This document shows, one piece after another, positions 1 through 64,000 of a DNA stretch of 64,000 bases; the stretch's first letter is position 1; the number at the start of each line of letters is the position of its first letter. The notes below the pieces were generated by a model. That model ran no database searches. It saw only the letters and a list, made by a program, of their open reading frames with translations, and was not told where the DNA came from. Location of the stretch: positions 186,001 through 250,000 of the forward strand of contig JAFLCC010000006.1 in NCBI GenBank assembly GCA_017302835.1. Reading direction: 5' to 3'. A program made the translations under genes and the position numbers. This DNA is from Deltaproteobacteria bacterium. GTDB lineage: Bacteria > Bdellovibrionota > Bdellovibrionia > Bdellovibrionales > Bdellovibrionaceae.

Positions 1-398
1 GTTTCTTTGACAAAAACACGGTTTAATTTGGCTTCTTTTAGAATATCGTTATCTTCAAGAGTCCAGCGCAAATTGCGAGCACAATCTTGAATCAGTTTTG
101 TGTGGCGAACTTCATCATAGGCGTGTTCATGGGTTTCATGGCTCCAATTTTGGTAGGTCAGAGCCATCATCCAGCTTACCCCTATTAATTCAAAAAGAGA
201 AACTCCATCGAGTAGGGAGATACAAGAAATCTTGTTAGAAAATATATCTATCTTTAAATCACCTTCAGCAAGGTGCTCAGCAAGGCTAGAATTTTTCGCA
301 GAAAAATTTCCTGACAAGTTGGTTTGGTTATTATTATCTATGTCCATAGAATCACTATCCATTTGTTTTTCTATTTGTCCTTCTAAATTTACCATCAT
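1..398 (-). CDS. Partial ferritin-like protein (3' end beyond window)
   Basis: The reading frame is open on the minus strand from two consecutive ATGs (398 and 395) to the window edge, giving about 132 residues. GGGGA lies just upstream of the ATGs. The first 60 residues are polar and low in complexity. A helical stretch follows with a Glu in LFELIG and, about 35 residues later, an E-x-x-H (DEVRH). A Glu helix followed by an ExxH helix is the pattern of ferritin-like di-iron four-helix bundles, and the second half of such a bundle would lie outside the window. The family call is inference from this pattern only; the substrate or role cannot be told. It is divergent from the gene at 551. Confidence 0.5.
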   Translation of the reverse strand, partial: MMVNLEGQIEKQMDSDSMDIDNNNQTNLSGNFSAKNSSLAEHLAEGDLKIDIFSNKISCISLLDGVSLFELIGVSWMMALTYQNWSHETHEHAYDEVRHTKLIQDCARNLRWTLEDNDILKEAKLNRVFVKE

Positions 399-550
399 TA
401 ATCCCCACAAAGAGTACGGGTTAATATAGTTCAATCCAACTAATTTTCTACTGTAGAATCTTAAACATATAATTATTTCAACCAGATCATGGTCTAGAAT
501 GATTATTTTTTACTCAACTTTATGGATGATGCTAAATAAAATCATTTGGA

Positions 551-1966
551 ATGAGATGTTTCGTAAAAATTATCATGGTGAGCTTGATCGTATATTCTTT
601 TAAATCAGAGGGGGCTGAGGGGAAGCCATCGCTCTTGATAAATGATCTTGAACGAATCACCTGTGAGGAGTCCTACGATGTTGGAATGGACTATCTGATT
701 GCTGCCCTTGGTACGGAGTCGCATCTGCATCAAATGGAATTTGATGATTTTAAGCTGGGTTTAAAATTTAAAGATTTAGAGGCTCAGAATCTATTTTACA
801 CCCTGTATTCGGATTTTTATAAAGCTTTGTTAAAGCTAAGTCTTGAGGAAGATAATGAAAATATTCTTGAACTGGCAACGCAAATTAAAGTGGAGGATGC
901 GAGTTCTGAGTTCAGAAAAAGAATGATCAGCGAAATTCAAGAAAAAATCAAAATTATTAGTTCCAAGTTAAAATCAAAAGGCATGGAATGCCCTCCTGCA
1001 GCGACATCTAAAGTTACTGAAAAAAACACAGCCATAAAAATCCAGGGTTTGAAAAAACAAAACCCCGTAAAGTCCTTTATTAAAAGAATCATGGAAAAAG
1101 TGCTGGCCGTGACTTATCAAAGTTGTGACGTATTAAAGTTAAAGCCATTGACGGCTAATGTTCCTAATGTGGAAGGTATCCAGGAGAAATGTTGTCATGG
1201 TAAGGGGATGATGCGAACGATTTCAAATTTAAGTTCACTACTAAAAACAAATTACTATCTGCAATCTCCGTTGACGGGTCCTCAGTGTTTTTCAATAAAG
1301 GAAAATCCCCTAATCTATGATTATGGAGGAAGACCTAATTTTACCCGTGGCCTGGAAGGTAAATTGGATTTCTTTTCCAACTTGGGTGGCACCAATGTCT
1401 TAGGTTATGATTGCTCGGCATTGGTCTATTCCGTTCTATTAGGAGGGGGGCTGAGGTTAAAATCAAATAAGCCCTTTGTCGCGAGTGATGTCGTAGCGGC
1501 ACAGTCGAAGCAATTTATAAGTCCCGAAGTCAGTGGCTGGGATTGTTTAAAGAGGATCACTTTGAAGCCAAATCAAAGCATTGAAGTGGGAGATATTGTT
1601 TCCCTTAATGGACATGTGGTGATGATCTATTCAACGGGTGAAGACCCCTTTGGAATAAGAAATTTAAAAAGTTGCAATGATGTCAAGGTACAGTCATTTG
1701 ATTTCAACGTATTTCAATCCTCTCCCTCAAAGGAGGGTATTGGAATTAATGTCTACGAAGCTAAAGATTACCTTGAAGAAAGTGAGCAAATGTCTGAAAT
1801 ATTTTTAGATTATGCTCGGAGTGCCTGCTTGAGCCAAAAACAAAATAAGAATATTTTTTTGAAACGAAAGGCCTATTCCATTATTCGTCACACCCAGACT
1901 CCTGAGTGTCAAACCGAGCCTGTCAGTTTTGAAAATGAGTCTTGCGTTGTTGGGACTTGCATTTGA
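551..1966 (+). CDS. Secreted NlpC/P60-like cysteine hydrolase, 471 aa
   Basis: The N-terminus is hydrophobic and looks like a signal peptide (MVSLIVYSF within the first 17 residues). The C-terminal half has the two hallmarks of the NlpC/P60 papain-like fold: a Gly-Tyr-Asp-Cys-Ser motif with the candidate nucleophile Cys288, and, after a V-G-D-I-V strand, a Gly-His-Val-Val-Met motif with His355. Family members cleave peptidoglycan peptides or related amide bonds in the envelope. The long N-terminal half (about residues 25-270) is charged and helical and matches nothing I recognise. The ATG at 551 has a weak ribosome binding site, and the ATG at 575 would also leave a signal peptide. The gene at 1992 follows in the same direction. 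Confidence 0.6.
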   Translation: MRCFVKIIMVSLIVYSFKSEGAEGKPSLLINDLERITCEESYDVGMDYLIAALGTESHLHQMEFDDFKLGLKFKDLEAQNLFYTLYSDFYKALLKLSLEEDNENILELATQIKVEDASSEFRKRMISEIQEKIKIISSKLKSKGMECPPAATSKVTEKNTAIKIQGLKKQNPVKSFIKRIMEKVLAVTYQSCDVLKLKPLTANVPNVEGIQEKCCHGKGMMRTISNLSSLLKTNYYLQSPLTGPQCFSIKENPLIYDYGGRPNFTRGLEGKLDFFSNLGGTNVLGYDCSALVYSVLLGGGLRLKSNKPFVASDVVAAQSKQFISPEVSGWDCLKRITLKPNQSIEVGDIVSLNGHVVMIYSTGEDPFGIRNLKSCNDVKVQSFDFNVFQSSPSKEGIGINVYEAKDYLEESEQMSEIFLDYARSACLSQKQNKNIFLKRKAYSIIRHTQTPECQTEPVSFENESCVVGTCI

Positions 1967-1991
1967 TAGGGATTCTTCCTAGGATGATTTT

Positions 1992-2924
1992 ATGTCTATG
2001 ATAAAATTCAGAATGAATATTTTCCTGTGGTTTGTTAGCTGTCTTTTTTCCTTGCAAGGTTTGGGGCAGGGGCCTGATATAAAATTGCAAGAATGGCAAA
2101 AGTATCCTCTTAATTTCTTTCAAGTGAGCGGCGAAAGGTTTTTTGTAGATACGGCAGGTTTCTTTGCAGCGGGTACAATTAAAAGTTCTTCGCAGCAAGA
2201 GTCTGACAAGGTTGAAAACTCTGGTGTTGAATTTAGTAGTGAGTATGGCTTCACAGATCAATTTGCTGGCAAAATACAGATGGCCTACCAAAGTGGAAGC
2301 CAAAAAAACTCAACTTCAACAACGAAAATCGAAGGTCTTAAAGATGTGACCGGCTTAGTAAAGTGGAAACTCACTTCCCCTGTTGTTATTTTGATTGAAA
2401 CTGGAATAGAGACCAGTCCTGAAGCGTTGAAAATAAATGCTCTTTCAAGAACCGTCACGGCTTCTTCTGGCGGAACGAAAGTGGTTATCAAAGGAGGGGC
2501 CCAGATTCCCCATGAAAAATTTGTATTTGGAGGAGGGGCTTCCTATAAACATTTCTTGCAAAGAGAAATGGAGATCACATCGGTACTCGGTTCCGAGACA
2601 GCAAAAATTGATGGAGGAAATCAAATTACGGCTTCTGGATTTTTTGAGTTTGGAACAGGATTGAGAACAGGTTTGGAGCTCAAATGGCTTTTTCAAAATA
2701 GATCTTCCTATGCATCGAGTGCATTGCAAACCACTTCAGATTTTGAACTTGAGTACCAGCAAGTAACAACAGGAGCCTATCTAAAAATTCCCGCTGGTGA
2801 AAAAATACAGATGTACATCCGTGGAGATTACAACCTCAACCCCTCCAACAAGCGAGGGAGTTTGAGCTACGATAAAGATGAACTCTTTGAAGCCAAAGTT
2901 GGTCTGCAAGCTGTATTTTTCTAG
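1992..2924 (+). CDS. Predicted outer-membrane beta-barrel protein, 310 aa
   Basis: There is a signal peptide (MSMIKFRMNIFLWFVSCLFS...) and then a body rich in alternating polar and hydrophobic strands with many Gly, Ser and Thr. The chain ends in ...GLQAVFF; a terminal Phe after alternating residues is the usual recognition signal for outer-membrane barrel assembly. AGGA lies 8 nt before the ATG. No specific porin or transporter family is recognised, so the function is unknown. It starts 25 nt after the NlpC/P60-like gene and may share its transcript. Confidence 0.55.
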   Translation: MSMIKFRMNIFLWFVSCLFSLQGLGQGPDIKLQEWQKYPLNFFQVSGERFFVDTAGFFAAGTIKSSSQQESDKVENSGVEFSSEYGFTDQFAGKIQMAYQSGSQKNSTSTTKIEGLKDVTGLVKWKLTSPVVILIETGIETSPEALKINALSRTVTASSGGTKVVIKGGAQIPHEKFVFGGGASYKHFLQREMEITSVLGSETAKIDGGNQITASGFFEFGTGLRTGLELKWLFQNRSSYASSALQTTSDFELEYQQVTTGAYLKIPAGEKIQMYIRGDYNLNPSNKRGSLSYDKDELFEAKVGLQAVFF

Positions 2925-3056
2925 AATTCAAAAAGATGGACCAAAAAGCCCATGTCTTTTTCACAACTAGGTCTTTGGTTAGTTTCAATTTGATCTCTTG
3001 TTCTAGACTTAAGAGTTTGAAGATTCCTCTCGATATTGTTTCCATGGAGGACATCA

Positions 3057-3563
3057 ATGTCTGATTCTAATAAAAACACTTCTGCAAAGTCTATCGATAC
3101 CAAGGATAAAATAGAAATAAAAACAGCAGAAACTAAAGCAGTGGAAACTGAACCAATAGTCGAAAAGGATACAGTTTTGGTAGCCGAAGACTCGGCCACC
3201 AATCGAAAAATACTCGTTCATGTTCTAAAAAAACTAGGGTATGAAGTTATAGAATGTGAGGACGGGAGAGTGGCAATCAATATTCTGAAAAGCCAAACCG
3301 TTAAGAATTTAGTACTTGTTATTTCTGATGTCATGATGCCTAATCAAGACGGTCTTGAAGTCCTAAAATTTATTCGGGAATCTGCTTCATTGAAGGACTT
3401 GCCAGTTATTTTAGCTACAGCAGTTACGGATCGTGAATTTATTATGCGAGCTAAGGCATTGCGTGTAAACAGTTATATCGTTAAGCCTTTGACCTTTCAG
3501 AGGGTTGCAGAGAAACTGCAAGAACTTTTTCCAGATAAAAAATTTCCGAAACTGGTGGCGTAA
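3057..3563 (+). CDS. CheY-like receiver protein, 168 aa
   Basis: The first 37 residues are charged and probably disordered. A single receiver domain follows: acidic pair Glu44-Asp45, phospho-acceptor Asp91 in SDVMMPNQDG, Thr121 and Lys143 in the VKP motif. There is no output domain, so it probably acts by protein contact, like CheY or Spo0F. The start was set at the ATG at 3057 because GGAGG lies 8 nt upstream; an earlier in-frame TTG at 3036 has no such site. It stands 6 nt before an HDOD gene and a histidine kinase, which are its likely partners. Confidence 0.85.
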   Translation: MSDSNKNTSAKSIDTKDKIEIKTAETKAVETEPIVEKDTVLVAEDSATNRKILVHVLKKLGYEVIECEDGRVAINILKSQTVKNLVLVISDVMMPNQDGLEVLKFIRESASLKDLPVILATAVTDREFIMRAKALRVNSYIVKPLTFQRVAEKLQELFPDKKFPKLVA

Positions 3564-3569
3564 ATCCTT

Positions 3570-4460
3570 ATGGGAGCGCTCAAACTGGATCAAAATTTAA
3601 TTTTAAAAAAGCTAGACAATCTTCCGACCCTGCCATCGATTGTCTATGAATTGAGTCGAATTATTAACGACCCAATGTCGTCAACGAATGAAGTTGTAAA
3701 AATTTTGGAAAACGATTTGGCCCTAACCTCACAAGTATTGAAAATGGCAAATTCAGCTTATTATGCAATTCCAGGAGGTGCCGCCACATTGGGACGTGCC
3801 ATAGGTTTTTTAGGATTTGATACGGTCAACCAGTTAGTGTTAAGCAGCTCGATAATTTCAGCACTGAAAGCTAAGGGCACTAACGATTTTAATATCAATC
3901 ATTTTTGGCAACACTCTATTGGTGTGGGTATTGCGGCTGAAACCATTGCGAAATACACTAAACATCCACTTCCATCTGATCTATTCACCTGCGGCCTTGT
4001 TCATGACATTGGAAAACTTGCCATTTACCTAACTGACCCAGATGCATTTTTGAGTTTAATCTCTTTTGCTAAAGAGAACAAAATGTCCATTGATGAGGCA
4101 GAAGGAAAATTAGATTTTCCTCAGCATACAGAAATAGGACGATTACTCGCAGAAAAGTGGCTTTTGCCAAGGCAGATTCAAGCCGCTATAAGCTATCATC
4201 ATCAATCGGACTTTAAAAAAAGGGGCGGAATATCTAATGACTTGGGCCGAATCGTTGATACCGTCATTTTGTCAAATTTGATTATTCATGCACAGAAATT
4301 TGGAAATAGCGGTCATGAAATGGTGATGCCTCCAACGAAAGAGCTAACTATTAGACTCATGATAGATTCCAAAGTCGATTTCAAACCATTGGCTAATGAA
4401 ATTGAAGTTCAATTAGAGCGAGCCACAGAGTTTATTAGGATTATTGGTGGAGCTTCATGA
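3570..4460 (+). CDS. HDOD domain signalling protein, 296 aa
   Basis: Residues about 10-210 form an HDOD domain, the HD-related output domain of bacterial signalling proteins. Visible landmarks are LPTLPSIVYELSRIIND at the start, then NSAYY, LGRAIGFLG, HSIGVG, and VHDIGKL further on. HDOD domains usually lack the full metal-dependent phosphohydrolase centre and act as adaptors. The gene follows the receiver by 6 nt, and its stop overlaps the start of the histidine kinase by 4 nt. The three therefore form one operon, probably a single pathway. Confidence 0.85.
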   Translation: MGALKLDQNLILKKLDNLPTLPSIVYELSRIINDPMSSTNEVVKILENDLALTSQVLKMANSAYYAIPGGAATLGRAIGFLGFDTVNQLVLSSSIISALKAKGTNDFNINHFWQHSIGVGIAAETIAKYTKHPLPSDLFTCGLVHDIGKLAIYLTDPDAFLSLISFAKENKMSIDEAEGKLDFPQHTEIGRLLAEKWLLPRQIQAAISYHHQSDFKKRGGISNDLGRIVDTVILSNLIIHAQKFGNSGHEMVMPPTKELTIRLMIDSKVDFKPLANEIEVQLERATEFIRIIGGAS

Positions 4461-5668
4461 GTATAAAAAAGATCCAACAAGCTGTTATAAATGATTTTTT
4501 TGAAATCGTAAATGAAGAATCGATGTCCGCCACCTTGGCTTTTGATTTAAATTCAAACAGTTGTCTTTATGCCAATCGATTGGCTGCGGAAATTTTAGAA
4601 TTTCCGATAAATGTAGATCCGGTAAAGGTCACAATGGACTGTCTCATTCCCAAATCTGAGTTTGGAAAGAATTTTAGAGCGTTTAGTAAAGAGCTTCTTG
4701 AGCATGAGGGGTTTTTTTCTGAAGTGACTGTTAAGAAATGGAATGATCAAGTTTTTATTGCCAGTGTCATGACAAAACAAATAAATGTAGCCAATGAAAA
4801 ATTTCTTTTAATTCAATTTCAAGACTTGAGTGTTCAAAATAAATTACAACGAGAAATTTTAACAAAAAGAAATGAACTAAAATTAGCTTATGAAGAAATG
4901 TTGCTACAAAATAAACAATTGCGTGAATTGGACTTAGCAAAAGATCGATTTATAGCCCTTACAACCCATGAACTACGAACTCCTGTTTCAGCCATTGTTT
5001 CCTCAGCAGAAATATTAAAACATCGTTTCTATGAAACCCAAGAACAATTAGATGAGTTTGTGTCGATTGTTTACGACCAGGGAAAGCAACTTTTAGAATT
5101 GATAAATGATATTTTAGATTTATCTAGGATCAATGCAGGTAAAATGGATTACTACATTGAAGAAGGAAATTTGTTTGCTTTGGTAGAAGAGCAAATGAAT
5201 AGCCTTAATAACCTCGCGCAGGAACGTGGAATTAGGATGAGCATAGAAACCCCATCTTTTAATTCGAGCTGTTACTTCGATGCGGTCCGTTTGTGCCAAG
5301 TCATTTCCAATGTTTTAACCAATGCAATTAAGTACAATAATGAAAATGGAACTATTAATATTTGGCTAGAAGAAAATACCAAATTCATAAATCTATACAT
5401 TCGTGACTCTGGTGTTGGAATTGCCTCTGAAGATATTGAAAAAGTCTTTAATGAGTTTGAAACCATTGGAAAAGTTAGCCAGCATAGCAAAGGGACAGGT
5501 TTAGGTATGCCCATTAGCAAAAAAATTATTGAATCTATGGGTGGTGAAATTCATTTGAAGAGCACATTTGGCGAAGGTAGCACATTTTGGATCATGGTTC
5601 CCAAAGAAAAAAAATTGGATCCGTCATGGTACCGCGGTCGTCCGTCTGATGGGGAAATTGGCTCCTAA
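4457..5668 (+). CDS. Sensor histidine kinase, cytoplasmic, 403 aa
   Basis: A PAS-like N-terminal region (about 1-130) is followed by a short coiled coil. Next comes a HisKA domain with phospho-accepting His171 in TTHELRTP. The HATPase_c domain has an N box (SNVLTNAIKYNN), G1 (RDSGVGI), an F box (FNEFETI) and G2 (KGTGLGM). No transmembrane segment is visible, so it senses a cytoplasmic signal or a partner protein. It overlaps the HDOD gene by 4 nt (ATGA), indicating translational coupling. The receiver protein at 3057 is the obvious phosphorylation target. Confidence 0.9.
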   Translation: MSIKKIQQAVINDFFEIVNEESMSATLAFDLNSNSCLYANRLAAEILEFPINVDPVKVTMDCLIPKSEFGKNFRAFSKELLEHEGFFSEVTVKKWNDQVFIASVMTKQINVANEKFLLIQFQDLSVQNKLQREILTKRNELKLAYEEMLLQNKQLRELDLAKDRFIALTTHELRTPVSAIVSSAEILKHRFYETQEQLDEFVSIVYDQGKQLLELINDILDLSRINAGKMDYYIEEGNLFALVEEQMNSLNNLAQERGIRMSIETPSFNSSCYFDAVRLCQVISNVLTNAIKYNNENGTINIWLEENTKFINLYIRDSGVGIASEDIEKVFNEFETIGKVSQHSKGTGLGMPISKKIIESMGGEIHLKSTFGEGSTFWIMVPKEKKLDPSWYRGRPSDGEIGS

Positions 5669-5723
5669 TTACCATAATTTGAATTGGAGTAATAGGACTC
5701 GGTTCATAACATTTTACTAAAAA

Positions 5724-6497
5724 TTACCGTTTAAACTTCTTCTTTATCACCGAACGAAAAATGGGACTCAAATACCTTGCTATCCATAGTCCAACAGATG
5801 TGGCCCCATCGGGGAGCAGATATTTGTCATCAGACTCTATGGCTGCCTTAATTTTTAAAGCGTATTCTTCAGTTGAGATCGAGTTTTTTGGGACCTCAAA
5901 ATTTTTTGCATATTTTGTTTCAATCTCATCAAACATTCTGGTTTTAACTCCAGGAGTGATTAAGCATAATGTTGAGACGCCTGTTTCAGATAACTCTGCT
6001 TCTATAGAATCTGTAAAAGCCACCACAGCAGCTTTTGATGCGGAGTAAGTTGAGGCGCAGGGAAAGTGCATAAAAGCTGAAACGCTAGCGTTATTTACAA
6101 TTTTACCACGACCGCGTTTAATCATTCCTGGAATAACGGCTCGACTTAAATGAACGAGTGCATTCACATTGACTTGAAACATTGAGTAGATCTCATCTAA
6201 GGGTTGCTCTTCGATAAGGCCACCTGTCAAAAGACCTGCATTGTTAAAAAGAATATCGATCTGAAGTTCTCTTAGATAAATACAAAGGTTTTCGACACTT
6301 TCTTTTGTGCCAAGATCACAAATCATCAAATGAACGGAGGCAGCACCAAGAGATTTTAACTTTACCTCAAGGTTTCCATCAAATGATCTGGCGGCAAGGT
6401 AAACATGGGCTCCACTTTGAGCCGCCATTTCAGCTACGGCAAGCCCAATTCCTCTATTTCCACCGGTTACTAGAAAATTTGTGCCTTTAATATTCAT
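5724..6497 (-). CDS. Short-chain dehydrogenase/reductase, 257 aa
   Basis: A classical SDR: cofactor motif TGGNRGIG at residues 11-18, NNAG at 85-88, catalytic Ser138, Tyr151 and Lys155 (Y-S-A-S-K). The length is typical. The substrate cannot be told from sequence. SDRs are regular members of ECF sigma/ChrR stress loci in other proteobacteria, and this one lies at the downstream end of the leftward arm of that locus, 67 nt after the gene at 6565. It may be in the same transcript; no convincing ECF promoter of its own was found. Confidence 0.88.
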   Translation of the reverse strand: MNIKGTNFLVTGGNRGIGLAVAEMAAQSGAHVYLAARSFDGNLEVKLKSLGAASVHLMICDLGTKESVENLCIYLRELQIDILFNNAGLLTGGLIEEQPLDEIYSMFQVNVNALVHLSRAVIPGMIKRGRGKIVNNASVSAFMHFPCASTYSASKAAVVAFTDSIEAELSETGVSTLCLITPGVKTRMFDEIETKYAKNFEVPKNSISTEEYALKIKAAIESDDKYLLPDGATSVGLWIARYLSPIFRSVIKKKFKR

Positions 6498-6564
6498 GTG
6501 AGCCTTCTTGTCAGATTTAGTATGATCCGATCAAAACTGAAATAAAAAATAATGTCACGGTTTC

Positions 6565-7254
6565 TCATGGTTTGTTTTGCCATCTGTAGCTTATCACAAC
6601 GTCTTGAGGTTTGCCTAAATCATCTAAGATATTGGACCTGCCAGCAAAAGACTTTAGCTGCTTGGTTTTTGAATCATAGACTACCTTTAGCTCACCAGCA
6701 AAAAGTCGGAAGAACCAATTGCTGGCCCTGATTCCATATTCAGACTCTTCTGGAGAATTGGCGGGATTTCGATATCCCGTTAGCGAATAAAAAGCTTTAC
6801 TATCAAGCACTCCAAAATTAAACTCAACTGACTTCGTTTCAAGAAGTGCAAAATTCAAGCGGATGAAGTTATCAAATCCTTGGCTGGCAACCATTGTATC
6901 CTTGAAAGGAATACTTTTTTTTGAAACTGATTTAAATTCTTTTATTTCTTCGAATTCGACAAACCCATTAGATAAACGAATTGTGTACTTTGTTTTGAAT
7001 CGTTTGTCTTCGAATGTTGTATCAGGAACGGTTTTGCTTTTTGAAAAATCAGAGGTCATTGTTGCAAACTCAATTCCGTCTGGTTTTGTATATTCAACGC
7101 GAATGAATTTATTTAAACCAGAGTCATCTTTTTCGACTTCATGTTTTTCATGAAACAAGATTTCGCCCATTTTATTTCTTGCTATTCCTTGAAGAATCTC
7201 TGCTTGGATAACTATGGGGACAAAAAGAATGAAAAACAAATTTATAATTTTCAT
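6565..7254 (-). CDS. Secreted protein of unknown function in the sigma/ChrR locus, 229 aa
   Basis: There is a clear signal peptide (MKIINLFFILFVPIVIQA) and no lipobox cysteine. The mature part is a beta-rich, soluble-looking chain, probably periplasmic. Its ATG overlaps the stop of the DUF3833 lipoprotein gene by 4 nt, so the two are translationally coupled and probably work together. I do not recognise the family. Its place in the locus suggests a role in envelope or lipid repair under photo-oxidative stress, but that is inference from position. Confidence 0.7.
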   Translation of the reverse strand: MKIINLFFILFVPIVIQAEILQGIARNKMGEILFHEKHEVEKDDSGLNKFIRVEYTKPDGIEFATMTSDFSKSKTVPDTTFEDKRFKTKYTIRLSNGFVEFEEIKEFKSVSKKSIPFKDTMVASQGFDNFIRLNFALLETKSVEFNFGVLDSKAFYSLTGYRNPANSPEESEYGIRASNWFFRLFAGELKVVYDSKTKQLKSFAGRSNILDDLGKPQDVVISYRWQNKP

Positions 7255-7781
7255 AATTTCCTCTTAAAAAACACCAACGTTACTTCTCCTAAGTAAAACC
7301 CGAACTTACTCATTTTGGATTTGTTTATCATGATTCCGTCGTCTAACAGGTACATCCAGTCATCAAATTGGACATGATAACTTTTGTCTCCTACAGGCAA
7401 ATCTAAAGTGTATTTCCATCGAAACGCGTTTCCTGCTGATTCACCTTCAGCAGTTCCTACAACATCAGATGCTGTTCCTGAATATTTACCATCTTTTTCT
7501 TTTTTTAGGTTCCAAACGCGCTTTGATTTTTTACCGTCGGAATATTCGAAGTCTTCGTCCAAAGTTCCTGAGTTGCCATTCCATGTCCCCTTCATTAGAA
7601 CCTTAAATCGTTTGACGATCATGCCAGATCTGTCTTGAAAAAAACCATGAGCTTCGAGATTGCCGCTCAAGTAGTCTTCAAGCAACAGTATGGGCTTTTG
7701 ATTTTTGTAGTCTTGCACTTGAGCTGTTGTACAGCCTGAAATTATTGCTAATAGGCTTGCCATAATAAAAAAACTCCTCAT
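7251..7781 (-). CDS. DUF3833 family lipoprotein, 176 aa
   Basis: The signal peptide ends in a lipobox I-S-G-C with Cys17. The body has the DUF3833 pattern: a Y-SGN-x-AHGFFQDRSG start, then DEDFEYSDG, Y-SGTASDVVG, GNAFRW, DDWMYLLDDG and KFGFYLGEV. The function of DUF3833 is unknown, but the family recurs beside ECF-sigma/ChrR regulons. The ATG at 7781 was chosen because GAGG lies 8 nt upstream; an in-frame ATG at 7799 has no such site. A start overlap couples it to the secreted protein downstream. It sits 64 nt after chrR. Confidence 0.82.
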   Translation of the reverse strand: MRSFFIMASLLAIISGCTTAQVQDYKNQKPILLLEDYLSGNLEAHGFFQDRSGMIVKRFKVLMKGTWNGNSGTLDEDFEYSDGKKSKRVWNLKKEKDGKYSGTASDVVGTAEGESAGNAFRWKYTLDLPVGDKSYHVQFDDWMYLLDDGIMINKSKMSKFGFYLGEVTLVFFKRKL

Positions 7782-7845
7782 TTGATTTACCTCAATCATT
7801 AATTGAAACTGCCATTGGTAAGCGAAATCAATCTTTTAAGTGCCA

Positions 7846-8538
7846 TTACAAATGGTCAAATTTCCAGTTTAAAAATCTCCAAAAAATCCGGTTTAATGGT
7901 TTTAGCATTCCCCGGAAAAAATAAAGCGGTTCTTCAACGTTACTCAATAAGAGACATCCATCAGGACTAGTCGCTTTAGGCGAGTGGACAACGGTATGAT
8001 CAGAAAATGAAAAATCTCCAGTTTCGAACTCAGATCCCGCAGCGGCAAAACTTCCAGAAATGACATAGCTATATTCAGCCCCGGAATGTGAATGAGGAGG
8101 CACCTCCTCATTTGGTCCTAGATAGATCAGAAGTAAGGAGTTACTTTCATTTCCTTTCAGTCTTGCAATTTTTCCTCGCTGACCAAAAGACATCCACTTC
8201 AAACTAGTTAGACTTAAATGGCGCAGACTACGAGGCATTTCAAACCTTTGGTCGCCAACTACAATTTCGGTAGGTTTGCTGAAGTCAAAAAAATTTGCTT
8301 GTTCATTCTTACTGGAATCTAGCTGACTTGAAATATTCAGCCAAATCTCGTCGAGCGAGTCTGGCGAAGCTGGAGAACTTGAATACATGTCAGAGGCCAA
8401 AGCTTTTTCAAACGAAGCCACTGAATTTAAACACATCGAGCATTGCTCAATGTGTGCAGATATGACCGAGGATAGAGACTCATTGAGTTCTGCAGCCGCA
8501 AATTTTCTTAATACTTCATTTGAAGGATGGTGCTTCAT
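7846..8538 (-). CDS. chrR: ChrR-type anti-sigma factor (zinc ASD + cupin), 230 aa
   Basis: The N-terminal zinc anti-sigma domain has His29-x3-Cys33-x2-Cys36. The C-terminal cupin-like domain has a second potential metal site, His149-x-His151-x3-Glu155 and His185. This two-domain layout is that of Rhodobacter ChrR, which holds its ECF sigma factor inactive until singlet oxygen or certain peroxides trigger release. The start overlaps the sigma gene's stop by 4 nt (ATGA), the usual sigma/anti-sigma coupling. The domain assignment is firm; that the inducer here is singlet oxygen is inferred from the family and from the neighbouring photolyase and lipid-modification genes. Confidence 0.9.
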   Translation of the reverse strand: MKHHPSNEVLRKFAAAELNESLSSVISAHIEQCSMCLNSVASFEKALASDMYSSSPASPDSLDEIWLNISSQLDSSKNEQANFFDFSKPTEIVVGDQRFEMPRSLRHLSLTSLKWMSFGQRGKIARLKGNESNSLLLIYLGPNEEVPPHSHSGAEYSYVISGSFAAAGSEFETGDFSFSDHTVVHSPKATSPDGCLLLSNVEEPLYFFRGMLKPLNRIFWRFLNWKFDHL

Positions 8539-9095
8539 TTGTCCTCCAATCGGTTCCTTAATTGAGCAAAAGCTAGTCGAACTCTCGATTTTACAGTCCC
8601 GAGAGGCAAACTGCGAAGCTCGGCGTACTCAGATTGCGAATATCCTTGGAGATATATGGAATCAACCGCATCCCGTTGTTCTTGAGGTAGTAAGCTTACG
8701 CGGATTCGAATATCCTTATCGATAATTAAGTGTTCGTCTTTAAAGTTATCAGAGATATCATCACTCATTTCATAAATATCTTTGGATGAAAGATTTAAGA
8801 CATCTCTTTTTTTTGATCGAAAATGATCAAATTTTAGATTTCTGACAATGGTATACATCCATACTTTAAACGTGCCTTTGCTTGAATCAAAGAGTTCAGA
8901 TTTATTCCAAACGGAAATAAACACCTCTTGAGCTAAATCGGAGGCTTTTTGTTCTTCAACCCGAGAGCGCTTTAAATAAGCAACGACATTTCCAAAAAAA
9001 GCCTTGAACAACTGTTGAAATGATTCTCGACAGCGATGTTCTTTGACCCGATTCATTAAGGCATCGAAATCTAGAATTTGAGATGGCTGGTTCAT
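8535..9095 (-). CDS. rpoE: ECF RNA polymerase sigma factor (RpoE/ECF11-like), 186 aa
   Basis: Region 2 is seen in DLAQEVFISVWNK and the following FKVWMYTIVRN-KFDHFRSKKR. Region 4 is seen in LPQEQRDAVDSIYLQGYSQSEYAE and GTVKSRVRLAFAQLR. It is coupled to the ChrR-like gene by a 4-nt overlap. The ATG at 9095 is preceded by GGAG. An in-frame upstream ATG at 9188 is unlikely, because it would coincide with the predicted transcription start of the TGATCC-type promoter at 9194-9223. That promoter fits the class recognised by this kind of sigma factor, so the gene is probably autoregulated and also drives the divergent operon. Confidence 0.92.
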   Translation of the reverse strand: MNQPSQILDFDALMNRVKEHRCRESFQQLFKAFFGNVVAYLKRSRVEEQKASDLAQEVFISVWNKSELFDSSKGTFKVWMYTIVRNLKFDHFRSKKRDVLNLSSKDIYEMSDDISDNFKDEHLIIDKDIRIRVSLLPQEQRDAVDSIYLQGYSQSEYAELRSLPLGTVKSRVRLAFAQLRNRLEDK

Positions 9096-9193
9096 CCTTT
9101 TTCTCCGTGAAAGATTAGGAAAAAAAGTAGCATAACCGTTACCCGGTCTCAATTGAACTGTCCAAATTAAGCTAAAAGACGACTCCATGTCCT

Positions 9194-9223
9194 ATAATAC
9201 GTATGGTTGCTCAAATTGGATCA
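9194..9223 (-). promoter_or_regulatory. ECF-type promoter for the sigma/chrR operon
   Basis: On the minus strand TGATCC (9223-9218), an 18-nt spacer and TATTAT (9199-9194). This matches the known Rhodobacter RpoE promoter pattern of TGATCC, about 18 nt, then TA-rich -10. Transcription would start near 9187, about 90 nt before the sigma ATG at 9095. Confidence 0.72.
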
Positions 9224-9256
9224 CATCAGGATTAAAAAATATTTTTGTGTAAGGAG

Positions 9257-9286
9257 TGATCCAATTCCTATTTAATAACGTAGTTA
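9257..9286 (+). promoter_or_regulatory. ECF-type promoter for the rightward photolyase operon
   Basis: TGATCC (9257-9262), an 18-nt spacer and TAGTTA (9281-9286). The -35 element and spacing are the same as in the divergent promoter at 9194-9223. Predicted start near 9293, about 90 nt before the ATG at 9385. Two identical -35 elements with identical spacing facing away from each other beside an ECF sigma gene are hard to explain by chance. Confidence 0.75.
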
Positions 9287-9384
9287 AACATTGTATAGTC
9301 CGCGTTGTTGATAACAATAAGGTCTTAACATAATAAAGTTAGATCGATGCTTTTTTATTAAACACCGTTTTAAAGGTTTAGTTT

Positions 9385-10746
9385 ATGCGAATACTGGTAA
9401 CAGGTGCCTCTGGATTGATTGGAAAAAATTTAATTAGAAATTCATTGAGCCTGGGCCATCAAGTCTACGCGCTTGTTCGTAGTCCTGATAAATTTTTTAT
9501 GCTTCCTAAGAAAAATGTCATTGCATGGAATCATAATGAAATTCCTGATTTGTCGGACCTGGATCCGCTGGATGCCATTGTGCATTTAGCAGGTGAAAGT
9601 ATTGCTGATTCCTATTGGACTAAAGACCGTAAAAAAAGTATTGCTGAATCAAGAATAATTGGCACAAGAAACTTAGTTTTGGCCGTCAAGAGATTGCCTC
9701 CTGACAAAAGACCTAAAGCTTTCATTTCTGGATCGGCAATTGGATACTATGGTTATCAAAGAAAAGAGATTTTGGATGAATCAGCGACATCGGGAACAGA
9801 TTTTTTAGCCAAGGTTTGCATTGAGTGGGAAGCAGAAGCACTTGCTGCCGAAAATTTAAAGATGCGTGTTGTGGTACCTCGGACGGGAATTGTTATTTCG
9901 CGTGAGGGTGGCGCTCTTGCTAAAATGCCGCCGATTCAAATTTCTGACGGTCAACACTGGATGAGCTGGATTCATATCAAGGATATGGTTCAGATTCTGC
10001 AGTTGATGATAGAAGATGAAACTATTTCCGGTCCTGTAAACTGTGTTACTCCCAATCCTTTACGAAACAGGGATTTTGTAGGCTTGTTAGCTGAATTCCA
10101 TAAAGTACCACTGATAGGATCAGTCCCTCGCTTTGTTTTGAGTTTGGTATTAGGTGAAGCAGCAAGTGTCATCGTATCAAGCTTGAGCGTTCAGCCAAAA
10201 TTTTTAAATGATAAAGGGTTTCAATTTCAATTTCCGGATTTAAAGTCAGCTCTCCAAGAAGAACTAAAAGATTGGAATAGGTTAGACAATAGTCTTTTTA
10301 AAGATCAATTTGTTCCATTGAAGCCAGATCAAATTTTTCCATTTTTTAGTAAGGCTGAAAACTTAGAAACTCTTACGCCTCCCTGGCTCAATTTTAAAAT
10401 TAAAGCAAAATCAAATGAATTTTTAAAAAAAGAATCTGTTATCGACTATAAATTAAAAATTCATGGAGTTTCAGTTTATTGGAGAACATTAATCAGCGAT
10501 TGGAAAAATAATGAATTCTTCGTCGATGAGCAAATAAAAGGACCTTACTCGAAATGGCATCACCTACATTTATTTGAACCTGTTCCTGGAGGTTGTCTTT
10601 TGCGTGATGAGGTAACTTACCAGATTCCGGGGTCCTTAGTTGGAAAGTTATTATTAGGTCGATGGATTGAAAAAACTGTCAATAAGATATTTTCCTTCAG
10701 GCAAAAGAGAATTGAAGAAATAACTAAACTGGGGCAGTTACAGTGA
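9385..10746 (+). CDS. TIGR01777 epimerase-like protein fused to an SRPBCC domain, 453 aa
   Basis: Residues 1-290 are an NAD(P)-binding TIGR01777-type Rossmann protein, with TGASGLIG at the N-terminus, then AIVHLAGESI, RIIGTR and SGSAIGYYG. Residues about 305-450 form an SRPBCC/START-like hydrophobic ligand domain (FSKAENLETLTPPWLNFKI; later GPYSKWHHLHLFEPV). Standalone TIGR01777 proteins are around 300 residues, so this is a fusion. The reaction is unknown; the lipid-binding domain and neighbours suggest a membrane-lipid or polyketide-like substrate. It is the first gene of the rightward operon, and its stop overlaps the GTG start of the next gene by 4 nt. Confidence 0.85.
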   Translation: MRILVTGASGLIGKNLIRNSLSLGHQVYALVRSPDKFFMLPKKNVIAWNHNEIPDLSDLDPLDAIVHLAGESIADSYWTKDRKKSIAESRIIGTRNLVLAVKRLPPDKRPKAFISGSAIGYYGYQRKEILDESATSGTDFLAKVCIEWEAEALAAENLKMRVVVPRTGIVISREGGALAKMPPIQISDGQHWMSWIHIKDMVQILQLMIEDETISGPVNCVTPNPLRNRDFVGLLAEFHKVPLIGSVPRFVLSLVLGEAASVIVSSLSVQPKFLNDKGFQFQFPDLKSALQEELKDWNRLDNSLFKDQFVPLKPDQIFPFFSKAENLETLTPPWLNFKIKAKSNEFLKKESVIDYKLKIHGVSVYWRTLISDWKNNEFFVDEQIKGPYSKWHHLHLFEPVPGGCLLRDEVTYQIPGSLVGKLLLGRWIEKTVNKIFSFRQKRIEEITKLGQLQ

Positions 10747-11516
10747 GCTCTGTTTCTATTTTTTTTATTGGTTTAGCCTTTTGCCTTCTATTAATGTTGC
10801 TAACCTGGGTGTATGCTCAAAAAATGAATTATTACAGTCTTGTCGACGTCGTATGGTCCTATGGAATTGGTCTATTGACTGTAGTTTTTGCTATGACTGC
10901 AAATGGTACGCCTACCAAGAAATTGATAGCTGTGGTATTAGCATCATGTTGGTCCATACGATTAGGAACCCATCTAGCTATACGACTCAAGTCTCATTTT
11001 CCGATTGAGGATTCCAGATATATCGGTTTGAAAAGCAAATGGGACAAGGCACAGTTTTTAATCTTCTTTCTCTTTCAAGGTCTGTCACAGGCTCTTTTTT
11101 CTCTCCCATTTCTTTTTCTCGTCCAAGATAAGGATCCATCCATTTCAAGTTTGACGGTGGTTGGGATTTTTTTGTTTGCTGCTGGTTTTATTGGCGAATC
11201 CGTTGCTGACAAGCAGCTTCATGCTTTCAGGATGAGTCCCGAAAATAAGGGTAAAGTTTGTGATAAGGGTCTATGGAAGTACTCAAGACATCCGAACTAT
11301 TTTTTTGAGTGGATCATTTGGTGTGGGATTGCTATCGCGGCAGTACCTTCTCCAAATGGATATTTCGCTATTCTCAGTCCAGTGGTGATGTATTTAACTC
11401 TCAATTTTTTGACTGGAGTTCCAGCCACAGAAGTCCAATTGCTAAAGTCTAAAGGATCTCTATACATTGAATACCAAAGGAAGACCAATCGATTTTTTCC
11501 GGGAGCTCCACTATGA
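10743..11516 (+). CDS. DUF1295 (steroid 5-alpha-reductase-like) membrane protein, 257 aa
   Basis: A polytopic membrane protein with about six or seven hydrophobic segments. It carries the DUF1295 signature near the C-terminus: GLWKYSRHPNYFFEWIIW, with the Arg-His-Pro-Asn-Tyr core shared with steroid-5-alpha-reductase and isoprenylcysteine methyltransferase relatives. Such proteins reduce or modify lipid-like substrates in the membrane. It starts with GTG, overlapping the upstream stop (GTGA), and its own stop overlaps the next start (ATGA). The substrate is unknown; the context suggests fatty-acid or lipid modification after photo-oxidative damage. Confidence 0.85.
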   Translation: MSSVSIFFIGLAFCLLLMLLTWVYAQKMNYYSLVDVVWSYGIGLLTVVFAMTANGTPTKKLIAVVLASCWSIRLGTHLAIRLKSHFPIEDSRYIGLKSKWDKAQFLIFFLFQGLSQALFSLPFLFLVQDKDPSISSLTVVGIFLFAAGFIGESVADKQLHAFRMSPENKGKVCDKGLWKYSRHPNYFFEWIIWCGIAIAAVPSPNGYFAILSPVVMYLTLNFLTGVPATEVQLLKSKGSLYIEYQRKTNRFFPGAPL

Positions 11517-12763
11517 AAGTTGCTATCATTGGCGCTGGAATCAGCGGCTTAGCTGTGGCATTGATTCTAAACGACAAATTTGAGGTTCATCTTTTTGAAT
11601 CAGACCCAAGATTGGGTGGGCATGCAAACACCGTAAATGTTCAAGACAATGAAAGTGGAAATGTGGCAGTGGATACAGGTTTTTTAGTTTACAATACTCT
11701 GACTTATCCACACTTCACAAAATTCTTAGATTATCTGGGTGTTGAGTCAGTCGAATCCGACATGACATTATCCATTCAAACGAAAGATGGTATTGAGTGG
11801 GGAGGAGAAAACCTTAAAACCATTTTCGCTCAAAGACGTAATTTATTTCGTCCTTCTTTTCTTAGAATGCTTTTAGATATAGTTCGTTTTAATAGAAACG
11901 CCGGAGAGAATCTTCGGTTAAGTATTAAAAATAACTGGACTCTCGGTGAACTTGTTGATTTTTTGAAATGCAATGAATCTTTTAAGAATCACTATCTTCT
12001 GCCTATGACGGGCGCCATTTGGTCGATGTCGTATGAAAACGCCCTCAAATTTCCTGCTGAAACATTTCTGACATTTTGTATAAATCATCGGCTTTTGCAG
12101 ATCAACGATCGACCCATTTGGCGAACTATTAAAGGCGGCTCAATTAACTATGTGAACCGTGTTTTTGATAAGCTCGAGCGTGTCCATCTAGGAACAAAGG
12201 TCACAGCCATACGAAAGAAGCCCAACAGTATTGGGGTCCTCACTCCAAACTCAGAAATTGATTTTGATAAAGTTATACTTGCTACACACGCACCTACATC
12301 AAAAAAAATCATTCAGAACGATTTTCCAGAGCTTGCTAAAGAAATCGCCTGCTTTGATGTAACAACGAATCAGGTTGTTTTGCATGGAGATAGGTCAGTT
12401 ATGCCAAAAACCGAATTGTGTTGGTCAGCATGGAATGTTTTGGCCCAAGGGAAAGCAAATAGTAACGAAGAAATTTCCCTTACTTATTATATCAACAAGC
12501 TTCAGCCCTTGAATTCAAAGAAGAATTACTTTGTAACTTTGAATGGCAAAAATGATTTCGCAAGCACGCATCTAAAATTGCATTACGATCATCCTCAATT
12601 TAATTTTCAAGCCATAGAGGCTCAAAAACGTCTTCCCGATATTCAAGGGACAGAAGGAATTTTCTTTGCGGGAGCATGGACTCGTTATGGATTTCATGAA
12701 GACGGAATACTGAGCGCGGTAAATGTTGCAAAGTTAATGGGAGTTGTACCCCCATGGATTTAA
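11513..12763 (+). CDS. FAD-dependent amine-oxidase-like oxidoreductase, 416 aa
   Basis: The N-terminal dinucleotide fold has GAGISGLAVAL at residues 7-17, the Glu-Ser-Asp end of beta-2, and the RLGGHANTV motif typical of this flavoprotein group (the NAD/FAD protein paired with DUF1365 and CFA synthase). The C-terminal FAD motif is FFAGAWTRYGFHEDGILSA. Related genes in RpoE/ChrR regulons have been tied to furan fatty acid formation, where a desaturase acts on a methylated fatty acyl chain. Whether this protein does that is inference. It is coupled by short overlaps to the genes on both sides. Confidence 0.87.
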   Translation: MKVAIIGAGISGLAVALILNDKFEVHLFESDPRLGGHANTVNVQDNESGNVAVDTGFLVYNTLTYPHFTKFLDYLGVESVESDMTLSIQTKDGIEWGGENLKTIFAQRRNLFRPSFLRMLLDIVRFNRNAGENLRLSIKNNWTLGELVDFLKCNESFKNHYLLPMTGAIWSMSYENALKFPAETFLTFCINHRLLQINDRPIWRTIKGGSINYVNRVFDKLERVHLGTKVTAIRKKPNSIGVLTPNSEIDFDKVILATHAPTSKKIIQNDFPELAKEIACFDVTTNQVVLHGDRSVMPKTELCWSAWNVLAQGKANSNEEISLTYYINKLQPLNSKKNYFVTLNGKNDFASTHLKLHYDHPQFNFQAIEAQKRLPDIQGTEGIFFAGAWTRYGFHEDGILSAVNVAKLMGVVPPWI

Positions 12764-13584
12764 AAGATCAAAATACGGTATTAATTGGGGAAGGATTTGT
12801 TTGGCATTCTAGGCCTCCTGTTCATAAAAGCGAAAATAGTTTTATAGGAAGAATCAGAAAAAAAATTAAGTCACCTTATAGTTTTACATACCCGATATTT
12901 AACCTTCTTGTTCCAGTTCACAACGAAAAGGTTTTAAAAAGTTTAGAAAAAGGATTTTTTCTTTCTCTAAAACCTAAAGATTATTTAAATTCTAAAGAAG
13001 CTAGTTTAAAAGAAAAAATTTTAGAATTTATAGCTAAGGAGCTCAATTATACTTGTGATCAGATTTGGCTTCAGACATTGCCGAGAATGTTCGGATATGT
13101 ATTTAATCCAGTTAGTTTTTGGTACTGTTACAGTGGCGGAAAATTAGACTCGGTTTTATGTGAAGTTAACAATACTTTTGGTGACAAGCACTTCTATTTT
13201 ATAAAAGGCGTTAATTCAACCGGTCCCAAGATACACCAGACAATTAAAAAATTTCATGTGTCACCCTTTCTTGACATTGAGGGACACTATAAATTTAAAT
13301 TTACTGAATCTGAAAAAGAAAACGAAGTAAGTATTCAGCTCTTTAATAAATCAGAATTGAAAATCAATACTAAAATCAAATTGAAATACCAGCCTTTTGA
13401 AAAATATTCGTCACTTTACGTTCTAAGGAAATACGGATGGCTGACTCTAATGGTAATTCTTAGGATTCATTTGCAAGCCCTTATTTTGTGGTTGAGGGGT
13501 GCAGATTTTTTTAAAAGACCATCACCACCCAAGGAGAAAATTACTTATGAATTTACAGAACATAAACAATCAAGTTCTATTTAA
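12754..13584 (+). CDS. DUF1365 family protein, 276 aa
   Basis: The family core is plain: TLPRMFGYVFNPVSFWYC followed by EVNNTFGDKHFY, then KKFHVSPF and, near the C-terminus, LTLMVILRIHLQALILW. DUF1365 almost always lies between the FAD amine-oxidase-like gene and a CFA synthase, as here, and is thought to belong to the same lipid pathway; its reaction is unknown. It overlaps the FAD gene by 10 nt, with no visible Shine-Dalgarno, so translation is probably coupled. The start of the CFA stub at 13547 lies inside its 3' end. Confidence 0.88.
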   Translation: MDLKDQNTVLIGEGFVWHSRPPVHKSENSFIGRIRKKIKSPYSFTYPIFNLLVPVHNEKVLKSLEKGFFLSLKPKDYLNSKEASLKEKILEFIAKELNYTCDQIWLQTLPRMFGYVFNPVSFWYCYSGGKLDSVLCEVNNTFGDKHFYFIKGVNSTGPKIHQTIKKFHVSPFLDIEGHYKFKFTESEKENEVSIQLFNKSELKINTKIKLKYQPFEKYSSLYVLRKYGWLTLMVILRIHLQALILWLRGADFFKRPSPPKEKITYEFTEHKQSSSI

Positions 13585-13792
13585 AGTTCTTGAAAGAGCT
13601 AAATTTGGTTCTATTGGACTAAAATTCATGGACCCAAGAACCGAATATAAGTTCGGCGAAGGACCGCAGGTCGCTGAGATTTTCGTAAAAAATGGAGGCG
13701 TTTTAAATGAGATAGTTTCTGGAGGAGACATTGAACTTGCGGCAGCAATTAAAAGAATAAATGTAGCCCATTTTTCACTTCAAAAAACCTAG
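13547..13792 (+). CDS. Stub of cyclopropane-fatty-acyl-phospholipid synthase (N-terminal domain only), 81 aa
   Basis: The product resembles only the N-terminal domain of CFA synthases: FGSIGLKFMDPRTEYKFGEG, then AEIFVKNGGVLNEIVSGGDI. In full-length enzymes this leads into L-G-E-x-Y and then a 300-residue SAM-dependent methyltransferase. Here the chain ends about 20 residues after GGDI. There is no room for the methyltransferase before the photolyase gene 26 nt downstream, and no continuation in another frame. AAGGAG lies 9 nt before the ATG, so the stub is probably still translated. It sits exactly where a full CFA gene is found after DUF1365 in related operons. It could be a decayed gene or a retained small lipid-binding domain. 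Confidence 0.6.
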   Translation: MNLQNINNQVLFKVLERAKFGSIGLKFMDPRTEYKFGEGPQVAEIFVKNGGVLNEIVSGGDIELAAAIKRINVAHFSLQKT

Positions 13793-13817
13793 TAATTTAT
13801 TAAAGCGAGGAACGAAA

Positions 13818-15287
13818 ATGAGCCAGTCATGGGCAATTCATTGGTTTAGAAGAGATTTGCGAATCATAGGAAACAAATCTCTTCGAGAAGTGTGGAAGAA
13901 AACCAATGGACGAGTCGTCGGCATTTTTTGTTTCGACTCAAACTTTCTTGCAAGAGATGATTTTTCCTATAACCGATTTGCTTTTTTTTTAAAAACACTT
14001 AAAAGTTTGAAAGAGGAGTTTAATTCTTTAGGTGGAGATTTAATAGTGGTTGATAGGCAGCCTTCTGTTTTTTTTTCATTTCTAGTAAATTCACTAAAAA
14101 AAACAAAGAAGTCATTACCGAGCTATGTTTCGTGGAACAGAGACTACGAGCCCTTTGCCTGTGCAAGGGATAAAAAAATGGAAGAGTTGATTTCATCTTT
14201 TGATATTCATGTTATTACGGCAAGAGATCATCTTGTTTTCGAGCCGCATGAAATTAGGAAAGACGATGGTTCTTACTATCAAGTCTATTCTCCATTCAGC
14301 CGAAAATGGCTGGAGCTTCTAAATTCTCAGCCTGGAGGCGATAGAGTTTCAAACGAGCTTATTCTAAATGATAATTCTGCTAATAAAAAACAATTATTTA
14401 ATCTGAAGTGGAAAGAGATTTTGCCATCAGGGTTGGAAATTCGCGACGATCTCGAAGATTTCGAGAAAAAGAATTTAAAACACGTTACAATTTCCATACC
14501 AGATGCCGGCAGCAGAGTTGCCTGGGCTGCCTTAAAACAATTCTCGAAAAAAATTGAAGCCTATAAAGACATGCGGGATTTTCCATATATCGAAGGAACC
14601 TCTCGACTATCAATTTATTTAAAAAATGGAAGCTTAACTTGCAGCCAAATTCTCACGTATCTTAATTTAATAAATTTACCATTGAAGAATTCTGAGGGTC
14701 CGAATCAGTTTTTAAAAGAAATTATTTGGAGGGAATTTTACTACCATATTTTATACCACAGACCTGATGTTGAAAGAACGGCATTCAAAATGAGCTATCA
14801 AAACATCAAATGGGAAAATCGTTCTGATTATTTTGAAAGATGGAAAGAAGGAACGACTGGCTTTCCAATTGTCGACGCTGGAATGAGAGAGCTTCGAGAT
14901 ACAGGCTTCATGCACAACAGGGTTCGGATGATTGTCGCTTCATTTTTGGTAAAAGATTTATTGATTGATTGGCGTTGGGGTGAAAAACATTTCATGAAGT
15001 ACCTTTTAGATGGAGATCTAGCCCCAAATAATGGCGGTTGGCAATGGGCTGCGTCCACAGGCTGTGATTCTCAACCCTACTTTCGAATTTTCAATCCGTG
15101 GCTTCAAAGCAAAAAATTTGATCCAAAAGGTAGGTATATTAAAAAATATATCCCAGAGTTACGCGAAGCTACTCCCAAAGAAATACATGAGCCCGATGCA
15201 GACCGAAGTCGTTGGAAATACCCACCTCCTGTAGTTGACCATTTTAGACAAAAGAAAAAGGCACTAGAGCTTTTTAAAATTAGTTGA
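13818..15287 (+). CDS. phrB: Deoxyribodipyrimidine photolyase (class I), 489 aa
   Basis: The N-terminal photolyase fold starts WAIHWFRRDLRI. The FAD domain has EIIWREFYYHILYHRPDV, FPIVDAGMRELRDTGFMHNRVRMIVASFL and NNGGWQWAASTGCDSQPYFRIFNP, the signature of light-driven cyclobutane-dimer repair enzymes. The length is usual. It is the last gene of the rightward operon, 25 nt after the CFA stub, with GAGG upstream of the ATG. Photolyase is a core target of RpoE/ChrR systems in other bacteria, which supports the stress-regulon reading. A cryptochrome function cannot be excluded by sequence alone. Confidence 0.95.
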   Translation: MSQSWAIHWFRRDLRIIGNKSLREVWKKTNGRVVGIFCFDSNFLARDDFSYNRFAFFLKTLKSLKEEFNSLGGDLIVVDRQPSVFFSFLVNSLKKTKKSLPSYVSWNRDYEPFACARDKKMEELISSFDIHVITARDHLVFEPHEIRKDDGSYYQVYSPFSRKWLELLNSQPGGDRVSNELILNDNSANKKQLFNLKWKEILPSGLEIRDDLEDFEKKNLKHVTISIPDAGSRVAWAALKQFSKKIEAYKDMRDFPYIEGTSRLSIYLKNGSLTCSQILTYLNLINLPLKNSEGPNQFLKEIIWREFYYHILYHRPDVERTAFKMSYQNIKWENRSDYFERWKEGTTGFPIVDAGMRELRDTGFMHNRVRMIVASFLVKDLLIDWRWGEKHFMKYLLDGDLAPNNGGWQWAASTGCDSQPYFRIFNPWLQSKKFDPKGRYIKKYIPELREATPKEIHEPDADRSRWKYPPPVVDHFRQKKKALELFKIS

Positions 15288-15309
15288 AATAGGGTGAAAA
15301 TATTTTTAG

Positions 15310-16317
15310 TTACTTCTTTCTCTTTATGTAGTCGATAATAATGGATGCAACTATAGACGAACCAATCAGGAGGGCAATGATTCCTAAAGACCAGTTGACT
15401 GGAAACTTTCCTCCGAAGGCGTCATTTAGCCAAACCATCTTAAGACCTACGAAAACAAGAACCGAAGCGAGTCCATATTTAATGTAAATGAATCTATCCA
15501 TGACCCCGGCAAGCATGAAATACATGGAACGAAGTCCAAGGATTGCAAAGATATTCGAAGTAAAAACAATTAAAGGTTCCTTCGTTAAAGCAAAGATTGC
15601 TGGAACTGAATCTACCGCAAAAATAATATCGCTCAGCTCAAGGAAAACTAGAGCCAAGAACAAGGGCGTGACATAGGTACGACCATCTTTTTTAAAAAAG
15701 AATTTTTGCCCTTCCACTTGCGGATGGACTCTAAAAACTTTCTTGAGTTGCCGAACCATAAAATTGTTTTCTAAGTCTTGAGGCTTTGTGCCTGCAAAGT
15801 ACATTTTAAACCCGGTCAAAATTAGAAGGGATCCAAAGAAAATCACAAGCCAGTGGTACTGCATAAGGACCGAACCCATGGCAATGAAAATTCCTCGGAA
15901 GACCAGGGCACCTAGGATTCCCCAAAACAGAACTCGGTGCTGATACATTTTCGGGATTCTGAAGTAAGCAAATACAACAGCAAAAACGAAAATGTTGTCA
16001 ATGGCCAGAGACTTCTCGACCACAAATCCAGTTAAGAATTCAAGAGCAGATGACTTTGCCTGAGCCTCGGGGTCAAATCCTATGATCGAGGTATATCTCT
16101 CGTGCGTCGAAAATCGATATTGCGCATAAAGGTAAAATAAATAGTTAAAAACGAGAGCCAAGCTAATCCAGACAGTCGTCCAAATCGAAGCTTCTTTGAA
16201 GCTGACCTCGTGTGCTTTTTTATGAAAAACTCCAAGGTCAAGAGCCAATACCACGAGTACAAAAGTCGTGAACCCTGCATAGAACCACCAATAATCGTAA
16301 AACGGGAAAAGTATCAT
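15310..16317 (-). CDS. TerC/Alx family membrane protein, 335 aa
   Basis: A polytopic protein of about nine hydrophobic segments. The family motifs include LTGFVVEKSLAIDNIFVFAV near residue 95 and LELSDIIFAVDSVPAIFALT near residue 230, with the acidic residues in the membrane that mark TerC/Alx proteins (manganese export or tellurite resistance). AAAGGAG precedes the ATG. It is convergent with the photolyase gene, 22 nt apart. No yybP-ykoY-like leader was recognised in the 156 nt upstream. Confidence 0.9.
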   Translation of the reverse strand: MILFPFYDYWWFYAGFTTFVLVVLALDLGVFHKKAHEVSFKEASIWTTVWISLALVFNYLFYLYAQYRFSTHERYTSIIGFDPEAQAKSSALEFLTGFVVEKSLAIDNIFVFAVVFAYFRIPKMYQHRVLFWGILGALVFRGIFIAMGSVLMQYHWLVIFFGSLLILTGFKMYFAGTKPQDLENNFMVRQLKKVFRVHPQVEGQKFFFKKDGRTYVTPLFLALVFLELSDIIFAVDSVPAIFALTKEPLIVFTSNIFAILGLRSMYFMLAGVMDRFIYIKYGLASVLVFVGLKMVWLNDAFGGKFPVNWSLGIIALLIGSSIVASIIIDYIKRKK

Positions 16318-16455
16318 TTTTTAATTCTCCTTTAAGCCTTAACCTTTTTGTTATCATTAAATATTTCTAAAAGCAAAATATCTTTAAAATCGATAAAAAA
16401 ATTGATTTGCACTTGTATTTACGATACAAATGTTTTGGAGTTTTTGAGAACCAAA

Positions 16456-16471
16456 TTTTTTTTGGGGGGGG
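16456..16471 (+). repeat. T8G8 homopolymer tract in the LysR ribosome binding site
   Basis: Eight T followed by eight G end 2 nt before the ATG at 16474. The G run is also the only Shine-Dalgarno-like sequence for this gene, so slippage would change its length and spacing. Confidence 0.75.
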
Positions 16472-16473
16472 TT

Positions 16474-17358
16474 ATGAACCAATGGATTAACTACCATCAT
16501 CTTTTTTATTTTAAGACGATTGCGGAAGAGGGAACTGTCTCAAAAGCCGCAGAAAAATTACGGCTTGGCCAGCCGACATTGTCAGCACAATTGAAACAGT
16601 TTGAAGATCATATTGGGGTTCAACTTTTTGAGCGGCATCATAAAAAGCTCACCCTGACAGAACAAGGTAAAGTGGCACTTGATTACTCGAAAAATATTTT
16701 TAAAATGGGATCTGAAATGTATGAGGTGCTTCATGATAGGCTAAAACCGATGAAGCCATCGCTCCACTTAGGGGCACTGGATAGCGTTCCTAAGCAAATT
16801 ATTCTTCAGTTAGTTAAACATGCTTTCAGAATTTCGCCCTGCCAAATCACCTTATCCGAAGGCAAATCGGATGAATTATTAAGAGAACTTTGCTCACATA
16901 GGATGGATTTGCTGGTGACAAATTTTTTACCGACTGGAATTGACGGTAAAGGCCTATATCCCAAGCCTATTACTAAAAAGAATGTAGGATTTTATGGAGC
17001 ACCTAAATTTAAATCCTTAAGAAAAGGCTTTCCGAAATCAATATCTGGTGAGCCAATGGTGTTTCCTACATATGACAGTCGTATGAGACAAGATCTGGAT
17101 CACTGGGCAAAGATGAATAAAATTGAACTCAACATTATTACCGAAAGCCAAGACATATCGGTCAAGAAGCTTATGGCAGTTAACGAGTTAGGATTGATTC
17201 CAGCAGCGACCCATACGGTTACAGGTCAAGTTCTGCGAGGTGAGCTTATCGAAATCGGGCAACTTCAAGGTGTTTATGAGGAGCTTTTTTTAGTTACAGC
17301 CCAGCGAAAGATTGAAAATACAATTGCTTCAAAACTAAGAGATTCTTTTATTGTATAG
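16474..17358 (+). CDS. LysR-type regulator, NhaR-like, 294 aa
   Basis: The N-terminal helix-turn-helix is typical (INYHHLFYFKTIAEEGTVSKAAEKLRLGQPTLSAQLKQFE), closest in style to NhaR-type regulators. It is followed by a substrate-binding domain in two halves. The ATG at 16474 was chosen because it starts at the conserved MNQWINYHHL and has the G8 tract just before it; the frame is open 126 nt further upstream but without family similarity. It lies 110 nt before a baeRF3/SbtA/SbtB gene group in the same direction. LysR regulators commonly control inorganic-carbon uptake genes, so that group is the likely target. Confidence 0.88.
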   Translation: MNQWINYHHLFYFKTIAEEGTVSKAAEKLRLGQPTLSAQLKQFEDHIGVQLFERHHKKLTLTEQGKVALDYSKNIFKMGSEMYEVLHDRLKPMKPSLHLGALDSVPKQIILQLVKHAFRISPCQITLSEGKSDELLRELCSHRMDLLVTNFLPTGIDGKGLYPKPITKKNVGFYGAPKFKSLRKGFPKSISGEPMVFPTYDSRMRQDLDHWAKMNKIELNIITESQDISVKKLMAVNELGLIPAATHTVTGQVLRGELIEIGQLQGVYEELFLVTAQRKIENTIASKLRDSFIV

Positions 17359-17427
17359 AGTTTACAAATACAAAGTAGGTTTTTTATCTATTTTAACAAT
17401 CTCTAATTCTTCCGTAAAGTAATTCAT

Positions 17428-17448
17428 GTGAGGGTATTATACTCTCAC
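17428..17448 (+). promoter_or_regulatory. 21-bp palindrome, candidate operator
   Basis: GTGAG-x-GTAT-x-ATAC-x-CTCAC is symmetrical in nine of ten arm positions. It ends 20 nt before the baeRF3-like ATG, overlaps a TATTAT that could be a -10 element, and is not followed by a T run. An operator fits better than a terminator. The LysR protein encoded upstream is a candidate binder. Confidence 0.5.
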
Positions 17449-17468
17449 TAAAAACTTTAGGAGGATTT

Positions 17469-18635
17469 ATGCTCACTTCGAAAAAAACGATTTTAAAACC
17501 CTTGTTTGAATCGACTAACGGACTGCATCTGACGGCCTACCTTATTAATAGAGGCGACCTCGTAGATCTAAAATCTCAACTTCGAGATATTATTACCCAG
17601 ACCTATGAGTGGTTGAATCCAGTAATGTCCATCGAAGATAGAAACAAGTTTTTAGAACCTCTCGACTCGCTTCTTGAAGATGCTAGCATTTTCAAAGAGA
17701 TGAAAGGCAATATCGGTATCTTCCGTAATCAGGCATCATTCAGGTTGTTGAATATACCAATTGAAGTCGAGCAGGCCTGTCAGGTGGCAACAAGCTTTCA
17801 TGTGAAGCCATTGCTAAAATGGCTACAATCAGATCAGGAATTTCTACTTTTAGGTCTAGAAAAGGAAGCAGCTCATCTGTACTTGGGAAATCAGAGCTCA
17901 TTTAAACTTGTTGAGTCTATTTTACTTCCTGAAGCTTTAAAGGGTAAAGAATTTAATGGTGGTTATCAAAGCCTGAAGGATTCAAGAACAAAACGAACCA
18001 AAGAAGGCGAGACTATTGCTTGGCTCAATGAATGGATTTCCGAATTGACGAGAACCACAAAACCAAAACTCTTTGTGGCTGGCGAGAAGTCGTTTGTTTC
18101 TAGGCTTGGTCGAAAGCTGAGATATAAAAATGTGGCTAAAGCTCCGATAGCGGATCTCTTTGTCAAAAATAACGTCAGCGATATTTGTTCTTCCGTTAGA
18201 AGAGTCATGAGAGCTGAGGCAAAAGAATATGTCGAAAAGTCAATATTTGAATTTCGATTGGCCGAGGAAGGAAATCGGGTTCAAAAAAATATCTTTCAGA
18301 TTTCGAGAGCGGTGGTTCAAGGTAGAGTTCGAAAACTGCTGGTGACAGATGAACTTAATATATTTGGAAAAATTGACAAGAAATCAGGAGGAATAGCGAT
18401 TCACCCATTCGACTTGGATCACGAAGACGACGATATTCTAGATGACTTGGCCCAAATGGTTTTAAGTCAAGGTGGCGAAGTCATCGTCGCTTCAAAAAAC
18501 GAAATTCCAAGTGGCCGGGCTATTCTGGCGATTTTGGATGATGGAGGAAAGGAGCTAGCGAAGACGGATAACATCCGTCTTGCTACAAATAAAGATCTAG
18601 TTTCAATGAGGGACGATGTCCGAAATTATGCATGA
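17469..18635 (+). CDS. baeRF3-like protein (bacterial archaeo-eukaryotic release factor family), 388 aa
   Basis: The pattern fits the bacterial relatives of archaeo-eukaryotic release factors: FHVKPLLKWLQSDQEFLLLGL and HLYLGN in the first half. A domain at about residues 280-375 has VRKLLVTDELNIFGKID, then DDLAQMVLSQGGEVIVAS and PSGRAILAIL, resembling eRF1 domain 3. These proteins are predicted to act at stalled ribosomes; none of their activities is proven here. AGGAGG precedes the ATG. It stands upstream of SbtA and SbtB genes in the same direction, an association whose reason is unknown. The exact baeRF subfamily is from memory and less sure than the superfamily. Confidence 0.65.
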   Translation: MLTSKKTILKPLFESTNGLHLTAYLINRGDLVDLKSQLRDIITQTYEWLNPVMSIEDRNKFLEPLDSLLEDASIFKEMKGNIGIFRNQASFRLLNIPIEVEQACQVATSFHVKPLLKWLQSDQEFLLLGLEKEAAHLYLGNQSSFKLVESILLPEALKGKEFNGGYQSLKDSRTKRTKEGETIAWLNEWISELTRTTKPKLFVAGEKSFVSRLGRKLRYKNVAKAPIADLFVKNNVSDICSSVRRVMRAEAKEYVEKSIFEFRLAEEGNRVQKNIFQISRAVVQGRVRKLLVTDELNIFGKIDKKSGGIAIHPFDLDHEDDDILDDLAQMVLSQGGEVIVASKNEIPSGRAILAILDDGGKELAKTDNIRLATNKDLVSMRDDVRNYA

Positions 18636-18735
18636 AAAAACCTATCTATTCTATCTGGCGATAAAATTCTAGTTAAAGACCGCGAATTGGCGCGATTCTT
18701 GTCAAAAGAAATGGAGAAAAGGTGGAGAACTTCCT

Positions 18736-19293
18736 TTGAGTGCAATTGAAATTTTAAAAACAAACCTACTGTCGCCCTTGGTTCTCGCGTTTTTACTTGG
18801 AATTTTCACAAAGCTAGTCAAAAGCGAACTGAGCTTACCAAAAGATCTCTATTCCACCTTGTCGATTTATCTATTGCTGGCACTGGGTCTAAAAGGTGGA
18901 GTCGAGCTTTCAGAAAGCACTTTACAAGTGATTGCATTGCCTGCGTTCGTAACCATCGCCCTAGGCTGTATAACACCGGTATCGGCCTACCTGTCCGATC
19001 TCAAGAAAGTTGGATTGCCGCTCATTTCATTGGGTGTGCTCATCCCACTCCTTCATGGGATCTTAGGCGTTGTTTTGGGCAATTGGTCAGGGCTGTCAAT
19101 TGGCGGCGCCACCGTTCTTGGTACGATGGCGGCAAGTGCCTCGTATATCGCGGCCCCTCCAGCTGTTCGTATGACGTTGCCAGAAGCCAATCCGACTTAT
19201 TATTTAACGGCAAGCTTGGCAGTAACATTTCCTTTTAACTTGGTTGTCGGAATTCCATTGTTTTACAAATTAGCCGTGTGGCTGGCTCGCTAA
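18736..19293 (+). CDS. Internally deleted SbtA-type bicarbonate permease, 185 aa
   Basis: The first 90 residues match the start of sodium-dependent bicarbonate permeases (SPLVLAFLLGI; IYLLLALGLKGGVEL). The rest matches the C-terminal quarter (GLSIGGATVLGTMAASASY, APPAVRMTLPEANP, then ASLAVTFPFNLVVGIPLF). Full SbtA proteins have about 320-375 residues and ten membrane helices in two five-helix repeats. Here roughly 140-170 residues between helix 3 and the last three helices are missing, with the join near YLSDLKKVG, yet the frame is intact. The start is TTG with GGTGGAG 8 nt upstream. It may be non-functional or a reduced variant; the SbtB-like gene follows 11 nt later. Confidence 0.7.
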   Translation: MSAIEILKTNLLSPLVLAFLLGIFTKLVKSELSLPKDLYSTLSIYLLLALGLKGGVELSESTLQVIALPAFVTIALGCITPVSAYLSDLKKVGLPLISLGVLIPLLHGILGVVLGNWSGLSIGGATVLGTMAASASYIAAPPAVRMTLPEANPTYYLTASLAVTFPFNLVVGIPLFYKLAVWLAR

Positions 19294-19304
19294 AGAGGGA
19301 GATT

Positions 19305-19610
19305 ATGAAACTCATCAATTTTAAACTTGTAACTATAGTTTGCGAGCCAGTCTTAAGCTCAAGCGTTTTGAAGATCAGTCATGATCTTGGGGCAACTGGA
19401 TATACGATGACTGAGGTTCGAGGTCAGGGTAATGGCGAAAAAAGTAGCGGCGAAGTTCCTGATGTAAAATCTAAAATAGAAATTATCGCGGACCCCGACT
19501 TAGCATTAAAAATAACAAAATCTTTAGCTGAACAATTTTTTGAAAATTACTCTTTGATTACCTATTTATTAGATATTTCAATCTTGCGTCCGGAAAAATT
19601 TGAAAATTAA
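19305..19610 (+). CDS. SbtB-like PII-family protein, 101 aa
   Basis: A small PII-like ferredoxin-fold protein: LVTIVCEPVLSSSVLKI, then GATGYTMTEVRGQGNGE, which is the T-loop position, and a C-terminal VTYLLDISIL-like strand. SbtB proteins bind adenine nucleotides and regulate the SbtA transporter. The ATG at 19305, with GAGGGAG just upstream, fits the conserved start better than the open frame from 19278. It stands 11 nt after the sbtA-like gene, so it was co-expressed with it. A regulator that is intact beside a truncated transporter is odd. Confidence 0.75.
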   Translation: MKLINFKLVTIVCEPVLSSSVLKISHDLGATGYTMTEVRGQGNGEKSSGEVPDVKSKIEIIADPDLALKITKSLAEQFFENYSLITYLLDISILRPEKFEN

Positions 19611-19662
19611 TAATGAGAAAAGGTGCTGCACACTCAAAAAAAAACTTGAATGATCAGCGTTC

Positions 19663-22600
19663 CTATTGACCAGTGCCTTGTAAGTATAAGGGCAAGGATT
19701 TTGAAGTATTGTAGTTAATATTCAAAGTGGCATATCTTCCATTAATGGCACTAGGAGTGAATGTCACGACCACGGTGCATGAGCCGTATCCGCTGATGCC
19801 TCCAACACAAGAGCCACCGGTACCAGGGAAAGAGCCGTCCTTGAAATTATAATCAGCAGCGTGACTTCCAGTGATAGTAAAGGAAGGACTCAAAGAAACA
19901 AAAGTTCCTGTCGTGTTTGTAATGGTGATAATTTTATCCATTGAACTGCCAACGGAAACAGCTGTTGTATAGGAAGCGCCACCTCCCATCACATCTACAC
20001 CTGAAGGGGATAAGGAAGAGGCACAGGCGCCTCCACCATCCAGAGGTGGGCACCAAGCGTAGCTCGTGCCGGTGAGAGTGTTTCCATTTTGGTAAATCGA
20101 AGAATAAGCTCCGGAGTAGGAAGGAAAGACATTCACAAAATTCCCGCCAGCTAATAAGCTCTTCATATAGACCACAGTACTTGATGTTCCCGAAGTAATG
20201 GACAAATTTTTAGAGGCGACAACCGCATCCGAACAGTCGGAAGCCGAGTAAAGCCCTCCATTGACGATGGCTTGATTGGTTCCTATCGTTATCGGAATAA
20301 AAGAGCCGCTGAGATTGGGGACAGTATTTCCAGAACCAGCGATTGGATTATCCATTAATTGAAAGGTCAGGGTTCCGCAGTTGCTATCAAACCAAGAAGC
20401 ATTGAAACCGACGGCAATGGCGTGCATCCACAAATTGGCGATATTATAATTTTGAGAGCCACTCATATAATAGTTATTGCCATTGATAGAAGCGTTGATA
20501 TTGATATTTCCAATATTTTGAGGCTTGTAATAGAAAGACATCGAGCTTTGACCCGCCGAAATGGGGCTTTCTGAATTATTCATTAAGTTTAAACAATTAG
20601 AATCAGAATAAAAATTACTTCCAGCACCGCCACTGGCATTAAATTTAATGACTTGATTGCTCGGTACTGGAGCGACGGTATTGGTATCATCTTTGGCAGT
20701 CACGGTGAGCGGCATGCATTGATTTATAAACAAGTAACTTGGAGAGGGAGAACTGAAAGTTAAATGAGTCGGTTGTCCAAGAGGAAAAATACCAATTCCA
20801 TAAAAAGCAGTTAAGTTAATGGAATCAATACTTGCATTGGCTTGAATGCTGGCCCAGCCAGTGGTTGAGCTTTTTATGTAAAATGAAGTTATTCCTGCCG
20901 CAAAAGAGAAGGTGCCGCCTGTGGCTGTGCAACCTGGATCCGTGTATATTGTTGCCCCATTTGCTGTAATGGAAACATCACCATTATAAGAGATCACGTT
21001 TCCGTTGGTATCTGTGGTTTGAACTGACATTCCTAAACAGGTGCCAATATTTGCGGCCTGAGAATTCGTGTTCAACATCAGATTGGTCACGCTTCCAGAG
21101 GATCGGACACGCAAGGTTTTACTTATTGAGGATAACGTGGAAGCTGCATCTGTAGGAGTTAGCACAATATCTGTTTCAGGAGTAGCTGAAGATTTAAATC
21201 TGACTCCGATCCAGTTGAAATTTGCAGGAATGACCACCGAGGTGATCGCTCCTCCAGAACAACTGAAATCATTTTGACTATAAAATGTTCCACTCACCGT
21301 AGCTGATAAATTGACAGTCACACTATTGCTAGAAGAGGCAGGTCCTCCAGAATTTGTAAATAAACCCAAATTCAAATTGGTGCATTGATTGATCGTAATC
21401 GCTGTTAAGTTTTGAAAACCAACCGTTGTGGGAACGCCAGTGCCACCGCCCGCACCGCCTCCTCCGCCGTCTCCTCCGCCGTCTCCACCGCAGCTGGAGC
21501 AGCCTCCAGAGTTTCTAAGGTAACTGGCTTGTACCCAAAATCCGGGTCCAACGGGGACTCCTGATTTTGTTGGGCAAAGAGCAAACATCGCGCCGCTACT
21601 AGCTTCTGCATCTGTTAAGGGTAAGTTGGCAGAATAGTTAGAGCTGCTGACGGGGGTGTTCGCAACCACGTTATAACCCATGCCTTGTAAAGCTTCACAG
21701 GGGGCAAAAGATGACCGGTAATTGAAGTTCATGCCCAGATTTGTGGTCTTAAAAACAGTAAAGCCATCAAGAGTATTTGCAACTCCAGGTAAAAGGGTGC
21801 CTGAAATAGAAATAGTTCCAGCGTCGACAATCTTAGGTATAATAAAAGAACCACCCCCATTTGAATCTGAAGAGGGAAGCAGAAAAGGCAGTCTAAACCC
21901 TGCACTGTTATCGTTACCATGCTCAAGAAGACTTGGCTTAAAGCCCAATACAGAGTCTAAAAGATGAGCCGAAATATTTGCCTGAGTGTCACAGGGAGCG
22001 CTTCCACCAAGAGCCACACCACCGCGTAGGTTGACAGATCCCAAGCTTGTATCAAACAAATTACTTGGATCAGCGCTATTGTCATCTGTGACAGTGAGTG
22101 GGGTGCTAGTTCCTATCTTGAGCAGACGAGTTAAAGCCGTTGTCGTTTTACAGATAGCTTTATTGGTAAGCGCAGCAGGTGCTCCAAAAAAACCATAAAT
22201 CGAAACCGTTGGATCCTGTTGGCGTTGAGTGCTTGTTCCCGAATAATTTTCCACCTGGATGTGACTAGGTAGAGTGGCCCTCAGGACTTTATCTGATACA
22301 GGAAAAGAAGTTTCTGACAAATCAACAGGTCCACCCCACAATAAGCTCCCATCTTGAAGTCGGTACCCAAATTGAGCTCCGATGAGCCCGAAAAATTGAA
22401 ACCATCCGCTGAGAATCATCGAGCGATCAACAATCATTGGAGATTTTCCTCCGGGAGGAAAATAAACAATATCCACGCGTCCCGTAGGACCTTCTGTTGG
22501 ACCTGTAAGGTAGCGACCTTGAACCCGACCGGAGATGATTGTCGAGGATTGTCCAACGGAGCTTATATTTATAGGAACCTCTTCTGTGGCAGCCACCATG

Positions 22601-23004
22601 GATTTAATTTGATCGCCGTAATAGAACTGCATGCTGCCATTATTAGTTGATGAATCGCTATAGACAGCAAGAATTTGAAATAGTCGATCAGGGCCTTTCG
22701 GTATGTCAAAAGAAAAGGATGTGGGAGCCGTAGTTGTAGCTGTCCCCGCAGGCCCATTATTTTCGCTGTCCCAGTTAAATACGATGGGTGATGAAAGTCC
22801 ATTGCCAGAAATATTAATAGAGACATGGGAGAGGGTGCTCGAAGCCAGAGAGCCCACTTTTTGGGATTTCATGGTCTGAGGGATGGAAATGGAAATCTTA
22901 GTTTCGTTGTCCTTTCCTGTTCTTGTGCAAGAGACAAGGTAAAAAGAAAATAAGAAGCCAGTCAGGACCCAAATTTTAAGTTTTGCAGGGGCTGGGATTC
23001 TCAT
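19663..23004 (-). CDS. Large modular surface lipoprotein, 1113 aa
   Basis: The signal peptide ends in lipobox L-V-S-C (Cys26). Residues about 35-185 form a beta-rich module that is also seen in the lipoprotein at 25655. A Gly/Asp/Ser-rich hinge with paired cysteines (CSSCGG...) lies near residue 500. At least four Ig-like repeats of about 90-100 residues follow, each opening with I-x-x-C and carrying a second cysteine after F/I-Y-S/T-D (for example NFYSDSNC). The last 100 residues look like a choice-of-anchor/ASPM-SPD-2-Hydin type domain. The protein is Ser/Thr/Gly/Asn-rich and most likely displayed on the cell surface as an adhesin or scaffold; the binding partner is unknown. AAAGGAG precedes the ATG and a sigma-28-like promoter lies just upstream. 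Confidence 0.75.
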   Translation of the reverse strand: MRIPAPAKLKIWVLTGFLFSFYLVSCTRTGKDNETKISISIPQTMKSQKVGSLASSTLSHVSINISGNGLSSPIVFNWDSENNGPAGTATTTAPTSFSFDIPKGPDRLFQILAVYSDSSTNNGSMQFYYGDQIKSMVAATEEVPINISSVGQSSTIISGRVQGRYLTGPTEGPTGRVDIVYFPPGGKSPMIVDRSMILSGWFQFFGLIGAQFGYRLQDGSLLWGGPVDLSETSFPVSDKVLRATLPSHIQVENYSGTSTQRQQDPTVSIYGFFGAPAALTNKAICKTTTALTRLLKIGTSTPLTVTDDNSADPSNLFDTSLGSVNLRGGVALGGSAPCDTQANISAHLLDSVLGFKPSLLEHGNDNSAGFRLPFLLPSSDSNGGGSFIIPKIVDAGTISISGTLLPGVANTLDGFTVFKTTNLGMNFNYRSSFAPCEALQGMGYNVVANTPVSSSNYSANLPLTDAEASSGAMFALCPTKSGVPVGPGFWVQASYLRNSGGCSSCGGDGGGDGGGGGAGGGTGVPTTVGFQNLTAITINQCTNLNLGLFTNSGGPASSSNSVTVNLSATVSGTFYSQNDFSCSGGAITSVVIPANFNWIGVRFKSSATPETDIVLTPTDAASTLSSISKTLRVRSSGSVTNLMLNTNSQAANIGTCLGMSVQTTDTNGNVISYNGDVSITANGATIYTDPGCTATGGTFSFAAGITSFYIKSSTTGWASIQANASIDSINLTAFYGIGIFPLGQPTHLTFSSPSPSYLFINQCMPLTVTAKDDTNTVAPVPSNQVIKFNASGGAGSNFYSDSNCLNLMNNSESPISAGQSSMSFYYKPQNIGNININASINGNNYYMSGSQNYNIANLWMHAIAVGFNASWFDSNCGTLTFQLMDNPIAGSGNTVPNLSGSFIPITIGTNQAIVNGGLYSASDCSDAVVASKNLSITSGTSSTVVYMKSLLAGGNFVNVFPSYSGAYSSIYQNGNTLTGTSYAWCPPLDGGGACASSLSPSGVDVMGGGASYTTAVSVGSSMDKIITITNTTGTFVSLSPSFTITGSHAADYNFKDGSFPGTGGSCVGGISGYGSCTVVVTFTPSAINGRYATLNINYNTSKSLPLYLQGTGQ

Positions 23005-23039
23005 AAAACTCCTTTATTCATCTTTTATTCAACGGATAC

Positions 23040-23066
23040 CTATCGGTTAATCCAGTTGAAACTTAA
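23040..23066 (-). promoter_or_regulatory. Sigma-28 (FliA)-like promoter
   Basis: On the minus strand TTAAGTTT (23066-23059), 11 nt, ACCGATAG (23047-23040). The enterobacterial FliA consensus is TAAAGTTT, 11 nt, GCCGATAA, so 7 of 8 and 6 of 8 positions agree with exact spacing. Predicted start near 23033 leaves about 30 nt of leader before the ATG at 23004. Confidence 0.6.
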
Positions 23067-23183
23067 GAAAGTTAAAGAAATTTGCTAATCCCTCATTAGT
23101 TGATTCCCATCTCAGAATCAAAATGAGACAATGTCAAAAAAATCACAGTCGCAAAAAATAAGTAATTACTTTTAACTGGGCCT

Positions 23184-25352
23184 TTAGTTTTTTGATTCTA
23201 TTTTGACTTCATTGGGAACAGGAAAACCACGGGCTCTTAAAAGGGAATCAACCTTGGGTTCTCTGCCTCGAAACAAACGATAGCCTTTGGCTGGATCGAT
23301 GGTGTTGCCGACAGAAAACACATAATCCACTAATTTTTTAGCCGTTGGTTTATCGAAGGGATTACCAGCTTCGACAAAAGCTTCGTAGGCATCGTGATCT
23401 AAAACCTGGGACCAAAGGTAGCTGTAGTATCCAGCAGCATATTCATCACTTGAAAATAAATGGCCAAAAGCTGGCAGACGATGGCGCATCACGATTTCAC
23501 TAGGCATTCCCAATTCCTGCAGGGTTGATTTTTCAAATTGAGCCGGTTGAATGTCTGCGTCTGTCGAAAGATGAATCTTCATATCTACGATGGCCGAGGC
23601 TAAAAATTCAACTGTTGTAAATCCACTGTTAAAAGTTTTTGATTTTTCAATTTTAGCAATGAGTTCCTTTGGCAGCGTTTCCCCTTTGGCATTGGTAAGC
23701 AATTGCAAAACTTCTGGAGTTTTTAAATAATTTTCTAAAAGTTGTGAGGGAAATTCCACATGGTCTGTCGGTGTATTGCTTCCAGATAAGGTTGGATAAG
23801 TCACGTGGCTGTTTAAGCCATGGAGGGCATGACCAAACTCATGAAACATAGTGATACCATCGTCCCAAGATAAGAGAACGGGCTCGCCAGGTTTTCCTTT
23901 AATAAAGTTCGAGTTATTTGAAACAATCGTGGTTAATGGTGTTTTGTCAATTTGGCTTTGTTCACGGTAAGCGCTCATCCAAGCCCCTGAATTTTTTCCA
24001 GCACGCGCAAAGGGATCAAAATACCAAAGACCCACTTGTTTTCCCTTCTTGGTCACTCGGTAAACCGTGACATCTTCGTGGAATACGGGAACGCCCTTTA
24101 GCTGTTCAAATTTTAAATTAAATAGTTTTTCAGCGGTAAGAAACAAGCCTTTTTGAATCTGAGATAATTGTAAATACGGCTTTACCGTGCTGATGTCTAA
24201 ATCGTATCTGGCCTTGCGTACCTTCTCAGCATAAAACCGATAATCCCAAGGTTGGATTTTGAAATTACCTTTTTCTTGGTCGACAATAGCCTGCATCGCT
24301 TTGACTTCCTCTTTAACTGCTGCCACGGCGGGTGTCCAGACCTGCATCATTAAAGTCATTGCTACGGCGGGATCTTTTGCCATTTTGTCTGTTAGATTCC
24401 AATGAGCGTAAGTTGGGTAACCGAGGATGCGGGATCGTTCGGCTCGCAGCTTTAAAACCTCGGGAATGACTTTATTATTGTTATGATCATTGTCATTATC
24501 GCCACGGGACGTCCACATTTTGAAAGCTTTTTCACGAAGGTCTCGATTTGTGGAATAGGTTAAAAAAGGTTCAATACTGGAACGAGTATTCGTTAATATC
24601 CACTTGCCTGGTTTTTTCTGAGCTTGAGCTTCCTCAGCTGCGGCATCGATAACTGCTTGTGGGAGTCCAGCCAAGTCTGCTGTTTTTTCAAGAACCATTT
24701 TGATGTTAGCCTCGTCCGCTAATTGGTTTTGACTGAATTGTGTCTCCAGAGCGGCTAGACGTTGATTGATCTCCCCAACGCGAGCTTTTTGTTTTTCATC
24801 TAATTTGGCGCCTTTTAGAATAAATTTGTTATATTGAAACCATACCAAGCGTTGCTGTTCGGGATTCAATTTGGATTTTTCAGGAGAACTGTAAACGGCC
24901 TCAATCCGTTTGAAGAGTTTTGAATTCTGAATCACTTCGTCTTCAAAAGCAGCCAATTTCGGCGACATGATTTTTTCGACTTCTTGAAACTCTGGCGTGT
25001 TGAGTCCACTTTTCCACACACTGTACATGGTGATGACGCGTTCTAAGGTGCGTGATGATTTTTCCATTTCGACGAGGGTGTTTTTAAAGGTCGCTTTCTT
25101 TGGATTGCTTACAATGACTTCAATAGCTTTGCGTGCCTCTGCCATTCCTTCTTCTAGGGCCGGCTGAAAATCTTTGATTTTGACTTTGTCAAAGGGAGGC
25201 ACCCCTCCGTAAGGTCCCTTCCACCAGTTAGTTAATAAGGGATTTGATGGATTGTAAGCAGTTTTTAAAGATTTAGCAGCATTTCCCGAATGTTCCACAA
25301 TTGAAAATACTATCAGTAAACAGAGGATAAGTTGAAGATTTATTTTTCGCAT
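23184..25352 (-). CDS. Secreted M3-family oligopeptidase (Dcp/OpdA-like), 722 aa
   Basis: A thimet-oligopeptidase family zinc metallopeptidase. The signature is TMFHEFGHALHGL with zinc ligands His504 and His508, catalytic Glu505 and a downstream Glu from a helix around residue 530. Typical family stretches include WYFDPFARAGKNSGAWM and YAAGYYSYLWSQVLDHDAYEAF. Most bacterial Dcp/OpdA proteins are cytoplasmic, but this one has a signal peptide (MRKINLQLILCLLIVFSI) and should act outside the inner membrane, trimming peptides. Length is normal for the family. It lies between two surface lipoprotein genes, divergent from that at 25655. Confidence 0.92.
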   Translation of the reverse strand: MRKINLQLILCLLIVFSIVEHSGNAAKSLKTAYNPSNPLLTNWWKGPYGGVPPFDKVKIKDFQPALEEGMAEARKAIEVIVSNPKKATFKNTLVEMEKSSRTLERVITMYSVWKSGLNTPEFQEVEKIMSPKLAAFEDEVIQNSKLFKRIEAVYSSPEKSKLNPEQQRLVWFQYNKFILKGAKLDEKQKARVGEINQRLAALETQFSQNQLADEANIKMVLEKTADLAGLPQAVIDAAAEEAQAQKKPGKWILTNTRSSIEPFLTYSTNRDLREKAFKMWTSRGDNDNDHNNNKVIPEVLKLRAERSRILGYPTYAHWNLTDKMAKDPAVAMTLMMQVWTPAVAAVKEEVKAMQAIVDQEKGNFKIQPWDYRFYAEKVRKARYDLDISTVKPYLQLSQIQKGLFLTAEKLFNLKFEQLKGVPVFHEDVTVYRVTKKGKQVGLWYFDPFARAGKNSGAWMSAYREQSQIDKTPLTTIVSNNSNFIKGKPGEPVLLSWDDGITMFHEFGHALHGLNSHVTYPTLSGSNTPTDHVEFPSQLLENYLKTPEVLQLLTNAKGETLPKELIAKIEKSKTFNSGFTTVEFLASAIVDMKIHLSTDADIQPAQFEKSTLQELGMPSEIVMRHRLPAFGHLFSSDEYAAGYYSYLWSQVLDHDAYEAFVEAGNPFDKPTAKKLVDYVFSVGNTIDPAKGYRLFRGREPKVDSLLRARGFPVPNEVKIESKN

Positions 25353-25654
25353 TTTTTACTCTACTTGGTTAAGTTTGTTTTGGAGGTTTATAATTTTCAA
25401 ACTGTATAACAAACCTATGCCTTGGGTGACAACACAAAAAATCATTCATCCATTGACTTACGTAGTATAAATAACCTGGGTAGGAGAGATGTCTCATAAT
25501 GGTAAAAATGGTAAATAAGACATTCATTTAGATATCCATAGACGTCTCATTTTCAAACTTAATTTTTTGATTTGCTGATTTATTTCTTAATTTATCGTTC
25601 AATTTATGACTCAATTAATTTCCAATAATACCGAAGAGGCAGTGAGGAGATTTA
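25353..25654. other. Intergenic region between divergent genes, no gene seen
   Basis: 302 nt, very AT-rich, between the M3 peptidase and the lipoprotein at 25655. It contains an imperfect direct repeat, GATGTCTCAT and GACGTCTCAT about 50 nt apart, but no open frame with a start and ribosome binding site and no promoter I would assign. Confidence 0.5.
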
Positions 25655-26401
25655 TTGAGAAAAAAGTTAAAAATCTTATTTTTCTTTAGTTTGATGTGGG
25701 CCTTAGGTTGTTCGCGAAAACCTGATGCGGGGGTGGCTACGGTGAGTATCATGGCGCCGGCAGCTCTGGCTCCTACTCCAGCCGTTCTGAACCAAAAAGA
25801 TAAGCTTAGGAAAACAAATCAAAATCAGAAGCAAAATCAGCTGACCTCTTTGGCAGCACTGCCAACCGATCGCAAACTTTGTTACGGAGTGAGTATCTCA
25901 GGACCTGGCATTGACAAAACAGCGGCTAGTCAATGTTCTCCAGAGCTTTCAGCAACGGCTGGTTTTGTGGAGGCAGGTGGATTGATGGAGGTAGTCATTC
26001 CTAAGGGAGAAGGGCGCCGGATCGAGCTCTATTTGTTTGCACAAAAGGCCGGTGAAAATAATCCCTGTCCACAGATGGGCTCAGTTCTGCCGCTGACCCG
26101 GTTAAAGCAAGTTTATTTGCTTGGAAAAGTAGAAGGTCTGAGCTTACTTAAAGACGTAGAGGAAGTCGAGATTCCGATTACTTTTTCTGGGATCGAACAA
26201 AATATCACTCAAACCTTGGCTTTGCCATCAAGTTGTCTTGGAAATCAAGATCCCGATGGAAATGAAATTCATAAACGATTTGGAATTTACACGAGTTCCC
26301 AAAAATCTTTAGGTGCTGGCTATAAGCTCTATGGAGTTGTTGGAAAACCAACCGATTCAAAGGTGCTCAGTGGCGGAGGGTTCAAGCTTGTCGTCAAATA
26401 G
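25655..26401 (+). CDS. Lipoprotein sharing a module with the 1113-aa protein, 248 aa
   Basis: The signal peptide ends in lipobox A-L-G-C (Cys19). A Gln/Asn/Lys-rich linker follows (about 45-65), then a beta-rich domain. Several stations line up in order with the N-terminal module of the 1113-residue lipoprotein: VSIMAP against ISISIP, VSISGPG against INISGNG, VVIPKGEGRRIELYLFA against FDIPKGPDRLFQILAVY, and EIPITFSGIEQ against VPINISSVGQ. The two proteins are probably paralogous in this region. The start is TTG with GAGGAG upstream. The fibre-like gene follows 89 nt later and may be a partner. Function unknown. Confidence 0.68.
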   Translation: MRKKLKILFFFSLMWALGCSRKPDAGVATVSIMAPAALAPTPAVLNQKDKLRKTNQNQKQNQLTSLAALPTDRKLCYGVSISGPGIDKTAASQCSPELSATAGFVEAGGLMEVVIPKGEGRRIELYLFAQKAGENNPCPQMGSVLPLTRLKQVYLLGKVEGLSLLKDVEEVEIPITFSGIEQNITQTLALPSSCLGNQDPDGNEIHKRFGIYTSSQKSLGAGYKLYGVVGKPTDSKVLSGGGFKLVVK

Positions 26402-26490
26402 CATGACGAAAAAGTTTGAAGTCATTTGGGAAAATTCAGTTATTTGGGAAAATCAATAGTGAAGTGTGACTTTAGTTAAGGAGAAAAGGC

Positions 26491-29424
26491 ATGAACAAAA
26501 TTATGTTGATACTAGGTTTGATGATCTGGAAGCCATTTCAAGTCAAAGCCATCGAACTGACGAAAGATTTTAATTTTCAAGGAAATTTGCTTAGCGACAG
26601 CACCGGGTCTCCCATAACAACAGCCACCGCCTTAGTGTTTGAAGTTTTAGATCCATCGGGAACATGCCTTTTGTATCAAGAAGCTCAGTCTGTAACTCCG
26701 GATAGCGAGGGCTTTTTTTCGGTGAAAGTAGGTAGCGGAACCAGAGCTGCAGCGGCTGTGGATGGTGGGGCCCTTTGGAAAGATATTTTCCAGAATAACA
26801 CGACGGTTTCAGCTCGTACCAATTGTTCGGGCTACACACCCGCAGCCTATGATGGAAGAAAGCTCAGAGTGACTGTAAACGGAGTGGTTTTGAGCCCTGA
26901 TTTTTCAATGTCTTCAGTTCCCATGGCGACGGTGGCAGAAAGCCTTCAAGGAAAACAACCTCAAGATTTTGTCCCAAGTTCTGGAAATGGGATGGTGAAC
27001 GGGTCATTAAAATTGTTGAATCAAAGTCCTCTTAAATTTCAGGATTTCGCAGGCACGAACTCTGTGAATTTTCAAGCGCCGTCAAGTTTGTCGTCCACGA
27101 TTTTATTTACTTGGCCCAACAGTGTTGGAACCCCTGCTCAGGTTCTAGTGACCGACGGGAGTGGGAATTTAAGCTGGGTCACACCCGTCAGCAATGGAAC
27201 CTTCTCGGCACAGCCTCAGTGGAGTGGGGTTCCCTCTGGAACCAATGATCTGACCAACAAAGCCTATGTAGATGCTCTAGTGGTTGCCGGATTGCCTAAT
27301 GTGGGAACTCCAGGAACGTATAGCAAAGTGACTACAGATACAAAGGGTCGAGTGACAGCAGGAACCTCTTTGGTGGAGGCCGATATTCCCAATTTGGTTT
27401 CTGCAGGAAAAGTGAATGGAGCGGCAATAAATGTGGGAACTCTTGGAGGAAGTGCGGCCATAAACACGACGGGAAATTTAGTGACCACAGGCACAGTAAG
27501 TGGTCAAACTTTATCGGCAACTAACATGCGATTTTACAATTCGTCCAATTATTTGGAATTCACTGCGCCGACCCTTTCTGGAAACACAAGTTTTATTCTT
27601 CCCTCAGGAGACTCTACAGGGACGCAATACTTGCGCTCTGACGGTTCAGGGAATTTGTCTTGGGGAACACCAGGTGGCGCGGGAACGGTCAATACAGGTG
27701 CAGTTGATCAGCTGGCATTTTATGCAGCAGCAGGAAATACTGTTAGTGGTTTGTCCACTAGTCCTAACGGCGTTTTGGTCACCAATGGAAGTAGCACACC
27801 GTCGATATCTTCCACTCTGCCAAGCGTGGTTCAGAATAATATTTCGAGTGTTGGGAACATCACGTCGGGAACTTGGAACGGCGGTTTGATCTCAGCTCAT
27901 TATGGTGGTACGGGAATCAATAGCGGTGCGGCGGCCAATGGGACCTTGCTGATTGGTAATGGTGCGGGATTTAATTTAACAAATCTCAATCAGGCGGGTA
28001 ATCAGGGTGTCACGATCGCCAACGGATCTGGATCTATTTCCTTAGGCACCGTTCAAGATATTCGTACGACAGCGGCACCCAGTTTTTCAGGAGTGGTTTT
28101 AAATAATGCGGGAACTAATTTGTCGCAATCTGTTTCTGTGGGTACTTCTTATGGGATAACTTGGCCAGGTACGGTAGCTTCAACCGCTGGTTCGGTGCTG
28201 ACTTCGACTTCGGGAGGATTGCTCAGCTGGACACCTTCTATCCCCGCAGTGAATGGAGGAACAGGACAGACCTTCTACGCAACGGGCGATTTGCTCTATG
28301 CCTCTTCACCTTCAACTCTTGCGAAGTTATCATCAGGAACCAATGGGTTTGTTTTAACAAGCAATGGAGCAGGAACGGCGCCATCGTGGCAAGGTCTTCC
28401 AGCGGAATCTCTTTCAAGTTTAACACCGGCAGTGAGTTCTAATGTAATAGATAACTTAAATTTTGCACAAAACTGGAATTGGTCCACAGCTAATACTCAA
28501 ACGCCACTGAGTCTAACGGCGAACTCACTGACTACAGGTACGGCCCTTAATATTTCCACTTCAAGCAACACACTGAATTCCTCTAATGGTTTGTTGAGCG
28601 TGGTGAATTCAGGAACATCAACGGCAGGTGTTTTTGCAAAGTTACAAGCTAATTCCGCTGGAGGCTCTGGAATGACCTTGCTCACAAATGGATATGTAGG
28701 GATGGGAACAAGTACACCTATCGCCCTTTTTCATGCTAGTTCAAACTCGATGACAAATGCCATAGTGACTGGGGGTGCTGGTTCAAAAGCAGAACTTTTG
28801 TTAACTGGACCCTCCGGTTCCAATTTCCCTGGAGTCAATTTAAGTTATATGGATTCATCTGGAAATTTTCAGTTGGGAAAGGTAACGAATGGTTCTTCAA
28901 ACACCACCTATCCATGGCTTGAAATTAATGGAGCTTCTGGTTTTTTTAAGATGGCATCAAATAGCGCCAGCGTGGGTGCCAAGTTATCCTTAATCCGGGT
29001 TAATAATGTTTCAACAAATTTAAATGGAAACGTACTAGGTAATCTTAATTTTGAGGGCTACAATGGATCAGGAAATTCGAATGCTGGAGCGGGTTTGTCG
29101 GCCATCACAACGGAAAACTGGGCACTTGCATCTAATGGCACCGCGCTTATTTTTAAATCCACATCGAATGGTTCGTCAACTTCGACAGAGAGAATGCGAG
29201 TAGATCAAAATGGGAACATTGGTATTGGAACAACAACACCTCAAACATCTTTGGACGTTGCAGGTGTTATTAAAGTAGCAAAGTATGCCTCTCAGCCATT
29301 TGCTTGTGATGCGGCCCACGACAGTTCGCTTGCTATCACCTCGGGTTATCGCCAATGTGTATGCAAAGGTGGAGCAACTACTTGGGTTTTTACCAGTGAT
29401 GGCACCACCCCATGTACTTGGTAA
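26491..29424 (+). CDS. Secreted tail-fibre-like adhesin, 977 aa
   Basis: There is a signal peptide (MNKIMLILGLMIWKPFQVKA) and an N-terminal beta domain (about 22-160; FNFQGNLLSDSTGSP). A long repetitive Ser/Thr/Gly/Asn stalk follows with motifs known from phage tail fibres and similar trimeric fibres: VNGGTGQT, GTLLIGNGAGF, SSGTNGFVLTSNGAGTAPSWQ, GMGTSTPIALFHAS and GIGTTTPQTSLDVAG. It ends in a small cysteine-containing tip (ACDAAHDS ... CVCKGG ... PCTW). No terminal endosialidase-type chaperone domain is visible. Mosaic fibre adhesins of this general build are known in Bdellovibrio, where they help to recognise prey; assignment to that group is inference. A ribosome binding site (AAGGAG) precedes the ATG. 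Confidence 0.72.
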   Translation: MNKIMLILGLMIWKPFQVKAIELTKDFNFQGNLLSDSTGSPITTATALVFEVLDPSGTCLLYQEAQSVTPDSEGFFSVKVGSGTRAAAAVDGGALWKDIFQNNTTVSARTNCSGYTPAAYDGRKLRVTVNGVVLSPDFSMSSVPMATVAESLQGKQPQDFVPSSGNGMVNGSLKLLNQSPLKFQDFAGTNSVNFQAPSSLSSTILFTWPNSVGTPAQVLVTDGSGNLSWVTPVSNGTFSAQPQWSGVPSGTNDLTNKAYVDALVVAGLPNVGTPGTYSKVTTDTKGRVTAGTSLVEADIPNLVSAGKVNGAAINVGTLGGSAAINTTGNLVTTGTVSGQTLSATNMRFYNSSNYLEFTAPTLSGNTSFILPSGDSTGTQYLRSDGSGNLSWGTPGGAGTVNTGAVDQLAFYAAAGNTVSGLSTSPNGVLVTNGSSTPSISSTLPSVVQNNISSVGNITSGTWNGGLISAHYGGTGINSGAAANGTLLIGNGAGFNLTNLNQAGNQGVTIANGSGSISLGTVQDIRTTAAPSFSGVVLNNAGTNLSQSVSVGTSYGITWPGTVASTAGSVLTSTSGGLLSWTPSIPAVNGGTGQTFYATGDLLYASSPSTLAKLSSGTNGFVLTSNGAGTAPSWQGLPAESLSSLTPAVSSNVIDNLNFAQNWNWSTANTQTPLSLTANSLTTGTALNISTSSNTLNSSNGLLSVVNSGTSTAGVFAKLQANSAGGSGMTLLTNGYVGMGTSTPIALFHASSNSMTNAIVTGGAGSKAELLLTGPSGSNFPGVNLSYMDSSGNFQLGKVTNGSSNTTYPWLEINGASGFFKMASNSASVGAKLSLIRVNNVSTNLNGNVLGNLNFEGYNGSGNSNAGAGLSAITTENWALASNGTALIFKSTSNGSSTSTERMRVDQNGNIGIGTTTPQTSLDVAGVIKVAKYASQPFACDAAHDSSLAITSGYRQCVCKGGATTWVFTSDGTTPCTW

Positions 29425-29556
29425 ATTTTTGACTTCTGAGTGCTTACCAGCGAATTAAATTCAAAATTTAAATTGAATTCAGTGAAAAAAAAAATTAGGG
29501 TAGTTCTTCACGAAAATTTCTTTTTTGTTTTATTTAAATGAGGATGTAGAAAAAAA

Positions 29557-30513
29557 ATGAAGGTGATAGATCATATTCATAAAACGCTAGCCAAAAACTC
29601 GGGACCTGAATTTAGCTATGAAATAGTTCCTCCTCCGCGGGGAAGATCGGTTAAAGACATTATCGATATCGTCGAAGGACTTTCAGATGTGGAGCCTCAG
29701 TGGATAGATGTCACTAGTCATGCTTCCAGTGCCTATTATCTTGAAAATAATGATGGAAGTATCCAAAAAAAAACCTATCGTAAAAGACCAGGGACTTTAG
29801 GTATCTGTGGGATCATTCAAAATCGTTTTCGTATTGATACGGTGGCTCACATTTTGTGTCAGGGCTTTACGAAGGAAGAGACTGAAGATGCCTTGATTGA
29901 GCTGAATTTTTTAGGCATCCATAACGTTTTGGCTTTAAGGGGAGATTCTTTGAATTATAGCAAAGAAATTTCTAAAAACCGATCAGTTAATCAGTATGCT
30001 GCAGATTTGGTGGAACAAATAAATGGCTTAAAACAGGGCAAATTTATAGAAGATATTTCCAATAGCACCCCTTTGGACTACTGTATTGGCGTGGCTGGTT
30101 ATCCTGAAAAACATTTTGAGGCAGCCAATTTTAAGACGGATATCTTAAATCTAAAAAAGAAAGTGGATGCCGGTGCTGACTACTTGGTAACCCAGATGTT
30201 TTTTGATAATAAAAGTTTCTATTCATTTAAAGCCGCTTGTCTCGAAGCTGGCATCCATGTTCCCATTATCCCAGGATTGAAAATCATTCGGAGTGCTGTT
30301 CAGTTAAAAACAATTCCCAAGACATTTAATGTTGATTTGCCAGAAGTTCTTGTCGATGAAATTTTAGAAACCCCAGGGTCGGCAGAAGAAATTGGCTTGT
30401 CTTGGGCCCAAAAACAAGTTGAGGATTTAGTCAATAAAGGTGAAAAAAATATTCATTTTTATATTATGAATGATACCAACTTGGTTCTCGATTTGGTTCA
30501 TAAAATTAAATAA
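29557..30513 (+). CDS. metF: Methylenetetrahydrofolate reductase, 318 aa
   Basis: A TIM-barrel flavoprotein that reduces 5,10-methylene-THF to 5-methyl-THF. Seen are FSYEIVPPPRGRS at the N-terminus with the catalytic Glu, DVTSHAS, NVLALRGDS, VAGYPEKH, and GADYLVTQMFFDN followed by PIIPGLKII. The length is near the usual 290-310. It is 31 nt upstream of metH, which uses its product, so the two form a methionine-synthesis operon. No SAM riboswitch or T-box was recognised in the 132 nt upstream. Confidence 0.96.
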   Translation: MKVIDHIHKTLAKNSGPEFSYEIVPPPRGRSVKDIIDIVEGLSDVEPQWIDVTSHASSAYYLENNDGSIQKKTYRKRPGTLGICGIIQNRFRIDTVAHILCQGFTKEETEDALIELNFLGIHNVLALRGDSLNYSKEISKNRSVNQYAADLVEQINGLKQGKFIEDISNSTPLDYCIGVAGYPEKHFEAANFKTDILNLKKKVDAGADYLVTQMFFDNKSFYSFKAACLEAGIHVPIIPGLKIIRSAVQLKTIPKTFNVDLPEVLVDEILETPGSAEEIGLSWAQKQVEDLVNKGEKNIHFYIMNDTNLVLDLVHKIK

Positions 30514-30544
30514 TCAATTCAATTATTAAATTCAAGGAAGTGAA

Positions 30545-33500
30545 ATGTTAGCTCGTCTTAAGAAAAGTTCTGTTCTCTTAGAACTCGAAGAGAAATTAAA
30601 TAATGAAATTTTGATACTCGACGGTGCCATGGGCACTATGATTCAACAATACCGTTTGGAAGAAAAAGATTTTAGAAAAGGCTATTTTGAAAAACATGGA
30701 AAAGATTTAAAGGGAAATAATGATTTATTGTGCCTGACTCGACCAGAGATCATTCGACAAATTCACTTAGAATATTTGCAATCGGGAGCCGACATTATTG
30801 AGACGAATACCTTTAATGCCAACAGCTTATCCCAAGCTGATTATGGACTTGAGCGGGAGGTGCGACAACTCAATTTGGCGGCAGTGAAAGTGGCCAAAGA
30901 AGCCCAAGAAATCTTTTTTAAACAAACGGGAAAAAAGACCTATCTTGCTGGCGCCATTGGTCCTACCAGCAAAACGGCCTCACTTTCTCCTGATGTTCAA
31001 CGACCTGAATACAGGGCTGTCAGTTTTGATGATTTAGTCAAATGTTATCAAGAACAAGTTGAGTGTTTGCTTGAAGCCGGAGTGGATATTTTATTGCCAG
31101 AAACCACCTTTGATACATTAAATTTAAAAGCGTGTTTATTCGCCATTGAAAAAGTTCAACAAAAATTTAAAGTTAAATTTCCGTTGATGATTTCAGTCAC
31201 CATCACGGATCTTTCAGGAAGAACTCTTTCTGGCCAAACAATCAAAGCCTTTTGGTATAGCATCATGCATGCTGATCCTTTAAGTGTTGGAATCAATTGT
31301 GCCTTGGGCGCCAAAGAAATGAAGCCTTACATTCAAGAGCTCAGCCAATTAGCCGATTGCTATATCAGCTGCTATCCCAATGCGGGCCTGCCCAATCCCT
31401 TATCTCCAACAGGTTATGATGAAACTCCTGAATCGATTGCCTTCGAACTCGGTCAGATGAGCGCTGCTGGATTCGTAAATATCGTTGGTGGCTGCTGTGG
31501 AACCACACCCTTACATATCAAGGCTATTGCGGAAAGAATTAAAAAAGATTCACCTCGCACACGGCAACCTCGAACTTTATCTTTAAAACTTTCGGGGTTA
31601 GAGCCACTGGAGTCCCCGACTTCGGGAGAGCGTTCTTTTCTGATGGTAGGAGAGCGAACCAATGTGACAGGGTCCCCTAAATTTTCTAAATTGATCAAAG
31701 AAAATAAAATGAACGAGGCATTGGTTGTTGCCAGACAACAGGTGGAAAGTGGTGCGAACATCTTAGATGTTAACTTTGATGAAGGAATGATGGACTCTCA
31801 ACAGTTGATGACTCGTTTTTTAAATTTAATCATGTCTGAGCCCGAAATCTCTAAAATCCCCATTATGATTGATTCTTCAAAGTGGGAGGTTCTTGAGGCT
31901 GGTCTCAAATGCCTGCAGGGGAAAAGTGTGGTCAACTCCATTTCCTTGAAAGAAGGCGAAGAAAAATTTTTAGAACAAGCAAGTCTGATTAAACAATATG
32001 GTGCTAGCCTTGTGGTGATGGCTTTTGATGAAAAGGGCCAGGCGGTGACGGTTGAAGAGAAATTAAGTATCTGTCGACGAGCCTTTGAATTACTCACTGA
32101 AAAACTGCAGTTTAGACCCGAGGATATTATTTTTGATCCGAATGTCTTAACCATTGCCACAGGGATGGAAGAACACAATGCCTATGCCCTTCATTTTATC
32201 GAAGCGGTGAGGCAAATTAAGTTAGCCTGTCCTGGCTGTTTAGTGTCGGGTGGCATTTCAAATCTATCCTTTTCATTCCGTGGAAATAACCATATTCGTG
32301 AGGCTCTCCATAGCGTCTTTTTATACCATGCCATCAAAGCGGGACTCGATATGGGTATCGTCAATGCAGGGATGTTGGAAATATATGAAAATATAAAACC
32401 TGAATTAAAAAATTTGTGTGAAGAGGTGATTTTAAATACCTCAAAGGATGGATCTGAAAAACTCATTCATTATGCAGAACCCTTCATTAAATCAACTGAT
32501 TCGGGTGAAAAAGCCAAAAAAACAGAAGATTGGCGATCTTTGCCCTTGGAGGAACGGATCTCCCACGCAATGGTCAAGGGTATTGACTCCTATATTGAAA
32601 TCGATACGGAAGCCGCACGATTGCAGCTAGCCATTCCTTTGAAAGTGATCGAAGGCCCTTTAATGAAAGGCATGAAAATCGTTGGCGAGCTTTTTGGTCA
32701 GGGGAAAATGTTTTTACCCCAAGTGGTAAAAAGCGCCCGGGTGATGAAAAAAGCGGTTGCTTATTTGGAGCCATTTATCGAAAAAGAAAAAGACCCTTCG
32801 GCGGTTCAGTCAGAGGCCCCTGTTTTTGTTATCGCCACAGTTAAAGGAGATGTCCATGATATCGGAAAAAATATTGTGGGAGTTGTTCTTTCTTGTAATG
32901 GATTTAAAGTTATTGATTTGGGAGTGATGGTTTCCATTCAAAAAATTATAGAAGAATCTAAAAAGCATAAAGCAGATCTTATAGGTTTATCAGGATTGAT
33001 AACACCTTCTTTGGAAGAAATGATTTTTAATGCCGACCAATTAAGGGATCATGCTTTTAAAATTCCCTTATTGATCGGTGGGGCTACCACTTCTAAAGTT
33101 CATACGGCTGTCAAGATTGACCCTCATTATCCTGGTCCTGTGGTTCATGTCAGCGATGCCTCTCTGGTGATGGAAGCTTGTTCCTTGTTGCTGGGTTCTA
33201 AAAAAGAAGAACACCGCTTGAAAATTAAAGAAGAGTATAAGGTCATCCGCGAGAGTTACCTTCAAAATCAAAAAGATAAAAAAAGCGATATTCTTTCTTT
33301 GTCAGAAGCTAGAAAAAACAAGTTTGTTTGGGTTTCTGAAAAAGCGCAAATCGAAAAACCAGAAAGACTGGGGATTTTTGAATGGAATCCAGGTATCGAA
33401 GAGATCCTATCTTATGTGGATTGGTCTCCATTTTTTTGGGCCTGGGAATTAAAGGGCTTATATCCTCAAATTTTCCAAAATCCAAAAACAGGAGAGGAAG

Positions 33501-34249
33501 CGCAAAAACTTTTTGCTTCAGCTCAAGAGATGTTAGAAGTTTGGCGGTCAAAGAAAAATCTAAATCTCAAGGTGCTCATAGGTGTTTTCCCAGCGCAAAG
33601 TGAAAATGAAACGGTTATTCTTGAAGGCCCCGAGGGGCAAACCACGGAATTTCATTTTTTGCGCCAGCAAAGAAAAAATGAAGTCAATCAAGGGATTCAT
33701 TATTGCTTGAGTGATTTTATTAGTCCTGGCTCTGAAAAATCTGAAAAAGATTATTTAGGTTGTTTTGTCGTAAGCGCTGGACCTCAAATTGAAATCATGG
33801 CTTCTGAATTTGAAAAAAATCATGATGACTTTAACTCTATTCTGGTAAAAGCCCTAGGTGATCGCCTAGCAGAGGCCTTAGCGGAATGGGCTCATCAAAA
33901 AGTCAGAAGCTTTTTCAACTTTGGAAAAAATGAAAATCTAAGTCCACAGGATTTGGTGAATGAAAAATACCGCGGAATCAGGCCGGCACCAGGGTACCCA
34001 GCCTGTCCAGATCACTTGGCCAAATTTGATATTTGGAAACTACTCAATGTAGAGCAGCGAATCGGAGTCAAACTCACAGAATCAGCAGCCATGTGGCCAG
34101 CCAGCTCGGTGAGTGGTTTTTACTTCTTCCATCCCGAAGCTAAGTATTTCCATGTCGGCAAAATCGGCGATGATCAACTTCAGGACCAGATTCAACGACG
34201 AAAGCTAGCACCCGAATTACTAAAGAAGTGGTTATCACCAGTGTTGTAG
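30545..34249 (+). CDS. metH: Cobalamin-dependent methionine synthase, 1234 aa
   Basis: All four modules are present. The homocysteine domain has [11 protein letters not shown] and zinc ligands in GINCALGA and VGGCCGTTP. The folate domain has [13 protein letters not shown] and later PNVLTIATG. The cobalamin domain has [19 protein letters not shown] with the cobalt-ligand His. The reactivation domain has the SAM-binding [15 protein letters not shown] near residue 1150. Full length. The enzyme transfers the methyl of 5-methyl-THF to homocysteine and needs B12, which must be imported or made elsewhere; no cobalamin riboswitch was seen. AAGGAAGTGAA precedes the ATG. Confidence 0.97.
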
Positions 34250-34377
34250 CTAGCTTATGATTTCTTTTTTCTCGTGCGGAGCGCAGGCACAAAAACATTT
34301 TTAAAGAGTGGAAAAATCAGTAATCTTCTGATATGGGTAACACCTGGGCACGGCCCAGGACCTTTGAGGATGTTCAT

Positions 34378-35370
34378 ATGAATGTGTTAGTTACTGGTGG
34401 AGCTGGTTATATTGGTTCATTTGTCAGTCATCGATTGATTGAGCAGGGTCATTTTGTTGTTGTTTATGACAATTTTTCTACGGGTTTTAAAGAATCTTTG
34501 CATCCTAAATGTAAATTTGTATTAGGGGATGTGAGGGATCGGGAACTGCCAGCACGAGTGATGAAGGATAATAAAATCGATGTGCTAATGCATTTTGCGG
34601 CGAAACTAAATGCCCCTGAATCGGTAGACAATCCGTTAGATTATTTTGACAATAATTTTCTGGGAACATTGAACCTATTGCAGTGTTGTGAAAGAGCTGG
34701 TGTTTCCAAATTTATTTTCTCATCCACGGCGGCGGTCTATGGGGACACCCGGAAGTCATTAGTTGTTGAGACTGACAATTGTTTGCCAATAAATCCCTAT
34801 GGAGAATCCAAATACTTTTCAGAGAAGCTTCTACTTGACCAAGGAAAGGCAAGGTCTTTGAGCTTTGTTTCCTTAAGATATTTTAATGTGGCAGGAGCCA
34901 GTAGCGATTTAAAATTAGGGCAACGAACAAAAAATTCCTTTAATTTAATTAAAAATGTTTGTGAAGTGGCTTTGGGAAAAGGATCGGTCCTTGAAGTTTT
35001 TGGAAATGATTATCCAACCCCTGATGGGTCGGGGGTAAGGGATTATATTCATGTCGAGGACTTGGCTCAGGCCCACATTTTAGCTGCAGAGAAAATCGTT
35101 CAAGCGATGGGGGAACCTATTCAAGAAGTTTATAATTGTGGTTATGGAAAAGGATATTCTGTTTTGGAAATCATTAAGACTATAGAATCCATCGCCATGA
35201 AGAATATTCCCTACGAGATAAAAAAACGAAGATCTGGTGACCCAGCCTCGGTAGTTGCTGACGTTTCTAAGATTTCAAAAGAGTTGGGATGGAGACCTCA
35301 ACATCAAGATATTGAGGAAATATGTGGGTCCACTTTTAAATGGTTTCAACAACTTTCTTTTAAACTGTAA
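34378..35370 (+). CDS. galE: UDP-glucose 4-epimerase, 330 aa
   Basis: An extended SDR: TGGAGYIG at residues 6-13, FAAKLNAPESV, SSTAAVYG (115-122) with the catalytic Thr117, Tyr141-x3-Lys145 (YGESK), RYFNVAGAS and, later, DGSGVRDYIHVEDLA. This matches GalE, which interconverts UDP-glucose and UDP-galactose for surface polysaccharide. The ATG at 34378 is preceded by GAGGA at suitable distance and starts directly with the nucleotide fold; the open frame from 34333 adds 15 unrelated residues. A monocistronic gene by spacing. Confidence 0.92.
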   Translation: MNVLVTGGAGYIGSFVSHRLIEQGHFVVVYDNFSTGFKESLHPKCKFVLGDVRDRELPARVMKDNKIDVLMHFAAKLNAPESVDNPLDYFDNNFLGTLNLLQCCERAGVSKFIFSSTAAVYGDTRKSLVVETDNCLPINPYGESKYFSEKLLLDQGKARSLSFVSLRYFNVAGASSDLKLGQRTKNSFNLIKNVCEVALGKGSVLEVFGNDYPTPDGSGVRDYIHVEDLAQAHILAAEKIVQAMGEPIQEVYNCGYGKGYSVLEIIKTIESIAMKNIPYEIKKRRSGDPASVVADVSKISKELGWRPQHQDIEEICGSTFKWFQQLSFKL

Positions 35371-35557
35371 TGCCTCATTGCAAAAATAACAAAAAGTCAT
35401 AAATTAAGTTGTCTTTTTAAATTCTTATTAATAGTCTCCCGTTCAAGAACAACCGGTATATGCCAATAATAGATGAAGTTTAATAAGTTTAACTTTTCCT
35501 TCATCAAGGTTTGGCGTTTCTATAAAGCACCTTCAATGCTTAACTACGGGAGTAAAA

Positions 35558-36487
35558 ATGCGTGTGAGAAGATCTAGATCTGCTTTGATCCTAAGTCCAA
35601 TGCTTTTAACCGTTTTTCTAATTGTGACCTTCGCAATTTCCCTTAAATCCTTGGCCCTTCAGCCGCGAAATCCTTTTCGAAATCCCTCGAGTCAATATTT
35701 GCCTTACTATTCTCAAAATTTTTATTCTGCTCTGCAAATAAGTTCTAAAGATGAAAACTTAAAATATGTTTTAAAAAGTATCCTTAGAAATTATCATATT
35801 TTTAATCCTGGGCAGTTGGATACCCTAACTGAGCGTTGTCCGGCAGATAGAAGAAATTGTTATCAACAGATCTCGTTGGGGTATGAGAGGGCCAGAATCT
35901 ACTTGATGGGATATCTTTATTTGGTGAAACAACAAAATAATTATTTAATCAAAGAAGCCTATTGCAATAAGTATTATGGACCAAATGAATTTAGAGGAGG
36001 ACGAGGGCCAGCCCCCCAAACAGTTCCGGATTATAAAGTGATAAATGTGGAGCATACTTGGCCACAAAGTCGATTTAATGGAAGATATGATAAGGAATTT
36101 CAAAAAGCAGACTTGCATCATCTTTTTCCAACAGATTCTCAATTGAATGAGATTCGAAGTAACAACAAGTTTGGCGAAGTGATAAGTGATTTCAAAGCAT
36201 TGAAGTGTGGGCAATCACGTTATGGAGTAAGTAAAGCCTCTCATCGAGAGGTTTTTGAACCACCAAATCCACATAAGGGTCGAGTGGCAAGGGCCTTGTT
36301 TTATTTTTCAATTAGGTACGACCTACCTATTGATACAGAGGAAGAAGCCTTTCTCAAGAAATGGAACGCAGAATACCCGGTCGACCAAGAGGAAATCACT
36401 CGCAACGAGGAAATTTATAAAACTCAAGGGAATCGAAATCCTTTTATCGATTATCCCGAATTAGCTACGATGATTTCTGATTTTTAA
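35558..36487 (+). CDS. Secreted endonuclease I (EndA family), 309 aa
   Basis: A signal peptide (about residues 10-35) is followed by the endonuclease I domain. Key stretches are VEHTWPQSRFNG with the catalytic His and AADLHHLFPTDSQLNEIRSN-like (here KADLHHLFPTDSQLNEIRSN), the beta-beta-alpha metal site, plus NPFIDYPELA at the C-terminus. Family enzymes degrade DNA unspecifically in the periplasm or outside the cell. GGGAG precedes the ATG. In a predator this would help to digest prey DNA, which is inference. An endonuclease/exonuclease/phosphatase gene follows 39 nt downstream. Confidence 0.92.
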   Translation: MRVRRSRSALILSPMLLTVFLIVTFAISLKSLALQPRNPFRNPSSQYLPYYSQNFYSALQISSKDENLKYVLKSILRNYHIFNPGQLDTLTERCPADRRNCYQQISLGYERARIYLMGYLYLVKQQNNYLIKEAYCNKYYGPNEFRGGRGPAPQTVPDYKVINVEHTWPQSRFNGRYDKEFQKADLHHLFPTDSQLNEIRSNNKFGEVISDFKALKCGQSRYGVSKASHREVFEPPNPHKGRVARALFYFSIRYDLPIDTEEEAFLKKWNAEYPVDQEEITRNEEIYKTQGNRNPFIDYPELATMISDF

Positions 36488-36526
36488 TTGCACTGACTTT
36501 CTTTTCAAGTCTATTATGGGTATATT

Positions 36527-37252
36527 ATGGTCTTTTTTAATCACGTGAGTGTGACTGATGAAATTATAGAGTTTGGTCAACCAATTAAAAATAAAAACAA
36601 ATTAAAAGTTTTGGTTTGGAATATCTATAAAGGAAATCGAAAAGAGTTTAAATCGGAATTTTTGCGTCACTTTTCTGATTGTGATTTATTCCTTCTTCAA
36701 GAAATAGTTACCTCTGATAGAGTTCTCGAGGTTCTTAAATTTGACCCCAATATATCATGGGTTCTTGGAAGCAGTTTTGAATATAAACATAATCTGATTA
36801 AAACCGGTGTGGCCATTGGAAGTCGAATTCCAATAGAAAACCCGAGGTTGGTTCGAAGCGCTGAACAAGAATTATTTTTTTGGACTCCGAAAGTCAGCCT
36901 ATTTGTAGAAAATAAAGAATTAGATCTTTTGATTGTCTCTACCCATTTTGTTAATTTTACGACGACGGTGAGATTTAAATATTTTTTGGAAGAGCTCCTT
37001 GAAAAAATGGCTCTTCATCAGGGGAAAATCATTCTTGCAGGTGATTTTAATACTTGGAATTTCAAAAGATGGCACCAGCTTCTTAGCGGATTGGAAAAAA
37101 TCGGATTAAGGCACTGTCAATTTTCTGAAGATCATCGGCTTTTAAAACTGGATCATTTGTTTTTTAAAGGTGTTCACATTAACTCAGCTCAAATTTTAAA
37201 CAGCTGCACAGGGTCTGATCATTACCCTCTGATTTTTGAAATCGAAATCTAA
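36527..37252 (+). CDS. Endonuclease/exonuclease/phosphatase family protein, 241 aa
   Basis: The EEP fold motifs appear in order: VLVWNIYKGN, FLLQEIV with the metal-binding Glu, LLIVSTHFVNF, LAGDFNTWN with Asp and Asn, LDHLFF, and the final GSDHYPLIFEI with the catalytic His. The substrate could be DNA, a phospholipid or a sugar phosphate. No signal peptide is visible, in contrast with the endonuclease I upstream. The ribosome binding site is weak. The two may form an operon. Confidence 0.85.
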   Translation: MVFFNHVSVTDEIIEFGQPIKNKNKLKVLVWNIYKGNRKEFKSEFLRHFSDCDLFLLQEIVTSDRVLEVLKFDPNISWVLGSSFEYKHNLIKTGVAIGSRIPIENPRLVRSAEQELFFWTPKVSLFVENKELDLLIVSTHFVNFTTTVRFKYFLEELLEKMALHQGKIILAGDFNTWNFKRWHQLLSGLEKIGLRHCQFSEDHRLLKLDHLFFKGVHINSAQILNSCTGSDHYPLIFEIEI

Positions 37253-37340
37253 TTTAATATAAGGTTGACAAATTTTAATTCTTAAGGCTTTTTAGGATTT
37301 CAATTAATTATAAAAATAAAGTCTATAAGGTGGATATAAA

Positions 37341-39434
37341 ATGATGGGTTTGGTTGGATTGGTGAGTTTGACAGATTCTTCTTTGTTACAGCTTCCTGCA
37401 ATTGCAGGTGCCGTTGGTTTAGTGGTTGCCATTTTTCTTTACTTTAAAATGAAAGCGAATCCTACGGGCAATGAAACAATGAACCGTATTTCCACTTATA
37501 TCAGGGAAGGCTCTATGGCTTTTCTAGTGAGGGAATACAAAGTTCTGGCTATTTACTCTCTTGTTGTGGGAGCGGCCTTGTATTTCAGCCTTGGTTTTGA
37601 AGCCGCTGTTTTTTTCTTACTGGGTGCTTTTTTAAGTTTACTTGCAGGATTTTTCGGGATGAAGGCAGCCACCTATGCTAATGTCAGAACCACTCAGGCG
37701 GCGACAACGGGCTCCAAATCTGCGGCCTTATTGATTGCTCTCGACGGTGGGGCGGTGATGGGTTTGTCTGTCGCCGGTCTTGGACTTATTGGATTGGGAG
37801 TTCTGTATTTTATTTACAAGGATCAAAAAATAGTAGCCACAGTGTTGCATGCGTTTGCCGTGGGAGCTTCATCCATCGCTTTATTTGCCAGAATTGGTGG
37901 GGGGATTTACACGAAAGCGGCGGATGTGGGTGCTGACATTGCAGGGAAAGTCATCCAAGGGATTCCTGAAGATGATCCCAGAAACCCAGGAGTTATTGCG
38001 GACAACGTAGGTGATAATGTTGGTGATGTGGCAGGGATGGGTGCCGATATTTATGAATCTATGGTGGCGGCTATCGTTTCTGCTATGGCCATTGCTTTTA
38101 CCATTCCCTCAACCTCCATAGCCCAGTTAATAGAAGGTGGAACTGAAGCCACACTCAGGAATGCCGCAATTGTGCTTCCATTAGTTTTGTCTGCCATCGG
38201 TTTGATTATTTCTATTTTTGTTATTTTTATCACTCGTGCTTGTCGTTCACTTTTTGCTCCGGCGGCGATTCTCAGATTTGCGCTGATCATGCCTCCCGTT
38301 TTGCTTACTCTTGCAAGTTGGGTATTGATGCCTGTGTGGGGTGTTTCGCAGAATGTAACTATCGCTCTCGCTGCAGGTTCCATAGGTGGCGCCCTCATTG
38401 GCCTCGTCACTGATTATTACACCTCTATGGGGCCAATTAAGAAAATTTGCCAAGCCTCTTTGACTGGCCCAGCAACAAATGTCATCCGTGGTTTGGCTGT
38501 GGGAATGGAATCAGTCGCGCTGCCAACATTGATTGTTGTTGTTGCAGCTGGAGTCGCAGACAGGTTTTTAGGACTCTACGGAATTGCTTTGTCTGCCGTA
38601 GGGATGTTAGCTGGAACAGCTGTCGTGATGACGGTGGATGCCTACGGACCCATTGCAGATAATGCGGGTGGTATTTCTGAAATGAGCGGTTTAGGTAAAG
38701 AAGTGCGAGCTATCACTGATGAATTAGATTCTGTAGGAAACACCACTGCCGCCATTGGAAAAGGCTTTGCTATTGGCTCAGCCATTCTAACCGTGGTTGC
38801 CTTGTTTAGTGCCTTTAACATGGAAGTAAATCATTTCCGAATTGAAGCTGGTTTAGCAAAAATTTCTATGGATTTGACTTCCTCTGGAGTCCTCATCGGA
38901 ATTCTTATTGGTGCCATTTTACCTTTTCTTGTAGGAGCTTCCACGATGACGGCTGTGGGTAAGGCGGCTGGAGATATCGTTGAAGAAATCAGAAGGCAAT
39001 TTAAAGAAATTCCGGGTTTGTTAGAGGGAAAAGCCGAACCACAACCAGCCAAAATCGTAGATATTGCAACCCTTGCAGCCTTAAAACAAATGGTTTTCCC
39101 TGGAATGGTCGCGGTTCTCGCCCCCGTTCTTATTGGATTTATTTTAGGACCTCAAGTTTTAGCTGGAGCCCTAGCTGGAGCCTTAGCTGTAGGTGCTACC
39201 ATGGCCCTTTATATGGCCAATGCTGGTGGAGCTTGGGATAATGCCAAAAAATATATCGAAAAGGGTGGGATGCCAGGACATCCAAAGGGCTCTGACTGCC
39301 ACAAAGCTGCAGTTGTCGGAGATACTGTTGGCGATCCCTTCAAAGATACCTCAGGCCCTGGCGTAGCGATTTTAATTAAGGTGATGAGCGTCGTGTCTTT
39401 GCTGATCGCTCAGCTCATTGCTACAATCGGGTAG
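37341..39434 (+). CDS. hppA: Membrane-bound pyrophosphatase (ion-pumping), 697 aa
   Basis: A very hydrophobic protein with about 16 membrane helices. The pyrophosphate site is plain: [22 protein letters not shown] and [16 protein letters not shown], then later [12 protein letters not shown] and, near the end, [14 protein letters not shown]. In the helix that sets potassium dependence the sequence reads [14 protein letters not shown], with Ala and Gly in the two diagnostic positions, which points to the potassium-dependent class; the potassium-independent class has Lys and Thr there. Whether it pumps protons or sodium cannot be decided by eye. A strong hairpin follows the stop. Confidence 0.96.
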
Positions 39435-39448
39435 GGTTTTTTCAAACA

Positions 39449-39486
39449 GCGCTTCTGTATAAGCGCGTTTCTGTAGAAACGCGCTT
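39449..39486 (+). terminator. Compound hairpin after the pyrophosphatase gene
   Basis: A perfect 11-bp stem, AAGCGCGTTTC (39461-39471) with GAAACGCGCTT (39476-39486), loop TGTA. A second, mutually exclusive stem pairs GCGCTT (39449-39454) with AAGCGC (39461-39466). It lies between convergent genes. No long T run follows on the plus strand, so it may act as a transcript-end barrier or stabiliser in both directions. Confidence 0.6.
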
Positions 39487-39502
39487 TCGTACAAACATGC
39501 TC

Positions 39503-39775
39503 TTAGTTTTTCTGTAATAGAATATAAATTCCTATGAGGATAAACAATCCTCCAGAAAGGTACTTTAAGTATTCAGGATGGATAAGGGTACCGAGATATT
39601 TACCAAAAAAAACTCCAAGGGTGCCAGCTAGACCTAAAGCCAGCACAACAGCAAGCCAGACACTTATTGTTGAATTGGTTTTAGATCCCGCAGCCAATGC
39701 GGCAAATTGGGTTTTGTCACCCATTTCAGCAAGAAAAATAGTTATAAAAGTACTGAAAAAAATGGTCCAATCCAT
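39503..39775 (-). CDS. Single-domain GDT1/TMEM165 (UPF0016) family membrane protein, 90 aa
   Basis: Three hydrophobic helices with the family signature Glu-x-Gly-Asp-Lys-Thr (AEMGDKTQFAA) in the first. Eukaryotic GDT1 proteins carry two such halves and move manganese or calcium; bacterial members often have one half per chain and must pair. Only one half is present here and no second copy is seen in the window, so a homodimer or a partner elsewhere is expected. Confidence 0.87.
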   Translation of the reverse strand: MDWTIFFSTFITIFLAEMGDKTQFAALAAGSKTNSTISVWLAVVLALGLAGTLGVFFGKYLGTLIHPEYLKYLSGGLFILIGIYILLQKN

Positions 39776-39839
39776 ATATCTCCTTTAAAAAAATACCGAG
39801 TAGTGATCAAATCATAAAACCAACAAGAAGCCTATTAAA

Positions 39840-41138
39840 ATGAAACAAAAGAGTAATCAGAATATTGATAAATCCATTCGCCTCAGTTTGATTGATGCTT
39901 TATTGTATTCTTTGATGGTTGGAGCCGGTGAGTCCTATTTGCCCGCCTACGCTTTAAGTCTTGGATTGGGCGACGTGGCTGCGGGAATCTTAACTAGCTT
40001 GCCCCTTGTTTCGGGAGCCTTTATTCAATTGTTTACTCCTAAATGGATTCAAAAAATAGGTAATCCAAAGAGCTGGATCGTCGCAACAGTGATAGTTCAA
40101 TCCTTGGCGTTTCTCCCTTTGGTGTATTTTTCATCAAGTTACAAACCCGATTTTTGGATTTTATTTTTAGTCTTCACTTTGTATTGGGCCAGTGGTTTTT
40201 CAATCAATCCTTTTTGGACCTACTGGATGAGCCACCTAATTCCAGAGCATGAAAAGAATAAGTATTTTTCATTAAGGTCAAAAGTATCCCAAGTAGGAAT
40301 TCTCATTGGCCTTGTGGGTGGGGGATTGGCTTTAAATCATAAAGTGGATTTTATGCCCTTTTCCAGCGTCTTTGGAACTTTGTTTTTTTTGGCTTTTAGT
40401 TGTCGTTTGTTATCAGGAATTGTGCTCAGCCAAAAAGTGTACTTTCCCGAATGGAATAGGGTTTTAAAATCAGAAAAATTTTCTTTTTTAGATTCCATTA
40501 AATTTTTAGGTAAAAAATCTGAAACGCGAAGTTTATTACTACTCTTGTTTCCATTTTATGCTTCGGTCTTTATCTCAGCCCCCTTTGTAAATCCCTTTCT
40601 TTTGGCGCAATTAAAATTAGATTATTCTCACTATATGGGTTCTTTAGTCGCCTTGCTGGTTGGAAAGTTGATCTGTTCGTGGTTCTTAGAGAAATATAGT
40701 AAGCAAATCACTTCCTACGGTGTCTTTTTTTGGGGGGTTTTTTGCATTTCTCCTGGGCCCATGTTTTGGGGAGTTTCTAATGATTTCACCTTTATTTTAT
40801 TTCTCCAGTTTTTCAGTGGAGTGGCCTGGGCTTGCTACGAAGTAGGGACGCAGCTGATTCTGTTCAAAGATATAAGTCTGAAAGAAAAAATTCCCTTTGT
40901 ATCCTTGTATAATTTTTTTATGTCGACGGCTGCCATTTTTGGAACTTTTATTGGTGCGATGTTCTTAAAATCATTTTCCTCTACTTATTCGAATTATATA
41001 ATTCTATTTTTATTGGGAGGCCTTGCCCGAGTGGTTCTCAGTGCCCCTTTATTAAGTAAAATTAAGTTTCTTGAAGAAAAAAAAAGTTTAGATCAACAAG
41101 AAAAACATCCTGAAACAGTATTTGAAAAGGTGTCATAG
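39840..41138 (+). CDS. Major facilitator superfamily transporter, 432 aa
   Basis: About 12 hydrophobic helices with a charged central loop, an N-terminal GAGESYLPAYALSLGLG and a typical MFS turn after helix 2 (LFTPKWIQKIGNPKSW). The substrate is unknown. The ribosome binding site is poor, so the start at 39840 is moderately sure. The C-terminal 20 residues are charged and cytoplasmic. Confidence 0.82.
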   Translation: MKQKSNQNIDKSIRLSLIDALLYSLMVGAGESYLPAYALSLGLGDVAAGILTSLPLVSGAFIQLFTPKWIQKIGNPKSWIVATVIVQSLAFLPLVYFSSSYKPDFWILFLVFTLYWASGFSINPFWTYWMSHLIPEHEKNKYFSLRSKVSQVGILIGLVGGGLALNHKVDFMPFSSVFGTLFFLAFSCRLLSGIVLSQKVYFPEWNRVLKSEKFSFLDSIKFLGKKSETRSLLLLLFPFYASVFISAPFVNPFLLAQLKLDYSHYMGSLVALLVGKLICSWFLEKYSKQITSYGVFFWGVFCISPGPMFWGVSNDFTFILFLQFFSGVAWACYEVGTQLILFKDISLKEKIPFVSLYNFFMSTAAIFGTFIGAMFLKSFSSTYSNYIILFLLGGLARVVLSAPLLSKIKFLEEKKSLDQQEKHPETVFEKVS

Positions 41139-41162
41139 GTAGACGTCCTTCAATTCTTCGAT

Positions 41163-42014
41163 TTAAAAATTTTCAAAAACGGTCTGATTAAACTCGATAT
41201 GGATACTTTTATCTTTATAGATATCTTGGAAATCTTTGTGACCAAGAAGAAGCTCATTTTCCCTGTAACCAGAAAAGATAGATTGAATTGTAACCCTTTG
41301 AGAGCTTAAGTTGATTTGGAATTGAATTCGCCAGGTTCGATAACAAAGAACGCTTGATGCTTCGTTTCTGCTTAGATGATTTATTTTTAGGAGTCTTTTT
41401 TTGTCAGAATTTAAAGGATCGTATTCTAAAGATCTTTGAATAAAAGGAATTAAATTAAGTTGGTGTTGGGAGGTTAAGTACTCTAGCTGTTTTAATGCGA
41501 GATCAGAGTATTGTAGAGTGAATTTGGAATCTTCAATTTTTTCCAACCATCCAACACGAGAAGAGGGAAAGGAATCATGTTCGGGAATATAGGGTTTGAT
41601 ATCCAAGATAGGAGTTTCATCTAAAATATCTGAAGAAGTGACATAGAGTTTTAAGTTCTCTATTTTAATTAATTTAAGGCAGCTCAGTCCAATAGGGTTA
41701 GGACGGTAAGGAGATCTTGTTGAAAAAACACCAAGCTTTGTGTCGCTTCCTCGAGGGGGTAGAGTTTTTGGTAACCAAGTTTGATTTTTATGAAAATGAA
41801 AGAGAACCCATATTCTTGAAAATCCATGGAGATTTTCCAGAGCTTGTTCGAATTGATGATTTTTAATAAGTTCTATGAACGAAGTGGTCTTGTCGATTTC
41901 ATTTGTCGCCTCCATTTCAACATTTTGATCTAGAGGCTGTCTGGGTAAATCATAATTATTTATTGAATTACTTTTAAAAAACCCGATGGGTTGAAACTCA
42001 AAAGACTTAGCCAT
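41163..42014 (-). CDS. trmO: tRNA m6t6A37 methyltransferase TrmO, 283 aa
   Basis: The TrmO (formerly TsaA/YaeB) barrel is clear: FEFQPIGFFKS, GFSRIWVLFHFHKN, LGVFSTRSPYRPNPIGLS and then LDETPILDIKPYIPEHDS. The enzyme methylates threonylcarbamoyladenosine at position 37 of threonine tRNAs with SAM. The ATG at 42014 starts at the conserved region and overlaps the upstream SpoU gene by 8 nt; an ATG at 42041 would add nine residues. The two RNA methyltransferase genes form a coupled pair. Confidence 0.93.
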   Translation of the reverse strand: MAKSFEFQPIGFFKSNSINNYDLPRQPLDQNVEMEATNEIDKTTSFIELIKNHQFEQALENLHGFSRIWVLFHFHKNQTWLPKTLPPRGSDTKLGVFSTRSPYRPNPIGLSCLKLIKIENLKLYVTSSDILDETPILDIKPYIPEHDSFPSSRVGWLEKIEDSKFTLQYSDLALKQLEYLTSQHQLNLIPFIQRSLEYDPLNSDKKRLLKINHLSRNEASSVLCYRTWRIQFQINLSSQRVTIQSIFSGYRENELLLGHKDFQDIYKDKSIHIEFNQTVFENF

Positions 42015-42804
42015 TTGCCGACCATTGTTTATAAAATTCATAAATAAATATAGAGGCGCAATTGGCGATGTTTAAAGAATTTTTATAACCTCGAAGAGCG
42101 AGGACTCTTGTCTCGTTGCAGGCGGCAATGACCTCTGGATCTAACCCGAAGCGTTCGTTTCCAAAAACAAAGGCCACTTTTGTTTTTGGAAAGGGGATAC
42201 CCAGAGGAACGGCATGGGAAGTCGTCTCCGCAGCGATTACATGATAGTTCTGGTTTTGTAGGGATTGAATCAGGGGAAGGGCTTTAGGCAATGTTTCCCA
42301 CGGCAGATGCTCGTGAGCGCCAAGAGTCGTTTTATTTGTTTTTGCATTGGTTGGATCTGGGGTATAACCTACGAGGTAAATTTTTTCTAAATTGAAGGCC
42401 TCACTTGTTCGAAAAATAGAACCCACATTGAAGCTGCTGCGAACATGATCCAGGATAAGCGTTAAAGGGAGGGTTTTAGATTTATCTTTTCTATCAGGAT
42501 GATCCTTATTAAAAATAAGAAAGTCTTCATCTTTTAAATCTTTTTTTAAATACCGTTCAACTGGAAGTAGCCAATGGGTTAATTCTTGTAAAGTCATCTG
42601 AGAGTGAAGGTGATAATAGAGAGAGTGAATTTTAAGAATTTCAACATCACTCTCACTTTGTAAAGAAAATAAAATTTCTTTGATTAGATGCAAATCTATT
42701 TCATTCAATAAATCATTCGAAGACAGTTTTTTTTCTAAACCCAGAAGTAATTCATATAATTTTTCGATTTTTCGGTTTCTAGGTTTTAACATTGGTTTTA
42801 TCAC
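42007..42804 (-). CDS. SpoU/TrmH family RNA 2'-O-methyltransferase, 265 aa
   Basis: The SPOUT knot motifs are present: motif 1 LILDHVRSSFNVGSIFRT, motif 2 VAFVFGNERFGLDPEV and motif 3 LALRGYKNSLNIANCASIFIYEF. An N-terminal helical extension of about 110 residues precedes the domain. The target RNA cannot be told. The frame can start at a GTG (42804) or an ATG (42792); neither has a good ribosome binding site. It is coupled to trmO downstream. Confidence 0.88.
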   Translation of the reverse strand: MIKPMLKPRNRKIEKLYELLLGLEKKLSSNDLLNEIDLHLIKEILFSLQSESDVEILKIHSLYYHLHSQMTLQELTHWLLPVERYLKKDLKDEDFLIFNKDHPDRKDKSKTLPLTLILDHVRSSFNVGSIFRTSEAFNLEKIYLVGYTPDPTNAKTNKTTLGAHEHLPWETLPKALPLIQSLQNQNYHVIAAETTSHAVPLGIPFPKTKVAFVFGNERFGLDPEVIAACNETRVLALRGYKNSLNIANCASIFIYEFYKQWSANG

Positions 42805-42817
42805 AGATTATAGAAAT

Positions 42818-43090
42818 TTAATCTTGAAGACATTGAGCAAGGACTTCGCGAAAATAAACTTGTTTTGCCTTAGCTTTATTTAACTGAGCTTCCAGATCTG
42901 TGAGATTTCCAGAGCCATTGATTCTAGCAAGTTTAAATTGTGAGGTTAAAGATTCGACTTGTTGATCAACTTGAGTCACAATCTCTTCAAAGAGTGAACA
43001 ATCAGAAGCTTGTTCAAAGACTTCTTGAGATAAAACTAACTGGGATTGAAAAGCAAAGGCCAAAATAATGGGAAGTAAAATGTTTTTCAT
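42818..43090 (-). CDS. Small secreted protein of unknown function, 90 aa
   Basis: A signal peptide (MKNILLPIILAFAFQSQLVLS) is followed by about 68 residues, mostly helical, with two cysteines (in SDCSLF and AQCLQD) near the two ends that could form a disulphide. AGGATACTT lies upstream. It looks like a small periplasmic helical protein; no family recognised. Confidence 0.6.
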   Translation of the reverse strand: MKNILLPIILAFAFQSQLVLSQEVFEQASDCSLFEEIVTQVDQQVESLTSQFKLARINGSGNLTDLEAQLNKAKAKQVYFREVLAQCLQD

Positions 43091-43148
43091 AAGTATCCTT
43101 TTTTAAGAAGGACACTATCACAAACTTTGAAAAGTTCAAATCGACTTC

Positions 43149-43190
43149 AAAAAGCCCCTATATTTTTTACCATTTAAAATGATTGGGGTT
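43149..43190 (-). terminator. Possible terminator of the carbonic anhydrase gene
   Basis: On the minus strand, just after the stop, CCCC pairs with GGGG around an AT-rich loop that itself holds CATTT-T-AAATG; GGGG is followed by CTTTTTG. The stem is short, so this is a weak call. Confidence 0.35.
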
Positions 43191-43193
43191 TAG

Positions 43194-44111
43194 TCACTTT
43201 TTACCCCACTCCACGGCTCCAGAGTCTAAATGATAAAGGGCTGTAGTGAGGCGCAGATGCCCAGATTTGACTGCTTCTCTGATAATGGTCGACTTTTCTA
43301 AAAGCGCTTTGGAGGCACCTTGGGTATTTTCCCAACTTTCAGTGAGGTAATTTTCAGAAGGTTTTGCATTGGACTTGTTGCTGAGGCGTGGTTGGATATC
43401 GGCAACTAGGGCGTTGAGATAGGGACTGCCAATATCGCCACCAGGTGCCGTTGAAACAGCTGCTTTCACAGCTCCACAAGAGGTGTGTCCCATGACAACA
43501 AGTAACTGACTATGAAGATGCTCAACAGCATATTCGATACTGGCAATGGAAGAATTGTCTAAAGACTGTCCTGCCGTTCGAACAACAAAAATTTCTCCAA
43601 GTTTTTGGTCAAAAACAACTTCGGGAGGAACTCTTGAATCGCTGCAAGAAAGAACAATCGAGTGGGGAGCTTGTTTGGCTGCTAGCTTATCGACATCCTT
43701 TTTACTTGCGCCATCATGCCTTAAATAGCCTTTGGTAAAACGGATATTTCCATTTTTTAACCAGTTCAATGCTTTTTCTGCAGAAACACCCGTGGTGGAG
43801 GGATGAAGGGTAACAACCTCGGCTTTTTTTAGGGTTTCTTTGAGTTCAGATAATTCTTTTGTAGAACTAGAGGCCGTGACAGGACCTGTTAGTTTTTGTA
43901 TTTGCGGTGGTATTTCTTTGGAAGGACCTGGCAATGGAAGGGGGCTTGCAGGAGCTGGGTTAGCTGTTGGAGGGGCTGAACTGATTTCTACAGGAGTGTT
44001 TTGTATCGGTGCTGATGGTGGCTGGACATTTTCAGATTTTTTAGATTTAACAGAACAGCTTAATAGAGCAGTAGATATAAAAAATAAACTCAGTAGCAAT
44101 TGTTTTTTCAT
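43194..44111 (-). CDS. Beta-class carbonic anhydrase, lipoprotein form, 305 aa
   Basis: The signal peptide ends in lipobox L-L-S-C (Cys19), followed by a Pro/Ser/Ala-rich linker to about residue 75. The catalytic domain has zinc ligands Cys156, His209 and Cys212 with the Asp158-Arg160 dyad (CSDSR, GHTSCG), the standard beta-class active site for CO2/bicarbonate interconversion. Most beta enzymes are cytoplasmic, so lipid anchoring in the envelope is unusual. The ATG at 44111 is preceded by AGGGGAC; the upstream frame to 44162 lacks a signal. Confidence 0.9.
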   Translation of the reverse strand: MKKQLLLSLFFISTALLSCSVKSKKSENVQPPSAPIQNTPVEISSAPPTANPAPASPLPLPGPSKEIPPQIQKLTGPVTASSSTKELSELKETLKKAEVVTLHPSTTGVSAEKALNWLKNGNIRFTKGYLRHDGASKKDVDKLAAKQAPHSIVLSCSDSRVPPEVVFDQKLGEIFVVRTAGQSLDNSSIASIEYAVEHLHSQLLVVMGHTSCGAVKAAVSTAPGGDIGSPYLNALVADIQPRLSNKSNAKPSENYLTESWENTQGASKALLEKSTIIREAVKSGHLRLTTALYHLDSGAVEWGKK

Positions 44112-44212
44112 AAGTCCCCTTTTTGAAATATTGTCATCATACCAAGTTAATTGGTCAATCAAGATTTCTAGATTGTCTGGGTCTATTTTTTTTTTTAGTA
44201 TAACTCATATAT

Positions 44213-45121
44213 ATGACAAATAATGAATTACCCTCTTGGCCCCATCAGCAAAAATATTTTAGCTTTTATTCATCCTATTTTAATCAAATGACAACGGATC
44301 CTAAATGGATGTTAGTGCCTCTTGATGATCATGGATTTCATCGTGGTGACGGGGTTTTTGAAGCGATAAAATGGAAAAATAATAAGATTTGGCTGCTGGA
44401 AAAACATCTAGATAGACTTTTTCAAAGTGCTGAAAAAATTTTTTTAAGGATACCTCTGTTAAAACAAGATTTAGAAACAAAAATAAGAGAGCTGGTAAGT
44501 TTGGCAAATAAAAATACCGGGATGATCAGGGTTTATGTGACTCGAGGACCAGGAAACTTTGGAGTGAGCCCAAAAGAAACAATTGGATCTCAGGTTTATA
44601 TTGTTACCACAGAGCTAAAAGAAGTAGCTCAGCAATTGATTGATTGTGGAGCTCGGGCTGGCTGGAGCTTGCTTCCACCCAAAGAAGGATTTTGGGCGCA
44701 GACGAAGAGCTTGAATTATCTTCCAAATGTCTTGATGAAAAAAGAGTGTGAAGATCAGGATTTTGATTTTATATTTGGGGTCACTGAAAATGAATTGATT
44801 TCTGAAAGTTATACCGAGAACATTCTTTGCTTAATGGGCGATGAGTTGTTTTATCCAAGTTTTGATTACACGTTAAAAGGAACAACTCTTTCCAGATTAG
44901 TAGAACTGTTAGAATGTAAAGAATTCAGTGCTCAACAGCTACCAATAAGACAGATATCCTCAAAAAGATTAACTAAAGATGAGTTATTTCAATCAGATGC
45001 CATTTTTGTCGTAGGAACCACATTGGATATTATCTGGATTAATAGCTTGCATAACAAGAACTTTTCTGTCCCTAACTGTTTTAAAGAGTTAAGGAAATTA
45101 ATTCTCCAAGATCAAATGTAA
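44213..45121 (+). CDS. Class IV PLP aminotransferase / aminodeoxychorismate-lyase-like, 302 aa
   Basis: A fold-type IV PLP enzyme: HRGDGVFEAIKWKN, LEKHLDRLFQSAEKI, RVYVTRGPG, the PLP lysine in QTKSLNYLPNVLMKKE, and the phosphate-binding stretch ESYTENILCL with KGTTLSRLVELLE. Possible activities are D-amino-acid or branched-chain aminotransferase, or 4-amino-4-deoxychorismate lyase (PabC); sequence alone does not separate them. Divergent from the carbonic anhydrase. Confidence 0.87.
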   Translation: MTNNELPSWPHQQKYFSFYSSYFNQMTTDPKWMLVPLDDHGFHRGDGVFEAIKWKNNKIWLLEKHLDRLFQSAEKIFLRIPLLKQDLETKIRELVSLANKNTGMIRVYVTRGPGNFGVSPKETIGSQVYIVTTELKEVAQQLIDCGARAGWSLLPPKEGFWAQTKSLNYLPNVLMKKECEDQDFDFIFGVTENELISESYTENILCLMGDELFYPSFDYTLKGTTLSRLVELLECKEFSAQQLPIRQISSKRLTKDELFQSDAIFVVGTTLDIIWINSLHNKNFSVPNCFKELRKLILQDQM

Positions 45122-45237
45122 CGATTTCTTTTTTTCACTTAAAGTCACTTTTTTTCAAAATTCCTGTTAAGAGAATTTAACTCATTGGACTTTTTCAGCA
45201 ATTTGGTCTATTGGATATCCACACAAGGAGAACAATT

Positions 45238-46215
45238 ATGAATATTTTTTCACAAGGCAGCAAACTTGCCTTATCAGTTTTTTTAATGTTAGGTGTTTTT
45301 TCAACCTATAAAGCGGATGCCATATCGCTTAGATTTAAATCGAAAATATTTTCAAGCGGGCCAGATATTTACGCTTGTAATGCGGGCGTCGCTTCTGCAT
45401 TTTTACAAAATAGTATCTGTTATTTTGGCGGGAAGAAAGAGAATGGATTTTGTACTCCTTCTTCTTGTTCCAATGCTAAAGAAAATTGCAATACCGACTG
45501 TGTGTGTATTGATAAGGGTGGTCAAGGGGAGACTTATATTAATAAAATTACCTTGAAAGCAAAACTATATGATACGGAAGCGACCCTTCCTCTAGAAAAG
45601 AAAAAGGCTTCTGGACCCGCGTTTCAAAGTGTTTACACTCCTGTAGATTCATGGAATCGAAAAATCTATGATCTGTCGACGCAGTTTATGACCGAAGCCT
45701 ATACCGGATCTTATTTTGTAGATATTTGCTACCGTGGAACTGAAATTCCAGATGGAGAAGGTTATTTTGTCATTTCAACAGAAGCTGCGGCAATTCCCTT
45801 TTTAGTTACAGATTTAACGGGTTATAGTTCTTTAGATAACAACAGAACCGGTCTGGATTTTAATGAGGCGAACATGCTAGGTAAAATTTATACAGATAGA
45901 GCCGAGTTGTCTGTAGAAAGATTTGTTGTCTGTGGTGACACGCAAGCATCTTCTGACTTTGTTCTTAATGGAACAACGGGAGTGCCAACTGGAGGAACTG
46001 CTGGAAATAAATTTTTTAGTTCAGCTTCAGAAATGCAATTGAGATCATCAGCTTTGTCTAAAGCTCACGGATCTGTTATCGATCCTAAGTTTTGTAAATT
46101 TAGATATATTTTTAGGGAAACCAATTGGAAATCAGCAACTCCTTACCGTCGAAGCACTAAGGGTGAAGGCGCTGAGGTTTGTACCTACACTAAAATAAGT
46201 GATCCAACAGAATAA
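45238..46215 (+). CDS. Secreted cysteine-rich protein of unknown function, 325 aa
   Basis: A signal peptide (NIFSQGSKLALSVFLMLGVFSTYKADA) is followed by a cysteine-rich segment at about residues 45-90 (CNAG, SICYFGG, GFCTPSSC, NCNTDCVCID) and a beta-rich remainder with four more cysteines. No family recognised. AAGGAG lies 7 nt before the ATG at 45238, which decides the start against the open frame from 45211. It is first in a run of six secreted-protein genes and probably carries the operon promoter upstream. Confidence 0.65.
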   Translation: MNIFSQGSKLALSVFLMLGVFSTYKADAISLRFKSKIFSSGPDIYACNAGVASAFLQNSICYFGGKKENGFCTPSSCSNAKENCNTDCVCIDKGGQGETYINKITLKAKLYDTEATLPLEKKKASGPAFQSVYTPVDSWNRKIYDLSTQFMTEAYTGSYFVDICYRGTEIPDGEGYFVISTEAAAIPFLVTDLTGYSSLDNNRTGLDFNEANMLGKIYTDRAELSVERFVVCGDTQASSDFVLNGTTGVPTGGTAGNKFFSSASEMQLRSSALSKAHGSVIDPKFCKFRYIFRETNWKSATPYRRSTKGEGAEVCTYTKISDPTE

Positions 46216-46230
46216 TTTAATAAAAAACTA

Positions 46231-46244
46231 AGGGCGAAGGCCCT
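46231..46244 (+). terminator. Short hairpin between the first two secreted-protein genes
   Basis: AGGGC-GAAG-GCCCT, a 5-bp stem with a tetraloop, 16 nt after the stop at 46215. It could be an attenuator or processing site within the operon. The stem is too short for a firm call. Confidence 0.3.
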
Positions 46245-46283
46245 AAAGAGTTAAGACTTTTGAAACAAACTCTGAGGAAAATA

Positions 46284-47819
46284 ATGAGAATTTTCAAATT
46301 AAAGAGACTTCGAAATATTACATCCTCCTTTTTAAAGGTAAGTGCGCTCATGTTGCACTTACCTTTAGTCTTTTCTTTGGCTTGTACTATTGAAAATGTC
46401 GATAAAAATACGGATAAGATTTTTATTTCCAACGAAAATGGTAAGTTAAAATTATTTAAACAAGTTAACCCATTAATGTTAAATTCTTGTAAAGAAGAAG
46501 TCCAGTTGGCGCTATCCGTAGTGTTACCTTCTCCCCAGGATTATTCTTCAGAGTATTGGATGCATGATTCCATAAGTAACAAAAAAACATGTGAAATCAC
46601 CAGTGATCTAAAATTTTTAAAAGAACAAAAAGAAGTTACGAGTGAAGTTTTGTTCAAAAAGTTTAAAATATTTGAAAGCTGTGTGGGATTAAGAGTCAAA
46701 GATCTTGATCAAAAAAAAATTAGACTTTCTAAATCTGTAAATTGCGAAGTTTTGCCAAGCTCAACAGAGAGTGAGCTATTGTTGAAGGGTGATAATTGCT
46801 TTGTGAGAACAACATCAAAAGCTCAGAACCTGGTGGTATCCCCTTTGGTTCTTGATAGTTGTGCTGACATTAAGGACTTTATTGATTTTAATGCCAATCT
46901 TAAAGTTATCAAAATAGAAAATAAAATTCCTGAGATATTAACATCCAAAGATTATCATATCCTGTTTGAAGACAAAGAAGAACCTAGGGGAAAGATAAAA
47001 GTAAAAGAGGGAATGCTTCCTTTTTTTAAAAGTTCCCATTACATGTTAGATTATTATTTTTTTAATTTGATATTTAATGGATCTAAAGATTTGACGTTAA
47101 ATGTTCAAGCTCAATATTTTGTTAATAATTTTTCAAATCAACATTTACCTTTTGTTGTTAAAAATGATCTGACCTTAGTTAAAAAAACAAGCAAAGAAAG
47201 AATATCTTTAGGGCTATGGTACAATGGAATTATAGTTCCTGGTCAATGGATGGGCGTGGATGGCCTATCTGACAATTTGAGTATCACCCATTCTGTGGAG
47301 TCCTACCAATTAAGTCAGAATGCAAAACAAATAGAAAAAGGAGATTTTCTTATTCTCAGTGGGCAGTTAGTATCCCCGAATACAGGCTATCAAAAATTTT
47401 GGAAATTTACCCATGAGTATTTAAAAAAAATGGCTGGAGATAACAGGAAAAGAAAGCCGGGAAAAGTTCGAAGCAGAGTGATTTCCGATGAAATACCTTC
47501 CATCGATGAATTAAAGTCTTTTTCTCAAATTTCCCAGATCGAAGAATTTTCTTTAGAACAAGCGACTAAAAAGATTTTTAATTTGGATCCAAGATTTCAA
47601 ATTCGATTTACCCATGTATGTCAAAAGCTGAATAGGGAAGATTTGGAATGTGAGGATTTTTCAATCGTTGAAGATTTGCCTGAAATCAGGGTTTTATTTG
47701 AAGTTACTGATTCAGAGTATGAAATAAAGGTGAAGCCAATTAAAATAATTAAAACAAACTGGAATCAAAAAAAGGAAGAGGAGAATTTAAATTCTTCTTC
47801 GAGTATTTTATGTCATTAG
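46284..47819 (+). CDS. Secreted protein of unknown function, 511 aa
   Basis: An N-terminal basic region and hydrophobic stretch (SSFLKVSALMLHLPLVFSLA) form a signal peptide, cleaved probably near ACTIEN. The mature part is beta-rich with scattered cysteines. Residues near 385-405 are strongly basic (GDNRKRKPGKVRSR), a possible cleavage or nucleic-acid contact site. The ATG at 46284 has GAGG 8 nt upstream; a TTG at 46260 is also in frame but has none. No family recognised. Second of six co-directional secreted genes. Confidence 0.6.
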   Translation: MRIFKLKRLRNITSSFLKVSALMLHLPLVFSLACTIENVDKNTDKIFISNENGKLKLFKQVNPLMLNSCKEEVQLALSVVLPSPQDYSSEYWMHDSISNKKTCEITSDLKFLKEQKEVTSEVLFKKFKIFESCVGLRVKDLDQKKIRLSKSVNCEVLPSSTESELLLKGDNCFVRTTSKAQNLVVSPLVLDSCADIKDFIDFNANLKVIKIENKIPEILTSKDYHILFEDKEEPRGKIKVKEGMLPFFKSSHYMLDYYFFNLIFNGSKDLTLNVQAQYFVNNFSNQHLPFVVKNDLTLVKKTSKERISLGLWYNGIIVPGQWMGVDGLSDNLSITHSVESYQLSQNAKQIEKGDFLILSGQLVSPNTGYQKFWKFTHEYLKKMAGDNRKRKPGKVRSRVISDEIPSIDELKSFSQISQIEEFSLEQATKKIFNLDPRFQIRFTHVCQKLNREDLECEDFSIVEDLPEIRVLFEVTDSEYEIKVKPIKIIKTNWNQKKEEENLNSSSSILCH

Positions 47820-47844
47820 TCACACGCACTAAAAGGGAGAAATT

Positions 47845-48417
47845 ATGAATCGTACCGTATTGTTAACATTATTATTCTTATCTGGGACTATTTGGGCCGA
47901 TGAAGCTACGGATTTGTTAACAGTGGACACCTTGCAAGGAAATCCTGCGCACGTAGGGCTTTCTACAGTGGATAAAATTGAGCAAGAAATCGTGGCTGGA
48001 ATCAAACAGAAATGTGATATTTATGGATGCGTTCTATTTGTTGATGAAGGAAACGGAAATGAATTTAAGATCACTTTAGGTGGTGGTGTAGGGCAGAATT
48101 ACTCTGGCTATGGCGGTGGTGGTGGCGGAGGAATTAATATCTATGGAGCCCAGTCAGGCAACGATCCCTATTATGGAGTTACTTTTACTTATATTCATAC
48201 CAACTATAAATGTATTCGAAGAGTGCCCGAAGGGACTTACAAGTTAGTTGAAAGTTATCAAAAGCTAATGGCCTCAAAGGAATATGTGGAAAAAGTTTTT
48301 AGTTCATGGAAAAAAGGTGAAGAATTGCCAACACCCGAAAATGTAAAAACAGCACTTTCAGTATTGGTTTCTGTAAAACCAAGTCAGGGAAATTGTGGCA
48401 GACTGGGAAACAACTAA
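47845..48417 (+). CDS. Secreted Gly-rich protein of unknown function, 190 aa
   Basis: A clear signal peptide (MNRTVLLTLLFLSGTIWA). A central Gly/Tyr-rich stretch (about 75-100, with seven consecutive Gly) separates two compact parts. Four cysteines are present. AAAGGGAG precedes the ATG. Its 3' end overlaps the next start by 23 nt, so the two are probably translated in a coupled manner. No family recognised. Confidence 0.62.
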   Translation: MNRTVLLTLLFLSGTIWADEATDLLTVDTLQGNPAHVGLSTVDKIEQEIVAGIKQKCDIYGCVLFVDEGNGNEFKITLGGGVGQNYSGYGGGGGGGINIYGAQSGNDPYYGVTFTYIHTNYKCIRRVPEGTYKLVESYQKLMASKEYVEKVFSSWKKGEELPTPENVKTALSVLVSVKPSQGNCGRLGNN

Positions 48418-50962
48418 AATAAATTTTCTAAAACTTCTTCTGTTTTTTTTGTTAGGTTTCGGTTTCCGAAGTTTTTCCGAAGTTTATTCTTTTTCTAATA
48501 CCAACCTCTGCGCCAGACAGTCATTGGACCCGGCAAACTCGGTCTATTTGTTAATGGATGGATTTGCACCAGGTCGAGCTGCCATGAAAAGAGCCTATGA
48601 TCTGAATTTATCTTCTCCGGAACTTGTTAAGAAGGTTTGGGCAGAGTACCATAAAAGAGCCTTCTATCTTTCTCATAAAATTTTAAATCACTTATCAAAT
48701 GGACAGTTGCCTCTCCTTTCTGACGAAACAGTTAAGTCCTGTCATGGAAACATCAGAAACTGTTTAATTCTTAAAAATTTAGTTCTTGAAAATTGGAACC
48801 GAGTTTTCGAAACAACTCCAGGAAAAAATGTGAAATGTTCTTGGATTAAAAAAGCCATTCCTTTAAATTTTGCAATCAATTTTGAATCTAGAAATCCGAC
48901 AAGGGATGATTTAGAAAAACTTGCCATGAGCTATCTGGATAAAAATAATTATATTGATCGTTGTGAAAATATACTGAATTTAGACCTTCAAAATCAACCT
49001 GACTTGGTTCTGAGGTTGAATTTTCCGCCATTCAAAGATTCTAAGGAGGGGTTTCAATTTTGGAATTCGTTTAAGATTTATTTGACTTATATTTGGGGCC
49101 TAAAAATTAATTCTGGAAAGTTTAAATTTGAAGACTTGTCTAGGAGCTTTGCGGTTGAGGAGTTAATGACTCTCATGGCTGACGGTTGCCAGTCGATATC
49201 CAAACCAGAATGTTCTTCTGATTTTTTAAACACCTCGCAGTTTCGAGATATCATCAAAAAGGGCAAATTTGATGATAATTATTTAATGGCCAATGAGATT
49301 TTAAAGGCAGAAATTACGAAAGCTAAAAATGAGCTAAACCCTGATGAGAAGTCATCGAAACAAAGTTTTTCTGCAGGTAATTTTGATCTTCGCAATCAGT
49401 TGTTGTCTACTATGAAATTTAGACATCAAGCTCAATTTCAGTTTTATAAAAGTTATAAGACTTTAAAAACAATTTTTAATCAAAAAAAGGTTAATGAAAT
49501 AGTGAATGACTTAAACACTCTTGAAGGCATCGAAAGATCTGAGGCCGAGCAGGAAAAGGAAGTCATGTGCAGTGAATTATTAAAATTTTCAAATAAAGAA
49601 GTGAGTGGTTTCGCAAAAGAGATAATCCAAGCTAGATCTGTTTTTGCTGCAAGTGAAAATTCTGAACTTTTAAATCTTTGGGAAAAAGTGATAGATCTTT
49701 CATTGAAGTTAAAACCTTTTTGTCAGGATGTGGAAAATAAATTAAAACTTAAGATGGTGTCAGAGGATGCCTCTACCAAAATCATGAGGACGAAGAAATG
49801 GTCCAAAACAGTGACACAGTATTTATTGCCTTTTGATATTCAAAATGATTTGACAGAGAAAAATCAATCTCGTTCGCATCCTTACGTAAAGCTTGCGGAA
49901 GAAATAATTTGTGATAACCCTATAGACTGTGTTCGTTCATCTATGGAGTCAGCGGTTAACTTGTATCAAGTTATGCTGTACCGGAATCAGGCTTTAAATA
50001 AGCTTCCAAACGAGTTGAATGCCCAAGGCAGTCTTGCGGGAGCCGTGGCTTGTCAACTTTATGATCCTTGGGCTGAAAGTCAATTAAGGAAAAAAAAGCT
50101 TATCAGTGACATCATCAGCTCCGTGATATCGGGAGTGACGATGCTTCCGATTTATTTAGATTTAACATTTCAGCAGCCTCAGATTACCAGTTTTAAACAG
50201 CTGATGGATTCAGGAACTATAAAATTTGACCCTATTTTTAACGAAAATGACATTAAAAAGACTCTTTTTATAGATCTGGGTCCTGTGGCAAGAACAAATT
50301 GTTATTTAAGTTTATCAAATAGTATAGATTTGAATTTACATCAATACAGGTACGTTTTTAGTGGTGTCACCTTTCAGGGCTGCATGAAAAAGGCGGCTGG
50401 GGAAATGAATTCTGATCTCCTCAGCTTAACCGAAAACAAACTAAATGAGCTCAGCGCTTGTGGGTCTTGTACTTTGAATTTTGAATCGGTAGCCATGGCC
50501 GCAGTGGAGTCGAATTACAGTGTTCTTCGAGCTGGTCTTAGAATTTTTGCGAGCTTGATTTATTATCTGAGGGAGTCCGAAAACCCTAAAACCAACCCCA
50601 TCGAGTTTCAGATAAATTCTGATTACATCGTAGAGACTTTTCAAAAATACAATTCTATTCCAGATAAGTGTGTTTATGAGCTGATTAATGGTTCAAAGTG
50701 TATGGAAGATCTTTGTGTTTCCAAAACAGTTTCTGAACTTGAGAAATCCACTGGGCTTAAAGTGGAATCAGCATCGATATGGAGTTCAAGTTTAGAAAAG
50801 GGTGTCGGTGGATCAGACCATCCAGCAAAGGACGTTTGGGTTAAGATTGTTGGGTGTCAAAGGGAAGAACGAATACCTATCACTTGTGTTACTAACAGAA
50901 TCCCTAGTTTTATTAATATATCAAATCATCTGAAAAATCTTTCATGCGGAAGAGGTCAATAA
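48395..50962 (+). CDS. Large secreted protein of unknown function, 855 aa
   Basis: The start is GTG with AGGGA just upstream, inside the end of the preceding gene. The signal peptide is FLKLLLFFLLGFGFRSFS. The mature part is long, mainly alpha-helical and charged, with more than a dozen cysteines scattered as single residues or near pairs (for example ACGSC near residue 690), which suits an oxidised periplasmic or exported protein. No catalytic motif or family is recognised. It is the largest gene of the six-gene group; the next gene starts 2 nt after its stop. Confidence 0.62.
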   Translation: MADWETTKINFLKLLLFFLLGFGFRSFSEVYSFSNTNLCARQSLDPANSVYLLMDGFAPGRAAMKRAYDLNLSSPELVKKVWAEYHKRAFYLSHKILNHLSNGQLPLLSDETVKSCHGNIRNCLILKNLVLENWNRVFETTPGKNVKCSWIKKAIPLNFAINFESRNPTRDDLEKLAMSYLDKNNYIDRCENILNLDLQNQPDLVLRLNFPPFKDSKEGFQFWNSFKIYLTYIWGLKINSGKFKFEDLSRSFAVEELMTLMADGCQSISKPECSSDFLNTSQFRDIIKKGKFDDNYLMANEILKAEITKAKNELNPDEKSSKQSFSAGNFDLRNQLLSTMKFRHQAQFQFYKSYKTLKTIFNQKKVNEIVNDLNTLEGIERSEAEQEKEVMCSELLKFSNKEVSGFAKEIIQARSVFAASENSELLNLWEKVIDLSLKLKPFCQDVENKLKLKMVSEDASTKIMRTKKWSKTVTQYLLPFDIQNDLTEKNQSRSHPYVKLAEEIICDNPIDCVRSSMESAVNLYQVMLYRNQALNKLPNELNAQGSLAGAVACQLYDPWAESQLRKKKLISDIISSVISGVTMLPIYLDLTFQQPQITSFKQLMDSGTIKFDPIFNENDIKKTLFIDLGPVARTNCYLSLSNSIDLNLHQYRYVFSGVTFQGCMKKAAGEMNSDLLSLTENKLNELSACGSCTLNFESVAMAAVESNYSVLRAGLRIFASLIYYLRESENPKTNPIEFQINSDYIVETFQKYNSIPDKCVYELINGSKCMEDLCVSKTVSELEKSTGLKVESASIWSSSLEKGVGGSDHPAKDVWVKIVGCQREERIPITCVTNRIPSFINISNHLKNLSCGRGQ

Positions 50963-50964
50963 GA

Positions 50965-51588
50965 ATGAAAAATTTAATTCAAATGATCTTGATCTGTTTT
51001 TCGTTTTCTCATTTTCTTTTAGCGGCACCAAAGTCAATCCCTAAAGTAATTCCAGAGAGTCATCAGCCCTTTGAAATGAGTGAATATAAAATGAGTAAAG
51101 AAAAAATAAGTTATGAAAGTGATTTCACTATGGGATATTTTATTGAATGCAGTGAAAAAAGCTCTCAACTTTGTCAAAATTTGTGTCACCAAAATAAATG
51201 TTTGCTGAATGAGGATTCCTGTGAAGGGTGTATTTCTTCAAATAATTATCAAATGTATTCTCTTTATCGTGATTTAAAGAGCATTTATGCAGTATCATTA
51301 AATCAAAGTTCAACAATTCAGGTACTAACCGAATTTCAAAATGAGGCATTGTTTGTTGTTGATAGCACTTCCATTTTTGGTCTATTTATGGATGTTTCGG
51401 ATGGGCTTCAATTAAATAAAATGAAAGCCGATTTCTTAAGTTATTGTCCGCAGGGAAGCAAAGAAAGTTTTTTGGTTCTTTCAAAAAATGAAGATCATTT
51501 TTTGAAATTAAAGTTTATTATTTGTCAAAGTTCCAGTGAATTTGCCATTTTTCAAATCCATTTCAATAAAGAGTATGAAAATGACTAA
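50965..51588 (+). CDS. Secreted protein of unknown function, 207 aa
   Basis: A signal peptide (MKNLIQMILICFSFSHFLLA), then a proline-containing linker and a small domain. A cluster of seven cysteines lies between about residues 60 and 85 (IECSEK, LCQNLCHQNKC, DSCEGC), which suggests a disulphide-bonded knot or a metal site. The ATG at 50965 has AGAGGT upstream at the right distance; an in-frame start at 50944 lies within the previous gene. It overlaps the next gene by 8 nt. Confidence 0.6.
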   Translation: MKNLIQMILICFSFSHFLLAAPKSIPKVIPESHQPFEMSEYKMSKEKISYESDFTMGYFIECSEKSSQLCQNLCHQNKCLLNEDSCEGCISSNNYQMYSLYRDLKSIYAVSLNQSSTIQVLTEFQNEALFVVDSTSIFGLFMDVSDGLQLNKMKADFLSYCPQGSKESFLVLSKNEDHFLKLKFIICQSSSEFAIFQIHFNKEYEND

Positions 51589-52774
51589 AATTTTTCTGGT
51601 TGTTTTTCTAGCTGCCTTTAGTTTGCTTGCAGAGGTTTGGCATTCTGAAAACGAATGGAGTCTTGATTGGGAAAATAAGTATTCAGATTGGGTTAAAGAA
51701 TCTTGGGTACAGGAAATCTTCACTGATGAAGAGAGTCTTTTGTATGGCTTAAAAACTGATTGTGCGGACGCTACTTATTTTATGAGGGCTTATTTTTCTT
51801 ACAAAAATAAACTGCCATTTGTAGCCACATCATCAAGTGGCAAACTCCTTACTGAGAAGTCAAAACAATTTGATTTTCTTTTAGATGAAAATAAAAAATT
51901 TATTAGTTTTTTAAAATACATAGCCGATGTGACCAACACCTACACCTTAGCAAAGGATACTCTGCCCATTCCTATGAATAGAAAGGTGTTGAGGGCCGGA
52001 GCTGTTTATGTAAGCCCAGGAATTCATTCTTATCAAATTGTGGATTTGGATGAATATGGAAATGTAACAACCCTCAGCTCAACAGTACCCAGAGACGTTA
52101 GAATTTTATTTAAAAATTATGGATTTCCTTTCTACATTCCTAAGGATATAAAAAGCGAAAAAGATGGTTTTAGAGTTTTCAAGTGGCCTTCAGAATATAC
52201 TTTGCCGGATAAAGAAAATCTTCGCAGATCTTCTGAACAATATGAACTGTTTAAGCCCTATGAGAACTCCTTCGTTCGGTATAATGATTTTGTTATAGAT
52301 CGATTTAAATTGAAAGCTGAACCCTTGGAAAATAAGATAAATAGAGTTTATGAAAGCCTTTGTTATTATTCAAGAGAAAGATCGGCACAGGTCACCCAAG
52401 CCTACGTTCGGTGGTTAGAGACTCGAAAAACTTGTTTATCTCGGTCCGATTACGATGAGTACAGTACTTTTTTTAGAGATGATCAACTAAAAGAATATTT
52501 CAATTATTTTCGGTCTATAAGGTCTAATGAATCTTGGTCGGAGCTTAGCTCGGAAACGAAAGAGAAATTCCTATCCGTTTTTAACCAAAAATATGCAAGA
52601 ATGGGATGCCTTGTGGAGACTACTTGGCCTCAACAGCCAGTGATAACTTTATTTGAAATTAGAGAGGCTCTTGAAAAAGGACTTATCGTTTCCGATCCCA
52701 ATGCGGATATTGCCCAAAGATGGGGATTAAAGTCCTTTGGGCCAAAATGCTTACGATATGAGACAGTGCCCTAA
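51581..52774 (+). CDS. Secreted papain-like cysteine hydrolase (predicted), 397 aa
   Basis: A signal peptide (MTKIFLVVFLAAFSLLA) is followed by a domain with the order Cys, His, Asp seen in papain-like and transglutaminase-like enzymes: Cys61 in TDCADATYFMRAYFSY, His149 in GIHSYQIVDLD, and Asp155 close behind. The family cannot be named. The second half (about 215-397) is helical with further cysteines. The ATG at 51581 fits AAAGAG at 8 nt better than the ATG at 51575. It is the last gene of the six-gene group and the only one with a recognisable active-site pattern; it overlaps mreB (convergent) by 4 nt. Confidence 0.55.
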   Translation: MTKIFLVVFLAAFSLLAEVWHSENEWSLDWENKYSDWVKESWVQEIFTDEESLLYGLKTDCADATYFMRAYFSYKNKLPFVATSSSGKLLTEKSKQFDFLLDENKKFISFLKYIADVTNTYTLAKDTLPIPMNRKVLRAGAVYVSPGIHSYQIVDLDEYGNVTTLSSTVPRDVRILFKNYGFPFYIPKDIKSEKDGFRVFKWPSEYTLPDKENLRRSSEQYELFKPYENSFVRYNDFVIDRFKLKAEPLENKINRVYESLCYYSRERSAQVTQAYVRWLETRKTCLSRSDYDEYSTFFRDDQLKEYFNYFRSIRSNESWSELSSETKEKFLSVFNQKYARMGCLVETTWPQQPVITLFEIREALEKGLIVSDPNADIAQRWGLKSFGPKCLRYETVP

Positions 52775-53808
52775 AGTTCCAATTGAATTTTTTCTAGAAG
52801 AGAAGGGTCCTCTAAAACCATTTCACCACCGATGGCAATAGCCACGAGGGGGGAGTTGGCAACCCTAACGGGAAGCCTGACTTCATTTTGAATTCTTAAG
52901 CTAAAATCCTTAATAAGAGCCCCTCCACCGGCGAGCCAAATACCTTTATCGATGATATCTGAAACCAGCTCTGGTGGAGTGTTTTCGAGGGCTTTGTGAA
53001 TGGCATTAATTATTTGTTGGAGGCAATCATTCATGGCGATCCCAACTTCTTCTGAAGTGACTTCCATGGTTTTCTGCATCCCTGTTTCCGTATCTCTTCC
53101 ACTAACAATGGCTGTTTGAATTTCCTTTTTTGGAACCGCGGTTCCAATAGAGATTTTTAAAAGTTCTGCCTGGGACTCGGGAATTATAATATTTTTATAT
53201 TTTTTAAAATAAGCAATGATATCTTCATCTATTTTATGGCCGCCCACGCGGATGGCCTCACAATAAACAATATCAGCAAGGGCAATCACCGCAACTTCTG
53301 TCGTTCCTCCACCAATATCCACAATCATATTTCCCAGGGCTGATTTGATTTCTAAACCACTTCCTATGGCGGCAGCCATTGGTTCATCAATTAAATAGAC
53401 TTTTTTGCTGCCAGCTTTCTTGCAGGCTTCAACAACCGCTTTTTTTTCTACTTCAGTGACTCCAAAGGGTAAGGAGACTACCACGCGAGGTGAGGAAAAA
53501 TGTTTTTTAACCTGGGGATGATTTAGAAAAAACTTGAGCATGTGTTCTGCTGAATCAAAATCGGCAATCACTCCATCTTTTATAGGTTTTAGAATAAAAA
53601 TATTACCAGTTTGTTTCTCAGAAATTTCCTTCGCAGCTAAGCCAACAGCCACAATCTTTTTTTTATGAGGGGAATTTGAAAGATAGGCCACAATGCTGGG
53701 CTCGTTAAGGACGATCCCTTTCCCCCGTGCTGAGATGACCGTGTTCGCGGTACCCAGATCGACATAAATATCAGCTCCATTTTTATCTTCTCGAAACCAG
53801 GAAAACAT
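52771..53808 (-). CDS. mreB: Rod-shape actin homologue MreB, 345 aa
   Basis: Actin-fold motifs: phosphate 1 IYVDLGTANTVI, connect 1, the second Asp-Gly-Val-Ile-Ala-Asp-Phe stretch, phosphate 2 VDIGGGTTEVAVIAL, adenosine motif WLAGGGALIKDF. Full length. The ATG at 53808 is preceded by AAGGAG and begins at the conserved MFSWF membrane-binding start; the longer frame to 53868 does not fit the family. mreC and mreD are not adjacent, unlike in most bacteria. The gene follows the outer-membrane-like gene with a single base between stop and start, so the two are coupled. Bdellovibrio species have two mreB genes; this may be the second kind. Confidence 0.95.
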   Translation of the reverse strand: MFSWFREDKNGADIYVDLGTANTVISARGKGIVLNEPSIVAYLSNSPHKKKIVAVGLAAKEISEKQTGNIFILKPIKDGVIADFDSAEHMLKFFLNHPQVKKHFSSPRVVVSLPFGVTEVEKKAVVEACKKAGSKKVYLIDEPMAAAIGSGLEIKSALGNMIVDIGGGTTEVAVIALADIVYCEAIRVGGHKIDEDIIAYFKKYKNIIIPESQAELLKISIGTAVPKKEIQTAIVSGRDTETGMQKTMEVTSEEVGIAMNDCLQQIINAIHKALENTPPELVSDIIDKGIWLAGGGALIKDFSLRIQNEVRLPVRVANSPLVAIAIGGEMVLEDPSLLEKIQLEL

Positions 53809-53809
53809 A

Positions 53810-54445
53810 TTACTCCTTTTTCTTTCTTCTTTGGAAGCCCTTATTGGCATCAAAAGGAATGCTGGCAAACAGGCTTAGACCCGATTCAGAGTTATTTAGA
53901 TTTAAGGCGAATTCTCCTGCGAAAAAAACGCTCTCAAGGTCTGGGTGTTGGTACTCGGTGCCTACAACAAATTGAGTTCCAGTGCTGTTATTACTCTTTG
54001 TATAAACTAAATTGATGGGTACCGCGAAATAAGGAGTCATGGTGCCCTTCTCAATATCTACTTTTTTGCTGATTAAGGGGCTGATTTGAAAGGCTGTGGT
54101 GCTGGTGTCAGCAATTCGAGCAAGCCAAATCGAAGCTTTGATTCCAATGGCCGGCTGATTCATGAAGTCAGGAAAGGGAATATATTTAACGGAGCCACCC
54201 AGATGAAAATCAACAGATCCTAGACCAAACAAAAACCGAGAAGAGAGCTCATCACTTCCACCCATGTCCAGAAAGGTACCGATATTAAGGCCCGATTTCC
54301 CTGCGGTGAGACTTTGTAAACTGGCACCAATTCGATAAGTTCCTTGGGGAAGGGTTTCCCCAGATTCTCCGATGCTTAAGTAGTTAGCCTTAGCATAGAA
54401 AGCGGTTGTTAGAAGCAAAAGAACAAGGTGGAATTTAAACTTCAT
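53810..54445 (-). CDS. Outer-membrane-like protein coupled to mreB, 211 aa
   Basis: A signal peptide (FKFHLVLLLLTTAFYAKA) is followed by a chain of amphipathic beta-strand candidates with many Gly, Ser and aromatic residues, as in small barrels, ending in a basic tail (RRKKKE). The tail is unusual for a barrel, which normally ends in Phe. The mreB ribosome binding site lies inside its last codons. The ATG at 54445 is preceded by AGGAAC; the longer frame to 54499 lacks support. Function unknown. Confidence 0.55.
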   Translation of the reverse strand: MKFKFHLVLLLLTTAFYAKANYLSIGESGETLPQGTYRIGASLQSLTAGKSGLNIGTFLDMGGSDELSSRFLFGLGSVDFHLGGSVKYIPFPDFMNQPAIGIKASIWLARIADTSTTAFQISPLISKKVDIEKGTMTPYFAVPINLVYTKSNNSTGTQFVVGTEYQHPDLESVFFAGEFALNLNNSESGLSLFASIPFDANKGFQRRKKKE

Positions 54446-54465
54446 ATTTTTAGTTCCTATGTAAA

Positions 54466-54482
54466 CTCGATTTCGTATCGAG
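54466..54482. promoter_or_regulatory. Inverted repeat between divergent genes
   Basis: CTCGAT, 5 nt, ATCGAG: a perfect 6-bp palindrome 21 nt upstream of the ATG at 54445 and 71 nt upstream of the glycosyltransferase. No T run follows in either direction. It could be an operator or a leader hairpin. Confidence 0.3.
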
Positions 54483-54552
54483 ATGGATTTAAAGATCATA
54501 AATTAAACTAAGTGGGTTTGACAAGTAGATGAACTGTTGAGATTTTATTATC

Positions 54553-55320
54553 ATGAATATTGAAAAAATACCTTTGAGTATTGTCGTGATTACTTTTAAT
54601 GAGGAAAAAAATTTGAGGAGATGTCTAAATTCTGCTAGTTTCGCACAAGATATCGTGGTGTTAGATAGCATATCTAAAGATAAAACTAAAGAGATCTCCT
54701 TAGCCTGTGGAGCCCGATTTTATGAACAGACTTGGTTGGGTTTTGGTAGGCAAAAGAAAAAAGCTGTGGGTCTCGCAATGTTTGATTGGGTGTTATGTCT
54801 GGATGCGGATGAGGAAATAAGCAAAGACCTGCATGATGAATTGATTTTACGCTGGTCAGAATTAAAAGAGGATACGGGATATAAACTTCCAAGATTGTCA
54901 TTTTATTTAAATAAATGGATTCATCATGGTGGATGGTACCCAGATTATCAATTGAGATTGTTTAACAGGAAATTTTCTCAGTGGTCTGAAGATCTCATTC
55001 ATGAAAAAGTTTTATCTCCAAAAACAGAAAATTTTAAAAGCGCCTTAAATCATTACGTATTTGATGACATTGCTGATCAGGTGAATACAAATAATAAGTA
55101 TTCTAGCTTGCAATCTGAAAAGATGAATCATGAGGGACGTCGGTTTAATGGTTTTCATTTTATAACAAAACCCATGGTTAAATTTATAGAATGTTACTTT
55201 TATAAAATGGGATTTTTAGATGGATGGGTTGGTTTTATCATTGCCATCAGTGCGGCCTATTCTGTTTTTTTGAAATGGGCAAAGCTTTGGGAGCTGAAAG
55301 AGAAGAGGAGTGTCAAGTGA
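54553..55320 (+). CDS. Family 2 glycosyltransferase, LPS-core type, 255 aa
   Basis: GT-A fold: LSIVVITFNEEKNLRRCLNS at the N-terminus, VVLDSISKDKT, and the metal-binding Asp-Ala-Asp in LCLDADEEIS. The stretch HHGGWYPDYQLRLFNR is typical of WaaE/KdtX-like LPS core beta-glycosyltransferases, and the C-terminus is hydrophobic. It would add a sugar to the LPS core at the inner membrane. The stop overlaps the next start by 1 nt. Confidence 0.88.
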   Translation: MNIEKIPLSIVVITFNEEKNLRRCLNSASFAQDIVVLDSISKDKTKEISLACGARFYEQTWLGFGRQKKKAVGLAMFDWVLCLDADEEISKDLHDELILRWSELKEDTGYKLPRLSFYLNKWIHHGGWYPDYQLRLFNRKFSQWSEDLIHEKVLSPKTENFKSALNHYVFDDIADQVNTNNKYSSLQSEKMNHEGRRFNGFHFITKPMVKFIECYFYKMGFLDGWVGFIIAISAAYSVFLKWAKLWELKEKRSVK

Positions 55321-56264
55321 TGGCATGGAATAGAAGCACCTGTCTTTGTCTTGTTATTTATTTGATTTTCATTCAAGTGAAAATAGCAAATGCAGCTAAT
55401 TTAGAAATTAAGTCAGTCCCTCCCGTTTTTAAAATCTTGTCTAACGCTTCGGAGGCACTCAATAAAAAAGAAGTATTTCTTAATCAAAAAGCCTTGACCA
55501 CCTATAAGACGCTTGACTTCCCCTCCGGGGAATATGAGGTCAAAACGAATCAATCGAGTGCTTTTTTCGTGTTTAATAGCAATCTGAGAGTGAAGATAAA
55601 CCCAAATTCTGAATTAAAAATGATATTAGGGTCTCAGGATAATCCAGGTATGTTGTTTGAGATAAGAAAAGGGCTTGCCTATTTTAAATCAGGAAATTCT
55701 CCTTTTGAGCTCTTCATTGAAAAGTTATTCCAATTTAAAGTTTTTTCCGGAGACTTATCAGTTGATTACGTCTTCTCTTCAAAAAAAACCACCTTTTATG
55801 CATTTGTTGCTGATCAGAATATTCAAGTTTTAGGCGATAACCGTGTCACCCTCCTTAAACCGAATCATAAAATTGAATATATTCCTGAGTTGATCGAGCG
55901 CGAATTGTCCTATGATTTTTTGCTCAATGATAGAAAAATTCCTAAGTTTCAAGTTAATCAGGATATCATTGATAATTCTTCTTTTTTGAAAGAGGAAGAA
56001 TGGGGAAATGAAAAGGTTAATAAGGCTAATTTAAATTTAAAGAAAAAACCTGAATTGAAATCAAAAACGGTATTTAAGAGTCCGACACAAATTTGCATTA
56101 AACCTGCGGCCAATTATTTAGATTGTTACTGGGTTAGGAAAGAAAAAAAATGTCATCGATTTCATTGTAATTTAAATGGACAGTGGGTTCAGGAAACTGA
56201 ATTTAATGAAATTTCGGAATGTCCAATACGCCCCACGGTCAAACCTTGCGAGTGGATGAATTAA
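55320..56264 (+). CDS. FecR-like secreted protein, 314 aa
   Basis: A signal peptide (TCLCLVIYLIFIQVKIANA) is followed by a FecR-like beta domain at about residues 60-130: FPSGEYEVKTNQSSAFFVFN and NPNSELKMIL, then LFEIRKGLAYFKSG. FecR-type domains in exported proteins act in cell-surface sensing or as binding modules. A C-terminal cysteine-rich part (about 255-314) has eight cysteines and may be a separate small domain. The ATG at 55320 overlaps the TGA of the glycosyltransferase. Function unknown. Confidence 0.65.
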   Translation: MAWNRSTCLCLVIYLIFIQVKIANAANLEIKSVPPVFKILSNASEALNKKEVFLNQKALTTYKTLDFPSGEYEVKTNQSSAFFVFNSNLRVKINPNSELKMILGSQDNPGMLFEIRKGLAYFKSGNSPFELFIEKLFQFKVFSGDLSVDYVFSSKKTTFYAFVADQNIQVLGDNRVTLLKPNHKIEYIPELIERELSYDFLLNDRKIPKFQVNQDIIDNSSFLKEEEWGNEKVNKANLNLKKKPELKSKTVFKSPTQICIKPAANYLDCYWVRKEKKCHRFHCNLNGQWVQETEFNEISECPIRPTVKPCEWMN

Positions 56265-56351
56265 AATAACGTCTCAAACTGTGACAATCCGATTAAATAA
56301 ATTTTATTAAACAAATATAAATTCAATCCGATGGGTGGTACAGGAGCCCCT

Positions 56352-56759
56352 ATGCCATTAAATGTAGCAATCTTTGAAGATGACATTGATATCGCTGACT
56401 TACTGAAAGAAATGATGGGGTCACCGGAATGTAAGGTGAGTGTTTACTACAATTTTAAAGACAATTCTTGGGTCGAATCTGATGTGGTTCTTGGTGATTT
56501 TAGAAATCATCTTATTCCTTTTCAAGATTTGAAACAAGAATGTTTGAAAAATGATATTCCCCTTATCGCCATTTCTGGAGCTGATACCACCCATACACCC
56601 CAACTGTTAAAACCTTTTTCCGCTGAAGACTTACAGATTATCATTCAAAAAACGGTCATTGAATACCGGAAGGATAAAATGAATAAAGCGTCTGATAAAA
56701 ATCAAAAAGAAGAATTAAAAGAGAGTTCTGTTGTTTCCATTTTAAAAAAAGGAAGTTAA
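56352..56759 (+). CDS. Small divergent receiver-domain protein, 135 aa
   Basis: It resembles a response-regulator receiver domain: acidic cluster Glu-Asp-Asp at residues 9-11, a probable phospho-acceptor Asp in VVLGDFRNH near 53, Ser in IAISGAD and Lys in LLKPFS. The usual M-P-x-x-x-G loop after the acceptor Asp is missing, so the domain is divergent. The C-terminal 30 residues are charged. AGGAG lies 5 nt before the ATG at 56352, against an earlier ATG at 56331. The next gene begins directly at its stop. Confidence 0.7.
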   Translation: MPLNVAIFEDDIDIADLLKEMMGSPECKVSVYYNFKDNSWVESDVVLGDFRNHLIPFQDLKQECLKNDIPLIAISGADTTHTPQLLKPFSAEDLQIIIQKTVIEYRKDKMNKASDKNQKEELKESSVVSILKKGS

Positions 56760-58427
56760 TTGAAAGCGAAAAATAGAAACATTTTTTCGCTGCTTATTTT
56801 GATCTGTGGTGTGATGCTTGGGTATTATTTTCAGAAAAATCAAAAGATGATCGAAAAATTGGATTCCTCCTCGCACGAAGTTGGAAAACTTAAATATGAA
56901 AATATCTTGAACACGATTCAAGAAAAGAAAATGTTATTTTCAGGTAATGCTTTCTATCAGTCAGATGCCTGTGTTAGAGAATTGAATCATTTGTATGATT
57001 TGATTTATCCTCTTAAAGTAACTGATTTTGATCAAACCAATGTGGGTTTCCACTTTTTAGATGTCCTGAGGTCACTTTTTAACTTTAGAGTTCAAATGAG
57101 AGAGTCCTTTCAAAAACATTATTTTGAAGGATCGACAAGTGCTGAATGTGCTTTTGCCCATCGAAGGGTTTTTAGAAGCCTGCGAGTGTTAGAGGATTTC
57201 GTGGGAATCTATGGAACAGGAATGAAAAAAAACATTCAAGGGCTTGAGCCGTCTCAATTGAACAAGAAAGAAGACTTTTTTCGCGCCTTCGAAGGGAATT
57301 ATGAAAACTTTCTTTGGAATGAGTCCTATAAACCTGCTAATCCTTTAGCCTATCAACCTCAATCTGGAGATGTCTTATTATCGCGTGGTTCAGCCTCCGT
57401 ATCTGCGGCAATAGCCAGGATTACGGATGAAGATTCAAATTTTTCCCATATTGGAATGATCTATGTAGACCCCAAGACCAAAAGTATAGAGACCATTGAG
57501 GCGCATATTGAATTAGGTACTGTTGTAACAGACATTAAAAAATACAAGGATCTTAAAGTTCGCTCATTGGTTTTCAGATTTAGAGATCCACAGAAGACAA
57601 AAGAAGAAAATTCTGAAATGGCTCATCAAGCGGCCTCAAAGGTGAGAGCTCAAGTTTTAGAGTATAAAAGTAAATATGGATCTTCCGACTATCCTAATGT
57701 TTGTTATGATTTTACTATGAATGTAGATAATCCCATTCAAATGGAACCTTCAAAGGATCCATCAAAGAGAAAGTGTTTATTTTGTTCAGAAGTAGTGTCC
57801 CTTGGATTTTCATTAGTTAATGAAGGAAAATATAAAATTCCTACCTTTTTTTCATCAATTAAGCCAAAGAATAGAAAGTTCATTGAAGACATAGGAGTAG
57901 GAGTTGATAAAACATTTGCCCCTGCAGATATAGAAATAGATCCTTATTTTGATTTAGTTCTTGAATGGAGAGATTTCGAAAGAGTCCATAAAAGTCACCA
58001 AATGGATGCCATATTGACAGCTGTATACAACTGGATGGATGAGTTCGATTATCAATTTTTCCCCTCGGAAGAGGTAAGGCAAAAAGTATCAATCGGGTAT
58101 ACGGCAAGAAGAATACCTTTAATTAATAAACTTTTTGGAGTTGTAGAAAAATTTCCATTAAATTTAAGCAAAAATGGTGTTCAAGCCATCTACCTTATGG
58201 ACTTGATCGCCAAACCATTGAATTTATATATTGTCGATAAAGAAAAAATGAACAATACCTTGTTTACGTCTAAGGAAATGATCGAATTGTTAAACGATTG
58301 GAGAGTTAAAGATTTAGCAGAATACAGCACCCAAGAACCTGAAAAAAATTATGGACGTGATCAGGATCCTTATAAAAACTATCGATTCCACAATTTCTTC
58401 AGATCAGCTGAAATCAATAAAGAGTGA
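56760..58427 (+). CDS. Membrane-anchored YiiX/YebB-like cysteine hydrolase, 555 aa
   Basis: The start is TTG with GGAAG 4 nt upstream, directly after the receiver gene. One N-terminal membrane segment (IFSLLILICGVMLGYYF) anchors the protein. At about residues 200-350 there is a circularly permuted papain-like domain: SGDVLLSRG, His230 in FSHIGMIY and Cys342 in LFCSEVVSLGF. Such enzymes cleave amide or ester bonds in lipids or peptidoglycan. The remaining parts are unassigned. The 3' end overlaps the nucleotidyltransferase frame by 77 nt. Confidence 0.77.
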   Translation: MKAKNRNIFSLLILICGVMLGYYFQKNQKMIEKLDSSSHEVGKLKYENILNTIQEKKMLFSGNAFYQSDACVRELNHLYDLIYPLKVTDFDQTNVGFHFLDVLRSLFNFRVQMRESFQKHYFEGSTSAECAFAHRRVFRSLRVLEDFVGIYGTGMKKNIQGLEPSQLNKKEDFFRAFEGNYENFLWNESYKPANPLAYQPQSGDVLLSRGSASVSAAIARITDEDSNFSHIGMIYVDPKTKSIETIEAHIELGTVVTDIKKYKDLKVRSLVFRFRDPQKTKEENSEMAHQAASKVRAQVLEYKSKYGSSDYPNVCYDFTMNVDNPIQMEPSKDPSKRKCLFCSEVVSLGFSLVNEGKYKIPTFFSSIKPKNRKFIEDIGVGVDKTFAPADIEIDPYFDLVLEWRDFERVHKSHQMDAILTAVYNWMDEFDYQFFPSEEVRQKVSIGYTARRIPLINKLFGVVEKFPLNLSKNGVQAIYLMDLIAKPLNLYIVDKEKMNNTLFTSKEMIELLNDWRVKDLAEYSTQEPEKNYGRDQDPYKNYRFHNFFRSAEINKE

Positions 58428-58902
58428 AGCGGTAGAGCATGCCCTGATTGGTGGGTTTGCTATGGCTTTTTATGGATTTCATAGGGCGACAGCAGATGTT
58501 GATTTTCTTGCTGATGGACAAAAACGAGATCGGATTAAAGAGGTTTTACTGAAAGCGGGTTTTCAGCTAAAATATGAATCGACAGAGGTTCTGCAGTTTG
58601 TTGGAGTTGGTTTTTTAGACATTCTTCTGGCTAATCGTCCCCTAAGTCAGGAGATGTTAACGCAGGCAAACCAATCACAGGAACTCAAAGTTCAAATTTT
58701 GCGTGCAGAGGATATTATTGGATTAAAAATTCAAGCTTATAAAAATGATCCCTCAAGAGAGTTCCAAGATAAATCAGATATTCAAAATTTACTGCAATTG
58801 CCAAATCTTCAATTTAATATAGTAAAAAAATATGCAGAACTTTTTTCTGAATGGGATGAAATTCAAAGTATTATGAAGAAAGGAAAACCTCATGGGCCTT
58901 GA
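58351..58902 (+). CDS. Minimal nucleotidyltransferase-fold protein, 183 aa
   Basis: The nucleotidyltransferase core is visible: HALIGGFAMAFYGFHRATADVDFL with Gly-Gly and the Asp-Val-Asp metal ligands, then FGVGFLDILLANRP-like (VGVGFLDILL) for the third acid and DIIGLKIQAYKND near the C-terminus. Such MNT/AbiEii-like proteins often act in toxin-antitoxin or phage-defence pairs. Only one ATG (58351) precedes the core, giving a 77-nt overlap with the upstream gene; a GTG at 58357 is also possible, so the start is uncertain. A 34-residue companion overlaps its stop. Confidence 0.75.
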   Translation: MDVIRILIKTIDSTISSDQLKSIKSEAVEHALIGGFAMAFYGFHRATADVDFLADGQKRDRIKEVLLKAGFQLKYESTEVLQFVGVGFLDILLANRPLSQEMLTQANQSQELKVQILRAEDIIGLKIQAYKNDPSREFQDKSDIQNLLQLPNLQFNIVKKYAELFSEWDEIQSIMKKGKPHGP

Positions 58903-58996
58903 AGCCTATTTACAGTTTTTAGAAGAATATTGGAGCTTATTTCCCTTCCCCGAAGAGCCAGCGACCAAAAAAGAATATTCTTTGATTTTTTTATAA
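58892..58996 (+). CDS. Small companion of the nucleotidyltransferase, 34 aa
   Basis: ATG to TAA, 34 residues, beginning MGLEAYLQFLEEYWSLFP and ending KKEYSLIFL. AGGAAA lies 6 nt before the ATG, and the start overlaps the nucleotidyltransferase stop by 11 nt, indicating coupling. Short acidic proteins with an L-x-x-Y-L-x-F-L start and a P/R-x-T/K-x-x-x-F/L-L end are found after such nucleotidyltransferases elsewhere; this is from memory, not searched. Function unknown. Confidence 0.55.
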   Translation: MGLEAYLQFLEEYWSLFPFPEEPATKKEYSLIFL

Positions 58997-59392
58997 AAAA
59001 ATCAGTTGCTAACTCAAAATGAACTCAGTTAAGTAGTTCTAACAAGAAACAAGAAGACCTAACTGTGTTGAAAAGTGAAGCGATTTTTAACAAGAGTTTA
59101 TATCTTCAGCCTGCTGGCGGGACTGCATACGCGGCAAATCCAAAGAAAGTTGATGTTACAAGCACTAGTAATTTGTAGTAAGTTCTTTTGATACCTGTAA
59201 AAATCGACTCCAAAGCGACTCTTTTTTTGTGTCTTCAGGGCAAAAACTAAATCCAAGCCCCCCCCAAAAAAACAAAAAGCTCTCTGAAAGAATCCCTTCA
59301 GCGAGCCGTAAAATCATTTTTAAAAATATGAAAGAGCAAGCTTGTCAGCACTCGAAAAATCTTGTGGACACAATTTCGATTCGCTTGACAAA
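58997..59392. other. Non-coding stretch before tRNA-Ala
   Basis: 396 nt without a convincing gene apart from the 37-codon candidate at 59065. It contains a C8A7 run (59258-59272) and a direct repeat of CGACTC spaced by about 6 nt near 59209-59221. Plus-strand frames across it and into the tRNA are not credible. Confidence 0.4.
59065..59178 (+). CDS. Candidate small open reading frame, 37 aa
   Basis: GTG (59065) or TTG (59068) to TAG. The peptide has ordinary protein-like composition (LKSEAIFNKSLYLQPAGG...). The ribosome binding site is poor (AAGAAGACC). No other support; it may be a chance frame or a decayed gene. Confidence 0.22.
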   Translation: MLKSEAIFNKSLYLQPAGGTAYAANPKKVDVTSTSNL

Positions 59393-59468
59393 TGGTGGAC
59401 CTTACAGGGATCGAACCTGCGACCTGTTGACTGCCAGCCAACCGCTCTCCCAGCTGAGCTAAAGGCCC
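59393..59468 (-). tRNA. tRNA-Ala (anticodon GGC)
   Basis: The reverse complement folds as a full cloverleaf of 76 nt including an encoded CCA end. The acceptor stem GGGCCTT/AAGGTCC has the G3-U70 wobble pair, the alanine identity element. D stem GCTC/GAGC, anticodon loop CTGGCAG with GGC at 34-36, T arm with TTCGATC loop. No other tRNA is adjacent. Confidence 0.97.
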
Positions 59469-59496
59469 ATATTGATATATTTAAATGGTGCGTTCC

Positions 59497-59525
59497 TATT
59501 AAATAATTATTTGGAGTGATGTCAA
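59497..59525 (-). promoter_or_regulatory. Sigma-70 promoter of tRNA-Ala
   Basis: On the minus strand a consensus -35 TTGACA (59525-59520), 17 nt and TTAATA (59502-59497), then a G/C-containing discriminator (GGAACG). Transcription would start about 20 nt before the mature 5' end at 59468, as expected for a tRNA gene. Confidence 0.6.
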
Positions 59526-59615
59526 TATTAAATTTGGCATATTTTAGATTAAGTGAAAAGCTTGCTCCCTGAAATAAGACAGAGTAATTTGTTTCGAATT
59601 GATAAGGAGTTCCTC

Positions 59616-60806
59616 ATGCTTTCCTATAAAGAATTTGATTTATATAATCCTACTGAAGAACATAAAATGTTGCGTGATACGGTGCGAAGTTTTACTGAAA
59701 ATGAAGTGGAACCACAAGCTCACGAGTTTGATAAAAAGGAAAATTTTAATTTAAATTTGTTTCGAAAAGTCGGAGAGCTTGGACTTCTTGGAATCACTGT
59801 TCCTGAGGAATATGGTGGAGCGGGTATGGATGCCACTTCAGCAGTGATTGTACATGAAGAGCTATCGGCTTCGGACCCAGGTTTTTGTTTGGCTTATTTG
59901 GCTCATTCCATGTTGCTCGTCAATAATTTGGCACAGAATGGCTCTATAGAACAAAAACAAAAGCATTTGCCAAAGCTTTGTTCAGGAGAATGGATTGGCG
60001 CCATGGGGATGTCAGAACCCCATGTGGGAACAGATGTTTTGGGGATGTCGACAACGGCTGAAAAAAAAGGAAATCAATATATTCTTAATGGCCGTAAAAT
60101 GTGGATCACCAATGGGACTATAGATGAGAACAAGACTCCCTGTGATTTAGTTTTAGTCTATGCCAAAACAGGTGAGAAAAATGGACGGCCTTTAATATCT
60201 ACTTTTCTGGTTGAGAAATCCCTTGCAGGGTTTAAGGTGGGGCAAAAAATAAAGGATAAATTAGGAATGCGTGCCTCAAATACAGCCGAGTTGGTATTTG
60301 AAAATTGCGAGGTGCCTTTGTCTCACTTGGTAGGAAAGGAAGGGGATTCTATGCTTCATATGATGAAGAATTTGGAGTTAGAAAGGCTTACCTTGGCCGC
60401 CATGTCCTTGGGGATTGCTCGCAGAAGTTTACAAATTATGAATAAGTATGCGTCCGAACGGGAGGCCTTCGGTAAACCTTTAAATTTCTTTGGTCAAATT
60501 CAAAAATATATTGGTGAATCCTATGCCGAATTTCAAGCAAGTCGAGCCTACGTTTATGAAACAGCTCGAAAGTTAAATTTAAATGTTGAAGGAAATCGTT
60601 TGGACAGTGATGGGGTTAAGTTAGTGGCAACGACCATGTCTAAAAATCTTGCTGACAGGGCCATCCAAGTTCTTGGAGGCTATGGGTATGTGGCAGAGTA
60701 CACGGTAGAAAGACTGTGGCGTGATGCTAAGCTTTTGGAAATTGGTGGAGGAACACTAGAAGCTCATCAAAAAAATATCACCCGTGATCTAAGCAAAAAT
60801 CTATGA
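59616..60806 (+). CDS. Acyl-CoA dehydrogenase, isovaleryl-CoA type, 396 aa
   Basis: Acyl-CoA dehydrogenase domains in order: N-terminal helices (EEHKMLRDTVRSF), middle beta domain (AMGMSEPHVGTDVLGM; YILNGRKMWITNG), C-terminal helices (QVLGGYGYVAEYTVERLWRDAK). Where medium-chain enzymes have the catalytic Glu (YEGT) this one has Gly-Gly-Gly-Thr, while a Glu sits in LELERLTLA, the position used by isovaleryl-CoA dehydrogenase. A branched-chain acyl-CoA substrate (leucine breakdown) is therefore likely. AAGGAG precedes the ATG at 59616. The stop overlaps the trmH start by 4 nt. Confidence 0.92.
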   Translation: MLSYKEFDLYNPTEEHKMLRDTVRSFTENEVEPQAHEFDKKENFNLNLFRKVGELGLLGITVPEEYGGAGMDATSAVIVHEELSASDPGFCLAYLAHSMLLVNNLAQNGSIEQKQKHLPKLCSGEWIGAMGMSEPHVGTDVLGMSTTAEKKGNQYILNGRKMWITNGTIDENKTPCDLVLVYAKTGEKNGRPLISTFLVEKSLAGFKVGQKIKDKLGMRASNTAELVFENCEVPLSHLVGKEGDSMLHMMKNLELERLTLAAMSLGIARRSLQIMNKYASEREAFGKPLNFFGQIQKYIGESYAEFQASRAYVYETARKLNLNVEGNRLDSDGVKLVATTMSKNLADRAIQVLGGYGYVAEYTVERLWRDAKLLEIGGGTLEAHQKNITRDLSKNL

Positions 60807-61531
60807 ATCATTCTGAATTGTTTCCATTTGCTGAGGAAATCAGACTCAGTGAAAGCTTAAGCGTTCATTATGAGCTGGTATTGCGATTATTGAGTGAACA
60901 GCTTACCGATGAAAGAAAAAAAAGAATTCGTGAGGTCATTGAGCTAAGAACCTTTGATGTCTCCGTGGTATGCGAGGGTATTTATGACAAAGGAAATGTA
61001 TCTGCAGTAATGAGAAGTGCCGAAGCCTTTGGGTTTGCTCCTTTTCATGTCATTGAGAACTCTGAAAAATTTAAAAACTCGAGCCGCATCACTCGAGGTT
61101 CAGAAAAGTGGCTCGAGATTCAAAAGTGGAAATCGAGTTCGGAATGCATTTCCTTTCTAAAAAAACAGCAACGTCAATTGATTGTAACTTCACTGGATGC
61201 CACTATTTCCATTGATGACGCCTCAGATCGGATTGATTTTTCAAAACCTTGTGCTGTGGTTCTTGGAAATGAGAAAGAGGGTGTTTCGGAAGAGATGCTG
61301 GCGGCAGCGGATTATAAAATTAAAATTCCGATGTATGGTTTTGTCCAGAGCTTTAATATTTCGGTAGCGGCCGCCTTATGTCTTTATCATATTTCTCTGA
61401 GAAGAAAGAAGTTTCCACATTTAAATTCTCTTTCTTTGGTGCAAAAGAAAATTCTAGAGGCTATTTACACCCTAAGGACTTTAGATTCAGCTGAGGATCA
61501 ATTAAGAAATTATTTTCAAAGGAATTCCTAA
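60803..61531 (+). CDS. tRNA 2'-O-methyltransferase, TrmH (SpoU) family, 242 aa
   Basis: SPOUT motifs: motif 1 [18 protein letters not shown], motif 2 [16 protein letters not shown], motif 3 [18 protein letters not shown]. The [12 protein letters not shown] stretch and the length resemble TrmH, which methylates G18 of tRNA; the exact target is inferred. Coupled by a 4-nt overlap to the acyl-CoA dehydrogenase and by 1 nt to queF. It is a different family member from that at 42007. Confidence 0.88.
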
Positions 61532-62019
61532 TGAAAAGTAAAACAAGATTAGTGGAGTTAAAAAATTTTAAATTAGGAGAGTCTAAAACAACGTATGAAG
61601 TAAATTATAATCCGAATTTATTAGAGGCCTTTGAGAATAAGAATCCAACTAAAATTGCCTGGACTTCTTTTTTGTGTCATGAATTTACTTCCCTTTGCCC
61701 CAAAACAGGACAGCCTGATTTTGCAAAAATATATATTAATTATATTGCTGGGAAAAAAATGGTGGAAAGCAAATCTTTAAAGTTGTATCTGTTTAGCTTC
61801 CGGAATCATGGTGATTTTCATGAAGATTGCGTGCAGACTATTTGTGATGATCTTGTAGCGTTGATAAAACCAAAATATATAGAAGTCATTGGAGAATTCA
61901 CTCCCCGTGGAGGAATTGCTATTTTTCCCTATGCTTCATTTGCTGCAAATGAAAAGATTTTTCAAGAAATTTATAAACACAGGCTGCAGAACTATGTTCC
62001 TGGAAAATATTCTAATTAG
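61531..62019 (+). CDS. queF: NADPH-dependent 7-cyano-7-deazaguanine reductase QueF, 162 aa
   Basis: Tunnel-fold family, short (single-domain) form. Catalytic Cys in [12 protein letters not shown], and the QueF signature [22 protein letters not shown] with the substrate-binding Glu. The final [12 protein letters not shown] is also typical. It reduces preQ0 to preQ1 in queuosine biosynthesis. Together with trmH upstream the context is tRNA modification. Confidence 0.95.
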
Positions 62020-62029
62020 TTCCTCTGAT

Positions 62030-62197
62030 TTAAAAAAGTTTATTTCCCCAGAGACGTTGAAGAAATAAGCGCCAGGGAATGATTTGAATGTTTTTATTGA
62101 CTCGCTCTAGGGGGTCATCACTCAGGACTATAAACTCTTTAATACTCTCTTCCTGTTGGAGTGCACGTAAGCTTTTTAAATGAGATTCATTAATCCG
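62030..62197 (-). pseudogene. C-terminal remnant of a DUF4143-type AAA ATPase
   Basis: On the minus strand 55 sense codons, directly preceded by an in-frame stop (TAG at 62200-62198) and with no start codon, end at TAA (62032-62030). The translation reads HLKSLRALQQEESIKEFIVLS and then IIPWRLFLQRLW. This is the layout of the end of DUF4143 ATPases (a K-x-L-x-x-L helix, an I/V-V-S strand, then I-L-P-W-x-x-F-L-x-x-L-W). The rest of the gene is absent. The similarity is from memory of the family. Confidence 0.5.
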
Positions 62198-62231
62198 CTA
62201 AATATATAGCACTTGATCAAGAATATTTTTC

Positions 62232-63221
62232 TTATTTGTCCTCAGGGTCCCATTCCTGTAAGCTTATTTTCGTTAAGGATGTCGGGCTTCTTTTATGAGT
62301 GTTTGCGATTTCATTGTGAAAATTCAAGTCGTCTAGTTTTTCTAGAGTGATCATATAGAGGTCAGCCAGTGGTTTAATTCCATTATGTTTTCTAAGATTG
62401 TAATTTTGAATTCTAGCAATAATGTCTTGCTTGTCCCTAAGGTATAGCTGAAGACCCCATTTTGACCAAATCGTGGGAAGGTAGGTATTGGCGGAAAGTA
62501 GGGCAGGAAATTGTTTGATGTCATAATCCCAAAGCTCACGGGAATCGAGTTTTCTGAAAAGTTGAATATCAATAATAATAAAGGCATCCAAGATAAAAAG
62601 AAGAGGGTAAACAGCTGTGTTTCCTAAGCCACGAAGTAATAAGGATAGTTGCGAAGGAGTAGGGATGTCGGGAATTTTCCATGAATAATCCTCTTGCCAC
62701 GGATAAGCCCAGTTAGGTCTGGAATTTTGATTAAGAAATCCTCGTTGCATAAACTCAGAGAATAGCTCGTTTCCTCTTTTAAAATCTTTGAAGGCCACAA
62801 TGGCCGCTTGGGCCGCAAAAATTTGATCTCGGCTACAATTTTGAGGATCAAATCCCCAGTAGGATGGATCATTGGATCTTCGATAAATGCCACGTTGGTG
62901 TGTTAAAGCCATCAAATCTTCGTTGTAACCTTGGGATAAGGGACGATTTAAATCATCTTTTGAGGCGCCTAGGATATTCAACAGAGTGTAGTAAGAACCT
63001 GTTCTTTGTAAAGTGTCACCCATATCCGAATCGAGTTGGGTGATCAGTCCTTGGGAACGGTAAAGGGACATTTGATCTAATACTTGCTTGATAATGTCCT
63101 CATTTACCAGATAGAAGTAGGAACCCTGTCCTTCTTCCAGAGGGGTCACAAAAAATCCTGTAAAACTAGAAGCCAACACCAAGGAAGTTAAGACGGCAAG
63201 TCGTTTTAAAGTCCATTTCAT
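62232..63221 (-). CDS. Exported protein of unknown function, 329 aa
   Basis: An N-terminal hydrophobic segment (LAVLTSLVLASSFTGFFV) is a signal peptide or anchor. The rest is helical with a second hydrophobic stretch near residues 210-225 (VYPLLFILDAFIIIDI), so it may be a membrane protein with two spans. One cysteine (NCSRDQ). No family recognised. Several overlapping frames here are shadows of this gene. Confidence 0.65.
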   Translation of the reverse strand: MKWTLKRLAVLTSLVLASSFTGFFVTPLEEGQGSYFYLVNEDIIKQVLDQMSLYRSQGLITQLDSDMGDTLQRTGSYYTLLNILGASKDDLNRPLSQGYNEDLMALTHQRGIYRRSNDPSYWGFDPQNCSRDQIFAAQAAIVAFKDFKRGNELFSEFMQRGFLNQNSRPNWAYPWQEDYSWKIPDIPTPSQLSLLLRGLGNTAVYPLLFILDAFIIIDIQLFRKLDSRELWDYDIKQFPALLSANTYLPTIWSKWGLQLYLRDKQDIIARIQNYNLRKHNGIKPLADLYMITLEKLDDLNFHNEIANTHKRSPTSLTKISLQEWDPEDK

Positions 63222-63393
63222 CTTGTTTTTAGGATATCAAAAGTGGTGTTTTTACTCTATTATTATGTTTCTATAGATAGGTAAAAACAAGAAAATGGTC
63301 CAGATTGGATGTGAGTGTATCACATTGAGACCAGGGGCGCTAAAGATTCCACGCTTTGTATCCGAGCCCCTCTGTGGACAGGTCCCTCATCAT

Positions 63394-64000
63394 CTATTTT
63401 TTACGAGTCAAAATCACATCGGCTTTTCTATTTTTTGGTAACAAGAGAGTTCCAACAATTTGAATTGGGTTTTGAGGTCGCAAAATCCCTTCAAAATTAA
63501 AGAAATAAGCACGAGAGCTACCATTTATTAAGCTGGTCATGGTGATTCTTTGAGGAAAGGTATCGGGTCTATAATCTACATCGAGATCCAGACTCAGATC
63601 TCCAGAAGGGACATCCAATCTTTCATAATAAGCCCGTATCACAGGTTTGTTTCCCACAGTCATGGTCGCATTTAGGGAAATTCGGATAGGAAATGGTTTA
63701 ATGTCTTTTGTAAACACATCAACCGTTCCTTCATAGGAGCCCTCGATCGTTTTATAGATTTTCAATAAATTTTCACTGTTTTGATTGTCTAAATTATCAC
63801 TTGGAGCCTGAGGTGTCTTATCGAGCCACTTCATGCTGACGGTACCAATAATCCCATTTCGCGATAGTGCTTCGGCAACAAATACAGCGTTTACAAATTT
63901 TCCTCTGAGGGACACAATATCCAAATTTGGATTTGAAGGATTGTAAATAACCAGGTTGTAGTTTTCAGGATTCGCCAGATCGTTGTAACTGACAGAGTAA
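63394..64000 (-). CDS. Partial protein of unknown function (5' end beyond window)
   Basis: The frame is open from the stop at 63394 to the window edge, about 201 codons, beginning YSVSYNDLANPENYNLVIYN. No start codon needs to be assumed: a TTG at 63924 lies mid-frame and is not the start. The visible part is beta-rich, with alternating strand patterns in RISLNATMTVG and LSLDLDVDYRPDTFP, and ends in a basic tail (LTRKK). It looks exported, but the N-terminus is not visible. No family recognised. Confidence 0.6.
   Translation of the reverse strand, partial: YSVSYNDLANPENYNLVIYNPSNPNLDIVSLRGKFVNAVFVAEALSRNGIIGTVSMKWLDKTPQAPSDNLDNQNSENLLKIYKTIEGSYEGTVDVFTKDIKPFPIRISLNATMTVGNKPVIRAYYERLDVPSGDLSLDLDVDYRPDTFPQRITMTSLINGSSRAYFFNFEGILRPQNPIQIVGTLLLPKNRKADVILTRKK

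What the first reader, a model, noticed from the sequence alone, without database searches (positions are those of the whole stretch)
45238..52774. Six tightly linked genes for unknown secreted proteins
Six co-directional genes (325, 511, 190, 855, 207 and 397 aa) all have signal peptides, mostly many cysteines, and gaps between -23 and +68 nt. Only the last has an enzyme-like Cys-His-Asp pattern. Coupled translation and common export argue for one envelope complex or a secreted assembly. None resembles a known secretion or pilus component.
Basis: partly seen in the sequence, partly recalled or inferred. Interest (0 to 1): 0.6.

Follow-up and report, generated by a model that had tools for sequence, protein, structure and literature searches.

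The report
Undescribed predator-group secreted protein cassette
Six neighbouring genes encode exported, mostly disulfide-rich proteins of no known family; they are inherited together as one cassette in a minority of Bdellovibrionota (the phylum of Bdellovibrio-type bacterial predators), and sequence and structure predictions suggest they build a surface assembly in which one subunit may hook onto the next through a strand at its N-terminus.

Summary
In detail: six co-directional genes of 325, 511, 190, 855, 207 and 397 aa, gaps -23 to +68, each with a signal-peptide-like start, five of them rich in cysteine. It is not a chance cluster. Related cassettes lie in 34 loci, all with Bdellovibrionota or unresolved proteobacterial titles. 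E855 and B325 each occur in 75 of 369 phylum genomes, 71 shared (p = 9e-66). Divergences of the six proteins correlate (r 0.54-0.95). Two sub-blocks, D-E-F and B-C(-B'), swap order; the window's site is empty in two relatives. B. bacteriovorus HD100 carries two copies; a genome of B. exovorus size has none. Five families match nothing in Pfam, NCBIfam or PDB sequences. G397 models as NlpC/P60-like with conserved Cys61 and His149. B325 models as a beta-sandwich; its strongly conserved, perfectly alternating strand right after the signal-peptide cleavage site is left unplaced in the monomer, and its paralog B' lacks it. I infer a disulfide-locked surface or periplasmic assembly, perhaps polymerised by donor strands as TasA is, with G397 trimming peptidoglycan. 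Assembly, localisation and any role in predation are untested. Usher and TasA genes are absent from the genomes checked.

The parts
45238..46215 (+). B325: beta-sandwich exported protein. Cleavage-site Ala28 is followed by an alternating hydrophobic strand (ISLRFKSKI) and SSGPxIYxCNAG
   Evidence: Most conserved protein of the block within the genus (64-66% identity); model pLDDT 78 with residues 21-39 unplaced; strand statistics
45319..45363 (+). Codons 28-42 of B325: Ala28, candidate donor strand and SSGP (AISLRFKSKIFSSGP)
   Evidence: Hydrophobic in 82-100% of 28 sequences at positions 29/31/33/35/37 and in 0-7% at 30/32/34/36; column identity 0.74 against 0.45 for residues 61-325
46284..47819 (+). 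C511: exported protein with 10-12 conserved Cys, one at or near the mature N-terminus; no known family
47845..48417 (+). D190: exported protein with 4 invariant Cys and a Gly-rich middle; no known family
48395..50962 (+). E855: largest exported protein, 22 Cys, nearly all conserved; no known family; overlaps D190 by 23 nt
50965..51588 (+). F207: small exported protein with 8 invariant Cys; no known family
51581..52774 (+). G397: exported NlpC/P60-like cysteine hydrolase candidate (Cys61, His149) with a helical C-terminal part; overlaps F207 by 8 nt
   Evidence: model pLDDT 87.6; ten of the first eleven VIA-align rows are NlpC/P60-type domains, Z 5.2-7.3; Cys61 and His149 invariant
45122..45237 (+). 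Non-coding leader upstream of the block (no conserved promoter identified); AAGGAG ribosome site before B325

Best explanation
The block is one functional cassette, an undescribed exported multi-protein assembly of Bdellovibrionota. All six proteins are exported by Sec; disulfides lock B325, C511, D190, E855 and F207 in the oxidising periplasm or outside the cell. B325 would be the repeating subunit: an incomplete beta-sandwich whose mature N-terminal strand inserts into the next subunit (donor-strand complementation, as in TasA, but without usher or TasA genes). Where present, B', which keeps the sandwich but lacks the strand, would cap or anchor the polymer. C511, D190, E855 and F207 would form the base, tip or ligand-binding parts, with E855 as scaffold. 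G397 would be a Cys-His NlpC/P60-like peptidoglycan hydrolase that makes room for the assembly or remodels a neighbour's wall; it is optional. Shown: gene structure, co-inheritance, family novelty, conserved cysteines and the strand pattern. Predicted: folds of B325 and G397. Inferred: polymerisation, partners, location and use at the cell surface.
For: Co-inheritance: 34 loci carry the block or fragments of it in swapped sub-block orders; E855 and B325 coincide in 71 of 75 genomes each, of 369 (p 9e-66); distance matrices correlate (r 0.54-0.95, 0 of 500 permutations reach them). Moves as a unit: empty site between the same flanking genes in G003 and G194, other sites in HD100. Export: hydrophobic N-termini kept in nearly all full-length homologues. 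Strand: perfect alternation directly after invariant Ala28 in 28 diverse sequences, one of the two most conserved stretches of the protein, yet pLDDT 36-41 while the next ten residues score 90; B' paralogs lack it. TasA polymerises through an N-terminal strand of the mature protein (PMC9674648), and the TasA fibre is among B325's structural matches (Z 5.4). No usher or TasA family in four carrier genomes, with positive controls. G397.
Against: No complex was modelled or measured. B325's structural matches are weak (best Z 6.5, no Foldseek E below 0.001) and dominated by sugar-binding jelly-rolls rather than fibre proteins. Low pLDDT next to a signal peptide can simply reflect the leader and a 28-sequence alignment. 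Window B325 has Ser at one of the five alternating positions (35). B' is missing in the window's own genus. Distance correlation partly reflects shared ancestry of linked genes. Patchy presence shows the assembly is dispensable for predation in general.
Confidence: 0.42

Rival explanations
1. The block makes a non-polymeric, disulfide-rich exported complex (periplasmic or outer-membrane) in which the B325 N-terminal strand docks into a heterologous partner such as C511 or E855; E855 is the hub and B325 and B' are sugar-binding lectin-like domains.
For: B325's best structural matches are mostly sugar-binding jelly-rolls: Fbs1, CBM families, a surface glycan-binding protein. Co-inheritance of five unrelated families suits a hetero-complex as well as a fibre. 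B' without the strand is retained next to B.
Against: No evidence of sugar-binding residues; jelly-roll matches at Z 5-6.5 are unspecific.
Confidence: 0.3
2. The block is a prey-directed weapon: a multi-subunit secreted effector delivered into or onto prey, with G397 cutting prey peptidoglycan and the other proteins binding or permeabilising it.
For: Found only in the phylum of Bdellovibrio-type predators; one HD100 copy lies a few kb from dgcB (Bd0742), which is required for prey entry (PMC3271064); NlpC/P60-like enzyme.
Against: No immunity gene recognised; absent from several Bdellovibrio-genus genomes (G190, G194, G204) and from G007, whose size is that of B. exovorus JSS; the dgcB neighbourhood is not shared by the window; no toxin-like domain found; G397 missing from one HD100 copy.
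Confidence: 0.17
3. A protective coat or matrix: disulfide-crosslinked proteins forming an external layer or biofilm matrix of the cell or of a resting stage.
For: Five Cys-rich families with conserved Cys, and a beta-sandwich subunit with a donor-strand-like end as in the matrix protein TasA.
Confidence: 0.09

Closest known systems
TasA / TapA fibres of Bacillus subtilis (donor-strand matrix fibre)
   Same: Secreted beta-sandwich subunit; N-terminal strand of the mature protein with hydrophobic residues that dock in the next subunit; no usher; accessory protein (PMC9674648)
   Different: No sequence relation (PF12389 absent); B325 is Cys-rich, from diderm bacteria, with unrelated partner families; polymerisation not shown; fold match weak (Z 5.4)
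Archaeal threads (Saci_0406)
   Different: Archaeal, glycosylated; no disulfide-rich partner set known; not compared by structure here
Chaperone-usher pili
   Same: Donor-strand idea; one subunit type without an N-terminal extension resembles a tip adhesin
   Different: No usher (PF00577) in G000, G189, G001 or G016, with E. coli as positive control
NlpC/P60 peptidoglycan endopeptidases (RipA/RipB)
   Same: Cys at a helix start followed by an antiparallel sheet with His; VIA Z 6.1-7.3 for RipA, RipB, RipD and MAP P60 domains
   Different: No Pfam or NCBIfam NlpC/P60 hit; only a sub-threshold DUF4846 similarity; extra helical C-terminal part; third catalytic residue unclear
Bd2209-2212 and Bd2723-2726 operons of B. 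bacteriovorus
   Same: Duplicated operons of mostly hypothetical proteins predicted to form one complex (PMC12034629)
   Different: Different protein sizes (four genes, 153-995 aa); not this cassette

Membership tests
TasA-type donor-strand fibre | TasA/camelysin sequence family (PF12389) | tested here: not met
   No match in four carrier genomes, B. subtilis positive; no Pfam hit for 28 B325 members
TasA-type donor-strand fibre | Beta-sandwich subunit of the TasA fold | tested here: inconclusive
   Model is a beta-sandwich; TasA fibre 8aur Z 5.4 over 142 residues, tied with many jelly-rolls
TasA-type donor-strand fibre | Mature N-terminal strand complements the next subunit | not testable with these tools
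   Pattern fits but no multimer prediction was possible
Chaperone-usher pilus | Usher encoded in the genome | tested here: not met
   PF00577 absent in G000, G189, G001, G016; the chaperone was not searched separately
NlpC/P60 peptidase (G397) | Sequence match to NlpC/P60 or CHAP profiles | tested here: not met
   No such hit for 15 members at E up to 1; DUF4846 sub-threshold in 7 of 15
NlpC/P60 peptidase (G397) | NlpC/P60 (papain-like) fold | tested here: inconclusive
   Ten of the first eleven VIA rows are NlpC/P60-type, Z 5.2-7.3, 108-127 aligned residues; below Z 8 and no significant Foldseek hit
NlpC/P60 peptidase (G397) | Cys-His catalytic pair at a helix N-terminus and a following strand | tested here: met
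   Cys61 and His149 invariant in both alignments; Cys61 starts helix 61-75 and His149 starts strand 149-156. Superposition of the residues on RipA was not done
Type IV pilus, type II or type IV secretion components | Recognisable subunit profiles | tested here: not met
   No Pfam or NCBIfam hit above cut-off for any block protein
Prey-directed effector system | Delivery to prey or effect on prey | not tested
   No expression, localisation or knockout data found for these genes; searches for nearby HD100 tags found nothing on them

The most novel reading that the evidence does not exclude
A previously unknown class of diderm surface polymer: B325 assembles by N-terminal donor-strand exchange without an usher, disulfide-locked, on a base of four protein families unrelated to any described one, with its own peptidoglycan hydrolase, moving between genomic sites as a cassette and used at the predator's surface.
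Probability: 0.25. Interest if true: 0.8.

Novelty: new variant of a known kind. Interest (0 to 1): 0.58.

Why it matters
Predatory bacteria rely on surface structures that are still poorly listed. A cassette of five protein families with no known relative, duplicated in the model predator HD100, is a concrete target for knockouts and cryo-EM. If B325 polymerises, it would be a donor-strand fibre in diderm bacteria made without an usher, and would bear on how such polymers arise outside Bacillus and archaea.

Tried and rejected
Conjugation-type (TraN/TraU) parts, considered because of the 22 Cys in E855: no profile hit, dropped. The Bd2209-2212/Bd2723-2726 complexes of PMC12034629: sizes do not fit, dropped. 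Phage origin: B325 relatives absent from IMG/VR and only weak PHROGs hits of unknown function. Internal relatedness: the pairs compared (B-C, B-D, E-F, C-E) showed no similarity. PDB sequence searches with six profiles gave only chance hits. Foldseek alone found nothing significant for G397 or B325. No conserved promoter in the leader. A 15-bp hairpin in the C511 start looked like an attenuator but is not conserved in place or sequence in four relatives. Main-text literature for estimated HD100 tags Bd0744-0755 and Bd2938-2943 returned nothing about the block; the tags are estimates. Only two structure predictions were allowed, so C511, D190, E855 and F207 have no model.

Full report
WHAT WAS CLAIMED AND WHAT IS THERE. 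The six ORFs exist with the stated lengths and spacing. I call them B325, C511, D190, E855, F207 and G397 in window order. Ribosome-binding-like sequences precede most of them. The block is preceded by a 116-nt non-coding leader and ends convergently with an MreB-like gene on the other strand (52771-53868), overlapping it by 4 nt. Cysteine is 2.45% in the block against 1.08% in the other ORFs of the window (p 8e-9); G397 does not share the excess.

THE BLOCK IS A UNIT. Protein searches in 60 relatives found the same genes together. A scan of 84,980 species genomes with a B325 profile gave 34 loci, all from records titled Bdellovibrio, Bdellovibrionaceae, Bdellovibrionales, Bacteriovorax, Bacteriovoracaceae, Halobacteriovorax or Oligoflexia, or from proteobacterial or deltaproteobacterial MAGs without finer titles (the scan depends on two peptide patterns, so distant relatives elsewhere could be missed). 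Gene maps show two sub-blocks, D-E-F and B-C, with a second B-like gene (B') after C in many genera. The order is B-C-D-E-F-G in the window's genus and D-E-F-B-C-B'-G in Bdellovibrio; in some Bacteriovoracaceae the sub-blocks are divergent but adjacent. G397 is optional. Across 369 genomes of the phylum, E855 and B325 each occur in 75, with 71 in common (p 9e-66). Pairwise divergences of the families correlate with r 0.54-0.95 and no permutation of 500 reaches them. Part of that is expected of linked genes, but it persists across rearranged loci.

IT CHANGES PLACE AS A WHOLE. In the congener G003 and in the Bdellovibrio genome G194, the genes that flank the block in the window (aminotransferase-like and MreB-like) are neighbours, with one peptidase-like gene (an HEVAH motif, my reading) or about 160 nt between them. 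dgcB is required for prey entry (PMC3271064), but the window's block has other neighbours, so this is only a lead. The cassette is therefore not a general requirement for predation.

WHAT THE PROTEINS ARE. Pfam, NCBIfam, PHROGs and PDB sequence searches, single and by family, gave nothing convincing for B, C, D, E and F, and the pairs compared show no relation to each other. G397 has a sub-threshold similarity to DUF4846 in 7 of 15 members. Its model is good (pLDDT 87.6). Foldseek found nothing significant, but ten of VIA-align's first eleven rows over residues 16-202 are NlpC/P60-type domains, nine of them mycobacterial RipA/RipB/RipD or MAP P60 structures at Z 6.1-7.3 (the other row is a phage tail-tip protein). 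Cys61 lies at a helix start and His149 at a strand start, as that fold requires, and both are invariant. RipD is described as non-catalytic in its entry title, so activity needs an assay. Many G397 relatives lie outside the block, some inside open frames of 900-1100 codons.

B325. The model (pLDDT 78) is a beta-sandwich; its structural matches are weak and mostly sugar-binding jelly-rolls, with the TasA fibre among them. The most informative feature is in the sequence. Right after invariant Ala28, the likely cleavage site, positions 29, 31, 33, 35 and 37 are hydrophobic in 82-100% of 28 diverse sequences and positions 30, 32, 34 and 36 in 0-7%; then follows a nearly invariant SSGP turn. This stretch belongs to one of the two best conserved regions of the protein, yet the monomer model leaves it unplaced (pLDDT 36-41) while the following residues score 90. 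The B' paralogs keep the core and lack the strand. That is what a donor strand looks like: TasA extends a mature N-terminal strand into the next subunit (PMC9674648), and archaeal threads conserve residues directly after the processing site (PMC9715654). The carrier genomes tested have no usher and no TasA family, so if B325 polymerises it does so by another route.

HOW IT MOST LIKELY WORKS. Shown: gene structure, unit inheritance, conserved cysteines, strand pattern. Predicted: folds of B325 and G397. Inferred: export of all six, disulfide locking, B325 polymerisation or strand docking, B' as cap, C/D/E/F as base or tip, G397 as peptidoglycan trimmer. A non-polymeric complex in which the strand docks into C511 or E855 fits almost as well; a prey-directed effector or a coat fits less well.

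MEMBERSHIP. It works like a donor-strand system at most; it is not a member of the TasA or chaperone-usher families, whose sequence criteria were tested and not met. G397 works like NlpC/P60 enzymes by fold, but fails their sequence profiles.

VERDICT. A real, conserved and, as far as the held literature shows, undescribed cassette; mechanism moderately supported for B325, open for the rest.

Noticed in passing
46332-46368: 15-bp hairpin followed by a T-rich run inside the signal-peptide codons of C511; looks like a terminator or attenuator but relatives have no hairpin of the same sequence or place.
   Followed up: partly
L029:2491-5279 and L045:7476-10443: A G397 paralog follows a 531-576-aa exported protein of unknown family in two congeners; in L029 the pair sits directly upstream of the block.
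   Followed up: no
L103, L104, L105, L106, L108, L110: G397-like regions inside exported proteins of about 970-1100 aa with no Pfam domain, spread through the phylum.
   Followed up: partly
L107:1870-3519: A roughly 550-700-aa class shares only the Cys motif region of G397 and occurs in many genomes; weak CHAP similarity.
   Followed up: no
L035:15971-18999: In G028 the block is divergent from genes starting MNKIRFLGQKGQGTLLIVS and MNSRGMTLIEVLMAIGI, which look like prepilin-type proteins.
   Followed up: no
55224-56264: ORF with the highest Cys content outside the block (3.47%), conserved in the genus at the same place.
   Followed up: no
L121:10960-11775: In G003 the block's site holds one exported peptidase-like gene with an HEVAH motif instead.
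   Followed up: no
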